The notes below the pieces were generated by a model. That model worked only from the letters and a program-made list of their open reading frames with translations, was not told the origin of the DNA and ran no database searches. From the NCBI GenBank assembly GCA_025617745.1, contig CM046861.1:12610516-12674515 (forward strand): DNA of 64,000 bases, written 5' to 3'. The position numbers and the translations under genes are program-made. This DNA is from Heliocidaris erythrogramma (Eukaryota; Echinodermata; Echinoidea; Camarodonta; Echinometridae). This document shows positions 1 to 64,000 of this stretch, one piece after another. How positions within the stretch are numbered: position 1 is the first letter of the stretch; the number at the start of each line of letters is the position of its first letter.

Positions 1-681
1 ATCGGGGCTCAGCGAGAACTACGCGAGATGGTCCGTGGCTGGAGCGAGACTGAGCTGAGAGACTTCTGTGCTGAAAGGGGGACAAACTGGCAGTTTTCCA
101 CCCCCTCCGCACCACATCAAAATGGCTGCGCGGAGTCACTCGTCAAGTCATGTAAAATTGCACTGAAGAAAGCTGTTGGTAACCAAACTTTGACTCCGTT
201 TGAGCTCTACACGTGTCTTAAAGAAGTAGCGAATTTGGCGAATCAACGACCAATTGGCAGGATACCAAATGACCCAGACAACGGTGCCTACCTTAGTCCA
301 AATGACATGCTGCTAGGTAGATCATCGACAGCCATACCGCAAGGACCATTCAATGAATCACGAAATCCAAGACGTCGCGTAGAGTTTGTGCAGCAGATAG
401 TCAATGCGTTTTGGAAATGCTGGAATAGAGACGTTTTCCCACTGCTAGTACCACGCAAGAGATGGAACACTCAAAGACGCAATGTACGCGTGGATGATAT
501 TGTTGTGATCGCAGACCCCAATGCTATTAGAGGAAAATGGACTCTGGGTAGGGTAATTCATGTATATCCAGGGGCTGATGGACTCATTCGTAACGTCAAA
601 CTAAAAACTGTGGACTCTGAACTGAGAAGACCTATCAACAAGATTGTTGTAATTTATCCCGCCGAAGGATATGAAGATTGA
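1..681 (+). CDS. BEL/Pao retrotransposon polyprotein, C-terminal part (integrase end plus DUF5641-like tail)
   Basis: The frame is open from the first base of the window, so this is the 3' part of a longer pol gene; it ends in TGA at 679-681. Counting from the Met at 28, residues 20-45 carry the end of an rve integrase core: 'W.FSTPSAPHQNG' followed by the presumed catalytic Glu in 'CAESLVKSCK'. Residues about 120-213 (FWKCWNRDVFP, RVDDIVVIADPNAIRGKW, LGRVIHVYPG, LRRPINKIVVI) match the DUF5641-type domain that closes BEL/Pao polyproteins. The product would insert element cDNA into chromosomes. The visible part has no stops or frameshifts, so the copy may be young. The family call rests on motif recognition and is firm for BEL/Pao over Gypsy because of this tail. 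Confidence 0.85.
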   Translation: MGAQRELREMVRGWSETELRDFCAERGTNWQFSTPSAPHQNGCAESLVKSCKIALKKAVGNQTLTPFELYTCLKEVANLANQRPIGRIPNDPDNGAYLSPNDMLLGRSSTAIPQGPFNESRNPRRRVEFVQQIVNAFWKCWNRDVFPLLVPRKRWNTQRRNVRVDDIVVIADPNAIRGKWTLGRVIHVYPGADGLIRNVKLKTVDSELRRPINKIVVIYPAEGYED

Positions 682-2670
682 TTGTATATGTACAGTTGGG
701 TTTTTTTGCGTAAGTTGAACTAACATTGATCAAAAGTTAACGTCTGATAACAAGGTTAACACATTTTTCTATGTTATCTTAAGTTTTTCTTTGCTCAGGT
801 ATAGCTTGAATATTTCCTGAGTCAGGGTTATTTTCAAGGTTATTTTCAGGATCTCAGTTGATTCAACTTACGCAGGATTTGTTTTGTGTGTTTAATTTAT
901 TAAGTGATATATGGTATAGATTAAGAAGTGTATAAGATGAAAAAAAAAAAAAGGATTATTCGAAAATTTTCAATTTCCCCTTTTTTGGGGGCGGGGAGGA
1001 TGTTTCCGTGAAACAATACTTTTTATTAATGAATTTCAAGAACACCATATTTTTGTCTTCAAAGACACCGTAAATTTCCCAGGTTACTTTGCAGCCACAA
1101 TCCCCGACGATGAAGTAGTTGGTTTGAGTTAGAGAACAGCAAGTTTCTCCTGATTTTCTGATAATTTGCGAGGCTAATATCGCCCAAAGAGTAAGTAACA
1201 TGAAAGTTAAATATTTACATTCAATAATGATGTGAAAAAGAGAGAAATTTGATAAATCTGAGTTCAGATGTTTTAAGATCAAAGTTTGATGTCATAATTA
1301 TGAATTACACAGAGCCATCATTAATGTGTTTACTACGCTACATATTTTAGCGTTTGAAGAGTGTCGATTTCATAAACAAAGAGTGAAATTGTCTATTTTG
1401 CTTGATAAGTTTAAGATTCTAAGAGTATAGAAATTGAGATACAAAACAAGAAGTTTTGATTTAAGCTATGTCAAATAGTTGTAGTTGTACAAGCTACAAG
1501 ATTATTTTGAAAGTCATTTGTGTTTTTAAAAGGTTTAAATTATAAATTAGGCTCACATGTACATGTATCTATTACTAGTATTAGGAAGGTACAATGTAGG
1601 CAGAACAAAAGAATGCCTAAGATAAAGGCTGAATGTTTATAAATTAAAACTGTCATGCTGCATTATGCATGAGTTTGGTTTAGATATTTTGGTCACGGTG
1701 TAAGTCATTTGCGAAGGTCATATTTCATTTCAATCAAAATGTATCTGAAATTTCTGGATGAATTAATTTATTGGATTTTATACTTTTGGGGTTCGATCTA
1801 TGCACCTTTCAAAACAATCATGACTGATAGCAAGCCATTAGAATATTCAATATAATTATCATAAACCGTGTAAGAGGTTTTCAGGGTTAATTAGTGCATA
1901 AGCATGCTTTGTGTGTTACAATTATTGTTCGAATATACAAAAGAACTATTTCTTGAAATTATGCTTTAATGAGCAGTTTAGGTTATGTTGCCAATCCAAG
2001 CTAGATTGAGTATTTTACATTCAGTAAAAGTATTCACTTGAAAGGTTGTACATTGAAAGTATTTCAAGGAAATGTTGATTTTGAAGTCAACTTGCTGATT
2101 TAAAATATTTCTTGTAATGAAGTAACTACTGACACAAAAAAGTCAGACATGACAACTGATCATTGCTTGAAGTAATCTGTTTATTATGAGACATGATACA
2201 TGTATTAGAGCATTGCACTAAACAATGCGTTTCTCTCTGTTTTCATTACAGATTGAATGATTTGGAAGGGAGTTCACCAATAAACTTCCATCCCATACAA
2301 TATGCGGTGTTAGCCTTATTTATTGACCCCTTCTGTGACTTCAATGATCCAATATTATATATCCATAATTTGAAAACTTGTTACGACATGTATATAGTAT
2401 AGTGAACATGATAAAAACAAAATATATAAGACAACAGAAAATAAAGCAAGGGAAGAGAGAAATACAAGGATAGAAAATATTGCTGCATATGTGAAGAGTA
2501 AAGAAAAAGAGAGGAGAGGTGGAGAGGAGAAGAAATGACAGAGAGAGAAAGCACGATATGCATACTACAGCGGTAGTGACCATAGTTACATACAGAGCGT
2601 AAAGAAAGACGTAATGGGAAGGACAGATGGATTAAAAAGGGAAAGACGTGATATGACAAAGCACTGATAT
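682..2670. other. AT-rich non-coding stretch downstream of BEL/Pao pol
   Basis: No convincing gene is seen here. A 3' LTR of the BEL/Pao element is expected just after the stop codon, and the TG at about 680-690 could open it. Without the 5' LTR its ends cannot be fixed. Oligo-A at 941-953 and short T-rich tracts are the only other structure noted. The small open frames are AT-rich and lack domain motifs. Confidence 0.4.
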
Positions 2671-4190
2671 TTGTATTATAGGGAAGTATAAGGGACAATT
2701 TCAATTTCCTCTTAAATGAATTAAGTGAGGAGGCAAGTTGAATGTCATTTTGAAGAGAGTTCCAAAATTTGGGGGCTGTATAAATAAACGTGTTTTGAGC
2801 TTGAAGGGTTCTCAGTAGAGGTAGATGATAGTCATTACAACGCCTGGTTGGGTACTTATGAGAGGATTTATTTTGGGTTAACATATCATTAAAAACGGAA
2901 GGAAGCATTTTGTTATTACAAAAATAAATAAGCTGGGCTTACTAAAGAAGATAAAGATCTTTAATTGTCAATATTTTATTTTCAAAGAAAAGTTTGCGCA
3001 ATAGTGTATGGATTATTGTGGGGAAAAACAGATTCGTGTCGTCAGCAAAAAGTATAAACGATAAAATATGAGATGATCTGCAGAGATCATTTATATATAT
3101 AATGACTAACAGTGGACCTAGGATACACCACAGCTGACATTACACAAATCTGATGAACAATCGTTTAAAGAGACATTGCTTTCTGTTAGAAAGAACCAAT
3201 CCAAAACCTTTCCACGTACACCGTAATGGGAAAGTTTATAAAGTAATATATCGTGGTTTATTGTGAAGTCCAAAGGCTTTGGAGAAGTCCAGGAAAATAC
3301 CAACCATATGAGAGGATTTATCAATAGCATGAGCTACTTTCTCCACACAAGATAATAAAGCATGAATGAAAATTGAAAGTTAGAGAAAACATTATGATCT
3401 TTTAGGAAGGCAACTGTTCTGATATGTATGATTTTTTCCGAGATCTTATAGAAAGAAGATAACAAGGAGATCGGTCGATAGTTGTTTACATTTAGTTTGT
3501 CCTCCTTTTTAAATAAAGGAATAACTTTGGCGATTTTCATAGTAAAGACAAATTAAATATATGAACCAGGGGATCTACTATAACTGGAATAATGGCTTTA
3601 AGGATAACATTATTGATATCATCGTAGCCGGAACTTTTCTTGTTTTCTAGAATTGAAACGATGTCTATAATTTCATGAGTATATGTCGGAGTAAAAAAAT
3701 ATAACATTCTGGTTAGCTGGGCCAAGAAAATCTGTAAAATGTTTATTTGAAAGAAGGTATATTTTTTGCAAGGTTATGATTATGCAAAGTATGATTTCCG
3801 TTACAACAGCTTTATTGTTTGCAACGTTCATTGCTTGTTTTAGGACTTTCCACGTGTTGTTCATATCATATTTATGTAGTTCAAGTTGGTATATAAAGTA
3901 CTTTTTCTTTTCTAAACGTATGATTTTAGTCAAAGTATTTTTATAGGATGTATATTTGTGTTTAGTTTTGACGGTACCTTTTGATTTGTACTTATAATAA
4001 AGATTATTTTTCAGATTTATAGACTGGAGTAGAGACTTAATAGATATCCATGGAAGTCTCGGGGACTTTTTGTAATTTCTATTGTTTTTCTCTTTGTATG
4101 GGTATAAACATATCTAGCTGGGTGTTTAGAGTGTGACAAAATATATCGTACGAAGAGTCCAAATCATCTATGTGTAAAGTAGTTTAATTC
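2671..4190 (-). pseudogene. Relic of a Jockey/CR1-group non-LTR retrotransposon (reverse transcriptase part)
   Basis: Read on the minus strand, broken frames at 3673-3933, 3537-3725, 3334-3540, 3118-3330 and 2671-2908 line up in order with the intact reverse transcriptase at 11284-14397. Shared blocks include 'KKSSGYDDINNVILKAIIP', 'KIAKVIPLFKKEDKL', 'YRPISLLSSF', 'KVLDWF' and the C-terminal 'HKYPTR....LPLLRT'. Several frameshifts and missing pieces separate the frames, and the catalytic YADD/FADD segment is not readable. It is an old, dead copy of the same family, truncated 5' near 4190. Confidence 0.85.
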
Positions 4191-4546
4191 CTCGTCTTGA
4201 TCAAAATCACCTTCTGTTTTTATTTCTCTTTTGCAACCCATATCGCAATAAGCTTCAGGTAATTCTGTTTTTGTAGTTGTCTTCTGCATACAAAATTATG
4301 ATCAGACCCCTTTTAGGAGATATTGGGTAGTATCCACAAGAACAATAATCACATGTTATCACTGAATAACTGTCACTCCTATCGTTTCTTAATATGTCTT
4401 TGAAGGTTTTTTTCAATAATATATTGACTCTCTGAATCAATGTCTATTCATCTACCCCTTTCCCCACTGATATACATATCCTAGCCTCGTAACAATATTT
4501 ACCTAACAAATTCAAAGGCGGAAAGATATAGATCACGTTTATTTAC
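4191..4546. other. Non-coding spacer
   Basis: AT-rich sequence between the retrotransposon relic and the minus-strand EGF exon. No gene, array or terminal repeat was recognised. Confidence 0.4.
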
Positions 4547-4675
4547 CTTGTTCGTCGCATAAAGTCCCAATAAATCCATCGAAACAGTTACACTGAACTG
4601 CACCATCACCACCCTGTATCGTTTCACAGGTACCGTTGTTACAAAGCGTCCCATCATTAATGGTTATACACACAT
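4547..4675 (-). CDS. EGF-like domain exon (minus strand)
   Basis: On the minus strand an AG acceptor (...attgccag) precedes a 129-bp open exon that ends at a GTAAAT donor. It encodes one EGF-like domain with six cysteines in the usual spacing: C-I-T-I-N-D-G-T-L-C-N-N-G-T-C, then C-N-C and a final 'GFIGTLC'. Its length is 43 codons and both ends are phase 1, the classic shuffling-compatible form of extracellular EGF exons. It faces opposite to all other EGF exons here, so it belongs either to another gene or to an inverted segment. No calcium-binding D-x-D/N-E start is evident. Mutually consistent splice sites and cysteine spacing make this a good call; expression is untested. Confidence 0.8.
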
Positions 4676-5027
4676 CTGGCAATCAGTACAAATTTTACAA
4701 TCTATTGGTCAATGTCTGAGATCATGCGTGTCGATCCCGAGAGGGAGGGGGGGGGGGGGGATGGGGGTATATATCCCCCGAAAAATTTGAGGTGGGGGAT
4801 GGCCTGTGTTATCATCCCCTCCCCAATATTTTGGGATATAACAAATAAGAATTAAGATACATTAACTTCAAACTAATAATTATCCAAACTCATTATGTCT
4901 TGAAATATCATCACATTCTTTAATAATTAGAAGTAAGGAAATAAGATATTCCATAATTTCAATGCGAAATATCGGCGAAAATTCTTTCGTTCGCATTGTT
5001 ATTTTCAATTGAGGGGTTCCGTCCATT
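4676..5027. other. Intronic or intergenic spacer with poly-G and G/C-rich hairpin
   Basis: A run of G at about 4747-4760 is followed within 60 bases by 'atatcccccgaaaaatttgaggtgggggat', and C-rich sequence follows at 4815. The rest is AT-rich with no gene. Confidence 0.4.
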
Positions 5028-5795
5028 GGCGCAGATCCGTGCATTCCTTCTTTTCATTAAAAAAAAACACTTTGGGATGCTCTGAATTGCAAGTTTTATA
5101 GACAGATTTTTGAAAAAGTCCCTGGTGTGGGAAGGGGTATCCCCCTCCCACACCCTCCCCCGCTCTGTTGCTTTGCGTATCTAGGGGGCAGGGGGCGCGT
5201 GCCCCGGGCGTCACTTGGAGGGGCGCAAAAACGCAAAGGAGAGAAAGAAAAAAGGGGGAAATGAAGAAAACTCATAATCATTACGGATTATGCATCCCCA
5301 AATCCGCATTGTTTAATGCATTAGAAATCTAGTTTTTGAAGGTTTGAAATGCGAAAATTTTCCAAAGCTCGGTCGCTTTGATCCATCGCATAATTATTTT
5401 CTTTCAGGATTGGCGCAGATCCGTGCATTCCTTCTTTTCGTTAAAAAACATTTCTGGAAGCTCTGAATTGCAAGTTTTATAGACAGATTTTTGAAAAAGT
5501 CCCTGGTGTGGGAAGGGGTATCCCCCTCCCACACCCTCCCCCGCTCTGTTGCTTTGCGTATCTAGGGGGCAAGGGGCGCGTGCCCCGGGCGTCACTTGGA
5601 GGGGCGCAAAAAACGCAAAGGAGAGAAAGAAAAAAAGGGGGAAATTAAGAAAACTCATAATCATTACGGATTATGCATCCTCAAATCCGCATTGTAAATG
5701 CACTAGAAATCTAGTTTTTGAAGGTTTGAAATGCGAAAATTTTCCAAAGCTCGGTCGCTTTGATCCATCGCATAATTATTTTCTTTCAGGATTTC
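5028..5795 (+). repeat. 384-bp tandem duplication (two copies)
   Basis: The stretch starting 'ggcgcagatccgtgcattcc' at 5028 recurs at 5412 with few changes, including the C/G-rich block around 'ccccctcccacaccctccccc' and the segment 'aagaaaactcataatcatt'. The second half of this repeat is also the opening of the 2.2-kb units that follow, so the 384-bp duplication and the larger array share material. Confidence 0.85.
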
Positions 5796-7464
5796 GTAAT
5801 TTCGCACCCCCAGTAGGCCTATATACTTTTTAAAAAGCTTAAAGGGTTCACAATTTTAAAAATAAAGATGTAATTGCGTTGCTCTCTACATTATGTAAGT
5901 TTCATAATGACTCCTGCTAAATATTGCGCCCCCAATATAGGATAAAGTGTATAAAACAGCATTTGCAAAGGTTCTCAACTTTAGGTAGCCTTGCTGAATT
6001 TCTCGACTATTTCTCAAGCCTATTGAGAGTTTTCGTTAGTTTTGCTCCCGATTGTAGAAGTGAATGAATAGAAAACTGTTGTGCAATGTATTCTAGCTTT
6101 TCTACCGTTGAATGCGGTTAAAAATTAAAAATTTGCCGCTCGGTCGCTTTACTCCCTCGCTAACGTAGATAAGCTTGGGCACTGGGGGGGGGGGGGGGGG
6201 GGCGGCCTAACTTTTTTTGTCCCGGGCGCCATAATCCCTAGATACGCTCCACTGGCTTCGCTCCCTTGCCGGTCATCCCCCCCCCCCCCCCAATCGTGAA
6301 CACGGATCAACACCCTGTCTATGATCTTCCTATCTTAATTTCAAGCAAATCTCAGGGTAATGTGAGATGACATGCTTTTTATTATATATATGTATTCATG
6401 GACCTAAATTTGTTTTATTGCGCAGTATCTTCTTTTGTGACGCCATGTATTTTTTGAATTGCGCTTTTCATTTTTAAAAAATTTATATAGCACAAAACAA
6501 TCCATACTTTCCTTTGTTGCGTCATTTATTAGCCCTCACCTTACGCGTCCAGCTTATTTTCTTCTTCTTCTCCGGAGTATTTACGCTTTCTTCGATATAT
6601 ATATATATATCGTCGAAAAGTCCCCTAATTGGTGTAGTAATATATAAATGAGGAAACTGTAATGCATTATTTGCATAATATTCGAATTGTATTTATTTCC
6701 ACGACAGTTTCCGAAGCTGTATGTGTATGATTATCAAAAAATATAACACGGGATTTCTCAGATATGATTGAGCTTTTGTCTATAGGGCTTCCCCAGAGTG
6801 TAAGGCTGTAACATGTTAGACAGATTAAAAAAATCCAAAATGAAATACTTCTCATATTATGAATCTGCATATTTTGATATAAATAAATTATGTACATAAC
6901 CTACTAATGGATTCAACACTTATCATCCATGCCATTGATAGGCCTACAATATTATATGCCTATCACCTGTAATCACTCCATGTTATAGCACATTCATGCA
7001 TCATTTTGTTGCCATTTGATCAGTTTCTAAGGTACAAATTAATTCAGAATTTTGTGTTATTGCCTATTATGTTTGTTATTGAATACAGACACTAAAAGTC
7101 ATTGTGTTCATATAAGCTTTTCTTGGGCTTAGAAAAGGGTTTGTTGACAAATTGTAGAATGGTTTGCCTTGAACAATCCTTATAATTCCGAAATCTACCT
7201 ATCCGAAAGTAAATGTTGTGTTCCTATTCAGGTTGTTTGAATTTCTGCAGCAGAAAAACGTTTTCAGATTATACACTGTCAGAAATCCGACGTTCGTGGT
7301 TTTTAGTATGGTTCAGTCAAGTTTCTTCCTTGAAAATTCATTACACCATTGGCTTTGGGCCTTTTCGTCATCCTTTATATATTCTTGGTCTGCTTATCAT
7401 ACCTATCTGCCCATATCAAAGCATCGATATATTGAATACAGATGTCTTCCTTCTCCTTTTTCAG

Positions 7465-7590
7465 TTTCAACTCAAACTCCTTGTGATCCCAACCCCTGCC
7501 TGAACGGAGGTGGTTGTTCGACAAGAGGTGATACTGCGTACACGTGCAACTGTCCTTCGACCCATGTTGGAACCAACTGTGAGACTCTTG
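7465..7590 (+). CDS. EGF-like domain exon, unit 1
   Basis: A polypyrimidine-TTTCAG acceptor is followed by a 126-bp exon, phase 1-1, closed by a GTAAGC donor. The product 'TPCDPNPCLNGGGCST' ... 'CNCPSTHVGTNCETLG' is a Notch/fibropellin-type EGF-like domain with all six cysteines. Such domains fold outside the cell and mediate matrix or receptor contacts. It would splice in frame to any other phase-1 EGF or HYR exon. It is nearly identical to the exons at 9721 and 22002. Confidence 0.85.
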
Positions 7591-8795
7591 GTAAGCTTGT
7601 ATATATGGTATGGTCGATTGTGTGTTATTAAGATTCCTGTCCAGTCTGACCTTGCCTGCTTTGTTTTTGTTTCGACCGTTGGAACCGACAGCTGCTTTTA
7701 CGATCACTCTCTCCGCATCTCTCTCCTTATGTGTGTGTGCGATGTCCAAGCCTGTTGCAGTCTACAGACTAGCATCTTTTGAAATTCATGTTTACAAACA
7801 TTCTGGAGCTCACAATCAACATGTATTATGTCGCCCAGGAAGCGGTGTTTCCAGAAATTAAGAAAACTCATAATCATTACGGATTATGCATCCTCAAATC
7901 CGCATTGTAAATGCACTAGAAATCTAGTTTTTGAAGGTTTGAAATGCGAAAATTTTCCAAAGCTCGGTCGCTTTGATCCATCGCATAATTATTTTCTTTC
8001 AGGATTTCGTAATTTCGCACCCCCAGTAGGCCTATATACTTTTTAAAAAGCTTAAAGGGTTCACAATTTTAAAAATAAAGATGTAATTGCGTTGCTCTCT
8101 ACATTATGTAAGTTTCATAATGACTCCTGCTAAATATTGCGCCCCCAATATAGGATAAAGTGTATAAAACAGCATTTGCAAAGGTTCTCAACTTTAGGTA
8201 GCCTTGCTGAATTTCTCGACTATTTCTCAAGCCTATTGAGAGTTTTCGTTAGTTTTGCTCCCGATTGTAGAAGTGAATGAATAGAAAACTGTTGTGCAAT
8301 GTATTCTAGCTTTTCTACCGTTGAATGCGGTTAAAAATTAAAAATTTGCCGCTCGGTCGCTTTACTCCCTCGCTAACGTAGATAAGCTTGGGCACTGGGG
8401 GGGGGGGGGGGCCTAACTTTTTTTGTCCCGGGCGCCATAATCCCTAGATACGCTCCACTGGCTTCGCTCCCTTGCCGGTCATCCCCCCCCCCCCCAATCG
8501 TGAACACGGATCAACACCCTGTCTATGATCTTCCTATCTTAATTTCAAGCAAATCTCAGGGTAATGTGAGATGACATGCTTTTTATTATATATATGTATT
8601 CATGGACCTAAATTTGTTTTATTGCGCAGTATCTTCTTTTGTGACGCCATGTATTTTTTGAATTGCGCTTTTCATTTTTAAAAAATTTATATAGCACAAA
8701 ACAATCCATACTTTCCTTTGTTGCGTCATTTATTAGCCCTCACCTTACGCGTCCAGCTTATTTTCTTCTTCTTCTCCGGAGTATTTACGCTTTCT

Positions 8796-8798
8796 TCG

Positions 8799-8844
<46 letters not shown>
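8796..8844. repeat. (TA)n microsatellite, one of five in the 2.2-kb units
   Basis: Pure or near-pure TA runs occupy the same place in each unit: about 6593-6610, 8796-8844, 18438-18487, 20694-20718 and 21118-21149. Their lengths differ between units, as expected for slippage. Confidence 0.9.
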
Positions 8845-8846
<2 letters not shown>

Positions 8847-9720
8847 TCGAAAAGTCCCCTAATTGGTGTAGTAATATATAAATGAGGAAACTGTAATGCA
8901 TTATTTGCATAATATTCGAATTGTATTTATTTCCACGACAGTTTCCGAAGCTGTATGTGTATGATTATCAAAAAATATAACACGGGATTTCTCAGATATG
9001 ATTGAGCTTTTGTCTTTAGGGCTTCCCCAGAGTGTAAGACTGTAACATGTTAGACAGATTAAAAAAATCCAAAATGAAATACTACTCATATTATGAATCT
9101 GCATATTTTGATATAAATAAATTATGTACATAACCTACTAATGGATTCAACACTTATCATCCATGCCATTGATAGGCCTACAATATTATATGCCTATCAC
9201 CTGTAATCACTCCATGTTATAGCACATTCATGCATCATTTTGTTGCCATTTGATCAGTTTCTAAGGTACAAATTAATTCAGAATTTTGTGTTATTGCCTA
9301 TTATGTTTGTTATTGAATACAGACACTAAAAGTCATTGTGTTCATATAAGCTTTTCTTGGGCTTAGAAAAGGGTTTGTTGACAAATTGTAGAATGGTTTG
9401 CCTTGAACAATCCTTATAATTCCGAAATCTACCTATCCGAAAGTAAATGTTGTGTTCCTATTCAGGTTGTTTGAATTTCTGCAGCAGAAAAACGTTTTCA
9501 GATATATACACTGTCAGAAATCCGACGTTCAATTTTGATACTGGGTTCGTGGTTTTTAGTATGGTTCAGTCAAGTTTCTTCCTTGAAAATTCATTACACC
9601 ATTGGCTTTGGGCCTTTTCGTCATCCTTTATATATTCTTGGTCTGCTTAATACCATACCTATCTGCCCATATCAAAGCATCGATATATTGAATACAGATG
9701 TCTTCCTTCTCCTTTTTCAG

Positions 9721-9846
9721 TTTCCACTCAAACTCCTTGTGATCCCAACCCCTGCCTGAACGGAGGTGGTTGTTCGACAAGAGGTGATACTGCGTACACG
9801 TGCAACTGTCCTTCGACCCATGTTGGAACCAACTGTGAGACTCTTG
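9721..9846 (+). CDS. EGF-like domain exon, unit 2
   Basis: Same 126-bp, phase 1-1 exon as unit 1 with intact TTTTTCAG acceptor and GTAAGC donor. One base near the start differs (tttccac for tttcaac), changing Thr/Ser content before the first cysteine. All six cysteines are kept. It is the second module of the tandem series. Confidence 0.85.
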
Positions 9847-10613
9847 GTAAGCTTGTATATATGGTATGGTCGATTGTGTGTTATTAACATTCCTGTCCAG
9901 TCTGACCTTGCCTGCTTTGTTTTTGTTTCGACCGTTGGAACCGACAGCTGCTTTTACGATCACTATCTCCGCATCTCTCTCCTTATGTGTGTGTGCGATG
10001 TCCAAGCCTGTTGCAGTCTACAGACTAGCATCTTTTGAAATTCATGTTTACAAACATTCTGGAGCTCACAATCAACATGTATTATGTCGCCCAGGAAGCG
10101 GTGTTTCCAGAAATTAAGAAAACTCATAATCATTACGGATTATGCATCCTCAAATCCGCATTGTAAATGCACTAGAAATCTAGTTTTTGAAGGTTTGAAA
10201 TGCGAAAATTTTCCAAAGCTCGGTCGCTTTGATCCATCGCATAATTATTTTCTTTCAGGATTTCGTAATTTCGCACCCCCAGTAGGCCTATATACTTTTT
10301 AAAAAGCTTAAAGGGTTCACAATTTTAAAAATAAAGATGTAATTGCGTTGCTCTCTACATTATGTAAGTTTCATAATGACTCCTGCTAAATATTGCGCCC
10401 CCAATATAGGATAAAGTGTATAAAACAGCATTTGCAAAGGTTCTCAACTTTAGGTAGCCTTGCTGAATTTCTCGACTATTTCTCAAGCCTATTGAGAGTT
10501 TTCGTTAGTTTTGCTCCCGATTGTAGAAGTGAATGAATAGAAAACTGTTGTGCAATGTATTCTAGCTTTTCTACCGTTGAATGCGGTTAAAAATTAAAAA
10601 TTTGCCGCTCGGT

Positions 10614-11283
10614 TCAGTTCAGTTCAGTTTTTTATTTTTTTTTCATTTCCAACGAAAAAGAAATATACAATTCACATACATCATTAAATCAACAAAGTAG
10701 GATACACGCAATACAACACATAAATATAACAGTATTGTAGATTAGATAAGATGTACCAAACTATTGCAGTATGAAAAATAATTTTATGAATGTTTGGTTG
10801 GAAATGGAGAGGTCCACTGTGAAGCTAAGCTTGTAAATTGTGGACCCCTCAGGTGAAAGTATTCAATAATAGTAATTTACATAACAAAAAAAAACGAGAA
10901 TAATGGCCAACAGAGAGGGGAAAGCATAAAGATATCATACAAAAATGTGTGAAAGTAATAAGGGAAAAGTAAAAGGAAAGACAGAAAGAGGAGAGAAATT
11001 GATTGCATGTGGGACTGAGGAATGACAAATGAAAGATGAATAGATGTAACTGATCAAAACAAAGGTAGCGCGCAACATCGATTCGTGTGAAAAGGGAAAT
11101 AGTTATGAGGATGTTCCTGGTTGACGAGTGGTGACGAGTTCTTTGTATAATAATAATAATAAATAATAATAATCATTTAATAATAATAATAATAATGATG
11201 CATATATACATAGACACACATACACATTTAAATGCTGCATATATAGAGGTAATCTAAATGCTACTAACAACTGACAAAGCGAG
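10614..11283 (-). other. 3' UTR and terminal short repeat of the 7.4-kb retrotransposon
   Basis: On the minus strand this follows the stop codon of the reverse transcriptase. It contains an ATT-rich tract (about 11147-11195), A-rich sequence and three to four CTGAA units at the very end. Such 3' ends are recognised by the reverse transcriptase during target-primed insertion in related families. Confidence 0.65.
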
Positions 11284-14200
11284 TTAGGTTTTGTAAGGAG
11301 CCAATAAAAATTTCTTTAGATTTCTCTTAAAGATTGAGAGTGAAGAGGATTTTTCCAAATCATGGTGCAAAGTATTCCAAAGTTTAGGACCTTCAAAAAT
11401 AAATGTTTTTTGTGCAGAAAATGTTCTCAAAAATGGTAAATGAAATTCATCCGACTGTCTGGTGGGATATTTGTGAATTGTACGATTTTTTAGAAACATA
11501 TCGTGAAACGCAGATGGTAGAGTACCACAATTGTATTTGTACATAAATTCACCAAGATGAAATAAGTACAGATCTTTAATTTTTAGGATGTTATGTTCAA
11601 GGAAAAGAGAATCCGTATGGGCACGTATAGGAGCATTACAAATTATACGAATGACTTTCTTTTGTAGTAGTAAAACTCTTTCCAGCAGTGTTTGATGACT
11701 GTTTCCCCAAACCAAAAGACCATAGTTTAAATATGGTAAAATAAGAGATGAGTAAAGCATAAGTAAAGATGCTTGAGGAAGGTGTGATTTAAGTCTGTTA
11801 ATGATACCGATATTGCGAGAGATAATTTTACAAATATTTTCGATGTGGATTTTCCAGGAAAGTTTACTGTCAATCAAAACACCTAAAAATTTGGTTTGAG
11901 AGACTTGCTCAAGAGGGATATTGTCAAAAACAATATCAGTAGGTAATGATGCTAAGGAGTTACTAAACAATATATAATTCGTCTTCAGTAGATTCAATGA
12001 TAATTTATTAGCCCTTATCCATTCTAATATGTTACGCAGCTCTCTATTGATTACATCGACAAGAACATTTGGATCACTGTGAGAAAAAAATAAATTGGTG
12101 TCATCTGCAAATAAGATGAATGACAAGGAATCGGATGATTTATGAAAATCATTTATATAAAGTATAAACAATAATGGGCCTAACAGGCTTCCTTGAGGGA
12201 CGCCACAAGAAATATCTTTAAAATCTGATGCTTGCTCGTTTAAGGAAACAAATTGTTTTCTGTTAGAAAGGTAGCTCCTGAACCACTCCAAGGCCTTTCC
12301 ACGGACACCAATATGAGCAAGTTTATAAAGTAAAATATCATGATTTATCGTATCAAAGGCCTTGGAGAAGTCCAGGAATATACCTACTGTGTGAGAAGAC
12401 GAGTCAATTGAATGGGCAACTTTCTCAACAAAAGACATCAAAGCATGAACAGTACTATGTTTCTCCCTAAAACCAAACTGGAAATTAGAGAGGATATCAT
12501 TTTTTTTAAGGAAAGAACTCATTCGAGTAAACACTATCTTTTCCAAAATTTTGGAAAAAGAAGATAGTAACGAGATTGGCCGATAATTACCTACTTCAAG
12601 TTTGTCACCTTTTTTGAATAAGGGAATAATTTTTGCTAGTTTCATGGAATTGGGAAATTTACCATGCGTCAATGATAAATTAAAAATATGGACCAAAGGA
12701 TCTACAATAACAGGAATAATGGCTTTCAACATTACGTTATTAATTCCATCAAAACCGGAACTTTTTTTATTCTGTAAGTTGGATACAATATTAATGACTT
12801 CTTGCCTATTCGTAGGAAAAAGAAAAATAGAATTTGGATTAACAGGGCCTAAAAAATCACTATAATTTATGTTTGATGGGGGAATATTTTTAGAAAGATT
12901 GCTGCCGATTGACGAAAAGTAAGTATTAAAGATATTCGCTATATCTTTGGAATCTTCGATAATTTCATGGTTATACATGATTTTGTTTATTTCAGATCTT
13001 TTATCTGTCAAATTCATCGCTTGTTTAATAATTTTCCAGGTATTTTGCATATCGTGTTTGAACATTTCCAAACGATTTACGAAGTATTTTCTTTTTTCAA
13101 GGCGAATGATTTGAGTCAATGTGTTTCTGTAGGATGTATACTTTTCCTTTGATTTTTCAGTACCTTTTATTTTATATTTATAAAAGAGATTATTCTTCCG
13201 ATTAATTAAGCGTAGTATGGATTTAGAAATCCATGGGAGCTTAGGTGTTTTCTTATAGTTGGTTTTGATTTTTTGTTTCGGCATATTAATATCCAATTGA
13301 TCGGTCAATATTAAGGAAAAAGTTTCATATGAACTGTTAATGTCTTCATTAGTATATATACACGACCAATCAAAGTTTTCAAGATTAATAGCAAGACGTG
13401 CTAGGCTTTCGGCATTAACTTTACGTCTATATATTGAAGAATTATTTCTGTTAATAGATTGACCTAGTGGATAAAACATTGCAATAGGATAATGATCAGT
13501 TATGTCAGATAAAATAATATAAGAATCAGGATGTGGAATAACGTTCGAAAAAATATTATCAATTAAAGTAGCAGATGCATTAGCAACACGCGTTGGCTTA
13601 GAAACGAGCGGCAAGCAAGAAGCAGATAAAATTAATTCAAGAAAGTCTTGAGAAATATTGTTATGTTCATGGTTCAATAAATCTATATTAAAATCTCCCA
13701 TCAAGAAGAAGTCTTTATTGTCAAAATTGACGTCTCTTAACAAATTGGAAAAATATTGTAAGAATTCTTGAGCATTTGAGTTGGGAGATCTATAAATAAC
13801 TCCGGCAATGATATTCTTATTACCAGGAATCACAATTTCAATAAAAAGGGATTCAACAATTGTATTAGAAACTGAGATTTCATCCAAGATAGTGTATTTA
13901 AATGATTTGAGGATGTAGAGAGCAACTCCCCCACCAACTCGATTTTGTCTATTTTTGTTGATGAAGTCATAATCTTTTATAAGGAATGGGTGGTTTGAAT
14001 CGTAATTAAGCCAAGTTTCTGTGAGGCCAATCAGCGTAAAGGGGCTTGGCATAGGTTTATCTACGAGTGAAAGAAGGTCATCAAAATGCTTGTTCAAACT
14101 TCTGATATTTAAATGAAGGATGGAAAATGTATCATTCTGAAAATCTTTTGAAACCTTTGAAAATTGATTGATGGTTATATAGTTAGTAGTTCCACGTTTG

Positions 14201-14397
14201 ACAGGGTCATCTAAATCAAAATCGAACTCCAGATTTGCAGCTGAAGCGTTAATGTTATCTATGATAAGATTATCATAAGAATTAGCAGAAGTATCAGACA
14301 CATCATCAGACTGAATAGGTCTATGTAAATCAAAGAAATCGTCATCACTAAGCCTATGAAATGGCAGCGATTGCCTATCGTCAGAGTTAAACATCAT
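11284..14397 (-). CDS. Endonuclease-reverse transcriptase of non-LTR retrotransposon (1,037 residues, intact)
   Basis: Residues about 90-305 form an APE-type endonuclease: 'ILHLNIRSL', 'LTETWL', 'GGGVALYI', 'GVIYRSPNS', 'FFLMGDFNIDLL' and 'SDITDHYPI' near residue 300. Residues about 585-850 form the reverse transcriptase: 'NYRPISLLSSFSKILEK', 'FGFREKHST', 'FLDFSKAFDTINH', 'CGVPQGSLLGPLLFILYIND' and the catalytic 'ILFADDTNLF' (FADD at 763-766). A C-terminal block with 'HKYPTR' follows. It would nick target DNA and copy element RNA in place. No stop or frameshift interrupts it, so it could be functional. The chosen Met is the first in frame; the acidic N-terminal 85 residues show no PHD finger or zinc knuckle. 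Confidence 0.93.
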   Translation of the reverse strand: MMFNSDDRQSLPFHRLSDDDFFDLHRPIQSDDVSDTSANSYDNLIIDNINASAANLEFDFDLDDPVKRGTTNYITINQFSKVSKDFQNDTFSILHLNIRSLNKHFDDLLSLVDKPMPSPFTLIGLTETWLNYDSNHPFLIKDYDFINKNRQNRVGGGVALYILKSFKYTILDEISVSNTIVESLFIEIVIPGNKNIIAGVIYRSPNSNAQEFLQYFSNLLRDVNFDNKDFFLMGDFNIDLLNHEHNNISQDFLELILSASCLPLVSKPTRVANASATLIDNIFSNVIPHPDSYIILSDITDHYPIAMFYPLGQSINRNNSSIYRRKVNAESLARLAINLENFDWSCIYTNEDINSSYETFSLILTDQLDINMPKQKIKTNYKKTPKLPWISKSILRLINRKNNLFYKYKIKGTEKSKEKYTSYRNTLTQIIRLEKRKYFVNRLEMFKHDMQNTWKIIKQAMNLTDKRSEINKIMYNHEIIEDSKDIANIFNTYFSSIGSNLSKNIPPSNINYSDFLGPVNPNSIFLFPTNRQEVINIVSNLQNKKSSGFDGINNVMLKAIIPVIVDPLVHIFNLSLTHGKFPNSMKLAKIIPLFKKGDKLEVGNYRPISLLSSFSKILEKIVFTRMSSFLKKNDILSNFQFGFREKHSTVHALMSFVEKVAHSIDSSSHTVGIFLDFSKAFDTINHDILLYKLAHIGVRGKALEWFRSYLSNRKQFVSLNEQASDFKDISCGVPQGSLLGPLLFILYINDFHKSSDSLSFILFADDTNLFFSHSDPNVLVDVINRELRNILEWIRANKLSLNLLKTNYILFSNSLASLPTDIVFDNIPLEQVSQTKFLGVLIDSKLSWKIHIENICKIISRNIGIINRLKSHLPQASLLMLYSSLILPYLNYGLLVWGNSHQTLLERVLLLQKKVIRIICNAPIRAHTDSLFLEHNILKIKDLYLFHLGEFMYKYNCGTLPSAFHDMFLKNRTIHKYPTRQSDEFHLPFLRTFSAQKTFIFEGPKLWNTLHHDLEKSSSLSIFKRNLKKFLLAPYKT

Positions 14398-17300
14398 CGT
14401 GAGATAAAAAAATACTCCCTCATCATTGACATTTGGCGATAAGGAGAAATACTGTATAAAAGAGGTAATGGCGCTTTATTCGAGAAGAGTAAGGAAAGGA
14501 AGTGTCGATCACATGCAGTAAGAAGAAAAATAAATCGATGGAAATCAAATAGGAGTGGAGGGAAAATGATGACCAACAACAAAAACGAGTAGAGAAAACA
14601 AACATATGATGGGGATGAAAATGAAGAGAAAACATAGTGAATCTCTGTTGGCATAACATACTTAAGGCAATCTAAACGCTGGAACGTCATGTGGCAGAAA
14701 ACAATCAGCAGTGGAGCTAAGAATAACGTACACATTTGAGGAATTTAGATAAAGAGAAAAAAGAACGAAATTGCTAAATCATTGACCATACATAAATACT
14801 AAATTTAGTATAATGAGGAATGTATTAACCTACCAACATTGCAATAATTGATTATAGAAACAACAAAGATAATACAGTGTGTATTAACATTACAGTGGCA
14901 TTTCACTTCTACAAGAAAAGGAAAATCGAATGAGCATGTGTAATATATGTAATGTATGTAACACAGGTTTATCAACGGTATAAATAAAACATCAAGAGGT
15001 AGATAACCAACTCAGTTGAGGAAGATTCAGTGGACCTCCTTCGCGATGCATACAAATGAATACCACTTTGCTCAGTGACAAACCAGTACAGTCACCTAAG
15101 GATAACCCCAAAGCTTTTCAAATCCCATAATGGGAATGCAAATCGCAGGCATCCGCTGTCGTCGGATTTGCCTAACCCAGCAACACACAGTGCATACCAT
15201 GTGCATCTCGACCATGCAATACAATGAGTTGGAAGAAAAGGCGGATTTAAAAAATATAAAGGTGTATTGATGGAAAAAAGAAGAACAATTTGTATAAGCA
15301 CGAAAAAGGTCCACTTCACTTCAAATTCATTTCAACAGGAAATGTGTGTGTGTACATCGTGGGAAATGTGTATGTACATCGTAATCAAATGCCATATACG
15401 AGGCTACCATTCCATTTTGTGAAAAGTACCATTATTAGCATGTTTCTTGATGCAACGATATAAATGAGAAGACATGACTCAGTCAAAGCAAATGAAGTTA
15501 AGCAAACATTGCGTCATAATAATAATTCAGGATGGGAGAAACTGGTTAGCAAATATTTGTATTTGATGTTCATTTCAGCAAAATTTAATCAAGGAATTGA
15601 TTCTTTTTGAAATGGGATACCAATTTGAAGAAAATAGATGTTTATTTGATTTGAGTTATCATATCTTCATCACATACATAAAATCGTGTCATTTTATGAA
15701 GGAAAAAAAAAGAATTTAGCTGACACCAACATCAGTGCCTTACATATTGGCAATGTTAAATTCAGGTGTGAAACAAAATACATGTGTCATTAAGTAATCA
15801 TTCAAGTTGAAGAAATTCAAACGTGTATGGAAACCAACAGTAATGGCATTCACTTCAACGGATAACACAATTGAATATGCATTTATAAAGAGCACAGGTC
15901 TATCCGTCCAATAGAATTTTAAAAAAAAAATATATGGGATTGTGAAAACCTTCGAAAATGGGAAATTAATGAATATTCAATGAACCATTGTCACAATGTA
16001 TTCAACAACATGGAAGTTTGCCTAAATATAACCATCACACCCACCCCAAAGCCTTTAAAATTCCATATAGTCAGAATGCAGCTGTGGGCACCAGGCGCTG
16101 CCATGTCAGGCAAACATCACTGCCCGCCAAACGTTACGATCACGTTAGCAACACCTAGTAACCTAGCAACACACAGTATATATGCACTACGCAACTTGAC
16201 CATGTAATACAGTAAGTTGGAACAAAAGGCGGATGCAAACGATCTGCAGAGTATGACAAAGTAATTGGTAAACAGAATTTCTTTAAAATTTTGGCGCAAA
16301 AAAAAGTCACTAACCCTGAATACAAGACTGGGTAAAACAAAAACATATATGGATAAACACTGGTCTAAATCAAGGGGGAAATGCCTAAGGAAAAAGGGTT
16401 AGGAAGACAAAATATACAGTCATGGCAGTATACAGTATGTCACTTCTAAGGAAAGCTTGAAAAAAAATTGGAAAAAACCCACAAGGAATCAAATGATCAA
16501 TACTGTTATACTCCAAAGCACAATTATCATATTAGGTCATAGACATCTGTCGTGTCTGCATACAATTATTGAGATCCAAGACTGTGTGAACACTCAGTTT
16601 GTCAAAAAGTGCAGAATAGGGGGAGAAAGATTTAAAATCCCAAATCTTGGGGTTATTCTTTCAATAGCCAAAAATACAGAGTTGATAAGTTACAATGTAG
16701 TTAGTTGTCCTGTATTTAAAGAAAAATATATTTAAAAAATAAAGAAAATTTGAAGTATGCATGATCTTGCAGTATATATAGGAAGACCAAATTTTGCCAT
16801 GTTAGCCAAGATAAATGGATAACTCTTATTAGAGAGTAAGATTTCTTAAAGTGAAAAATAATGTATGCCTATATTACGGCCACTAGCAAAATGTAGAAAA
16901 TCGAAATTATGTGGATGCAGTAGGCCAATATACAACTGGCTATCATGTCCTATCTACTGAATGTTGTTATTGAAATTACATAATCTTTTTATCTTATGCA
17001 TGACCCTTGTTTCACCACTTGTAGGGAAATCTAGGGAAGGAATGAGTGCTAGCATAACACAACATATTAACTGTGACAAATAAAAAGAGAGAGAGAGAGA
17101 GAAAAAAAAGTTTCAATCAGGAATTGGGGAAAAGTGACCATAATAGGGCTACTGTAAAAAATTCCCTAAAAGACATGAAACGTGTCAGATTATGCATTCC
17201 ACTAAGAAAGCAAGAATAATCCTACAAGAAAGTAAAGGTTTCTCAAAAATAAAAAAAAAATCACAAGAAGAAAATATTTGGGGGAAGGAATACAAAATCA

Positions 17301-17984
17301 GGGGCTTATTTTTCATTGCAGAAAAATAGAAAATACATAGGATGCAATGCAGTTGTCTCGCATTAAAGAACAAATAAACTAAACTTGTGAAATAAAACAA
17401 GGCAAATTGTACACATGGTAAATGCATTAATTACATTCAAGAAAAGCTTTGTTTAGCTGACACCAACATCAGTGCCTCACATATTGGCAATGTTAAATTC
17501 AGGTGTGAAACAAAATACATGTATCATTAAGTAATCATTCAAGTTGAAGAAATTCAAACGTGTATGGAAACCAACAGCAATGGCATTCACTTCAACTGAT
17601 AACATACACATGTAATTGAATATGCATTTATAAAGAGCACAGGTCTATCCGTCCAATAGAATTAAAAAAAAACAAGTACATGGGATTGTGAAAACCTTCG
17701 AAAATGGGAAATTAATGAATATTCAATGAATCATTGTCACAATGTATTTAACAACATGGAATTTTGCCTAAATATAACCATCACACCCACCCCAAAGCCT
17801 ATAAAATTCCCTATAGTCAGAATGCAGCTGTGGGCACCAGGCGCTGCCATGTCAGGCAAACATCACTGCCCGCCAAACGTTACGATCACGTTAGCAACAC
17901 CTAGTAACCTAGCAACACACACTACATGCACTGTGCAACTTGACCATGTAATACAGTAAATTGGAACAAAAGGCAGATGCAAAT
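14398..17984 (-). repeat. Long 5' region of the retrotransposon with repeated blocks (possible promoter monomers)
   Basis: A block at 15719-16235 (opening 'agctgacaccaacatcagtg') recurs at 17456-17978 with high identity. A diverged third version of its end ('cagcaacacacagtgcatac', 'accatgcaatac', 'ggcggat') lies at about 15110-15245. No long ORF is present in this 3.6 kb. On the element's strand these blocks lie upstream of the ORF, which resembles the repeated promoter monomers at the 5' ends of some LINEs. That role is inferred, not shown. Confidence 0.6.
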
Positions 17985-18439
17985 GGTCGCTTTACTCCCT
18001 CGCTAACGTAGATAAGCTTGGGCACTGGGGGGGGGGGGGGGGGGGGGGGGCCTAACTTTTTTTGTCCCGGGCGCCATAATCCCTAGATACGCTCCACTGG
18101 CTTCGCTCCCTTGCCGGTCATCCCCCCCCCCCCCCCAATCGTGAACACGGATCAACACCCTGTCTATGATCTTCCTATCTTAATTTCAAGCAAATCTCAG
18201 GGTAATGTGAGATGACATGCTTTTTATTATATATATGTATTCATGGACCTAAATTTGTTTTATTGCGCAGTATCTTCTTTTGTGACGCCATGTATTTTTT
18301 GAATTGCGCTTTTCATTTTTAAAAAATTTATATAGCACAAAACAATCCATACTTTCCTTTGTTGCGTCATTTATTAGCCCTCACCTTACGCGTCCAGCTT
18401 ATTTTCTTCTTCTTCTCCGGAGTATTTACGCTTTCTTCG

Positions 18440-18489
<50 letters not shown>

Positions 18490-19356
18490 TCGAAAAGTCC
18501 CCTAATTGGTGTAGTAATATATAAATGAGGAAACTGTAATGCATTATTTGCATAATATTCGAATTGTATTTATTTCCACGACAGTTTCCGAAGCTGTATG
18601 TGTATGATTATCAAAAAATATAACACGGGATTTCTCAGATATGATTGAGCTTTTGTCTTTAGGGCTTCCCCAGAGTGTAAGACTGTAACATGTTAGACAG
18701 ATTAAAAAAATCCAAAATGAAATACTACTCATATTATGAATCTGCATATTTTGATATAAATAAATTATGTACATAACCTACTAATGGATTCAACACTTAT
18801 CATCCATGCCATTGATAGGCCTACAATATTATATGCCTATCACCTGTAATCACTCCATGTTATAGCACATTCATGCATCATTTTGTTGCCATTTGATCAG
18901 TTTCTAAGGTACAAATTAATTCAGAATTTTGTGTTATTGCCTATTATGTTTGTTATTGAATACAGACACTAAAAGTCATTGTGTTCATATAAGCTTTTCT
19001 TGGGCTTAGAAAAGGGTTTGTTGACAAATTGTAGAATGGTTTGCCTTGAACAATCCTTATAATTCCGAAATCTACCTATCCGAAAGTAAATGTTGTGTTC
19101 CTATTCAGGTTGTTTGAATTTCTGCAGCAGAAAAACGTTTTCAAATATATACACTGTCAGAAATCCGACGTTCGTGGTTTTTAGTATGGTTCAGTCTTTC
19201 TATTCATTTTGAAGTTTCTTCCTTGAAAATTCATTACACCATTGGCTTTGGGCCTTTTAGTCATCCTTTATATATTCTTGGTCTGCTTAATACCATACCT
19301 ATCTGCCCATATCAAAGCATCGATTGAATACAGATTTCTTCCTTCTCCTTTTTCAG

Positions 19357-19483
19357 TTTCAACTCAAACTCCTTGTGATCCCAACCCCTGCCTGAACGGA
19401 GGTGGTTGTTCGACAAGAGGTGATACTGCGTACACATGCAACTGTCCTTCAAACCCATGTTGGAACCAACTGTGAGACTCTTG
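19357..19483 (+). pseudogene. EGF-like exon of unit 3, frameshifted by one inserted base
   Basis: Acceptor and GTAAGC donor are intact and the sequence matches the other unit exons, but it is 127 bp instead of 126. An extra A in 'ccttcaaacccatg' (compare 'ccttcgacccatg') shifts the frame after the fifth cysteine and brings in a TGA at the place of the sixth. If included in a transcript this exon would truncate the protein, so it is either skipped or marks a dead copy. Confidence 0.85.
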
Positions 19484-20718
19484 GTAAGCTTGTATATATG
19501 GTATGGTCGATTGTGTGTTATTAACATTCCTGTCCAGTCTGACCTTGCCTGCTTTGTTTTTGTTTCGACCGTTGGAACCGACAGCTGCTTTTACGATCAC
19601 TCTCTCCGCATCTCTCTCCTTATGTGTGTGTGCGATGTCCAAGCCTGTTGCAGTCTACAGACTAGCATCTTTTGAAATTCATGTTTACAAACATTCTGGA
19701 GCTCACAATCAACATGTATTATGTCGCCCAGTAAGCGGTGTTTCCAGAAATTAAGAAAACTCATAATCATTACGGATTATGCATCCTCAAATCCGCATTG
19801 TAAATGCACTAGAAATCTAGTTTTTGAAGGTTTGAAATGCGAAAATTTTCCAAAGCTCGGTCGCTTTGATCCATCGCATAATTATTTTCTTTCAGGATTT
19901 CGTAATTTCGCACCCCCAGTAGGCCTATATACTTTTTAAAAAGCTTAAAGGGTTCACAATTTTAAAAATAAAGATGTAATTGCGTTGCTCTCTACATTAT
20001 GTAAGTTTCATAATGACTCCTGCTAAATATTGCGCCCCCAATATAGGATAAAGTGTATAAAACAGCATTTGCAAAGGTTCTCAACTTTAGGTAGCCTTGC
20101 TGAATTTCTCGACTATTTCTCAAGCCTATTGAGAGTTTTCGTTAGTTTTGCTCCCGATTGTAGAAGTGAATGAATAGAAAACTGTTGAGCAATGTATTCT
20201 AGCTTTTCTACCGTTGAATGCGGTTAAAAATTAAAAATTTGCCGCTCGGTCGCTGTACTCCCTCGCTAACGTAGATAAGCTTGGGCACGGGGGGGGGGGG
20301 GGCGTAACTTTTTTTGTCCCGGGCGCCATAATCCCTAGATACGCTCCACTGGCTTCGCTCCCTTGCCGGTCATCCCCCCCCCCCCCCCCCCAATCGTGAA
20401 CACGGATCAACACCCTGTCTATGATCTTCCTATCTTAATTTCAAGCAAATCTCAGGGTAATGTGAGATGACATGCTTTTTATTATATATATGTATTCATG
20501 GACCTAAATTTGTTTTATTGCGCAGTATCTTCTTTTGTGACGCCATGTATTTTTTGAATTGCGCTTTTCATTTTTAAAAATTTATATAGCACAAAACAAT
20601 CCATACTTTCCTTTGTTGCGTCATTTATTAGCCCTCACCTTACGCGTCCAGCTTATTTTCTTCTTCTTCTCCGGAGTATTTACGCTTTCTTCGATATATA
20701 TACATATATATATATATA

Positions 20719-20840
20719 TGCAAATAATGCATTACAGTTTCCTCATTTATATATTTCCCATCACGTAATTTTCTTTCTTTCTTTTCTTATCTTTTTCTTT
20801 TTGTTGTCCCTTTCTCTTTTCTCTTTCCCTCTCTTTCTTT

Positions 20841-20871
<31 letters not shown>

Positions 20872-21117
20872 TAGCTCTTCTTCTTTCTCTTGATGTATTG
20901 TTACGTCACTTCTGGCGCGTTCTTACTTCTTGTTTCTACGCGACCATTTTGCGCGTCTTTTTCATCTTGCTTCTACGCAACCATTTTGCGCGTCTTTTAT
21001 TTGCCTTATTTTTGCTTGACGCTTAATAAATTTGTCATTCCTTGACAAAGGGCTATGCCCGAAATATCGGATAATTGCCATCTCTACGGTTTTTTAATTT
21101 ATATTTGTCTTTTCTAC

Positions 21118-21150
<33 letters not shown>
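20719..21150. mobile_element. Insertion within the (TA)n tract of unit 4, with inverted unit sequence and Penelope-LTR-like motif
   Basis: Compared with units 1-3, unit 4 has about 400 extra bases between two TA runs. The first 35 bases (20719-20753) are the exact reverse complement of unit sequence at 21180-21214. Then come a CT-rich tract (20845-20872), two copies of 'ttctacgc(g/a)accattttgcgcgtc' and 'gacaaagggctatgcccgaaatatcgg'. The latter has a stem-GAAA arrangement like that in Penelope-type LTRs with degenerate hammerhead motifs. The insertion is certain; its identity is tentative. Confidence 0.55.
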
Positions 21151-21151
<1 letters not shown>

Positions 21152-22001
21152 TCGAAAAGTCCCCTAATTGGTGTAGTAATATATAAATGAGGAAACTGTA
21201 ATGCATTATTTGCATAATATTCGAATTGTATTTATTTCCACGACAGTTTCCGAAGCTGTATGTGTATGATTATCAAAAAATATAACACGGGATTTCTCAG
21301 ATATGATTGAGCTTTTGTCTATAGGGCTTCCCCAGAGTGTAAGACTGTAACATGTTAGACAGATTAAAAAAATCCAAAATGAAATACTACTCATATTATG
21401 AATCTGCATATTTTGATATAAATAAATTATGTACATAACCTACTAATGGATTCAACACTTATCATCCATGCCATTGATAGGTCTACAATATTCTATGCCT
21501 ATCACCTGTAATCACTCCTGCATAGCACATTCATGCATCATTTTGTTGCCATTTGATCAGTTTCTAAGGTACAAATTAATTCAGAATTTTGTGTTATTGC
21601 CTATTATGTTTGTTATTGAATACAGACACTAAAAGTCATTGTGTTCATATAAGCTTGTCTTGGGCTTAGAAAAGGGTTTGTTGACAAATTGTAGAATGGT
21701 TTGCCTTGAACAATCCTTATAATTCCGAAATCTACCTATCCGAAAGTAAATGTTGTGTTCCTATTCAGGTTGTTTGAATTTCTGCAGCAGAAAAACGTTT
21801 TCAGATATATACACTGTCAGAAATCCGACGTTCGTGGTTTTTAGTATGGTTCAGTCAAGTTTCTTCCTTGAAAATTCATTACACCATTGGCTTTGGGCCT
21901 TTTCGTCATCCTTTATATATTCTTGGTCTGCTTAATACCATACCTATCTGCCCATATCAAAGCATCGATTGAATACAGATTTCTTCCTTCTCCTTTTTCA
22001 G

Positions 22002-22127
22002 TTTCAACTCAAACTCCATGTGATCCCAACCCCTGCCTGAACGGAGGTGGTTGTTCGACAAGAGGTGATACTGCGTACACGTGCAACTGTCCTTCAACCC
22101 ATGTTGGAACCAACTGTGAGACTCTTG
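22002..22127 (+). CDS. EGF-like domain exon, unit 4
   Basis: 126-bp phase 1-1 exon with TTTTTCAG acceptor and GTAAGC donor, encoding the same EGF-like domain as units 1 and 2 with six cysteines ('TPCDPNPCLNGGGCST' ... 'VGTNCETLG'). It is the last module of the 2.2-kb array. The next kilobases downstream are a retrotransposon. Confidence 0.85.
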
Positions 22128-22504
22128 GTAAGCTTGTATATATGGTATGGTCGATTGTGTGTTATTAACATTCCTGTCCAGTCTGACCTTGCCTGCTTTG
22201 TTTTTGTTTCGACCGTTGGAACCGACAGCTGCTTTTACGATCACTCTCTCCGCATCTCTCTCCTTATGTGTGTGTGCGATGTCCAAGCCTGTTGCAGTCT
22301 ACAGACTAGCATCTTTTGAAATTCATGTTTACAAACATTCTGGAGCTCACAATCAACATGTATTATGTCGCCCAGGAAGCGGTGTTTCCAGTGTCTCGAA
22401 GATGGAGCTTGAGGATAATGGCGGGATATAGACACTGACTCATTTTTGTCTTTTTTTAGTTTATAAGGGTGCAGGCGTGTGTGTCTGTGTGTATTTAAGG
22501 TGTC

Positions 22505-24127
22505 ATGAACTTTCTTGTATTTTATTTTTTAATTTCGTGTTCATGTTCTTGCGGGGTTGCGTCTAGTTTTGAATATGTTACGCTAAAATCATTTAAACGC
22601 TTAAAATACTTTCACTCCCGAATTTTGTATTATCAGAACTCTGTGGCCACCTTTCAAACTACGTTATTTCAGACAAATAATCAAATATTTTATCGTCTTT
22701 TCCTATCTGGTGACGTAGAAACTAATCCCGGTCCAAACTACAAATTTCCTTGCGGTAAATGTGATAAACCTGTAAAAAACAACCAACATGGCCTATTGTG
22801 TTCCACCTGCCAAAAGTGGTACCATACTAAATGTCTTGAAATCTCTCTCTCTGAGTATACCAGGTTATATCATAACCCCAATGAAAATTGGGTCTGTTTG
22901 ACGTGCTCATTACCACCTTTTTGTGACTCCCTTTTTACTCAATCCTGTGAAGATATTCAACCCTCTCAACCAATTTTACCCCCTATCCCTGAAGTTAGAA
23001 TACAGAATACTATTGATGAAAGCGCTTTATATGAATCATTTAATGATACTTTTAATGGTAAAGGGTTGCATCTTGTTCATTTGAATGTTAGATCAATTCT
23101 GTTTAAAATACCTGAACTACGACTCCTTTTCTCCCAAAATAGAATCTCGGTAATTGCAATCACTGAAACGTGGTTAAACTCTTCCGTGAACGATGAAGAA
23201 GTTTGTATCGATGGGTATTGTATTTTAAGACGAGACCGTGTAGGAGAACATGGTGGTGGAGTCTGTCTTTATATTAGAAATGATATTGCATTTAACGTAC
23301 GAGAAGATCTTACACAAAATGATATTGAATCGTTATGGATTGACATCCTATTACCCCATACAAAACCCATTACTCTAGGTGTTGTGTACAGACCCCCTAC
23401 AGATCATTATTTTATTGAATATCTTACTGACACCTTGGATAAATTAAGAAAAGATGATGAGGTTATAATTTTAGGGGACATGAATATCTGCCTTTTGCAG
23501 CAGTCTTCATTATCCAAAAAATACAAGAATATTTTGAATTTAAATGGTTTGAGTCAACTTATAACTAAACCCACTCGAACAACATCGGCCACTTCATCAT
23601 TAATAGACCATGTAATCAGCAGTAAAGAAGAAAATATTTGTCAAAGTGGTGTTATTGAAATTGCTCTAAGTGATCATTTTTTAACCTACTGCTCTAGGAA
23701 GCTAATAAGACCTGTATTCAAACAGCATAGAAATGTAAATATTCGGTGTATGAGAAACTATTGTATAGATGATTTTAATAATGTTTTATCTCGAGTCAAT
23801 TGGTCTGACATATTAGAATGTAAAGAAGTAAATACTGCGTGGTCAATTTTCAAAAATACTTTCATGTCTATAGTTGATAAATGTGCTCCATTAAAACAAG
23901 TAAGAATTAAGCAAAGAACCGATAAGTGGATGAATGCTGAAATTATTTCGTTAATAAGACAAAGAAATATAGCTTTTAAAAGAATGAAAAAGGATTGTGG
24001 TAATTTAGAATTAGAAAAGAAATATAAACTTTTACGTAATTTGGTGCAAAGAAAAGTGAGACAGGCTAAAGATGAATACTTCCAAAATCAAATTGATGAG
24101 CATAAAAATGATTCTAAAAAGTTGTAG
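22505..24127 (+). pseudogene. N-terminal part of CR1-like polyprotein: signal-like start, 2A-like peptide, PHD finger, APE endonuclease
   Basis: 540 residues from the first Met to an in-frame TAG at 24125; the same frame reopens directly after, so the stop is a nonsense change. Residues 1-20 are hydrophobic and Cys/Ser-rich, like a signal peptide. Residues 68-77 are 'SGDVETNPGP', a canonical 2A motif. Residues 83-134 hold a PHD finger with C83, C86, C99, C102, H107, C110, C131 and C134. Residues about 188-395 form the endonuclease ('LHLVHLNVRS', 'ITETWL', 'GGGVCLYIR', 'GVVYRPP', 'VIILGDMNICLL', 'SLIDHV', 'ALSDHFLTY'). The PHD region in such elements is thought to bind chromatin or act as an ORF1-type domain; that is family knowledge. 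Confidence 0.88.
22706..22735 (+). other. 2A-like ribosome-skipping motif
   Basis: The codons read S-G-D-V-E-T-N-P-G-P, matching the D-(V/I)-E-x-N-P-G-P core. In characterised 2A peptides the ribosome fails to join the last Gly (22730-22732) to Pro (22733-22735) and continues, releasing the upstream peptide. Here that would free a 76-residue N-terminal piece from the PHD-endonuclease-reverse transcriptase part. Such 2A sequences are known in sea urchin non-LTR elements. Upstream context 'IFYRLFL' is hydrophobic, as is common before active 2A cores. Activity of this copy is not shown. Confidence 0.85.
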
Positions 24128-25874
24128 AAGAATCTGAAAGATTTAGGTTGTAAAAACAAACAAAAGAATATTAAAGAGAATGTTATTAATATCCAAGGGG
24201 AGTTATGTCATGATAATATGAGGATAGCGAACGAATTTAACAATTATTTCACAACTGTGGCAGAAAAATTAGCTAGTAATCTGCCAGATAGCAACACAAA
24301 TGAATTTGGAACGGACAGTGTTAAATTACAAAAATTATACGACACTAAGGGTGTGTCGAAAGGTTGTTTTCTTTTTTCTCCTGTCAAAGAAAAGTTTGTT
24401 TTAGATGAATTAAATAAGTTGAAAATATCAAAAAGTACCGGGCTTGACTTGGTACCTGCCAGATTTTTGAAGGATGGAGCTAAATATTTGTATACACCTT
24501 TAACTTACATTATTAACTTATCTATCTCAACCTCCACCTTCCCTGATGAAATGAAAATTGCAAAAGTAACACCCTTTATAAAAAGAAAGATAAAACTAAT
24601 GTTAGCAATTATAGACCGATTAGCGTTTTAAGTATAGTCTCGAAGGTCCTAGAGAAATGTGTGTATGCCCAATTAGAGAACTACTTTCAAGAAAACAAAA
24701 TAATATACGAATTTCAATCTGGTTTTAGAAATGGTTATTCCACTGAAACTTGTCTTATTCACCTGTTAGATTTTGTGAGGAACGAAATTTCCCAAGGACG
24801 TTTTGTTGGGATGGTTCTTCTTGACTTGCAAAAAGCCTTCGATACCGTTAACCATAATATACTGTTAAGTAAATTAGAAGTAATGGGTTTAAATTCTGCA
24901 TGTGTGCAATGGTTTAGGTCTTACTTGACCAATCGTCATCAAGTTGTCTCGTTGCAAATTGTACTCTCCGATTCTATGCCCATAAGATGCGGAGTTCCCA
25001 GGGGAGCATATTAGGTCCTATTCTTTTCATGTGCTACATTAATGATATGTGTGTTTGTGTCAACGACAGTAAATTACTTTTATATGCGGATGACAGTGTG
25101 TTACTATATTCTGGTACTGATCCTAAGCTGATCGGGGAAAAACTTAGCTTAGAATTATCAAACTGTGTTAATTGGATGACAGCAAATAAGCTTAGCTTAC
25201 ATATTGGTAAAACCGAAAGTATTTTGTTTTGTTCGCGGGGTAGGCTGAAGTATACTGATGATTTCAATATAAGTTATAACAATCAACTCATTAAGAGACA
25301 GGATTCTGTGAAGTATTTAGGACTAAATATAGCTAGTGATCTTTCTTGCTCTAGTTTGGTTGACAGTATTGTCAAAAAAGCTAATGCTCGTCTAAAATTC
25401 TTGTATCGTTATCAAAATTGCATGAACTTAAAATCAAGACGCATTTAAAGTTTTTCCTTAATACAATGTTTATTTGATTATGCTAATGCGGCATGGTACT
25501 GCAGTCTAGGCAAGGTGGATCAAAACAAGTTAAAATAATTCAAAATAAGATTGTAAGATTTATCAATCACTTACCACCAAGAACACACATTGTGAAGAGT
25601 GAACTTGAAACAGCTGGTCTTCTTCATGTAAACCTTAGATCACAACAACTTTTAATTCACCATGTACATCAGATTTTTTACTCTAATGCAGATCACTATA
25701 TTTCAAATAATTTTACTCGCTCTTCAAGTGTTCATAGGCATGACACTAGAAATAGTCAATTTAATTTCGTAGTGCCTAAGCGGAAAGGTAAAATTGGAAA
25801 TTCTTTTATTTTAACGGTATTCTTGTCTGGAATTCCCTCCCAAATCATGTTAAGTCAGTTAAGAATTTGTTACA
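24128..25874 (+). pseudogene. Reverse transcriptase part of the CR1-like element, multiply broken
   Basis: Continues the polyprotein after the TAG at 24125. Reading passes through a frameshift near 24590 (A-rich run before 'NYRPISV'), another near 24990-25000 at the 'CGVP' turn, a TAA at 25446, and at least one more frameshift near 25500. Recognisable blocks: 'STGLDLVPARFLKDGA', 'FQSGFRNGYSTETCL', 'LLDLQKAFDTVNH', 'GSILGPILFMCYINDM', the catalytic 'LLYADDSVLLY' and 'VKYLGLNIASDL'. The C-terminus is interrupted by the MITE at 25881. It cannot encode an active enzyme. Confidence 0.88.
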
Positions 25875-25880
25875 TTTTAA

Positions 25881-26238
25881 CCCTAACTAGGCCGGGGTAT
25901 TTGGGAGTTCTTATGGCCGGGGGGGGGGGGGGGGAATATTGTGATAATAAACAATAAATTATAATGATTACTAGGAATGGTTACTTTTTGCCATAGGCTA
26001 ATACACACATGAATGGAGAATTTGATTTTGCTTGACATGTGATCAATAATTGTAATCTGACACCAGAACCGTATGACCGATCCAGATAAATGAGGTATCA
26101 AAATGTGCGTGAGACATCAGGGAAAAAAGTCATGAAATTTGAGCGCGAAAGATTCAACCGTCGCGAGGCCACGTACAAAATTCGGGAGGGGGGGGGGGCC
26201 TCCCAGGCCCCCCCCCCCCCCCCCCGGCCTAGTTAGGG
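25881..26238. mobile_element. piggyBac-type MITE (TTAA target duplication)
   Basis: A 358-bp insertion flanked on both sides by TTAA (25877-25880 and 26239-26242). Ends are inverted repeats: 'CCCTAACTAGGCCGGGG' at the left, matched exactly in reverse complement at the right. CCCT termini and TTAA duplications are the signature of piggyBac transposition. No transposase is encoded. Long poly-G and poly-C tracts sit just inside the ends. Removing the MITE and one TTAA rejoins the host retrotransposon's reading frame, which confirms the insertion boundaries. Confidence 0.85.
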
Positions 26239-26242
26239 TTAA

Positions 26243-26693
26243 AAGGGTATTGAAGCATCATCTGAAAAATGTTTCTACTCCATAACTATATTTCTCCTCT
26301 CCTTTTTGTAGCTCAGATGGTTTTCCCCTATATTATATGACTTATGTAACCAACGTTTATTATCGATAGTTTCATTATGATTTTCTGTATATAGTTTTTT
26401 CCGTTGAGTAAGTCTTGTTTTCACATTTATGTAATCTTCGCCTACTTTATAAAAATGTTATTTTTTATTTTGCTACTTTTAATTAGTACATTCTTATTAC
26501 TTGTCGTACGTGTACGATAGTCTTGTAGCCGTACTAATGTGTTTTCTTAGTGTATTTTTTAATCAGTTATTTAGGTAAGGACCCCATTGGAAATAAGCCA
26601 TTTCGGCTTTCATGGGCTATCCTGTCATGGTACCTGGTTATGTTTGTATTGCAATATACCTGACGAATAAAATCAATCAATCAATCAATCAAT
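26243..26693 (+). other. 3' UTR and (AATC)n tail of the CR1-like element
   Basis: After the MITE the coding frame runs a few more codons to TAA near 26286. The UTR then contains 'gccatttcggctttcatggg' and ends in six or so AATC repeats at 26671-26693, preceded by an AATAAA-like string. This is the usual microsatellite tail of CR1/L2 elements. Confidence 0.75.
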
Positions 26694-27069
26694 AATGAAG
26701 GAACATTTCAGAACTACTTTTTAAATATGCCTATGTACGCTATGTCATTATTGATCAAAAGATAATATGAAATATATAATACATGCCGCGTTTAAGAGCG
26801 TGAAGACTTGATTCGATGCATCTTTATGACACTGGTATAGCCTTGAATCGAATTATTCGTATTTTTACAAACAAAACAGATGTATTTAATGCAGACAGAA
26901 GAAAGTTATATTTTGGGTAGACTTGTACTATGAATTTATTTTTTCAAATACAAAACTATGAATATAACTTGCGTTGTGTATCTAACTTGTTTGATATGAT
27001 AACTTTTAATCAGATTTACCGATTTGTAGTGATAGATTAGCATACCATCTTTACTATACCACCTTTATT
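26694..27069. other. AT-rich spacer
   Basis: No gene or repeat structure is recognised between the retrotransposon tail and the next EGF cluster. Confidence 0.4.
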
Positions 27070-27132
27070 CAATCCCTGTAAACCATGCACCTGTCCATCG
27101 GGTTATACTGGAACCAAAATGTCAGACTGTTG
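27070..27132 (+). pseudogene. Truncated EGF-like exon relic
   Basis: The 3' half matches the exons at 27270 and 27528 ('[10 protein letters not shown]' and the GTAAGC donor), but the front is lost: only 'NPCKP' precedes the C-T-C block. A small insertion in 'ggaaccaaaatgtcag' shifts the frame before the sixth cysteine. No acceptor is visible. It is the first, degenerate copy of a ~258-bp tandem series. Confidence 0.7.
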
Positions 27133-27269
27133 GTAAGCATGATTTGGACTACGGGGAAAATCTATCAATAAATTTACATTCGTCCAATATACATATAATC
27201 ATTCATATCATAAATGATATCATTTTAAATATACTAAAACACAAATCTGTTTTTTTCTTCGTATTTCAG

Positions 27270-27389
27270 TTCAAGCTGGGTGTAATACTAACCCTTGCCA
27301 GAATAGTGGTACCTGCACGCCATTAGGTGCCACTGGATACTCCTGCACCTGTCCATCGGGTTATACTGGAACCAACTGTGAGAGTGTTG
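27270..27389 (+). CDS. EGF-like domain exon (258-bp tandem series, copy 2)
   Basis: 120-bp, phase 1-1 exon between GTATTTCAG and GTAAGC. It encodes '[16 protein letters not shown]' ... '[16 protein letters not shown]', a complete six-cysteine EGF-like domain. The next exon starts exactly 258 bp later with near-identical intron sequence, so the pair arose by local duplication of exon plus short intron. Confidence 0.85.
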
Positions 27390-27527
27390 GTAAGCATGAT
27401 TGGGACTACGGGGAAATCTATCAATAAATTTACATTCGTCTAATATCATACATCTAATCATTCATATTATAAATGATATAATTTTAAATATACTATCACA
27501 CAAATCTGTTTTTTCTTTGTATTTCAG

Positions 27528-27647
27528 ATCCAAGTGGATGTAATACTAACCATTGCCAGAACGGTGGTACCTGCACGACATCGGGTGCCACTGGATACTC
27601 ATGCACGTGTCCATCGAGTTATACTGGAATCTACTGTCAGACTGCTG
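27528..27647 (+). CDS. EGF-like domain exon (258-bp tandem series, copy 3)
   Basis: 120-bp, phase 1-1 exon between GTATTTCAG and GTAAGC, encoding 'CNTNHCQNGGTCTTSG' ... 'CTCPSSYTGIYCQTAG' with six cysteines. It is a close relative of the exon at 27270. The intron between them is only 138 bp. Confidence 0.85.
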
Positions 27648-28124
27648 GTAAGCATGATTGGGCTACGGGGAAATCTATGAAGATACAAGACGTATTCACT
27701 CTTTTCTTGTTTGGACCTCAAACGGATATAAAATCATTTTTTTACATTTAAATGTGTAAATGAAAGATTAGGAATTCTCTAAAAGTACAAAACTTGTATC
27801 TGGGTTGCCACAAGCCCACAACAACATACTATATTGGCTATTATAAGAAATGATAGAATAATAGGGAATTGAATGTCCCAAATGACGATTAAAAATTATG
27901 TATTTTGATAGCGTACAAGTATCCGGAATTACGAAATACAATTCCTTGAAAGGTAATTTATTATGATCATGTTTGGAATTTGTTTCTCACTTTGTAATAT
28001 GAGTTTTGTGGATGGCAGGGAAAGAGTGAGTGAGTGTGTGGATGTGTGCGTGTGTGTGTGTTGGTGATTTTTAAGTAGGTATCACATGGAAGATATGAGT
28101 TGATGTCGAACTGATCCCCCCCCC
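27648..28124. other. Intronic sequence
   Basis: No exon-like feature. A short (GT)n-rich stretch lies at 28025-28062. Confidence 0.4.
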
Positions 28125-28397
28125 CCCTGCTGTGGCTGCTGACATACGTGCACAGTTGTATGGGCGTGGGTGTAGTTTATTGTGTGCGTATGTTTTGTGT
28201 GTATCACGTGAGTTAACAAATTTCCGTTTGGAAAATACAGTGATGGAAGCGCTTTGCAAGGTTGCTTTAACTTGCTTTAGATAAGTATATTTAGGCATTG
28301 TGCTTTTACCACTTTGCTTTCGTTTGTAGCGTTCGCGTAGATTACATTATATTCCATTTCCTGCAATATTATATAATGCGTATTTGGAACAGACGGG

Positions 28398-29450
28398 GAG
28401 CTGGCCTCTAGCCGAGGCCTCTTGATGCATTCCCCTGTAAACGGCTGCCAACGAGAACGGCTGCCAACGAGACTACGAGGCGCATCAGCGCCGAGGCCTC
28501 TACTCACTTGCCCGTTGTACTTAACACTAACGACAACAATTCTTTTTATTTTTATTGAAAAACATCTACCGGAGGGGTAGATCTTAATATGCGAAAAACT
28601 TTTGATTGACACTGTGGTACTCCCACCCATCTCTCCTTCCACCAATCAGTGAGAGGGACAGACTCCTAAAAGTAAATATTATTTTTTTAGATTCACCAAT
28701 CAGTGACCAGACATTTGCCTTCCATATTAAATATTCATGACACATCGTTTCATCATGGTGGAGACTTGTCGCGAAGAAAGGTTGACCAGAAGCCTTGAAT
28801 TTGCTGCGAAAAAGCTCAAAATACCACATTGCAAGGTTTTACAAGTTGAAGCCATTACCAGTGCATTGAATAGGAGAGACTTTTTGTAAATCTTCCCACT
28901 GGCTATGGAAAGAGTGCCATATTTCAAGCTCTTCCTCTATGACTATGTACCGATTACCTGCGGACAGGCCCCACCATCTTGGACGAAACAAGCCACGCTG
29001 TGCTGGGCGCAGTAACCGGGTGCTCACTGCTAAGCCCAAGGAGCATTCTTGTCATTTCGCCCCTTGTCTCCCTCATGAAAAACCAAGTAGGCAATTAGCA
29101 CTTTCTAACCTCCAATTTCTGCTGATCAATTATTTAGACATTATGCAAACAGATTTTTGAATTTACTTTTGCATGAAAATACTTGACTTTAATAGTGTAT
29201 GTGCCCCTGTGGCTGTGTGCAGCCGCTTATACTAGAGAATCGCATATAATCTGCATACAATTTGTGACGTATCACTGCCTTATTTTAATACTGCATATTT
29301 AATTAGGGGGCAAGTGAGTATATAGAGGCCTTGGCGCTGACGCGCCTCGTAGTCTCGTTGGCAGCCGTTCTCGTTGGCAGCCGTTTACAGGGGAATGCAA
29401 GCACACTGGGATTGCAGCAAGAGGCCTCGGCTAGAGGCTAACGGAGAGCG
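28398..29450. mobile_element. TIR DNA transposon, about 1.05 kb, with captured RecQ-like fragment
   Basis: Left end 'gcctctagccgaggcctctt' (about 28405) and right end 'aagaggcctcggctagaggc' (to about 29438) are inverted copies. The similarity extends about 100 bp inward through 'cggctgccaacgag' repeated twice, 'actacgaggcgc' and 'aggcctct'. Flanks 'acggggagc' and 'acggagagc' may be an imperfect target duplication of 8-9 bp. No transposase is seen. The interior carries a broken helicase start on the plus strand. Confidence 0.7.
28755..29095 (+). pseudogene. RecQ-like DNA helicase N-terminal fragment
   Basis: From ATG at 28755 the frame gives 'LKIPHCKVLQVEAITSALNR' then 'RDFL' and a stop. One base off, the reading continues with 'VNLPTGYGKSAIFQALPL', a Walker A motif (P-T-G-Y-G-K-S). 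Further on, in another frame, comes 'ILVISPLVSLMKNQV', the motif Ia block of RecQ-family helicases. At least two frameshifts break it, and only the first of the two helicase lobes is begun. It sits inside a TIR element, which suggests capture or descent from a larger element with a helicase gene. Confidence 0.75.
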
Positions 29451-29815
29451 TGCGCCAGCTAGGGTTAGTCTTCTCTGCATTCATATAAGAACAACATTTT
29501 TCGGTAACATATATAAATACATCTTATAAATATATACTTAATCCCCGTGCTGTGGCTTTTGACATACGTGCACAGTTGTATGGGCGTGGGTGTAGTTCAT
29601 TGTGTGCGTGTGTTTTGTGTGTATCACGTGAGTTAACAAATTTCCGTTTGGAAAATACAGTGATGGATGCGCTTTGCAAGGTTGCTTTAACTTGCTTTAG
29701 ATAAGTATATTTAGGCATTGTGCTTTTACCACTTTGCTTTCGTTTGTAGCGTTCGCTTAGATTACATTCTTTTCCATTTTCTGCAATATTATATCATGTG
29801 TATTTGGAACAGACG

Positions 29816-30838
29816 GAGAGCGTGCGCCAGCTGGGATGGAAATTTCAAAAAATAAAATGGAAATACTCCAAATTACTTTACAGATCATTCACTCATACCG
29901 TACCAGAAGTGCTAGCAGCTTAGTAATCAATATACACAAATCTTGGAATGAAAAAGGAAAGTTGCTGGCTCATTATCGTGGAACAGTATGCCCTACTCCA
30001 CTAGAACATCAGCAACTATACAATCTTTCATTTCGTCATATTTCGTCATACTTTCTTTAGAAAGTCCATAGATTTCAGGTATAAAGTCGTCAACACCGAC
30101 AAAATAGTGTCACTGTATATCTTTCTATTTGTATTTTTGTGTTTTATTTTTCTACCCCATGGCCCCTTGGATGAATAGTACATGCCGCTGATGGGGCTAC
30201 CCCATAGAGCTACCCTGTATAAATAAGATTTAATAATAATAAATATTATTAATATTAATAATAATAATAATAATAATATTAATCATGATGATAAATAATT
30301 ATAATTATGCTTTCTGACAACACTCCTTGAGTAGCTAGTCTACCTGAAGAAAAACACCGAGACTTGTTTCTGCATTAATCAATTGTATCAAGTTTTTTCC
30401 CACAGCTATTCTCTTTTTTCCGCCTTCGTAACATAATGACATTTGCATTTGTTTGATGGATACATGACGTAACTTTTACCATTTTTCGTTGAAAATAATT
30501 CATATTTAGATGGTATTGTCATTTTTCACAAGGTTTCATTGCATTTCATTTCATATCCTTTCGTATTATTTCATTATTTATATATTTTAGAATTTTAGGT
30601 ACTTGATGATCAATCTATTGACACCATAACCTAATTTATTTCTTGTTTTCCTCATATTTCATTTCTTATCTAGAACGAATAATGCTCCACTTGATACTTC
30701 TTTTACCGGAACACATTCCCTTTTAATTTTAGATAAATTCTTTCTTCCAAATGCCGTTACTTCAGTATTATGTTTTTTCCTATTCTTATGTAAACAATTT
30801 TATGGGGTAAAATAACCGTTCAAACATTTTCACAAAAG
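29816..30838. other. Spacer with possible non-LTR retrotransposon 3' end and ATT-rich microsatellite
   Basis: At about 30150-30232 'gatggggctaccccatagag' then 'ctaccctgtataaataagat' resembles the 3' UTR of L2/CR1-type elements and runs into an AATAAT microsatellite (30229-30300). No reverse transcriptase remains. The rest to 30838 is AT-rich and featureless. Confidence 0.45.
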
Positions 30839-30958
30839 ACCGATGTAGTAGCACACCTTGCCAAAATGGAGGGATTTGTTCGCCAGTCTTTCCCGAATCT
30901 TCAGCATTCACCTGTAATTGTAGTTCCGGGTTCAGTGGAGATGTCTGCTCTATGGCGG
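30839..30958 (+). CDS. EGF-like domain exon with mutated splice donor
   Basis: After 'cacaaaag' the sequence encodes 'DRCSSTPCQNGGICSP' ... 'FTCNCSSGFSGDVCSM', a complete six-cysteine EGF-like domain. Length is 120 bp if the donor is where the sister exons have it, but the site reads ATAAGC instead of GTAAGC. Without a usable donor the frame runs on to TAG about 30 bp later. The module is either the last exon of a transcript, skipped, or dead. Confidence 0.65.
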
Positions 30959-31650
30959 ATAAGCGATTAAAATTGGATAGAGAATAGTGGTATAGCCGTA
31001 AGATAACGTTTCGTGACATCTGTCAGGAACTTCGTAGTTGACCAAAATTTTCATTACAGGGGGAGGTCCATCAGACTAGGAGCAGATCCAGCTTTCTTTT
31101 AAGAGGCGGGGGGGGGGGGGGGGGACAATTCGTCAAAAAATATCCGGAAAAGGTATCAGATTCTTCAGGTGCCTTTTGGGCCATTATCGCAACTCAGAAG
31201 TGCCTTTTTTTAAATCCTATGAAACCCTTCCTTGCTCCGGTTAGGAAATGACAGTCAACCATTTCATTACACAATGACATTTACGAGCAGGCATATATTA
31301 CCTTTCACTTCAACACTTGATTGAATTGTACAGTGATTAAATGTAACTTTTAAAAGATTCCAAGGTATGAGACGGAGCAGTATAATGTTTAAACAACACC
31401 TATTCATGTGATTTTCCTTTGAAGAGAAATCCAACTTTTATAACAAGTCGCTATGAAGGAATGCAGATAAGTCAGAGAAACAAATTATTGACATTTTTTT
31501 ACGAAATTGGACAAATAATGAGAAAGTTTTGAATATTTTTAAATTTTGTGTTATTTTACATTTCTTCCATAGCCAAAAATACAATAACGAATTCCAAAAC
31601 GTTGTTAAAAGGAGAATATGATTATGAATATACCTTATACACTATCTCAG
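30959..31650. other. Spacer with poly-G tract
   Basis: A run of G at about 31108-31124 follows 'gatccagctttcttttaaga'. No gene or array is seen. Confidence 0.4.
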
Positions 31651-31760
31651 ATCCATGTTACATTTCACCATGTAATGGAGGCACATGTTTAATAGCTGAT
31701 TCTAGTAACTCGGCTATTATATATGTGTCTGTTCAGATGGAAGTACTATTTTTTCTCGAT
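31651..31760 (+). pseudogene. EGF-like exon relic (DPCSSSPCNGG family)
   Basis: After ATCTCAG the reading 'DPCYISPCNGGTCLIADSSN' matches the family at 32190, 33816 and 35218. A one-base insertion in 'cggctattatatatg' then shifts the frame before the fifth cysteine, and no donor is recognisable. Translation in the shifted frame gives 'YVSVQMEVL' instead of the expected C-x-C block. Confidence 0.75.
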
Positions 31761-32189
31761 TATCCTAATCATTATATAGAGACTTATATTTATAAATGTA
31801 TTTTCATCTTTAAATAATAACTTCCCAAATAATATGTTTGATTGAAGAGAAAAATATTACCATTTCTTCTTCTGGTGACTTATTGATATAATTACAGAGA
31901 CATCTTCACGTTAAGGTTAGGTTTGAAGTGTAAATTTGGGGTATCACTACAGTAATTTCATTTTTGGTCGAATGTTATATTATCCAAAGGAGATATGTAC
32001 ATAATGTCATGATGTTGGATTATGATATTTTTCCTCATTTCATGACATAATTATGACCATGCGATTTATTCTTTAAAAATGGTACATCTTCTTTCTTTTT
32101 TGGGTGCAATCGATCTCTTTAAAACTTTCTTCGTTGTGAAATTGTATTAAATATGTTTTAATTCATCCTCACATCTCATCATGTCTTAG
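31761..32189. other. Intronic sequence
   Basis: AT-rich, nothing recognised apart from the branch/acceptor region leading to 'atcatgtcttag'. Confidence 0.4.
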
Positions 32190-32309
32190 ATCCCTGTTCT
32201 AGCTCACCATGTAATGGAGGTCAATGTTTACTATCTGGTGCTGATAACCCAGATTATATCTGTGTCTGTCTGGATGGAAGCACCAGCTCAGTGACCTGTC
32301 CAACTCCGG
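32190..32309 (+). CDS. EGF-like domain exon (DPCSSSPCNGG family)
   Basis: 120-bp, phase 1-1 exon between a TCTTAG acceptor and a GTGAGT donor. It encodes 'DPCSSSPCNGGQCLLSG' ... 'YICVCLDGSTSSVTCPTPG' with six cysteines. Its neighbours at 33816 and 35218 are duplicates that share flanking intron sequence ('ctaacataggt.tttttag', 'ttttgatca'). Confidence 0.83.
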
Positions 32310-33169
32310 GTGAGTATTTTCTACTTCTGTTCTTGTACTAACATAGGTTTTTTTAGTTTTGATCATAAAAATTCGACGGAGAAAAAAACTTTTTATTGGA
32401 AACTCATTTCCAGCGTATCTTTCAATGAAAAATTATTTTTAATAGAATAATTTTTTAATAGATAATTTTTAATAGAATTTCAGGTGCATCCATATTTACA
32501 TATAAGATAGGGTATTAGAGAGCGTCATATTGCCTGATTAGGCATCACATGACTTATCAGACTTTCTTTGTTTGCACAGTTGTTCGCAAACAAATGTGAT
32601 TCATATAGGTACTGTACTTCGTTTCCAAGTAACCCTGCGACTATACCCATTGTTTTCATTGTTTTAGCTGCGCTCATCTTTCGCGAAGGCAAGCTGTATG
32701 TAATCGAGATGGCCTGATTTCAAAGAAGCAAGACCATAGATCGCAAATACCCTTTATTTCATTGAATGCTTATCTTCGTTTTATATAACTAATATATTCA
32801 CCTCAAAATCAATGATCTCCCTCGTACAATTACAATCATATCTAAAAAAACAAAACAAAAACAAAAATAAAAAATAAACAAAAAAAACACTAAACATAAT
32901 AGCATATCCTGTATCTGGTTTCTTTTTCCTCCCCAATTTTTTTTATGCTTTTGTGCGCCCACTACTCCTGGGATCATCTCTGCTGCTACTTTTTTCCCCT
33001 TTAATCCACATGCAGCTTCTACTTTCATTCCGACTAATCCTTATCTCTCTTTATCTCCATCACCCTCCCCCTCTCTTTCTCTCCCCTCTCTCTTCTTTGC
33101 CCTTTATTTACCTCATTTCACTCCATTCGTTTTGTTTGTTTTCATCAGTTTAGTTCATACCTTTGGTTC
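32310..33169. other. Intronic sequence, AT-rich with A- and CT-rich tracts
   Basis: No gene is seen. A-rich tract at 32846-32890 and CT-rich tract at 33050-33110. The first 50 bases resemble the start of the intron after 33935, reflecting the exon duplication. Confidence 0.4.
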
Positions 33170-33520
33170 CTGCTCACGGTCAATGTTGGCCTTTATCGTG
33201 TTTTATTTATTTTTTTATTTTTCGCTCACATAACATTCATTTACTGCATTTGCTTTTTGAGGAGCCCACAATATACAAGCTTCGCTTTTTAGTGGGCCTC
33301 CCCACTTTCATAAAATATAAATCACAAGGTTCTATTTATTAATGCCACAGTCGTTTTGTTATTGATTGTATGTTCATATTTCTGTTAGCAACTATCTCAA
33401 CTGTTACGATGGCACTTTTTTATTTATCGTATTGATTTGAATTACTTGACTGTACTTACTTGATTTGTATTTTGTTGGAAATGAAATAAATCTAAATGAA
33501 ATGAAATGAAATGAAACGAG
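33170..33520 (+). mobile_element. 3' end of a truncated non-LTR retrotransposon
   Basis: A non-coding stretch that includes 'gtgggcctccccactttcat' and 'gttggaaatgaaataaatct' and ends in (AAATG)n at 33493-33517. A short pentanucleotide tail after an AATAAA-type signal is how CR1/L2-group insertions end. No coding part remains, consistent with 5' truncation. Confidence 0.55.
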
Positions 33521-33815
33521 TATATATTTCAACCTCCGCTTGTGGCCTCGGTGAAATACAACATCACTTGGGAAATTCTTGAATTCGTCGGTTCATATAG
33601 TTGTTATATTGAAATCCCGAGCAATCAATATTAAATTTTTGTTTAATATTAAATTTCAAACTTCAAAAAACCTGGTGTTTCGCTCCCATTCTTATCATAC
33701 ACAATACACCGTGCACAATCTTTGAATGGGACCAAATTTATAAAGACGGTGTGGATATTTGAATAAATATATATATATATATATATTAAAAATTGTACAC
33801 CTCATCATATCTTAG

Positions 33816-33935
33816 ATCCTTGTTCCAGTTCACCATGTAATGGAGGGACATGTTTAATATTTGATGCGGATAACTCAGCTTATATATGTGTCTGTCCGGA
33901 TGGAAGCACCAGCACAGTGACCTGTCCAACTTCGG
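33816..33935 (+). CDS. EGF-like domain exon (DPCSSSPCNGG family)
   Basis: 120-bp, phase 1-1 exon between ATCTTAG and GTGAGT, encoding 'DPCSSSPCNGGTCLIFD' ... 'YICVCPDGSTSTVTCPTSG' with all six cysteines. It is very close to the exon at 32190. The downstream intron begins with the same sequence and then is broken by a Penelope-like fragment. Confidence 0.83.
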
Positions 33936-34041
33936 GTGAGTTTTCCCTACTCCTTCCACTTTGTTCTTGATTGAGTACGACATGACTACCCTTACTATGT
34001 TCTTGTACTAACATAGGTGTTTTTAGTTTTGATCACAAAAG

Positions 34042-34516
34042 TACGGCCCACGTACCTGGCATCGCACCGGCACTGAAATTGGTAAATAACATTACTCAAG
34101 TGGGGGGGGGGGGGGGGTGGGAAGTACATCCTTGCTAGTTGACGGTAGCATCCTGTGTGTAGAAAACACAATGCGTGTCGAAACCGCGTAATAGCAACGT
34201 GACACTGCGTGTTTGATCTGACTGGCGTATTTGTCAGATACCTTACCCCTCCAGGGTAGTTTAAGGTACACGGGGTATTTGGCAGGTCCAAATCTGGTGT
34301 CAGATTTGGATTGTGCCTCCAGCGCCCGCGTTATGGTGCGAGATATAACATGCTCAGGGTAACCATTGTCAAGGAGAATAGTTTTGATTTTCGCGATTTC
34401 GGGAGCTAATTTGCACTCAGAGCAAATCCTAAGGGCGCGGCACACTAAGTTTCTAATGAGCCCAATCTTGTATGAAGTTGCACTGTACGAGTCCCATCTC
34501 GTGTATTGCCCGGTGT
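34042..34516 (-). pseudogene. Penelope-like retroelement fragment: end of reverse transcriptase and start of GIY-YIG endonuclease
   Basis: On the minus strand, 'YTRWDSYSATSYKIGLIRNL', 'LLDNGYPEHVI' and 'YPVYLKLPWRGK' are typical of the region after the reverse transcriptase palm in Penelope-like elements. After a C-run, where the frame shifts, comes 'LSNVIYQFQCRCDARYVGRT', the opening of a GIY-YIG endonuclease (V-I-Y ... Y-V-G). The fragment is cut at both ends. It lies in the intron after the EGF exon at 33816 and abuts a long foldback. Confidence 0.8.
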
Positions 34517-35066
34517 GAAATGTAATATTATAATAAATACTATTGCATCGTTGAAACGCTATCGGTTCGGCAGTACAATCCAGGATGAGAGAGTACATAT
34601 CACCAACCTCTCTGATCACGTGCTTTCCGACACAGAGGCATTTGTGTTAGCACATCACTATGAACATGGCGAACAAAGAAGCGGACAAAATATACAGCTT
34701 CTCATTGTACCTTCCACAATTGCTCTGCATGGTAGACAAAAGAACATCCCTTGATTGCTATTATGTAAAAATATGTAGAACAGGTGCCACATGCATATTC
34801 ACCTGTTCTACTTATTTCACATAATAGTAATGAAGGGTAGTTCTTTTGTCTACCAGAGCAATTGTGGAGGGTACAATGAGGAGCTGTATATTTTGTCCGC
34901 TCTCTTTGTCATCGTGTTCATAGTGATGTGCTAACACAAATGCCTCTGTGTCGGAAAGCACGTGATCAGAGAGGTTGGTGATATGTACTCTCTTATCCTG
35001 GATTGTACTGCCGAACCGATAGCGTTTCAACGATGCAATAGTATTTATTATAATATTACATTTCAC
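34517..35066. repeat. Long inverted repeat (foldback), arms about 265 bp
   Basis: Sequence 34517-34781 is repeated as its reverse complement at 34801-35066 with only scattered differences, around a short centre 'gtgccacatgcatattc'. Both arms contain 'gatcacgtgctttccgacac' or its complement. The similar open frames on opposite strands here are a by-product of the palindrome. The DNA or its RNA could form a very long hairpin. After the right arm, intron sequence homologous to 33660 onward resumes. Confidence 0.9.
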
Positions 35067-35217
35067 ACTTCAAACCTGGTGTTTGGCTCCCATTCTTATC
35101 AACACCATATGGAACACCATTGGAAATTCTTTAAATTGGGCCATGAAGTCAGATGTCTAAAAAGGATGTTGAAATTAAACAAAATACTTAATAATTGTAC
35201 ACCTGATTATATCTTAG

Positions 35218-35328
35218 ATCCTTGTTCCAGTTCACCTTGTAATGGAGGCACATGTTTAATATCTAATGCTGATAATTCAGCATATACCTGTCTTTGCCCG
35301 ACTGGAACCATTGGACCAACTTGTCCGG
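35218..35328 (+). CDS. EGF-like domain exon (DPCSSSPCNGG family)
   Basis: 111-bp, phase 1-1 exon after ATCTTAG, encoding 'DPCSSSPCNGGTCLISN' ... 'YTCLCPTGTIGPTCPG' with six cysteines. It is nine bases shorter than its sisters in the last loop. The donor GTGGTA is weaker than the GTGAGT of the other copies. Confidence 0.78.
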
Positions 35329-36130
35329 GTGGTATTTCCGTGAGGAAAATTTATTTGGGCAGTTTTGTGAAACTTGTGACTAAATTTGTCAGGTGGCCCA
35401 TAATTTGCAAAATGTTGAAAATGCAATGTATTATTTTTAAAGGTTTATAAGGAAGCTAACTACTTATCCGTACATCTTTGGCGTTTTCTTCTGTGTATTT
35501 TATTTTTTCCGCGAAAATTTTGCTAGTACTGCATATTTATACTCAAAGCAATGATGCCAATCTCATTGATGGTGGAAGGAAATTCATATTACACGATTGC
35601 CATCGTTTTGAAATATCTTTAACAGTATTCCTTTATCCAGTCGTCAAATACATTTTCTCTTCATAGTTGTGTCGTGCTTTTGAATATCCCCATTGAAAAT
35701 TCATTTCACTGCAGTATCATCGTTAAATATGCAAACCCGCACAAAACGTTTACCATTTCTAAGAAAGAAAACAATGTTTTAAATAATTCCAGGCAAATAT
35801 ATTCAAGACAAAAGAACGTAATGTGGAGCTTAGAAATTCATTTCCAAATACGAATTATTTATACCTTTAATGCCCAGATGAAAATCATGCACGTTCTCGT
35901 CTAGTATTATCTTGTTATATTATAAGCCTCTTCTGTGTCTAACCTATATGTATGATGCAATCTATAGCTAACATATCCTTTCTTTCTTCAGTTTTGTATG
36001 ATGTAGGCCTACATGTTTCTTGTTTAACTAAACGTCTCCTAACCATTTTGTTTAATTTAATTTAGGAACGCGGAATATGGTTGCAGATAATTATTTCAAA
36101 TTACCATTTCCTGTTTTTCTTTCATTCTCA
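35329..36130. other. AT-rich spacer with a partial local duplication
   Basis: No gene. 'gctaacatatcctttctttc' with following 'ttcagttttgt.tgatgt' at 35968 recurs at 36251 together with 'ggaacgcgga.atggttgcag', so a diverged copy of the start of the HYR unit lies directly upstream of it. Confidence 0.6.
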
Positions 36131-36497
36131 CAAATTTCAAATATGTTGATTCTTTAGTTTGATTATTTACCACCTTGTTTTGCAAAGTATATATACCTTT
36201 GTTTTAATGAACTGTGCCACTGCCTGTTCCTACGTGTGACGTACTCCGTAGCTAACATATCCTTTCTTTCTTCAGTTTTGTTTGATGTGGAGGTTTGTTG
36301 TTTAACTAAAAGAATTATTGTAGGAACGCGGAACATGGTTGCAGAGATTTCAAACTACCCCCACCTGTTTCTGTTTGTACCCCGACAAATGCCAGTTTAT
36401 ATGTTATTCTTTATTTTCATTTTTTTGGTTTAGTAGATGCTCTCCCTATATGTGCAAAATTTTTGGGTAAAGACTTACTTATAGTACATTATTTTTA

Positions 36498-36944
36498 AAG
36501 ACCTCAGCCTGACCGAATTTTGAAATATACACTTTATTCATCCACGGGGAGCTATATATTTTCTGAACAAATTGAAACCAACTTCATGAGATTCCGTTTC
36601 CTGTGGAATGAGTAACAGCGTCCCGAATGTTGAGCCCCGGTGGTTTTTCTGACGAGGGCCCCGTCTCTGAGGAACGCTACTTTGCGGGGGTGAAAATTTG
36701 ATGACGACATATCGTGTAGACGCACTCGGAGCTGTATACATGACATGTCGTCACACGTCTAGCGACCCCCTGCAGTTTCCTCTCTTGTTACGCAATAGGG
36801 AGGGGGCGGACCAAAAAAAAATTATCTTTTTTATTTTTTATGGATAAACGGAGACGAAAATTTATGAATACCCAGGGTAATTATATTCTTTGTTTACTAA
36901 GCTTTACGTCAATATATGGTTGTTTTGGGTCAGGCTGAGGTCTT
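36498..36944. mobile_element. MITE with TA target duplication (HYR unit 1)
   Basis: 447 bp bounded by inverted ends 'AAGACCTCAGCCTGACC' and their reverse complement, flanked by TA on each side. This fits a Tc1/mariner-type non-autonomous element. The interior holds 'ccccctgcagtttcctctct' and no transposase. The same insertion is in all three units, so it predates the amplification. Confidence 0.8.
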
Positions 36945-38159
36945 TAATGCCTATTAATCTGATCATAGTTTATTTTCTCCTTTTTTTCTAATCTGGTTAT
37001 TTCTCTAAGTTAAGTAGACTATATTGCTCTCCCACTGTGAGCATCTTACTCTCTTCATACGTTCCTCTCATATAAGAATTGTTTAGTATCACAATATTGC
37101 ATTTTCATTGTTGCTCCTTATGCTTGTTGAGTTGATAATGTGCGCTTCTTTTAACATGGGAGTGGTTTCATTTTGTTTTTATCAAACCCTTGCTAAACAG
37201 TGCATCCTTGTGAGCCTGATCCAAGTCAAAATGAGGTACATTGTCTAGTGCTCCCATTTTTCCGGGGTCAACTGTGAAATGAAAGGTTTGAAGACTACAA
37301 AAAAATTGTATTTGCACTGCAAGGACTTCCGATTGACTATACCCAATGTACACTTCTTTACGGTCCACTGTAATCAATTAACCTATGTGTTGAACCATTA
37401 ACACAGTTGATTAACACAGTTTGAAGATTGTATTCTTTGTTCATGTTAAATTCTCTCGTCACAAATTGTAGCTACGCATGTGTTGTATGTGCATGTTAAT
37501 GTTAACATCTGTATATGGTTATTCATGTCCAATTATCTCACCTTGTAATTATAATCAAAGACAGAATATGCTGCATGTACTGTGTATTGGGTAGTCAGAA
37601 TTGCTAGCCAATGTGCTTTTAGAGTACGATAGAATTGTAAAAGAAATCTTGCTTAGATTTGATTTTGATGCTGTAAATATTGAGATACTCAGAATGACGA
37701 TGTGATCTATTTTTTGTATGGTGTCTGAAGATCTCTGTGTGTGCTAGAGGGTGTGTGTGTGTGTGTGTGTGACATCGAACAAAGAAAACAATGGGTCATA
37801 GGTATTAATTGTCAACAATTGGTGAGGTTTATTCCGGCAATGAATTTTGTGACGCAATTCAATAGTGGAGTCATCGTTGAAATTCGAAAAATAGAAAACA
37901 TAGATGTGTGTGCGTGTGTGTTTGTGTGTGTGTATGTATTTCTACCTGTCTGTTGTTAGTTTGTTTGAATGTCTTGGATTGCTTGAGTTTTGGAGGTCAC
38001 ACGAAATAACTGTACATAAATGCTTTTAAATGTAACTGGAATGAGAGTCTCCTTGAATTTAAGACCTGAAAGCTAAATGCATTCTCAAACAGACAACGAA
38101 TTCAAAGCAAAGACTTTGGGTTCACTTATTACCTCACATCTATATAGTGACCCCATCAG

Positions 38160-38416
38160 TGGACAACATCCCTCCGGTCGTAACAAACTATCTCCGGACA
38201 TCATCCGCACTGTACCGGCAGGAATGATGGCCCTATTGGTCTCCTGGACCGAACCTACAGCTACCGACAACGTCGGTATTCCGTCGCTGTTGTATAACGT
38301 ACCATTGGGGACGAATTTCCCTGCTGATACTATAACCAGTGTGCAGTATAACACAACAGATCTTTTAGGGAACACGGACACCTCTTGCTCGTTTACGGTA
38401 GAGGTAACTACGGAAG
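38160..38416 (+). pseudogene. HYR (hyalin repeat) domain exon, copy 1, with two lesions
   Basis: After an AG acceptor the exon reads 'DNIPPVVTN', then, one frame over, 'SPDIIRTVPAGMMALLVSWT', 'EPTATDNVGIPSL', 'TSVQYNTTDLLGNTDTSCSF' and 'TVEVTTEG', ending at a GTAGGC donor. This is a HYR domain, the adhesive immunoglobulin-like module of hyalin and related echinoderm proteins. The expected 'NCPPD' block is damaged: the codon for the first cysteine is TAT, and one base is missing just after it, so the exon is 257 bp instead of 258. Taken literally it cannot be read through. An acceptor inside the exon, skipping or pseudogene status would explain it. Confidence 0.75.
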
Positions 38417-38869
38417 GTAGGCCCGGTCCACCGATTCAATGCGATATTTGCAACTTTCGATCTCTCGCTTATACCGATTTAATCATAGTTGTCTCGTAAA
38501 GCCAAATTTCAAATATGTTGATTCTTTAGTTTGATTATTTACCACCTTGTTTTGCAAAGTATATATACCTTTGTTTTAATGAACTGTGCCACTGCCTGTT
38601 CCTACGTGTGACGTACTCCGTAGCTAACATATCCTTTCTTTCTTCAGTTTTGTTTGATGTGGAGGTTTGTTGTTTAACTAAAAGAATTATTGTAGGAACG
38701 CGGAACATGGTTGCAGAGATTTCAAACTACCCCCACCTGTTTCTGTTTGTACCCCGACAAATGCCAGTTTATATGTTATTCTTTATTTTCATTTTTTTGG
38801 TTTAGTAGATGCTCTCCCTATATGTGCAAAATTTTTGGGTAAAGACTTACTTCTAGTACATTATTTTTA

Positions 38870-39316
38870 AAGACCTCAGCCTGACCGAATTTTGAAATAT
38901 ACACTTTATTCATCCACGGGGAGCTATATATTTTCTGAACAAATTGAAACCAACTTCATGAGATTCCGTTTCCTGTGGAATGAGTAACAGCGTCCCGAAT
39001 GTTGAGCCCCGGTGGTTTTTCTGACGAGGGCCCCGTCTCTGAGGAACGCTACTTTGCGGGGGGTGAAAATTTGATGACGACATATCGTGTAGACGCACTC
39101 GGAGCTGTATACATGACATGTCGTCACACGTCTAGCGACCCCCTGCAGTTTCCTCTCTTGTTACGCAATAGGGAGGGGGCGGACCAAAAAAAATTATCTT
39201 TTTTATTTTTTATGGATAAACGGAGACGAAAATTTATGAATACCCAGGGTAATTATATTCTTTGTTTACTAAGCTTTACGTCAATATATGGTTGTTTTGG
39301 GTCAGGCTGAGGTCTT
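38870..39316. mobile_element. MITE with TA target duplication (HYR unit 2)
   Basis: Copy of the element at 36498 at the equivalent place of unit 2, with the same ends and TA flanks. A G-run inside is one base longer than in unit 1. Confidence 0.8.
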
Positions 39317-40532
39317 TAATGCCTATTAATCTGATCATAGTTTATTTTCTCCTTTTTTTCTAATCTGGTTATTTCTCTAAGTTAAGTAGACTATATTGCT
39401 CTCCCACTGTGAGCATCTTACTCTCTTCATACGTTCCTCTCATATAAGAATTGTTTAGTATCACAATATTGCATTTTCATTGTTGCTCCTTATGCTTGTT
39501 GAGTTGATAATGTGCGCTTCTTTTAACATGGGAGTGGTTTCATTTTGTTTTTATCAAACCCTTGCTAAACAGTGCATCCTTGTGAGCCTGATCCAAGTCA
39601 AAATGAGGTACATTGTCTAGTGCTCCCATTTTTCCGGGGTCAACTGTGAAATGAAAGGTTTGAAGACTACAAAAAAATTGTATTTGCACTGCAAGGACTT
39701 CCGATTGACTATACCCAATGTACACTTCTTTACGGTCCACTGTAATCAATTAACCTATGTGTTGAACCATTAACACAGTTGATTAACACAGTTTGAAGAT
39801 TGTATTCTTTGTTCATGTTAAATTCTCTCGTCACAAATTGTAGCTACGCATGTGTTGTATGTGCATGTTAATGTTAACATCTGTATATGGTTATTCATGT
39901 CCAATTATCTCACCTTGTAATTATAATCAAAGACAGAATATGCTGCATGTACTGTGTATTGGGTAGTCAGAATTGCTAGCCAATGTGCTTTTAGAGTACG
40001 ATAGAATTGTAAAAGAAATCTTGCTTAGATTTGATTTTGATGCTGTAAATATTGAGATACTCAGAATGACGATGTGATCTATTTTTTGTATGGTGTCTGA
40101 AGATCTCTGTGTGTGCTAGAGGGTGTGTGTGTGTGTGTGTGTGACATCGAACAAAGAAAACAATGGGTCATAGGTATTAATTGTCAACAATTGGTGAGGT
40201 TTATTCCGGCAATGAATTTTGTGACGCAATTCAATAGTGGAGTCATCGGTTGAAATTCGAAAAATAGAAAACATAGATGTGTGTGCGTGTGTGTTTGTGT
40301 GTGTGTATGTATTTCTACCTGTCTGTTGTTAGTTTGTTTGAATGTCTTGGATTGCTTGAGTTTTGGAGGTCACACGAAATAACTGTACATAAATGCTTTT
40401 AAATGTAACTGGAATGAGAGTCTCCTTGAATTTAAGACCTGAAAGCTAAATGCATTCTCAAACAGACAACGAATTCAAAGCAAAGACTTTGGGTTCACTT
40501 ATTACCTCACATCTATATAGTGACCCCATCAG

Positions 40533-40789
40533 TGGACAACATCCCTCCGGTCGTAACAAACTATCTCCGGACATCATCCGCACTGTACCGGCAGGAATGA
40601 TGGCCCTATTGGTCTCCTGGACCGAACCTACAGCTACCGACAACGTCGGTATTCCGTCGCTGTTGTATAACGTACCATTGGGGACGAATTTCCCTGCTGA
40701 TACTATAACCAGTGTGCAGTATAACACAACAGATCTTTTAGGGAACACGGACACCTCTTGCTCGTTTACGGTAGAGGTAACTACGGAAG
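40533..40789 (+). pseudogene. HYR domain exon, copy 2, same lesions
   Basis: Identical in sequence to copy 1 across the exon, including the TAT in place of the first Cys codon and the missing base after it, with the same GTAGGC donor. It carries the derived residues 'LLYNVPLGTNFPADTITSVQ' shared only with copy 1. Confidence 0.75.
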
Positions 40790-41242
40790 GTAGGCCCGGT
40801 CCACCGATTCAATGCGATATTTGCAACTTTCGATCTCTCGCTTATACCGATTTAATCATAGTTGTCTCGTAAAGCCAAATTTCAAATATGTTGATTCTTT
40901 AGTTTGATTATTTACCACCTTGTTTTGCAAAGTATATATACCTTTGTTTTAATGAACTGTGCCACTGCCTGTTCCTACGTGTGACGTACTCCGTAGCTAA
41001 CATATCCTTTCTTTCTTCAGTTTTGTTTGATGTGGAGGTTTGTTGTTTAACTAAAAGAATTATTGTAGGAACGCGGAACATGGTTGCAGAGATTTCAAAC
41101 TACCCCCACCTGTTTCTGTTTGTACCCCGACAAATGCCAGTTTATATGTTATTCTTTATTTTCATTTTTTTGGTTTAGTAGATGCTCTCCCTATATGTGC
41201 AAAATTTTTGGGTAAAGACTTACTTCTAGTACATTATTTTTA

Positions 41243-41689
41243 AAGACCTCAGCCTGACCGAATTTTGAAATATACACTTTATTCATCCACGGGGAGCTAT
41301 ATATTTTCTGAACAAATTGAAACCAACTTCATGAGATTCCGTTTCCTGTGGAATGAGTAACAGCGTCCCGAATGTTGAGCCCCGGTGGTTTTTCTGACGA
41401 GGGCCCCGTCTCTGAGGAACGCTACTTTGCGGGGGGTGAAAATTTGATGACGACATATCGTGTAGACGCACTCGGAGCTGTATACATGACATGTCGTCAC
41501 ACGTCTAGCGACCCCCTGCAGTTTCCTCTCTTGTTACGCAATAGGGAGGGGGCGGACCAAAAAAAATTATCTTTTTTATTTTTTATGGATAAACGGAGAC
41601 GAAAATTTATGAATACCCAGGGTAATTATATTCTTTGTTTACTAAGCTTTACGTCAATATATGGTTGTTTTGGGTCAGGCTGAGGTCTT
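41243..41689. mobile_element. MITE with TA target duplication (HYR unit 3)
   Basis: Copy of the element at 36498 at the equivalent place of unit 3, with the same ends and TA flanks. Confidence 0.8.
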
Positions 41690-42905
41690 TAATGCCTATT
41701 AATCTGATCATAGTTTATTTTCTCCTTTTTTTCTAATCTGGTTATTTCTCTAAGTTAAGTAGACTATATTGCTCTCCCACTGTGAGCATCTTACTCTCTT
41801 CATACGTTCCTCTCATATAAGAATTGTTTAGTATCACAATATTGCATTTTCATTGTTGCTCCTTATGCTTGTTGAGTTGATAATGTGCGCTTCTTTTAAC
41901 ATGGGAGTGGTTTCATTTTGTTTTTATCAAACCCTTGCTAAACAGTGCATCCTTGTGAGCCTGATCCAAGTCAAAATGAGGTACATTGTCTAGTGCTCCC
42001 ATTTTTCCGGGGTCAACTGTGAAATGAAAGGTTTGAAGACTACAAAAAAATTGTATTTGCACTGCAAGGACTTCCGATTGACTATACCCAATGTACACTT
42101 CTTTACGGTCCACTGTAATCAATTAACCTATGTGTTGAACCATTAACACAGTTGATTAACACAGTTTGAAGATTGTATTCTTTGTTCATGTTAAATTCTC
42201 TCGTCACAAATTGTAGCTACGCATGTGTTGTATGTGCATGTTAATGTTAACATCTGTATATGGTTATTCATGTCCAATTATCTCACCTTGTAATTATAAT
42301 CAAAGACAGAATATGCTGCATGTACTGTGTATTGGGTAGTCAGAATTGCTAGCCAATGTGCTTTTAGAGTACGATAGAATTGTAAAAGAAATCTTGCTTA
42401 GATTTGATTTTGATGCTGTAAATATTGAGATACTCAGAATGACGATGTGATCTATTTTTTGTATGGTGTCTGAAGATCTCTGTGTGTGCTAGAGGGTGTG
42501 TGTGTGTGTGTGTGTGACATCGAACAAAGAAAACAATGGGTCATAGGTATTAATTGTCAACAATTGGTGAGGTTTATTCCGGCAATGAATTTTGTGACGC
42601 AATTCAATAGTGGAGTCATCGGTTGAAATTCGAAAAATAGAAAACATAGATGTGTGTGCGTGTGTGTTTGTGTGTGTGTATGTATTTCTACCTGTCTGTT
42701 GTTAGTTTGTTTGAATGTCTTGGATTGCTTGAGTTTTGGAGGTCACACGAAATAACTGTACATAAATGCTTTTAAATGTAACTGGAATGAGAGTCTCCTT
42801 GAATTTAAGACCTGAAAGCTAAATGCATTCTCAAACAGACAACGAATTCAAAGCAAAGACTTTGGGTTCACTTATTACCTCACATCTATATAGTGACCCC
42901 ATCAG

Positions 42906-43162
42906 TGGACAACATCCCTCCGGTCGTAACAAACTATCTCCGGACATCATCCGCACTGTACCGGCAGGAATGATGGCCCTATTGGTCTCCTGGACCGAAC
43001 CTACAGCTACCGACAACGTCGGTATTCCATCGCTGATATCTAACGTACCATCGGGGACGAATTTCCCTGCTGATACTACAACCAGTGTGCAGTATACCGC
43101 AACAGATCTTTCAGGGAACACGGACACCTCTTGCTCGTTTACGGTAGAGGTAACTACGGAAG
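42906..43162 (+). pseudogene. HYR domain exon, copy 3, same lesions but closer to consensus
   Basis: Has the same TAT and single-base deletion as the other copies. Between 43028 and 43111 it differs from them at nine positions, giving 'SLISNVPSGTNFPADTTTSV' and 'YTATDLSGNTDTSCSF', which fits the HYR consensus ('Y.A.D.SGN...C.F.V') better than copies 1 and 2. It is probably the older version. Confidence 0.75.
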
Positions 43163-43249
43163 GTAGGCCCGGTCCACCGATTCAATGCGATATTTGCAAC
43201 TTTCGATCTTTCGCTTATACCGATTTAATCATAGTTGTCTCGTAAAGCC

Positions 43250-43619
43250 AGGCTTCTTCTGATTTCCGCTCTTCATCATTCTGCGTTGCTATGATGACAT
43301 TTTCCGTTTAACAGTCCCTCGTTTTTTTCACTGTTCACTTTTTATCTTGATGTGTTCTTAACAATTAATGTAAAATTGTTCACTGATAACGGCAGTAGAT
43401 ACTAACAGGTGATGCAATAGCGATAACAAAATTATATGGATATCAGTCTCAATGAAAATGCCTGTGAATGTAAATCAGAAGAAGAAGAACAACAACAACA
43501 ACAATATAACAAGTGATTATTAACGTTGCATCGTTCTCATCACAATTCCCCTTAAACCCATTTCTCTCTTCCTTTTTCTCCAATTTTTATGTGCGACAAT
43601 TGTAATGATATATGGTTTA
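43250..43619. other. Spacer
   Basis: No gene seen. A short (AAC)n-like tract lies at about 43487-43506. Confidence 0.4.
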
Positions 43620-44212
43620 AGCCCCGGTCACACAGCACTCCACGTCTAAATCACGTACAAAAAGTTATGAAAATCTGGTGGACGTGGTCGTAAGTGGTAA
43701 TTTTTGGTCAATTTTGGTTTGGCCGTGCTTTGTACGGGGTATGGCCGTCGGCGGCTGTTCCACTGCTGAAGCACTGCCTAAGCACGGCTAACCTCGTCCA
43801 GCCACGTGTAAGGCTAAAATAAGGTTCGCACGTCAGTGATAAGCCGCTAAACACACGCTATTTCCCGTGATACCAACGCGTAACACCCGTCCGATGACCG
43901 TGCTCTGCCCGTGACAGGCCGCTAAACTTTCGCGTCTTACCGCGTCTCCCCAAGTTTTAATCACTGCCGGAACACGGATTACCACGTGTGCCGCCCGTGG
44001 TTGTCCGCGGGCTAAAATTTTGAGCAGTTCAAAACTTTTTGCCGCGTCCGACGCCGTTCCGATTTTTCCCCGCGTCCTACCACGTCTATAAATCGACCGT
44101 AGCTCGTCTTAAACTCGACATCAACGCGAACAACATCGTCTGCTTCACGGGAGACCACTTTTTGACGGGTTTTGGCCGTGATTAAGCCGTAAAGCGCTGT
44201 GTGACCGGGGCT
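43620..44212. mobile_element. Harbinger-like MITE (TTA target duplication)
   Basis: 593 bp with inverted ends 'AGCCCCGGTCACACAGC' and 'GCTGTGTGACCGGGGCT', flanked by TTA at 43617-43619 and 44213-44215. A 3-bp TWA-type duplication fits PIF/Harbinger. The interior is unusually rich in CG dinucleotides and 'cacgt' or 'acgtg' strings for this AT-rich region. No coding capacity. Confidence 0.75.
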
Positions 44213-46843
44213 TTACCTAATCACTATATTCCATGGAAGACATACCGAAGACATATTTCCCCTTCTCCGGGCATATTGATTATACAATCATGGAAATATT
44301 TTCGCAGAATACATAATTTTTGATTCAAATTACTTTCTTTCGAAAAGTGTTATCGATTGCAATGTGACCGGGCCTACGCTGATTTGCTAATTCTTAGAAT
44401 CGAGTCTACGGACCGAAGTATTCTTGTAACTTTCAGCCAACCTAGTCCTAACCGGTTGAACTTAAACGGTACGTATGTTTACAATATTTGTATATTTAGG
44501 TTTCGTTCTTGATTTATATTGCTTCTTACTAATCTGTAACTGTTAGAGTGAAGATGGCATAGTCCAGGGAACGTCTCTACCGATTTTTATTTCAAACGGT
44601 ACAAGGAACTCGAAAAAATGCAACCTTCGTATACACAGTGCTAAATCAGGGAAAGGACAGAATATCATATGCATAGGCTTTTATAGTCTACAACAAAAGA
44701 ATTTATTACGTAATCCAAATTTCTCATGTTATAATGTCACCTGTGTAATGGGGAAACATTATGTAATCACTCAATTACCATTTTGTCTGCGCGTAGCCTT
44801 TCAAATACCAACAAAACTGTCGATTTTTATTCAAAAATATTTTATTCCACCTTTATGACCAACAGTGTATATATGAGTGACATTGCGTGCTGTCAGTAGC
44901 AGTGCTCCGAGGAAAGTGAACAAAAAGTGTGGGAAAATTGTCAAAAACGCAGTTGTACAAAGCACACGTAATCGACGATACATCGGCGAAGTGCCGGCGC
45001 CTAGTCTTTGACTAGGCCGGGGGACCATTGACTAATCGGCGGCGTATCATCGTTTTATCTCCCATTTCATTGACTCGGCCGGGGACCATTGACTAATCGT
45101 CAGCCTATGAATGCCGACATATACCTCCCCCCCCCCCCCCCCCCCCATCGACGATGTTCAAAGGAAACCGTCGGGGGACGTCGGTTTTTTGTGCATGCTC
45201 GATAGCACAAGCGTTGCTGGACACCCGACATCGGATCGCAACGTCAATCTCGCCAACGCCTATAAAATTTAGCAAATCGCCGAGGTATCGGTACCGCCGA
45301 TTTTTATCTGAACCAAGCTTGAGTCACACCGCACACCGACCCCATACCGATTCCAAACCGACCGATTCTTGATTGCTAGCCGTTCGGGGTAATGCATTTT
45401 TTTTTAGTACGGTCTGGGCCATGTTTCATGAAATTGATTATCTATAACAAGTTACAATTTTTATAAGCTACTGAAACCCGTGAATGGGATTGGCTGAGAG
45501 CGAATTTGTCATAAATATTAGACAGTTGTTATTAATAAAAAGTTTTATGAAACAAGGCACTGGGTGTCAGTCTGGTATCGGTCTCGATGGTGTGACTTGG
45601 GTATATGAGCTCATCACGCCGGAATTTGACTACTGTAGTATTTGAAAACACTGTGTCCTCACTCTTGTGTGATATACTGTTGCCCCACAACTGTGTGGAC
45701 ACAGTAGATTTGACAAGCTCTCATATTGTTATGAAGTGAGCAGACTGTCCGCAGTGTGTACGCATTATTATGTGAACATACACTAAATATGATGCACTCA
45801 CATTCATGTTGAAACATTGTGTAGACTGTGACACTTGTATGTTACACAGTGAGAGCACATGACTCTATTAGATTTTACACCATTTCTGTAGTATCGATTG
45901 TGGTTCAAGAACATTGTATTCACACAGTTTTCACAATGTGTTACAGACATTTTTGTTTCCAGTAGAAAATTTAGTGTTACATATAGGTGCTGATATCAGA
46001 TAAATAATCAGTGTCAGATTACTGAATAAATATTCACCAATTTGTCCTTTTTCTATCGGTTCCCCCCCCCCCCTTCGATATACAGTGTTTGTATTGTGTG
46101 CGCGTGTGTGTGTGTGTGTTTGTGTGCGCTGTGTGATTAATGTATTGGTGAAATATGAAGTCTATGAACTGATGCAAAGTTCGTCTATGTGCTTTAGATA
46201 ACGTCTATATCACCTTTTTGGTAACATTTCTATTCGAGTTATAATAACATTATGAGAGCATTAGAGTGGAGTGGAGGAGCACAGCTGCGCAGACAACATA
46301 GTACATCTTAGCTTTTCAAATGATAAAGTTGTTTGTTTTAATATTTTGATTAGTTTTTTTATGAGCTAAGCCTTTAAAAATGTTTTTATTTTATGTTATG
46401 TATGAAAAAGCATTGTTTTGAGAAATAAAATCAATCAATACAAAATTATAGAAGGTTTACCAAATTTGGAAGATGCATTAAAGTTATGGTGATGTTACTT
46501 TCGAGATGTTACTTAGTGAAATTCCAATTTTCTCTATTGAAATATTTTGTTATATCTCTGTGACGTATAGATTAAAACAAACTTTTTGGTGAAATAAAAT
46601 CCTGGCCTAATACGGTTATCATCAAACCCAAAACAAGCACAAAATTGAACACACGTCGTCATATTATTATGATTATGAAATTAGAAAGTTAAAATTTGGC
46701 CCGTAATACAATGTACATTCCCATTCACTGCTGCACTTTTAAAGACTTTCAAAATCAAATTTTAATTTTACGGTATTGATAAATATTAACCATTTGCTTT
46801 TCGTCTTTTATGTTTTTGGTGCAATGATATCCACTTTATGCAG
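44213..46843. other. Gene-poor stretch with GC-rich repeat patches
   Basis: GC-rich, self-similar sequence occurs at 44970-45130 ('gactaggccggggaccattgactaatcg'-type blocks, then a C-run) and at 45290-45610, where 'gagtcacaccg' faces 'ggtgtgactt'. 'cactgtgt'-type words are frequent from 45640 to 45950. A (GT)n tract lies at 46095-46130. 'gagaaataaaatcaatcaat' at 46419 looks like the short-repeat tail of a truncated non-LTR element. No convincing exon. Confidence 0.45.
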
Positions 46844-46905
46844 ATGACCCATGTCGCTCTACCCGTGCCAAAATGGTGGGCAGTGCAATGCAGCAGCAGA
46901 CTTCT
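46844..46905 (+). pseudogene. Front half of an EGF-like exon, frameshifted and cut off
   Basis: After TTATGCAG the reading starts 'DDPCRST', then, after a one-base loss in 'tctacccgtgcc', continues 'PCQNGGQCNAAAD'. The C-x-C and final cysteine blocks are missing; instead the sequence enters 'gacaaacctgcatttgtgtg', a C-run and 'tcttggatccgcccctgg', a common dispersed-repeat end. An insertion has destroyed the exon's 3' half. Confidence 0.7.
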
Positions 46906-46989
46906 CTCCCTTTTCCCTTTCCAAAAGCTGACAAACCTGCATTTGTGTGCCCCCCCCCCCCCTTATAAAAAAAAATCTTGGATCCGCCC

Positions 46990-47155
46990 CTGGATGTAGT
47001 AGTAGTAGTAGTAGCAGTATTCGTAGTTTTGTTATATTAGTATTAGAAATAGTAGTAAAGGCAGGAAATAGGAGAAACAGAAGTAGTCGTAGTAATGGTG
47101 ATGGTAGTGGCAGTAGTAGCAACGGCAGCAGTGGTAGCAGCAATAGTAGTAGACC
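46990..47155. repeat. (AGT)n-type degenerate microsatellite
   Basis: Repeated 'gtagtagtagtagtagtag' turning into 'ggcagtagtagc'-like variants. The Ser-rich or Leu-rich open frames here are translations of this repeat. Confidence 0.85.
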
Positions 47156-47733
47156 TTGTTGGATATTTTTTTAGCCTAGAATATGATATATATGCCCGAA
47201 AGCCGTCTAAATTGAATTTCTATCTCTTTCGGTCAATCAATATACCCATGTTTGTAGCAATGAAGGAAGGGGATTCTGCATTTCTACTTTCTAATAAGAT
47301 TATTCCTACTTTATTGTTTATTATTGTCAATCTCATGAGAAATAAAATACTATATTAAATTAATCATGTTAATTCTACAAAAATATGCAATTTTTTTTAC
47401 AATTTTCTTGAAATATATATATTGAATTCATTCATGCTATGCTCCATCAGGTCACCCTTTTTTTCCTCCTCTGTTTTACTCCCGACCCCCCCCCCCCCCC
47501 CCCAAAAAAAAAAAAAAAAAATACAAGTAAATAAATAAATAAATAAATTTAAAATAAATTTTAAAAAATTAACATACAATTACTGTAAAGTATGTTGAAA
47601 ATTTCGGCCCGTGCGCCGAACCTAAACCTGACTGATTAGTAAAAGCCACTTAGAGTACTATTGTAGAGGGAAAACAAGAAATTTACCCAGCTGGTCATTG
47701 GCTGCAACGATGATTAGACCAAATGATTATCAG
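47156..47733. other. AT-rich spacer with C/A homopolymers
   Basis: Adjacent C-run and A-run at 47487-47521 followed by (AAAT)n. At 47714-47724 'agaccaaatg' is the left remnant of the satellite that continues at 56299. Confidence 0.5.
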
Positions 47734-47749
47734 CCCAGGTAGCAAGCGC

Positions 47750-48560
47750 ATATGGGGCTCATGTGGGCCAAAAAAGATTTTGCACCCAAGACTCATGTGG
47801 GTCCCATATGGGCTATCCCAGATTGCCAATATGGGTTAGGCATGGGGCCCACCTGGGTATAAATGTGGGAAATAAGTGGGTAAAACATGGGCAATCCCAT
47901 ATGGGCCCCAAAAGATTTTGCACCCAAGACCCATGTGGGTCCCATATGGTCCATCCCACATGGGCCTTGGGTGCAAAATCTTATGGGGCCCATATGGGAT
48001 CCCACAGACAATACCCACATGGGATAGCCCATATTTTACCCACTTCCCACATTTATACCCAGATGGGCCCCAGGCCGATCCCATATTGGCCTTCCCAGAT
48101 GGCCAATATGGGTTCAGCCTGGGGCCCATCTGGGTATAAATATGGGCACTATGTGGGTAAAATATGGGCTATCCCATATGGGTCGCACACGGGAATGCCC
48201 ATATGGGCCCCAAAAGATTTTGCACCCAAGACCCATGTGGGTCCCATATGGTCCATCCCAGATGGCCAATATGGGATCGGCCTGGGGCCCATCTGGGTAT
48301 AAATGTGGGAAGTGGGTAAAATATGGGCTATCCCATGTGGGTATTGTCTGTGGGATCCCATATGGGTCCCACATGGGAATGCCCATATGGCCCCATAAGA
48401 TTTTGCACCCAAGGCCCATGTGGATCCCATAATATTTTGCACACAAGGCCCATAGGGGACCCATATGGGCCATACCAGATGGCCCATATGGGTTTAATCT
48501 GGGGTCATTCATTGATCCCATATATTGCGTTCCCCCATGGGCCCCTCATGGGCCTGACAT
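47750..48560. repeat. Dense palindromic CCCATATGGG array
   Basis: 'cccatatgggc', 'cccatgtgggt' and 'cccagatgggc' recur every 10-25 bases. Longer strings such as 'aagattttgcacccaag' and 'gggcccatctgggtataaat' appear several times in both orientations. The array can fold in many ways. No unique sequence is present. Confidence 0.85.
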
Positions 48561-51530
48561 ATATTTGGTTTATTCAATCGATACAAGGTGACAACTCCTA
48601 AATCGTTTTTAAGGAAAGACATGGGACACAAAGACTACTTGATCATCATGCAATCATCATCAGCCTCTCACCACAGCTGTGCCAGTACAAAAAACAACAA
48701 CATTAAAAAGAAAAATGGCGGTACTTGAAATATAATTTTCCGGTGACCTGCCATGCAGGGTTCAGTCTTGGGCCCATCTGGGTATAAATGTGGACAATAT
48801 GTGGGTAAAATATGGGCTATCCCATATGGGTATTATCTGTCTGCTACCTTATGGGTCCCACATGGGAATGCCCATAGGGGGCCCCATAATATTTTGCACA
48901 CAAGGCCCATAGGGGACCCATATGGGCCATACCAGATGGCCCATATGGGTTTAATCTGGGGTCATTCATTGATCCCATATATTGCGTTCCCCCATGGGCC
49001 CCTCATGGGCCTGACATATATTTGGTTTATTCAATCGATACAAGGTGACAACTCCTAAATCGTTTTTAAGGAAAGACATGGGACACAAAGACTACTTGAT
49101 CATCATGCAATCATCATCAGCCTCTCACCACAGCTGTGCCAGTACAAAAATGGGGGTACTTGAAATATAAGTTTCCGGTGACCTGCCATGCAACCTGTGT
49201 ACATACAAAGTCATGTATGTCACAAATATGCATCTATAAATGATATTTTCATCAAACCAAAATCACTGGGGAATTTTAGTTTTAAGTTGGGAATAGGCAA
49301 CGACATACATGTATTTTATATTGATCTGCAAATATATTTTCACTTATTCGTACATGCCCATGAAATTTACTCCATAGCAGTAATTAGATTTCCATGAAGT
49401 ACCCCATCAATCCCATTCATGCAAACATGTATTCACTTATTTCTACATAGTTTTACCCATTAAATAGTAAGTAATCATATTTCAAAGTAAACCTTTTTAA
49501 TATTAGAAATTTATACTTTGTATGTATGCTTGCTTACATACGCTAACTTGTTTTCTTAGCTGTCAGGTTAAATAAACTATCAATCAATTAACCATCATAA
49601 TGTTCATCTTACAAAAAGAACTGGAGATTTTTCATTTTAAGCTTGGGGATATGCAACGACATACATTATTGAAGTGAAATAAGCTTAGGAGTCTACCATT
49701 AAAAATGATAATGGGATTTTGATGGAATCATTTCTCATACAATTCATTTTGTGACACATCACATGGTATTGGAAGTGTGTTTAGATACTGTAAGTACAAT
49801 TTGTAAAGAACAGCCTTGGCAACTCACTTAAAACAAACTTAAAGGAAAAACACATTGTGAAAATAATAAATACCTATTGACCCATGCAAAGTAAGGGAAA
49901 TGACAAGAAATATAGCAGAGAATGAAATGGTGTATAGAATAAAGGTACAATACTGATACAGAAATAAGGGGAGGGGAAAGAAATAAAGTGTCTGCTACCT
50001 TATGGGTCCCACATGGGAATGCCTATATGGGCCCCATAATATTTTGCACCCAAGGCCCATATGGGGCCCATAAGGGCTGTCCCATATTGCTAATATGGTT
50101 TCAGCCAGGGGCCAATCTGGGTATAAATGTGGGCAATATGTTGGCAAAATATGGGCTACCCCATATGGGTCCTACCCTGGAATGCCCATATGGGGCCCCA
50201 TAATATTTTGCACACAAGGCCCATAGGGGGCCCATATGGGCCATACCAGATGGCCCATATGGGTTTAATCTGGGGTCATTCATTGATCCCATATATTGCG
50301 TTCCCCCATGGGCCCCTCATGGGCCTGAAATATATTTGGTTTATTCAATCGATACAAGGTGACAACTCCTAAATCGTTTTTAAGGAAAGACATGGGACAC
50401 AAAGACTACTTGATCATCATGCAGTCATCATCAGCCTCTCACCACAGCTGTGCCAGTACAAAAAACAACAACATTAAAAAGAAAAATGGGGGTACTTGAA
50501 ATATAAGTTGCCGGTGACCTGCCATGCAACCTGTGTACATACAAAGTCATGTATGTCACAAATAATGAGCATTGCCTGTGGAATTTTGTCTTGAAAACAG
50601 ACCTGTTTGCGCGGTCAACAAATATCTGAGCATGCCTATATATGAAGTACCCCCACCAAACCCATTCACGCTGACATGTATTCACTTATTGCTACATACC
50701 CAATAAATTTACTCCAGAGTAGTAATTAGATTATCAAAGTAAACCTTTTTTATTATAAATATGCATCTATAAATGATATTTTCATCAAACAAAAATCACT
50801 GGGGAATTTTACTTTTAAGTTGGGAATAGGCAACGACATACATGTATTTTATATTGATCTGCAAATATATTTTCACTTATTCGTACATGCCCATGAAATT
50901 TACTCCATAGCAGTAATTAGATTTCCATGAAGTACCCAATCAATCCCATTCATGCAAACATGTATTCACTTATTTCTACATAGTTTTACCCATTAAATAG
51001 TATGTAATCATATTTCAAAGTAAATCTTTTTAATATTAGAAATTAATACTTTGTATGTATGCTTGCTTACATACGCTAACTTGTTTTCTTAGCTGTCAGG
51101 TTAAATAAACTATCATTCAATTAACCACCATAATGTTCATCTTACAAAAAGAACTGGAGATTTTTCATTTTAAGCTTGGGGATATGCAACGACATACATT
51201 ATTGAAGTAAATTAAGCTTAGGAGTCTACCATTAAAAATGATAATGGGATTTTGATGGATTCATTTCTCATACAATTCATTTTGTGACACATCACATGGT
51301 ATTGGAAGTATGTTTAGATACTGTAAGTACAAATTGTAAAGAACAGCCTTGGCAACTCACTTAAAACAAACTTAAAGGAAAAACACATTGTGAAAATAAT
51401 AAATACCTATTGACCCATGCAAAGTAAGGGAAATGACAAGAAATATAGCAGAGAATGAAATGGTGTATAGAATAAAGGTACAATACTGATACAGAAATAA
51501 GGGGAGGGGAAAGAAATAAAGTGCAAGAAA
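48437..51530. repeat. Duplicated internal segments of the large block
   Basis: A segment containing 'tattttgcacacaaggccca', 'ggtttattcaatcgatacaa' and 'cctctcaccacagctgtgcc' occurs at about 48430, 48890 and 50205. A second segment from 'atgcatctataaatgatatt' to 'ggggaggggaaagaaataaa' occurs at 49228-49986 and 50762-51520, about 1,537 bp apart. These look like tandem or segmental duplications within the element. Confidence 0.85.
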
Positions 51531-52309
51531 AGCAACTTTATAAAGATATCAAGATCATCTGTATATAATGACACATCAATTATTCATTTATGGCACTTGC
51601 TCCTCACATGAAGACAACAATAATATTATTATGACATAATAAACTATGACATTTATCTTGTCTGGAGTTACCACATAACCCCTTGCATGCCTTGGTTATT
51701 AACAGACCAGTAGGGAATGTAAACTATCGCGCGGTGGGTGAACGATATGACCCAGGCATACTTCTTTCCTCTTGGGCCTTGCAACTTAAACAATGGGAGT
51801 ATTAAGCTAAGGTAAACTGGTAACTCAACTGAATTAACATTTCTCTATCAATTCACTCATAATAATCCCACAAAAGACAGTCATGAACCAGAAAATATCA
51901 GGCTATACATGTACTTCTAAATTAATAAACAATATCAAAGAGAAAATGGAATTTACAAAGAAATTATAAGATATAATGCAGCTTACCTTCAAAGAGTAGG
52001 AAGGTGGACATGTATAGTGCTTCCTTCGTAAGTAGCAGCAATGGAATGCCGTTTCCTGAAAAGATGGTGCAGGTTTGAAAAGTGGACTCAACCATTTGTA
52101 CTAGGGGTCAAAGCACATGGGGGTTGGGAGGTGCTTTCATTTTCTCTTAAGCACTACTCACATTCTTTAGGTCTGCATAGATTAATTACCGTTTGATAAG
52201 TTAGGGCCAGTATGACAACACAATATGAATTCAGTTTGCAAATGTGTACAATGTAGATCTTTAATTGTATGTTGATATGTTTTTGTCAGAAGTATGTGCT
52301 CTCAAGAAT
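51531..52309. other. Less repetitive interior of the large block
   Basis: AT-rich, no ORF with a recognisable domain, no terminal repeats of its own. Confidence 0.4.
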
Positions 52310-52820
52310 ATGGGTTTACCCATGCAGCTTATGATTTACACATCTTACCCACATGGGTTCGCCCAGATCATTCCAATAACGATGCCTACATTGGGGTTTA
52401 CATATTTTAACATATGGGTTTGCCATTTGGGTTTGCCCATCTGGACTTTGGAATATCATACTCATATGGACTTGCCCAGCTTACTCCCATATGAAACCCA
52501 TATGGGCATTGACTTTTGTTTCCCAGACGGGTTTGCCCAGCTTATTCCCATGTGATACCTATATAGGTATTGACATATGTTTCCCCAGATGGGGTTGCCC
52601 AGCTTATTCCCCATGTGATATCCATATGGGCATTCATATGTATTTCCCATAGGGGTTTGCCCTGCCTTTTACCACATGATACCCATACGGGCATTTACAT
52701 ATGTTTCCCAGATGGGTTTGCCCAGCATATTACCATATGATACCCATATCGGCATTTACATATGTTTCCCAGATGGGTTTGCCCAGCATATTCCCATATG
52801 ATACCCATATGGGCATTTAC
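52310..52820. repeat. ~60-bp minisatellite, left part
   Basis: Repeats of 'gggtttgcccagc.tattcc' + 'catatgatacccatatgggc' + 'atttacatatgtttcccaga'. The array is split by the insertion at 52821-54270 and resumes at 54275. Confidence 0.85.
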
Positions 52821-52825
52821 AGTTG

Positions 52826-53075
52826 GGTTAGGGATCTTGGTGTTACTCTTGATAAGCATCTTACATTCGCTACTCACATTCGGAATGTCTGCAGATCAGC
52901 TTCCTGGGGCATCGCTAAGATTGGGAAAATAAGGAGATTCCTTGATCAGCAAACTACAGAAAAACTGGTACACGCATTTGTTTCTTCGCACATGGACTAC
53001 TGTAACAGCCTCCTTGCTGGCCTCCCTCGCCCCTGTCTTACCCCACTCCAGAACACTGCTGCAAGCCTCATCACC
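52826..53075 (+). pseudogene. L2/CR1-type reverse transcriptase C-terminal fragment
   Basis: Plus-strand reading gives 'VRDLGVTLDKHLTFATHIRN', 'IGKIRRFLDQQTTEKLVHAF' and 'VSSHMDYCNSLLAGLP', the conserved block after the catalytic domain in L2-like elements. It is open but isolated: there is no upstream palm domain, and downstream the sequence passes directly into a 161-bp satellite. Confidence 0.8.
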
Positions 53076-54235
53076 GAAAGTCATGAAATTTGGTACACAC
53101 ATTGGTCTTGGTGGGAAGATTTTCAAGACATATTTTTAGGATGAGTCGGAATCTGCGTTGCCATGGTAACGGCATATTTATGGCAGAAAATCAAGGAAAC
53201 ACCTTGCGGATCGAACTACTTCCTCAGTTTTTGACCGAAAGTCATGAAATTTGGTACACACATTGGTCTTGATGGGAAGATGTGCAAGACATATTTTTCG
53301 GATGAGTAGGAATCTGCGTTGCCATGGTAACGGCATATTTATGGCGGAAAATCAAGGAAACACATTGCGGATTGGAAACCTTCTTCGTTTTTTGACCGAA
53401 AGTCATGAAATTTGGTACACACATTGGTCTTGGTGGGAAGATGTGCAAGACATATTTTTAGGATGAGTCGGAATCTGCGTTGCCATGGTAACGGCATATT
53501 TATGGCAGAAAATCAAGGAAACACCTTGCGGATTGGAAACCTTCTTCGTTTTTTGACCGAAAGTCATGAAATTTGGTACACACATTGGTCTTGGTGGGAA
53601 GATGTGCAAGACATATTTTTCGGATGAGTCGGAATCTGCGTTGCCATGGTAACGGCATATTTTTGGCAGAAAATCAAGGAAACACCTTGGGGATCGAACT
53701 ACTTCCTCAGTTTTTGACCGAAAGTCATGAAATTTGGTACACACATTGGTCTTGATGGGAAGATGTGCAAGACATATTTTTCGGATGAGTCGGAATCTGC
53801 GTTGCCATGGTAACGGCATATTTATGGCAGAAAATCAAGGAAACACATTGCGGATCAAACTACTTCCTCAGTTTTTGACCGAAATTCATGAAATTTGGTA
53901 CACACATTGGTCTTGGTGGGAAGATGTGCAAGACATATTTTTCGGATGAGTCGGAATCTGCGTTGCCATGGTAACGGCATATTTATGGCAGAAAATCAAG
54001 GAAACACATTGCGGATCAAACTACTTCCTCAGTTTTTTACCGAAAGTCATGAAATTTGGTACACACATTGGTCTTACTGGGAAGATGTGTACAACATATT
54101 TTTTTGATGTGTCGGAAGCTGCGTTGCCATGGAAACGGCATATCTATGGCAGTAAATCAGGGAAAAATCTTGCGGACCGAACTACTTCCTCAGTTTTCGA
54201 CCAAAAGTCAAGAAAGGCTGTTGTCACGGGGCGGG
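53076..54235 (+). repeat. 161-bp satellite, about seven copies
   Basis: 'gaaatttggtacacacattg' recurs at 53087, 53248, 53409, 53570, 53731, 53892 and 54053, exactly 161 bp apart. Each monomer also has 'gttgccatggtaacggcata', a near-palindrome, and 'cttcctcagtttttgaccga'. The last copy is the most diverged. As 161 is not a multiple of three, the similar open frames cycle through the reading frames and are not a gene. Confidence 0.95.
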
Positions 54236-54274
54236 GGTATTAATCATCATCTTCAGTGATATTTCTAGTTATTA

Positions 54275-56280
54275 TTACATCTGTTTCCCTAGATGGGGTT
54301 GCCCAGCTTATTCCCATGTGATATCCATGTGGGCATTCATATGTCTTTCCCATATGGGTTTGGCCAGCTTACTCCCATTTATTACCCATATGGGTATTGA
54401 CATATATATCCCAGACGGGTTTGCCCAGCTTACTCCCATAAAGTACCCATATGGGCATTAACATGTCTTTCCCATTTGGGTTTGCCCAGCTTATTCCCAT
54501 GTAATACCCATATGGGCATTTACATGTCATTCCCATATCGGTTTGCCCAGTTTATTCCCATGTAATACCCATATGGGCATTTGCATGTCATTCCCAGATG
54601 GGTTTGCCCAGTAATTCCCATATGATACCCATGTGGACATTTGCATGTCTTTCCCATATTGGTTTGCCCAGTTTATTCCCATGTAATACCCATATGGGCA
54701 TTTACATGTCATTCCCATATCGGTTTGCCCATTTTATTCCCATATGATACCCATTTGGGCAAATATATATGTTTCCCAGATGGGTTTGCCCAGCTTACTC
54801 CCATATGTGATACCCATATTGGCATTTACATGTCTTTCCCATTTTGGTTTGCCCAGCATATTCCCATATGATACCCATGTGGACATTTGCATGTCTTTCC
54901 CATATTGGTTTGCCCAGTTTATCCCCATGTAATAGCCATATGGGCATTGACATGTCATTCCCATATCGGTTTGCCCAGTTTATTCCCATGTAATACCCAT
55001 AAGGGCATTTACAGATGTTTCCCAGATGGGTTTGCCCAGCTTATTCCCATATGATACCCATATGGGCATTTACATGTCACTCCCATATTGGTTTGCCCAG
55101 TTTATCCCCATGTAATAGCCATATGGGCAAATATATATGTTTCCCAGATGGGTTTGCCCAGTCATTCCCATATGATACCCATTTGGGCAAATATATGTTT
55201 CCAATATTGGTTTGCCCAGTTTATTCCCATGTAATAGCCATATGGGCATTTACATGTCATTCCCATATCGGTTGGCCCATTTTATTCCCATATGATACCC
55301 ATTTGGGCAAATATATATGTTTCCCAGATGGGTTTGCCCAGCTTACTCCCATATGTGATACCCATATTGGCATTTACATGTCTTTCCCATTTTGGTTTGC
55401 CCAGCATATTCCCATATGATACCCATGTGGACATTTGCATGTCTTTCCCATATTGGTTTGCCCAGTTTATTCCCATGTAATACCCATATGGGCATTTACA
55501 TGTCATTCCCATATCGGTTTGCCCATTTTATTCCCATATGATACCCATTTGGGCAAATATATATATTTCCCAGATGGGTTTGCCCAGCTTATTCCCATAT
55601 GATACCCATATGGGCATTTACATGTCATTCCCATACGGGTTTTCTCAGTCTTTGCCCATATGATTCCCATTTGGGCAAATATATATGTTTCCCAGATGGG
55701 TTTGCCCAGTCATTCCCATATGATACCCATTTGGGCAAATATATGTTTCCAATATTGGTTTGCCCAGTTTATTCCCATGTAATACCCATATGGGCATTTA
55801 CATGTCATTCCCATATCGGTTTGCCCAGTTTATTCCCATATGATACCCATTTGGGCAAATATATATGTTTCCCAGATGGGTTTGCCCAGCTTACTCCCAT
55901 GTGATACCCATATGGCATTTACATGTCTTTCCCATTTGGGTTTGCCCAGCATTTTCCCATGTAATAGCCATATGGGCATTTACATGTCATTCCCATATCG
56001 GTTTGCCTAGTTTATTCCCATGTTATACCCATATGGGCATTTGAATATGTTTCCCAAATGGGTTTGCCCAGCTTATTCCCATATGATACCCATATAGGCA
56101 TTTACATGTCATTCCCATACGGGTTTTCTCAGTCTTTTCCCATATGGTTCCCATATCGGCTAGCCCAAGTAGATCTCAAAATGGCTTAACCCATATGGGT
56201 CCAACAAGGGATACATATGGGATTTATATGGGGTCCCTTTTTGCCCAGATGGCCCGGATGATGCCCATATGGGCCCCACA
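54275..56280. repeat. ~60-bp minisatellite, right part
   Basis: About 30 units of a ~60-bp motif built from 'ttcccatatgggtttgccca', 'gcttattcccatatgatacc' and 'catatgggcatttacatgtc'. Higher-order repetition is visible: 54640-54935 closely matches 55190-55485. Confidence 0.9.
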
Positions 56281-56298
56281 ATGAGCCTGCTACCTGGG

Positions 56299-57130
56299 AG
56301 ACCAAATGGTTTTAGACCAAATGGCTATTATACGAATTGACTATAGACCAAATGGTAATTAGACGAAATGAGAATTAGACCAAATAATTGGTCGAAATGA
56401 TAATTAGACCAACTGCCTGTAGACCAAGTGGCAATAAACTTATATAACTATGACAGTCTAACCTATTTGTAGTATTAGACCAAACTGATGTTAGACCAAG
56501 TGAACATTAGACTGGACCGAGTGATGATTAGACAAAATAGTAATTAGACAAAGTGATGATTAGACGATGTGGGTTTTAGACCGGGGTAACCTTGCTAGTC
56601 ATAAGGACCTCTAGTCATAATGACCGCTATCATAAGCACTGCTATCCATAACGCGTGACTAAATAATAAGCAGTCCTTTATAAATAGCGGCCCTTGTAAA
56701 TAGCAAGCAAACCATAGAATATTTACCTCGCTATTCACAAGGACTGCCCTTTATCTATAAGGACCGCTATCCATAACGCGTGACTAAATGAATAGTGGTC
56801 CTTTATAAAAAGTGATCCTTATAAATAGCGAGCAGTCCCGTTAGACCAACTGGGTTTAGGCAAAATGGCTATGAGACGAAGTGATGATTAGACCAACTGG
56901 TTTTAGCCGAAGTAGATATTGGACCAAGTGAACATTAGATGAACTGATTATTAGACCAAGTGGTGTTTAGACCAAATGGGTTTTAGACGAATTAGCTATA
57001 GACGAAGTGATTAAACTGATTATTAGACCAAATGGTTATTCGAAGAATTGGTAATGGACTAATTGTTGTTAGACCGAATGATGTGAGACCATTTGGCTAT
57101 TAGACCAGTTGGTACTAGACGAAGTAGCAA
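56299..57130. repeat. AGACCAAATGGTTA satellite with an internal island
   Basis: Irregular ~18-21-bp units of 'ttagaccaaatggt' and variants ('gacgaagtgatga', 'gaccaactggtt') fill 56299-56595 and 56840-57130. The island 56596-56839 has its own words: 'ctatccataacgcgtgacta' occurs twice, and 'tataaatagcg' occurs in both orientations. Confidence 0.85.
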
Positions 57131-57159
57131 TTTACCGTAATAACTTATCTTATGCAACC

Positions 57160-57410
57160 AAAGAGTTTTTACATAAAATTGCGGTCGACTTGTTATGACA
57201 TTTGTGGTAAAAATGGACATTTTTACATTTGTAGGCGAAATGTTTTTACATTTGTGGTTAAAAAGGTTTATACATTAGTGGGCGATTGTTGTTGTTGTTT
57301 TTTTGTTACATTTGTGGTTATTACTACACTTGTGGTTGACATGGTACGACATTTGTGGTTAATTTAACATTTGCGGGTGCAATTGTTTTTACACTAGCGC
57401 TTGACTTTTG
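57160..57410. repeat. 'acatttgtggttaaaa' short repeat array
   Basis: Variants of 'tttttacatttgtggttaa' recur every 20-35 bases, followed by a C-run at about 57437-57452. The short Cys/Val-rich frame at 57152 is an artefact of it. Confidence 0.75.
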
Positions 57411-57550
57411 CATTTCATTTGTGGGCTCTACAACCTCCCCCCCCCCCCCCCCCTCATGATATTAGTGCCCCCTCACGCTACGTCACTGTGCCGAGTGCTT
57501 CTTAAATACTGTTTTAATGCAATTCTATCTTACCTTTTTCATTCTTGTAG

Positions 57551-57673
57551 TCCAATCATGGCCCTGTGATAGTTCCCCCTGTGAGAATGGCGGGATATGT
57601 TTTGATAGCAGTGATGGTTTACTGTATATTTGCCAGTGTCCCGTTGACAACCTTCAACCAAACTGTGGTGAAG
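57551..57673 (+). CDS. EGF-like domain exon
   Basis: 123-bp, phase 1-1 exon between CTTGTAG and GTATAG. It encodes 'WPCDSSPCENGGICFDSSDG' ... 'YICQCPVDNLQPNCGEG' with six cysteines. It diverges clearly from the other EGF exons, so it is not part of a recent duplication. It is followed by the exon at 58153 and probably by the Thr-rich exon at 60170 in the same transcript. Confidence 0.82.
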
Positions 57674-58152
57674 GTATAGGTATGGGGAAGTAATTGAATA
57701 TAGGCCTACAATCCGATAGAGTTACTTGGTCATTAGGATGATCATGATATTTATAATGTTAGTAATGGCAATAACGACAACAACGTAATGGTAATAATAA
57801 TAGTATAATTGTAATAAGAAAAACAAAAATAACATTAATAGCAATAATGATAATAATACATTGTATGATAATGGTGACAATAACTTAAATAAAAATCACA
57901 TGAGGCTGACATTGCAAGTCACGTAGGCTGTATCGCCTAATGAAGATCGTTAGGTAAAATGTAAAAGGAAATTTGTTATTGAATTATTGTAAAGTATTTC
58001 ATTTTGCTTTGTTTTTTTCATGTGGAAGAGCATAATAAATGTCACATTATTTATTAGGGGTCAAACGATATTACCTTCTGTATCTTTCATCGGTTTAATG
58101 TTTAGGAACATGACCTGTAACATTTCTATGAATTATTATTACACATTTCCAG
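57674..58152. other. Intronic sequence with AAT/ATA microsatellite
   Basis: Degenerate AATAAT/AATGGT tract at 57760-57870; nothing else seen. Confidence 0.5.
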
Positions 58153-58260
58153 CTTGCAGTCCTTCACCGTGTCAGAATGGTGGGACGTGTACAGATGTTA
58201 CAAATGGTTACACATGCCAATGCCCTTCAGGATACATAGGAACAGATTGCGATCTCCCAG
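58153..58260 (+). CDS. EGF-like domain exon with transposon-duplicated donor
   Basis: 108-bp, phase 1-1 exon between TTTCCAG and GTATTC, encoding 'CSPSPCQNGGTCTDVTNGYT' and 'CQCPSGYIGTDCDLPG' with six cysteines, close to the Notch-type consensus. The donor site lies in the 8-bp duplication made by a MITE starting five bases into the intron. A second identical donor core lies at the far side of the MITE. Use of the far site would add a stop codon at about 58356. Confidence 0.85.
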
Positions 58261-58265
58261 GTATT

Positions 58266-58388
58266 CATGGGCGCCAATCCTCACAGGAATTCTACTCAAG
58301 TGGGGGGACACCCCATTGTTGCATCCAGGTGTGTCCCCCCCCCCCCTCCCCCACTTGAATAGAATTCCTGTGAGGATTGGCGCCCATG
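58266..58388. mobile_element. Foldback MITE (8-bp target duplication) at a splice donor
   Basis: 123 bp, almost wholly a hairpin: 41-bp ends starting 'CATGGGCGCCAATCCTCACA' match their reverse complement with one mismatch, around a short centre. It is flanked by CAGGTATT at 58258-58265 and 58389-58396. An 8-bp duplication suggests hAT-type mobilisation. No coding capacity. Confidence 0.88.
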
Positions 58389-58396
58389 CAGGTATT

Positions 58397-58735
58397 GTAT
58401 TGATCCATATATTTCGTAAGAACCATGATCATCCGTCTTTTTAGTTTTTTATATTTTGCTTTAGCCTTTGTTTTCTTTGTGTCTGTAGTTGTTTTGGGTT
58501 TTGTGTCGTTTTATGTTATGGGGGGGGGGGGGTTGTCATAATTACTAATAAGCAAAATCCTTTAAAGCATCTCTGTCCATCTCCCACGCAATGTGAAATT
58601 ATATCAGAAATGTTCAAAAATTACAATTCTGCCTTTCTTAGCTTTAACTTCTGCCATAGCGTTCCAGACCTTAGGGATTGTTATACTCCGATTACGGTCT
58701 TATAATCATCTCTCTGTAATATTTTAAAGAATACT
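58397..58735. other. Intronic sequence with poly-G
   Basis: G-run at about 58520-58532; no gene or array is seen. Confidence 0.4.
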
Positions 58736-59480
58736 GATCTTTATGCCTATAAATCTATGGCTTCCGCCAACCGAAGGTGGTACCGGAAGTATTATGTTGT
58801 CCGTCCGTCTGTCCGTTAACGCGGTATCTTAAGAACCATTTGAGGTATGAAATTTAAATTTGGTGCTAGTATGAATCACCATAGGAATACGATCTGAATA
58901 AACTTTGGGGTACGTAAGGTCAACGGTCGAAGGTCATAGAGGTCAATTCTGAAATTGCAGGTTTTTTAGTATCGTAATCGCAATATCCCATTAACTTAAT
59001 AATTGGTAATAGTATGCATCACCATAGTGCAGCGAACTTTTTAAAAAAGTTTTGCTATCACCATATCCATAGCTATTTTAGCTGTGAACTTCAAACTTGG
59101 TACTAGACTACTAGTACTCTATGCATCATCAAAGTGAGACGAAGTGACTAGATTTGTGGTGTACTAGGCAGAGGCCAAAGGTCATAGAGGGCAATACGCA
59201 TGAAATTAAAGGTATGTTTTGTTATCACCACATCTCAACTGTTTTGTATGCGTGAGGAATCAAGCGACAGACCTTTCGGTTGTTAGGTCAAAGGTCAAAG
59301 AGGTTAATTAACATGGAATTATAGGTGTTTTATTCTGGTTATCACAAGGTTATCACGTTATCACATCTTATCAAAGAGGTCAATTAACATGGTGTTTTAT
59401 TCTGATTAACCAAATATTTCAAGAACAGTTTGAGGCATGAACTTATCTTAATTTAGACGGAGACATATAGGAGACGCAGT
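58736..59480. repeat. Dispersed-repeat block with 'gtccgtccgtctgtccg' and 'caaaggtcatagaggtcaat' units
   Basis: Starts with a short palindromic region 'cttccgccaaccgaaggtgg', then 'gtccgtccgtctgtccgtta'. Diverged units follow in which 'aggtcaaaggtcatagaggt', 'aagaaccatttgaggtatga' and 'aacttcaaacttggtacta' recur at roughly 150-200 bp. It ends near 'gcattcatctcgttaata'. It resembles a repeat type common in marine invertebrate introns and has no coding potential. Confidence 0.65.
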
Positions 59481-60169
59481 TGCATTCATCTCGTTAATAC
59501 TGGTGTGTTTACCCTGGGTTTAAAAAAAAAATACGTGTCAGTCCGTGACGATCGTGAAGGATACATAGCGCACACAAATTTTTACATGGATGGTTGAGAA
59601 AAACCTTTCAAAAAACTGATTTCCACCACTTGGATTTCTTAGAACTTTTTACATGTAATAGAGGGGCCCTTTATTGGTAATTTTCTGTTGCAATTTGTGT
59701 GAGGTTCATGCCTTATTTTTCATAAAATGACTGTACTATAGTCCCACACTTCAGCTAGTCGGATCAATGTCAATATCAGGAAAGCTCTAGACTGCCTCAA
59801 ATGTTTACGGCGCATCTCAGCAGAGAACCTCTTTTGAAGGAATATAATACAAGATGCCATTCCTTTTACATTTTTTATACCAATTTCCTTTCCATGCACA
59901 TCGCTGTAGCGTCACTTACAAATTCCCACATGCATATCAGTTGTTATGGTTTGTCTTTCTTGTGCGCATTTCGGGGGAGGATTGCTCTGCATATGAAAGT
60001 GGTGAGATATACAATATTGAAAAAGCAAGTACACTGTTTTATGTTGTGATAATCAACCTTTCAATATAAAAACCACGTTATAACATTATGTCTGCAGTCG
60101 TATTTCCTTCAACGAGGATTATTATGAAATTATGCATAACTCTTTTCATATGTGTGATTTCATCTCCAG
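59481..60169. other. Intronic sequence
   Basis: No exon or repeat recognised. Confidence 0.35.
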
Positions 60170-60313
60170 TCATTACAACTCTAGTCATTACTACGCCCAT
60201 AGCAACACCCACTATAACAACAATAACAATAACTCCATCCGACGAGCCGACAACTCCAACCGAAGAGCCGACAACTTCTGTACCCACAGAAGCACCGACA
60301 ACTCCTGTTACAA
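60170..60313 (+). CDS. Thr/Pro-rich linker exon (mucin-like)
   Basis: 144-bp, phase 1-1 open stretch between TCATCTCCAG and GTATAT. It encodes 'VITTLVITTPIATPT', 'ITTITITPSDEPTTPTEEPT' and 'TSVPTEAPTTPVT', about half Thr, with Pro and Glu, and imperfect 'EPTT' repeats. Such stretches are heavily O-glycosylated stalks between EGF, HYR or other modules in surface proteins. The symmetric phase matches the EGF exons upstream, which supports membership in the same gene. Confidence 0.72.
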
Positions 60314-60448
60314 GTATATGACACTATTGATATGTTTGCTTTATTCAAATACGTTGTTATAAAAAGATGTTTTTTTTAACTGCAATGTCCTTGAACGAAA
60401 AAAAAAAAACGAAAAATACCATGCGAAACCATAAAACTTGTCCACATT

Positions 60449-60595
60449 ACAATGCAGCAAATTAAACTATAACATGGGGTCCGAAAATGTAAAACATAAT
60501 TATTATTTTTTATGTGTAAATTATATACACATAAAAAATAATAATTATGTTTTACATTTTCGGGCTTCCTTTTATAGTTTAAGTTGTTGCATTGT
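60449..60595. mobile_element. Foldback MITE-like hairpin, 147 bp
   Basis: 'acaatgcagcaaattaaactata' at the left faces 'tatagtttaagttgttgcattgt' at the right (two mismatches). The inner arms 'ccgaaaatgtaaaacataat' are fully complementary across a short AT centre. The mirrored open frames on the two strands come from this palindrome. Confidence 0.75.
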
Positions 60596-60689
60596 ATTAT
60601 ATTGTAATAAATCAAATGCTGATACGATATTAATAGTAGCAGTGGCATTGTATGGGTCCAGGCATGGAGGGATTCTTGCCAGAAAGAAC

Positions 60690-60955
60690 ACAGTGTCCCA
60701 CAGAGTGTTAACATAGTCGACACTGTGAAGATGTGATTCACAATGTTAAAACGCTCGAATTTAACAGTGTGGAAATGATTTCACACTGTGGACACCTCTA
60801 TAGTGTGGTTTACCACAGAGTGTTTACATAGTGATGTTCGATTTCACAGTGTGAAATTACTCGCTCACAATGTGAAGATGTGATTTCACGATGTTAAAAC
60901 ACTCATAACTAACAGTGTGAAGATGATTTCACACTGTGAACACACCGTGGGACGC
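60690..60955. repeat. CACAGTGTGAA palindromic-word cluster
   Basis: 'cacagtgtg', 'cacactgtg' and 'gaagatg(a/t)gatttcac' recur many times. Longer strings 'aacagtgtgaagatgatttc' and 'aacagtgtggaaatgatttc' repeat about 170 bp apart. Looks like two diverged tandem copies of one ~170-bp unit. Similar words occur at 45640-45950. Confidence 0.7.
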
Positions 60956-61719
60956 TTTTCGGAAGGGATATTAGCATCATGCGGGGGGGGGGGTTCCAGT
61001 TTCCTTACTTTTTGTGCTTGGTATAATATATTGCTTATTTTATGTATCTTCTTTTTGCGTAAACTTTCTAAAGAAGAGATTAAATATTCTATTTCCACTG
61101 CCTTGGAGTCATGTCAATGATCTCTTCTTTCGATTTCTTTTTCTGTAGTGCTCTTTATTTTTTTTGACATTATGATTTTCCTTATATTTTTAATTGTTTT
61201 TTGTTTGTACTTACATTCTTTTTTGTTTATTTTGGATCCCCGCGTGATTCAGATCCTTGTCTTAATTCTTTCAGTGCCGATGTCACGTATATGTGACAGA
61301 TAGGCTTGTCATTTCCATTCACCAATTGCTCGACCACAGGAAAGGTATATGGTGGTCAACGTATATCAACACTTTAAGCATAAATCAAGCATTCTAAATA
61401 TATTATAATCATATGCTACCATAGAAATTTTCAGAGAAAATTGCAGAATTTTAAAAAGATATTACCTTATTTCAACATTAAACAATAGTAAACAAATGAT
61501 AAACCAAAAAATAATGGACAAAAAAGAAACACAAATGTAATTTTCAAAAATTGTTATGCAATAAAGTTGGGTAAAGTAATAATGTTTAATATCATAGAAA
61601 ATGGTCATAAATTTCCTACAAGTTGTGACCACAATATTTTGTGTAATAATAGATCGTTAATGAAGAGCAGACATTTGAAAAGTAAGCATTGATCACATTT
61701 TGGTAAAATTTTTAAGAGA
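60956..61719. other. AT-rich spacer
   Basis: G-run at 60982-60991; no gene seen. Confidence 0.35.
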
Positions 61720-61825
61720 GCTGAAACCCTTGGCACAGTAAGAGTGGGGGTAACTGCGGAATTACCGCTAACGGATACATGTGCAATTGCCCATAAACCT
61801 ACACGGGAGTATGATGTGAAACAAG
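61720..61825 (+). pseudogene. EGF-like exon relic
   Basis: Reading 'NPWHSKSGGNCGITANGYMC' followed by 'NCP' and, past a TAA, 'TYTG' then 'CETR' shows an EGF module. The second cysteine codon has become TGG, a TAA follows the C-x-C block and a TGA precedes the last cysteine. The donor position reads AGGAAA. Clearly dead. Confidence 0.65.
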
Positions 61826-64000
61826 GAAAAAGAAAAATACCAAACTTGCTTTGAATAAAGCACGCTGAGTGATAAGCTTTCATTTTTGTTATTTTTTACG
61901 GTATTAAGCTATTAATTGAAGTCATGAGGCAAATGCACTGACAGTTTTGCACTGACAGTGTGCAGTGAAAGAGAAGGCATTGAGGTACATTACCATGGTA
62001 ATATGTATTGGATGAATGGCAGTACGGGAAGAAATCATACTTGGTTCATTGGTGTTTAAAAACATCATCTGCAAATTTCCACTTACAGACATGATCTAAA
62101 TTGAAATTATATAAGGTTAATGAAGCAATAGAAAGTAACGTATTTAAAGCTAAATTATATTTTTTCAAGAGAATTACAACAAAGAAACACTTTTCGAACT
62201 TTTGATCAGATCGGGTTTAGCCTTAGATATCACACGTTAAAAATTAAGCCATGACCATGTTCATTGAGATACAATTATTTTTGCTCAGTCCAGAAACGGG
62301 CAGTTAAGTACCTTGCCCCAATCCTCAAAGCAATGGCACAACAACTTAAATATCTTATGGGGTGTTGCAAGAAAGTTGCCATTGATTGCAAAGTTGCATC
62401 TGATCGGTACCGACCAATCAAATTCATTGTTGCAAGGGCGTCTTCTTGAATGGGCAGACCCTGAACCATTTAGAATGGTTCTAATTTGCTTTCTTCCAAC
62501 ACCCCAATAGTTATGTAATTGCAGGTGAATGTTAGTAAAAAACACCTGGTATTTACAAAATGTAGTAAATATGGGAAAACTTTTGCACATTGTGAATGTA
62601 ACTTTATATAGTGTCATTTCTATTTTTATCGAAGTTTGATTCGGTTTGTGGTGTTATCCGCTTTTTTTTTTTTTTTTTTTTTTGGGGGGGGGGGTAAAGG
62701 TGGGAGTTTTCTTCCTTTTTATTTCTTTTTGTTTCTCTCTCTCTCTCTCTTGTTACATTCCTACAAAGCTGGCTTTTCATATTAGTAGATATAAGATCTT
62801 GTACCCCAGCTACACCGACTTACCCGACATCACACAAAACAGAATTTTCAAATTTCAATTTGTAGGAAACGGATTTAAGTCAAACTGTCCCTGATTAGTC
62901 TCAGACCGATCCGCCATCGATGCCCAGCAAGCTCCTACCATGTCGCATCTTTCAAGAGTATTCAAAATATCAGCCATGACAAAAACAGGAACGGACTCAG
63001 ACCGACTAAAAACATAAGAGTAGGCATTTTGTCCGTCCGTGAATGTTTTATGGATTATAATTTTAGTAGGCGACCATGGCAACCAAACTTTATCAACTCC
63101 TTCAGTTATGCCCTTCACAGTGAAACATAAATTAGCTCGCTTCAATTTAATAATTATTTTCTACAGGCTTTCAAACTTCCTCTTCCTCTTTCCCCATCCT
63201 CAAATCCTTAAATTGTGCTATTTGCATTCAGCAAGACTGAGTTTATTTCTTTCATTTAGATCATTCCAAACCAGTTCTCAGCTTTATCTTAAGAGACGTA
63301 AAAACCAATCGGTCATCCGATTCTAAAGACCAAAGCCAGGTGGTGGAGTTGAACCTTAGACCAACTAATCTATCCTTTAACATGTTTTTTATGAACAAGA
63401 AAAGAAATTAAAAATTAAATGACAATAAACTTAATAATTATAATCTTTTATCTTTTATCTATAGATATGTCGCTCAATTACACAAAAGAACAACTATATG
63501 CAATTTGTTTGAAAGTTGATTCTTTTGTTTCTGATATTGGAACTACATTTCAGTGGAAAGACTTTTTTATGCAGAAAATTTAAAAGTTATGAGTGTCCAT
63601 CGTGCAACGAAAGGCTTCTCTGGATTCTACAATGCGTCCCAGAAAAAACTTAATGTGGAAACGGTTGTCAACATCGTTCATACCATCCTTACTCACTCAA
63701 GCGTAAAATATTTTGGTGTCATTTGACTGAAGGAGACCTTAAGCTTTTCACAGGATATGGACATTTCCTGAAAATACTTTTAAATATTAAAATTCGGAGA
63801 CTTTTTTCAACTGTCAATTTTAAACGGTTCTCAACATCGTTCATACCAACCAGGACAAATACTTATTCTTGTCAAGTCAGAATTTTGCACCTTTTCACAA
63901 ATTTGGTTTTTGATCACTCAAGCTTAATAACAAGCCATATTTATTTTTGGTGTTATTACATAGGAGCGACCCTAAGATATCAACAGGAATGAAAATTTAT
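61826..64000. other. Gene-poor end of the window
   Basis: T-run and G-run at 62661-62693, CT-rich tract at 62737-62751. A short direct repeat is seen: 'caacatcgttcataccatcc' at 63669 and 'caacatcgttcataccaacc' at 63832, with 'atcactcaagc'-like sequence after each. No open frame here shows a recognisable domain. Confidence 0.4.

Follow-up and report, generated by a model that had tools for sequence, protein, structure and literature searches.

An EGF exon in Heliocidaris erythrogramma has, as read from the DNA, a duplicated 5' splice site: a single donor is found in paralogs of the exon that lack a transposable element, and two donors flank a MITE at the present locus. The exon occupies 58153-58260 on the plus strand of the window, the 64,000-nucleotide stretch analyzed here, which is part of the chromosome-size contig C9 of a 1.06-Gb assembly (26 contigs) that served as the genome searched. 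It is 108 nt long, runs from phase 1 to phase 1, has both acceptor and donor intact, and matches the Pfam models EGF (8.2e-10) and hEGF (4.6e-10). We consider it quite probable that cut-and-paste transposition of a MITE into this splice site duplicated the donor, the near one most likely still being spliced.

The MITE copy lies at 58266-58388 and is 123 bp in length. On the plus strand its 41-bp terminal inverted repeats are at 58266-58306, where the first letters are CATGGGCGCCAATCC, and at 58348-58388; the interior between them (58307-58347) contains the pieces of a 13-nt inner inverted repeat, the loop and a C-rich run. An 8-bp direct repeat, CAGGTATT, is perfect on both flanks of the element. 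Its left copy (58258-58265, plus strand) covers −3 to +5 of the near donor, with the exon end at 58260, and its right copy (58389-58396, plus strand) forms the far donor, for which the exon end would be 58391. Both flanks therefore retain C-A-G/G-T-A-T-T (the slash marks the exon end). Repeats and arms are at their maximal length, the adjacent bases being mismatched, and position +6 of the near donor is the first base of the element while position −4 of the far donor is its last. The original prediction that a 123-bp hairpin element separates two copies of one donor core was borne out: the arms are 98% complementary over 41 nt, with one mismatch, and the predicted fold takes in almost the whole element, the 13-nt inner arms included. 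For the element alone the modelled energy is −86.6 kcal/mol, and the computed stability has a z-score of −11.99 against 200 shuffles. A third donor-like site, CCAG/GTGTGT, is present in the element loop (58325-58334, plus strand; exon end would be 58328). Its letters are also found in the family consensus, and intronic family copies in sense orientation could supply cryptic 5' splice sites from it.

The element is one member of a large family. With the outermost 26 bases of the inverted repeat as query, 1,105 ends were found at no more than 2 mismatches (554 and 551 by strand; none with the reversed control), and the exact first 13 bases gave 689 ends genome-wide (control, 1); together these counts indicate about 350-550 copies. 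The elements are short, carry inverted repeats, exist in numerous similar copies and have no long coding frame, which makes them MITEs. A sample of 61 copies was assembled from the window copy, 34 pairs among the matches listed (up to chromosome C3) and 26 of 35 further similar copies, the other 9 being left out; it is biased in that the 34 have two perfect 26-base tips and the 26 are the best matches to the window copy. The sampled copies are 93-148 bp long. A perfect 8-bp duplication flanks 48 of the 61, 55 have one at no more than 1 mismatch, and 6 show at least 2 differences. The 8-bp duplication is thus the rule for the family, and chance repeats are ruled out as the source of the two copies at the exon. 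Three pairs of sampled copies (L019/L020, L030/L031 and L032/L033) have the same target letters and flanks, and L041/L050 nearly so; in each of the three, the two copies are separated by between a few hundred and several thousand bases, and these pairs are local duplications that carried the element with them. The 61 rows are therefore not all independent. The window copy has 98.4% identity to the 61-copy consensus, which suggests that it is fairly young; it ranks 38th, and the mean is 98.3%. Among 20 tips without a listed partner, 19 belonged to short MITEs whose second arm had diverged and one had no second arm; 13 more loci comprised eight short elements, four without a visible second arm and one element of 716 bp. 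The latter (L112, 236-951) is a longer relative of the MITE, flanked by the duplication CAACTGGG and alike at the tips over about 16 bp only, and offers a lead towards the family's source element.

The element is non-autonomous and probably a hAT-type MITE. The family shows the 8-bp target duplication of the hAT superfamily, and it resembles hAT-type MITEs also in its short terminal inverted repeats starting with CA and in its lack of coding capacity. It differs from them in the weakness of its target preference. Elements of the hAT superfamily prefer targets of the form nTnnnnAn. When rows identical in target and flank were dropped and both strands pooled, the 64 distinct targets had T in 40% at position 2 and A in 40% at position 7, with an information of only 0.03 bit; a weak, symmetric preference was seen for C at position 1 and G at position 8 (0.35 bit). 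CAGGTATT itself has neither T at 2 nor A at 7, and, standing at the 56th percentile among these 64, it is an ordinary target.

The state before insertion can be approached through L100 and L101, two paralogs of the exon located on C9. Both are without the element and have a single donor, their ends reading CAAG/GTAACAT; in both alignments (2/2) the end column is that of the near donor and the phase is the same. L101 is 83% identical to the 58153 exon, and L100 is 73% identical over a longer alignment. The shared end column and phase and the single donor support the near donor as the original position. Since the paralog donors are GTAACA and not GTATT, the evidence concerns position and phase, not the exact letters before insertion. 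No near-identical second copy or empty allele was found in the assembly among the best 40 of 250 candidates for a 786-bp query that stops at the left repeat. On the combined evidence of sequence, family and paralogs, the −3 to +5 donor core is copied to both element flanks by the insertion. The initial proposals of a MITE whose 8-bp duplication spans the exon/intron boundary, and of a transposon-made duplicate donor, are supported accordingly, the former by the perfect repeats, the family duplications and the element-free paralogs, and the latter by the single donor at the matching column in L100 and L101.

The course of events was probably as follows. By cut-and-paste, a MITE entered the donor of the EGF exon with a staggered cut at −3 and +5, and gap repair copied the whole −3 to +5 core onto both sides, so that a complete donor core stands on either side of the element. 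The near donor at 58260 is most likely still used, because exon length, phase and exonic context are preserved with it, and the intron would then begin with the 123-bp element plus the spare donor. Use of the far donor would at most be minor and would yield a message with a shifted frame and a stop. That the target duplication repaired an otherwise broken donor may explain why the insertion persists. The locus is a clear natural case of how target duplication can save a splice site from destruction by an insertion, and one in which the register of the cut matters: an 8-bp duplication exactly over −3 to +5 leaves the U1 core on both sides. For 345-553 copies, and on the assumption of roughly 250,000 donors in the genome, 0.08-0.13 insertions are expected in the −3 to +5 register and 0.57-0.91 when any of seven registers is counted, so that one such case per family is unsurprising. 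Many families genome-wide could yield donor pairs, and competition between donors could then be tested in natural settings.

The consequences of donor choice can be read from the frame. With the near donor the exon would be unchanged. With the far donor, 131 bases (58261-58391), which is not a multiple of three, would be added, and the frame would remain open until a TGA at 58356-58358 (plus strand), in agreement with the expectation that the near site keeps the exon and the far one adds about 130 bases with an in-frame stop. As this TGA sits only 33 bases upstream of the far junction, message decay would require further junctions downstream. Use of the loop donor would add 68 bases without an internal stop and shift the downstream frame.

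The strength and accessibility of the donors were modelled. Over −4 to +8 the calculated U1 duplex was −7.5 kcal/mol for the near donor, −8.2 for the far donor and −8.0 for the loop site; over −3 to +6 the near and far donors were equal at −7.2 kcal/mol. Ten sibling EGF donors ranged from −5.2 to −8.8 kcal/mol on sites of 13 to 14 bases, and the joined empty site, which is one base longer, was given −9.1 kcal/mol. Among the 3,710 GT of the window's plus strand, 1.6% were predicted to score at least as high as the near donor and 0.7% at least as high as the far donor. The modelled opening cost in three contexts was 5.37-5.61 kcal/mol for the near donor, 4.01-5.49 for the far donor, 8.4 for the loop site and 1.97-2.88 for the empty site; for the near donor it was 7.1-7.4 kcal/mol when the element was partly transcribed. 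According to the model, the element hinders access to the near and far donors about equally, and the loop site is the hardest to reach. The cheaper opening and better U1 pairing of the empty site suggest that the insertion may not be neutral but may weaken the exon.

These values bear on regulated alternative splicing, in which two or three donors would compete, the hairpin would set the balance and a truncated isoform would arise. We regard it as improbable. The modelled equality of the near and far donors over −3 to +6, the similar strength of the loop site, the very high predicted stability of the hairpin and the ability of the two GGUAUU copies to pair mutually by wobble pairs all speak in its favour. 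However, the near and far opening costs are alike and neither donor is clearly favoured, so that the hairpin was rejected as a switch for one donor and the original prediction that it could hide or expose one rather than the other was not sustained. The wobble pairing was likewise rejected as special, because 62.5% of 200 random duplicated 8-mers gained at least the same energy. Moreover, conservation is lacking, the element being absent from both paralogs seen. It is also unlikely, though somewhat less so, that the 58153 exon is unused within a decayed gene copy and its duplication without consequence. A later EGF-like exon (61725-61820) is decayed, with two in-frame stops, which suggests that the gene may be partly decayed, and the next EGF exon is seen at position 66571 in window numbering (L009). 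Against this, the 58153 exon is intact, acceptor and donor included, and has been kept in the two paralogs.

Could the element together with one repeat be removed as a 131-nt intron (58261-58391), the far CAG/GTATT then acting as donor for the pre-existing intron in a recursive or introner-like manner? An intron of 131 nt would be of workable size. The AG/GT duplication places AG at 58390-58391 with GT after it, an arrangement like that set out for AGGT insertion in PMC3443670. We nevertheless hold this reading to be very doubtful, because pyrimidines make up 41%, and T 18%, of the 17 bases upstream of the far CAG, as against 71-100% and 53-76% at eight EGF-exon acceptors, and because the bases before the far CAG sit within the hairpin arm. 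The acceptor of a Thr-rich candidate exon farther downstream has 65% pyrimidine and 47% T. On this comparison of composition the donor border is fine and the acceptor border poor, whereas an introner would have usable splice sites at both. In the family, AGGT stands in the 8 bases preceding 6 of 689 ends versus 8.8-11.7 expected, with no sign of an intron-making adaptation. Of the five other ends preceded by AGGT (L011-L014 and L016), none resembled an exon end when the six-frame text only was inspected by eye; at L011 and L014 the flanks differ between the sides and AGGT is on one side only. Given the poor far acceptor and the lack of AGGT enrichment, the family was not filed with introners. 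A three-donor cassette (near, loop and far), from which some transcripts lose 58261-58391 alone and then resplice from the regenerated donor, is another highly unlikely arrangement; if true, recursive splicing would have arisen through target duplication in a single step.

The insertion with the near donor retained, which we prefer, is a fresh example of the already described duplication of AGGT sites by transposons. A review on how introns are gained (Yenerall and Zhou 2012, PMC3443670) describes transposons that insert into AGGT and leave the site duplicated on both sides. The model set out there shares with the present case a DNA transposon, AGGT within the target duplication and splice letters copied to both sides. 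It differs in that, before the insertion, AGGT here already looked like a donor in use at the end of an exon, and in that a donor was duplicated, with a poor acceptor at the far AG, rather than an intron being made within an exon. Gozashti et al. 2022 (PMC9860276) describe introners whose splice sites derive from the target duplication; like the present elements these are MITE-like, with terminal inverted repeats and splice-site letters in the duplication, whereas the present family has no AGGT enrichment and its copies as spliced introns are unsupported. Nested donor introns correspond to the [D1,2] type of spliceosomal twin introns (PMC12403724). In that type, a segment is likewise inserted at the donor of another intron and inverted repeats fold near the ends, but the twin introns are without target duplication, and nested excision is unsupported here. 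The exact present geometry was not met in searches of open-licence papers.

Other features surround the exon. Upstream, an EGF-like exon at 57551-57673 (plus strand; phase 1 to phase 1, donor GAAG/GTATAG) shows the six-cysteine EGF pattern by tblastn, and L099 holds a paralogous exon of matching layout. Downstream, the Thr-rich, phase-compatible stretch at 60170-60313 (plus strand) is the candidate next exon, as suggested by reading frame and by acceptor and donor letters. A region of L110 is homologous to it (80-89%), with the acceptor AG not kept; L110 and the window share a TGA just past the candidate donor, so this may instead be the last exon. Near-identical EGF exons repeat at 7482, 9738 and 22019 (part at 19374). 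The repeated exon type also recurs at the L009 position, and a protein-identical copy lies downstream of L101 (L111). Three near-identical frames at 38077-38499, 40450-40872 and 42823-43245 are spaced by 2,373 bases; HYR domains were found in the first and third, the two scanned, and the frames mark a tandem-duplicated HYR plus EGF gene region. By eye, a long AT-rich inverted repeat was noted at about 60484-60563, and long frames like LINE-type reverse transcriptase at 11284-14475 and 22499-25448.
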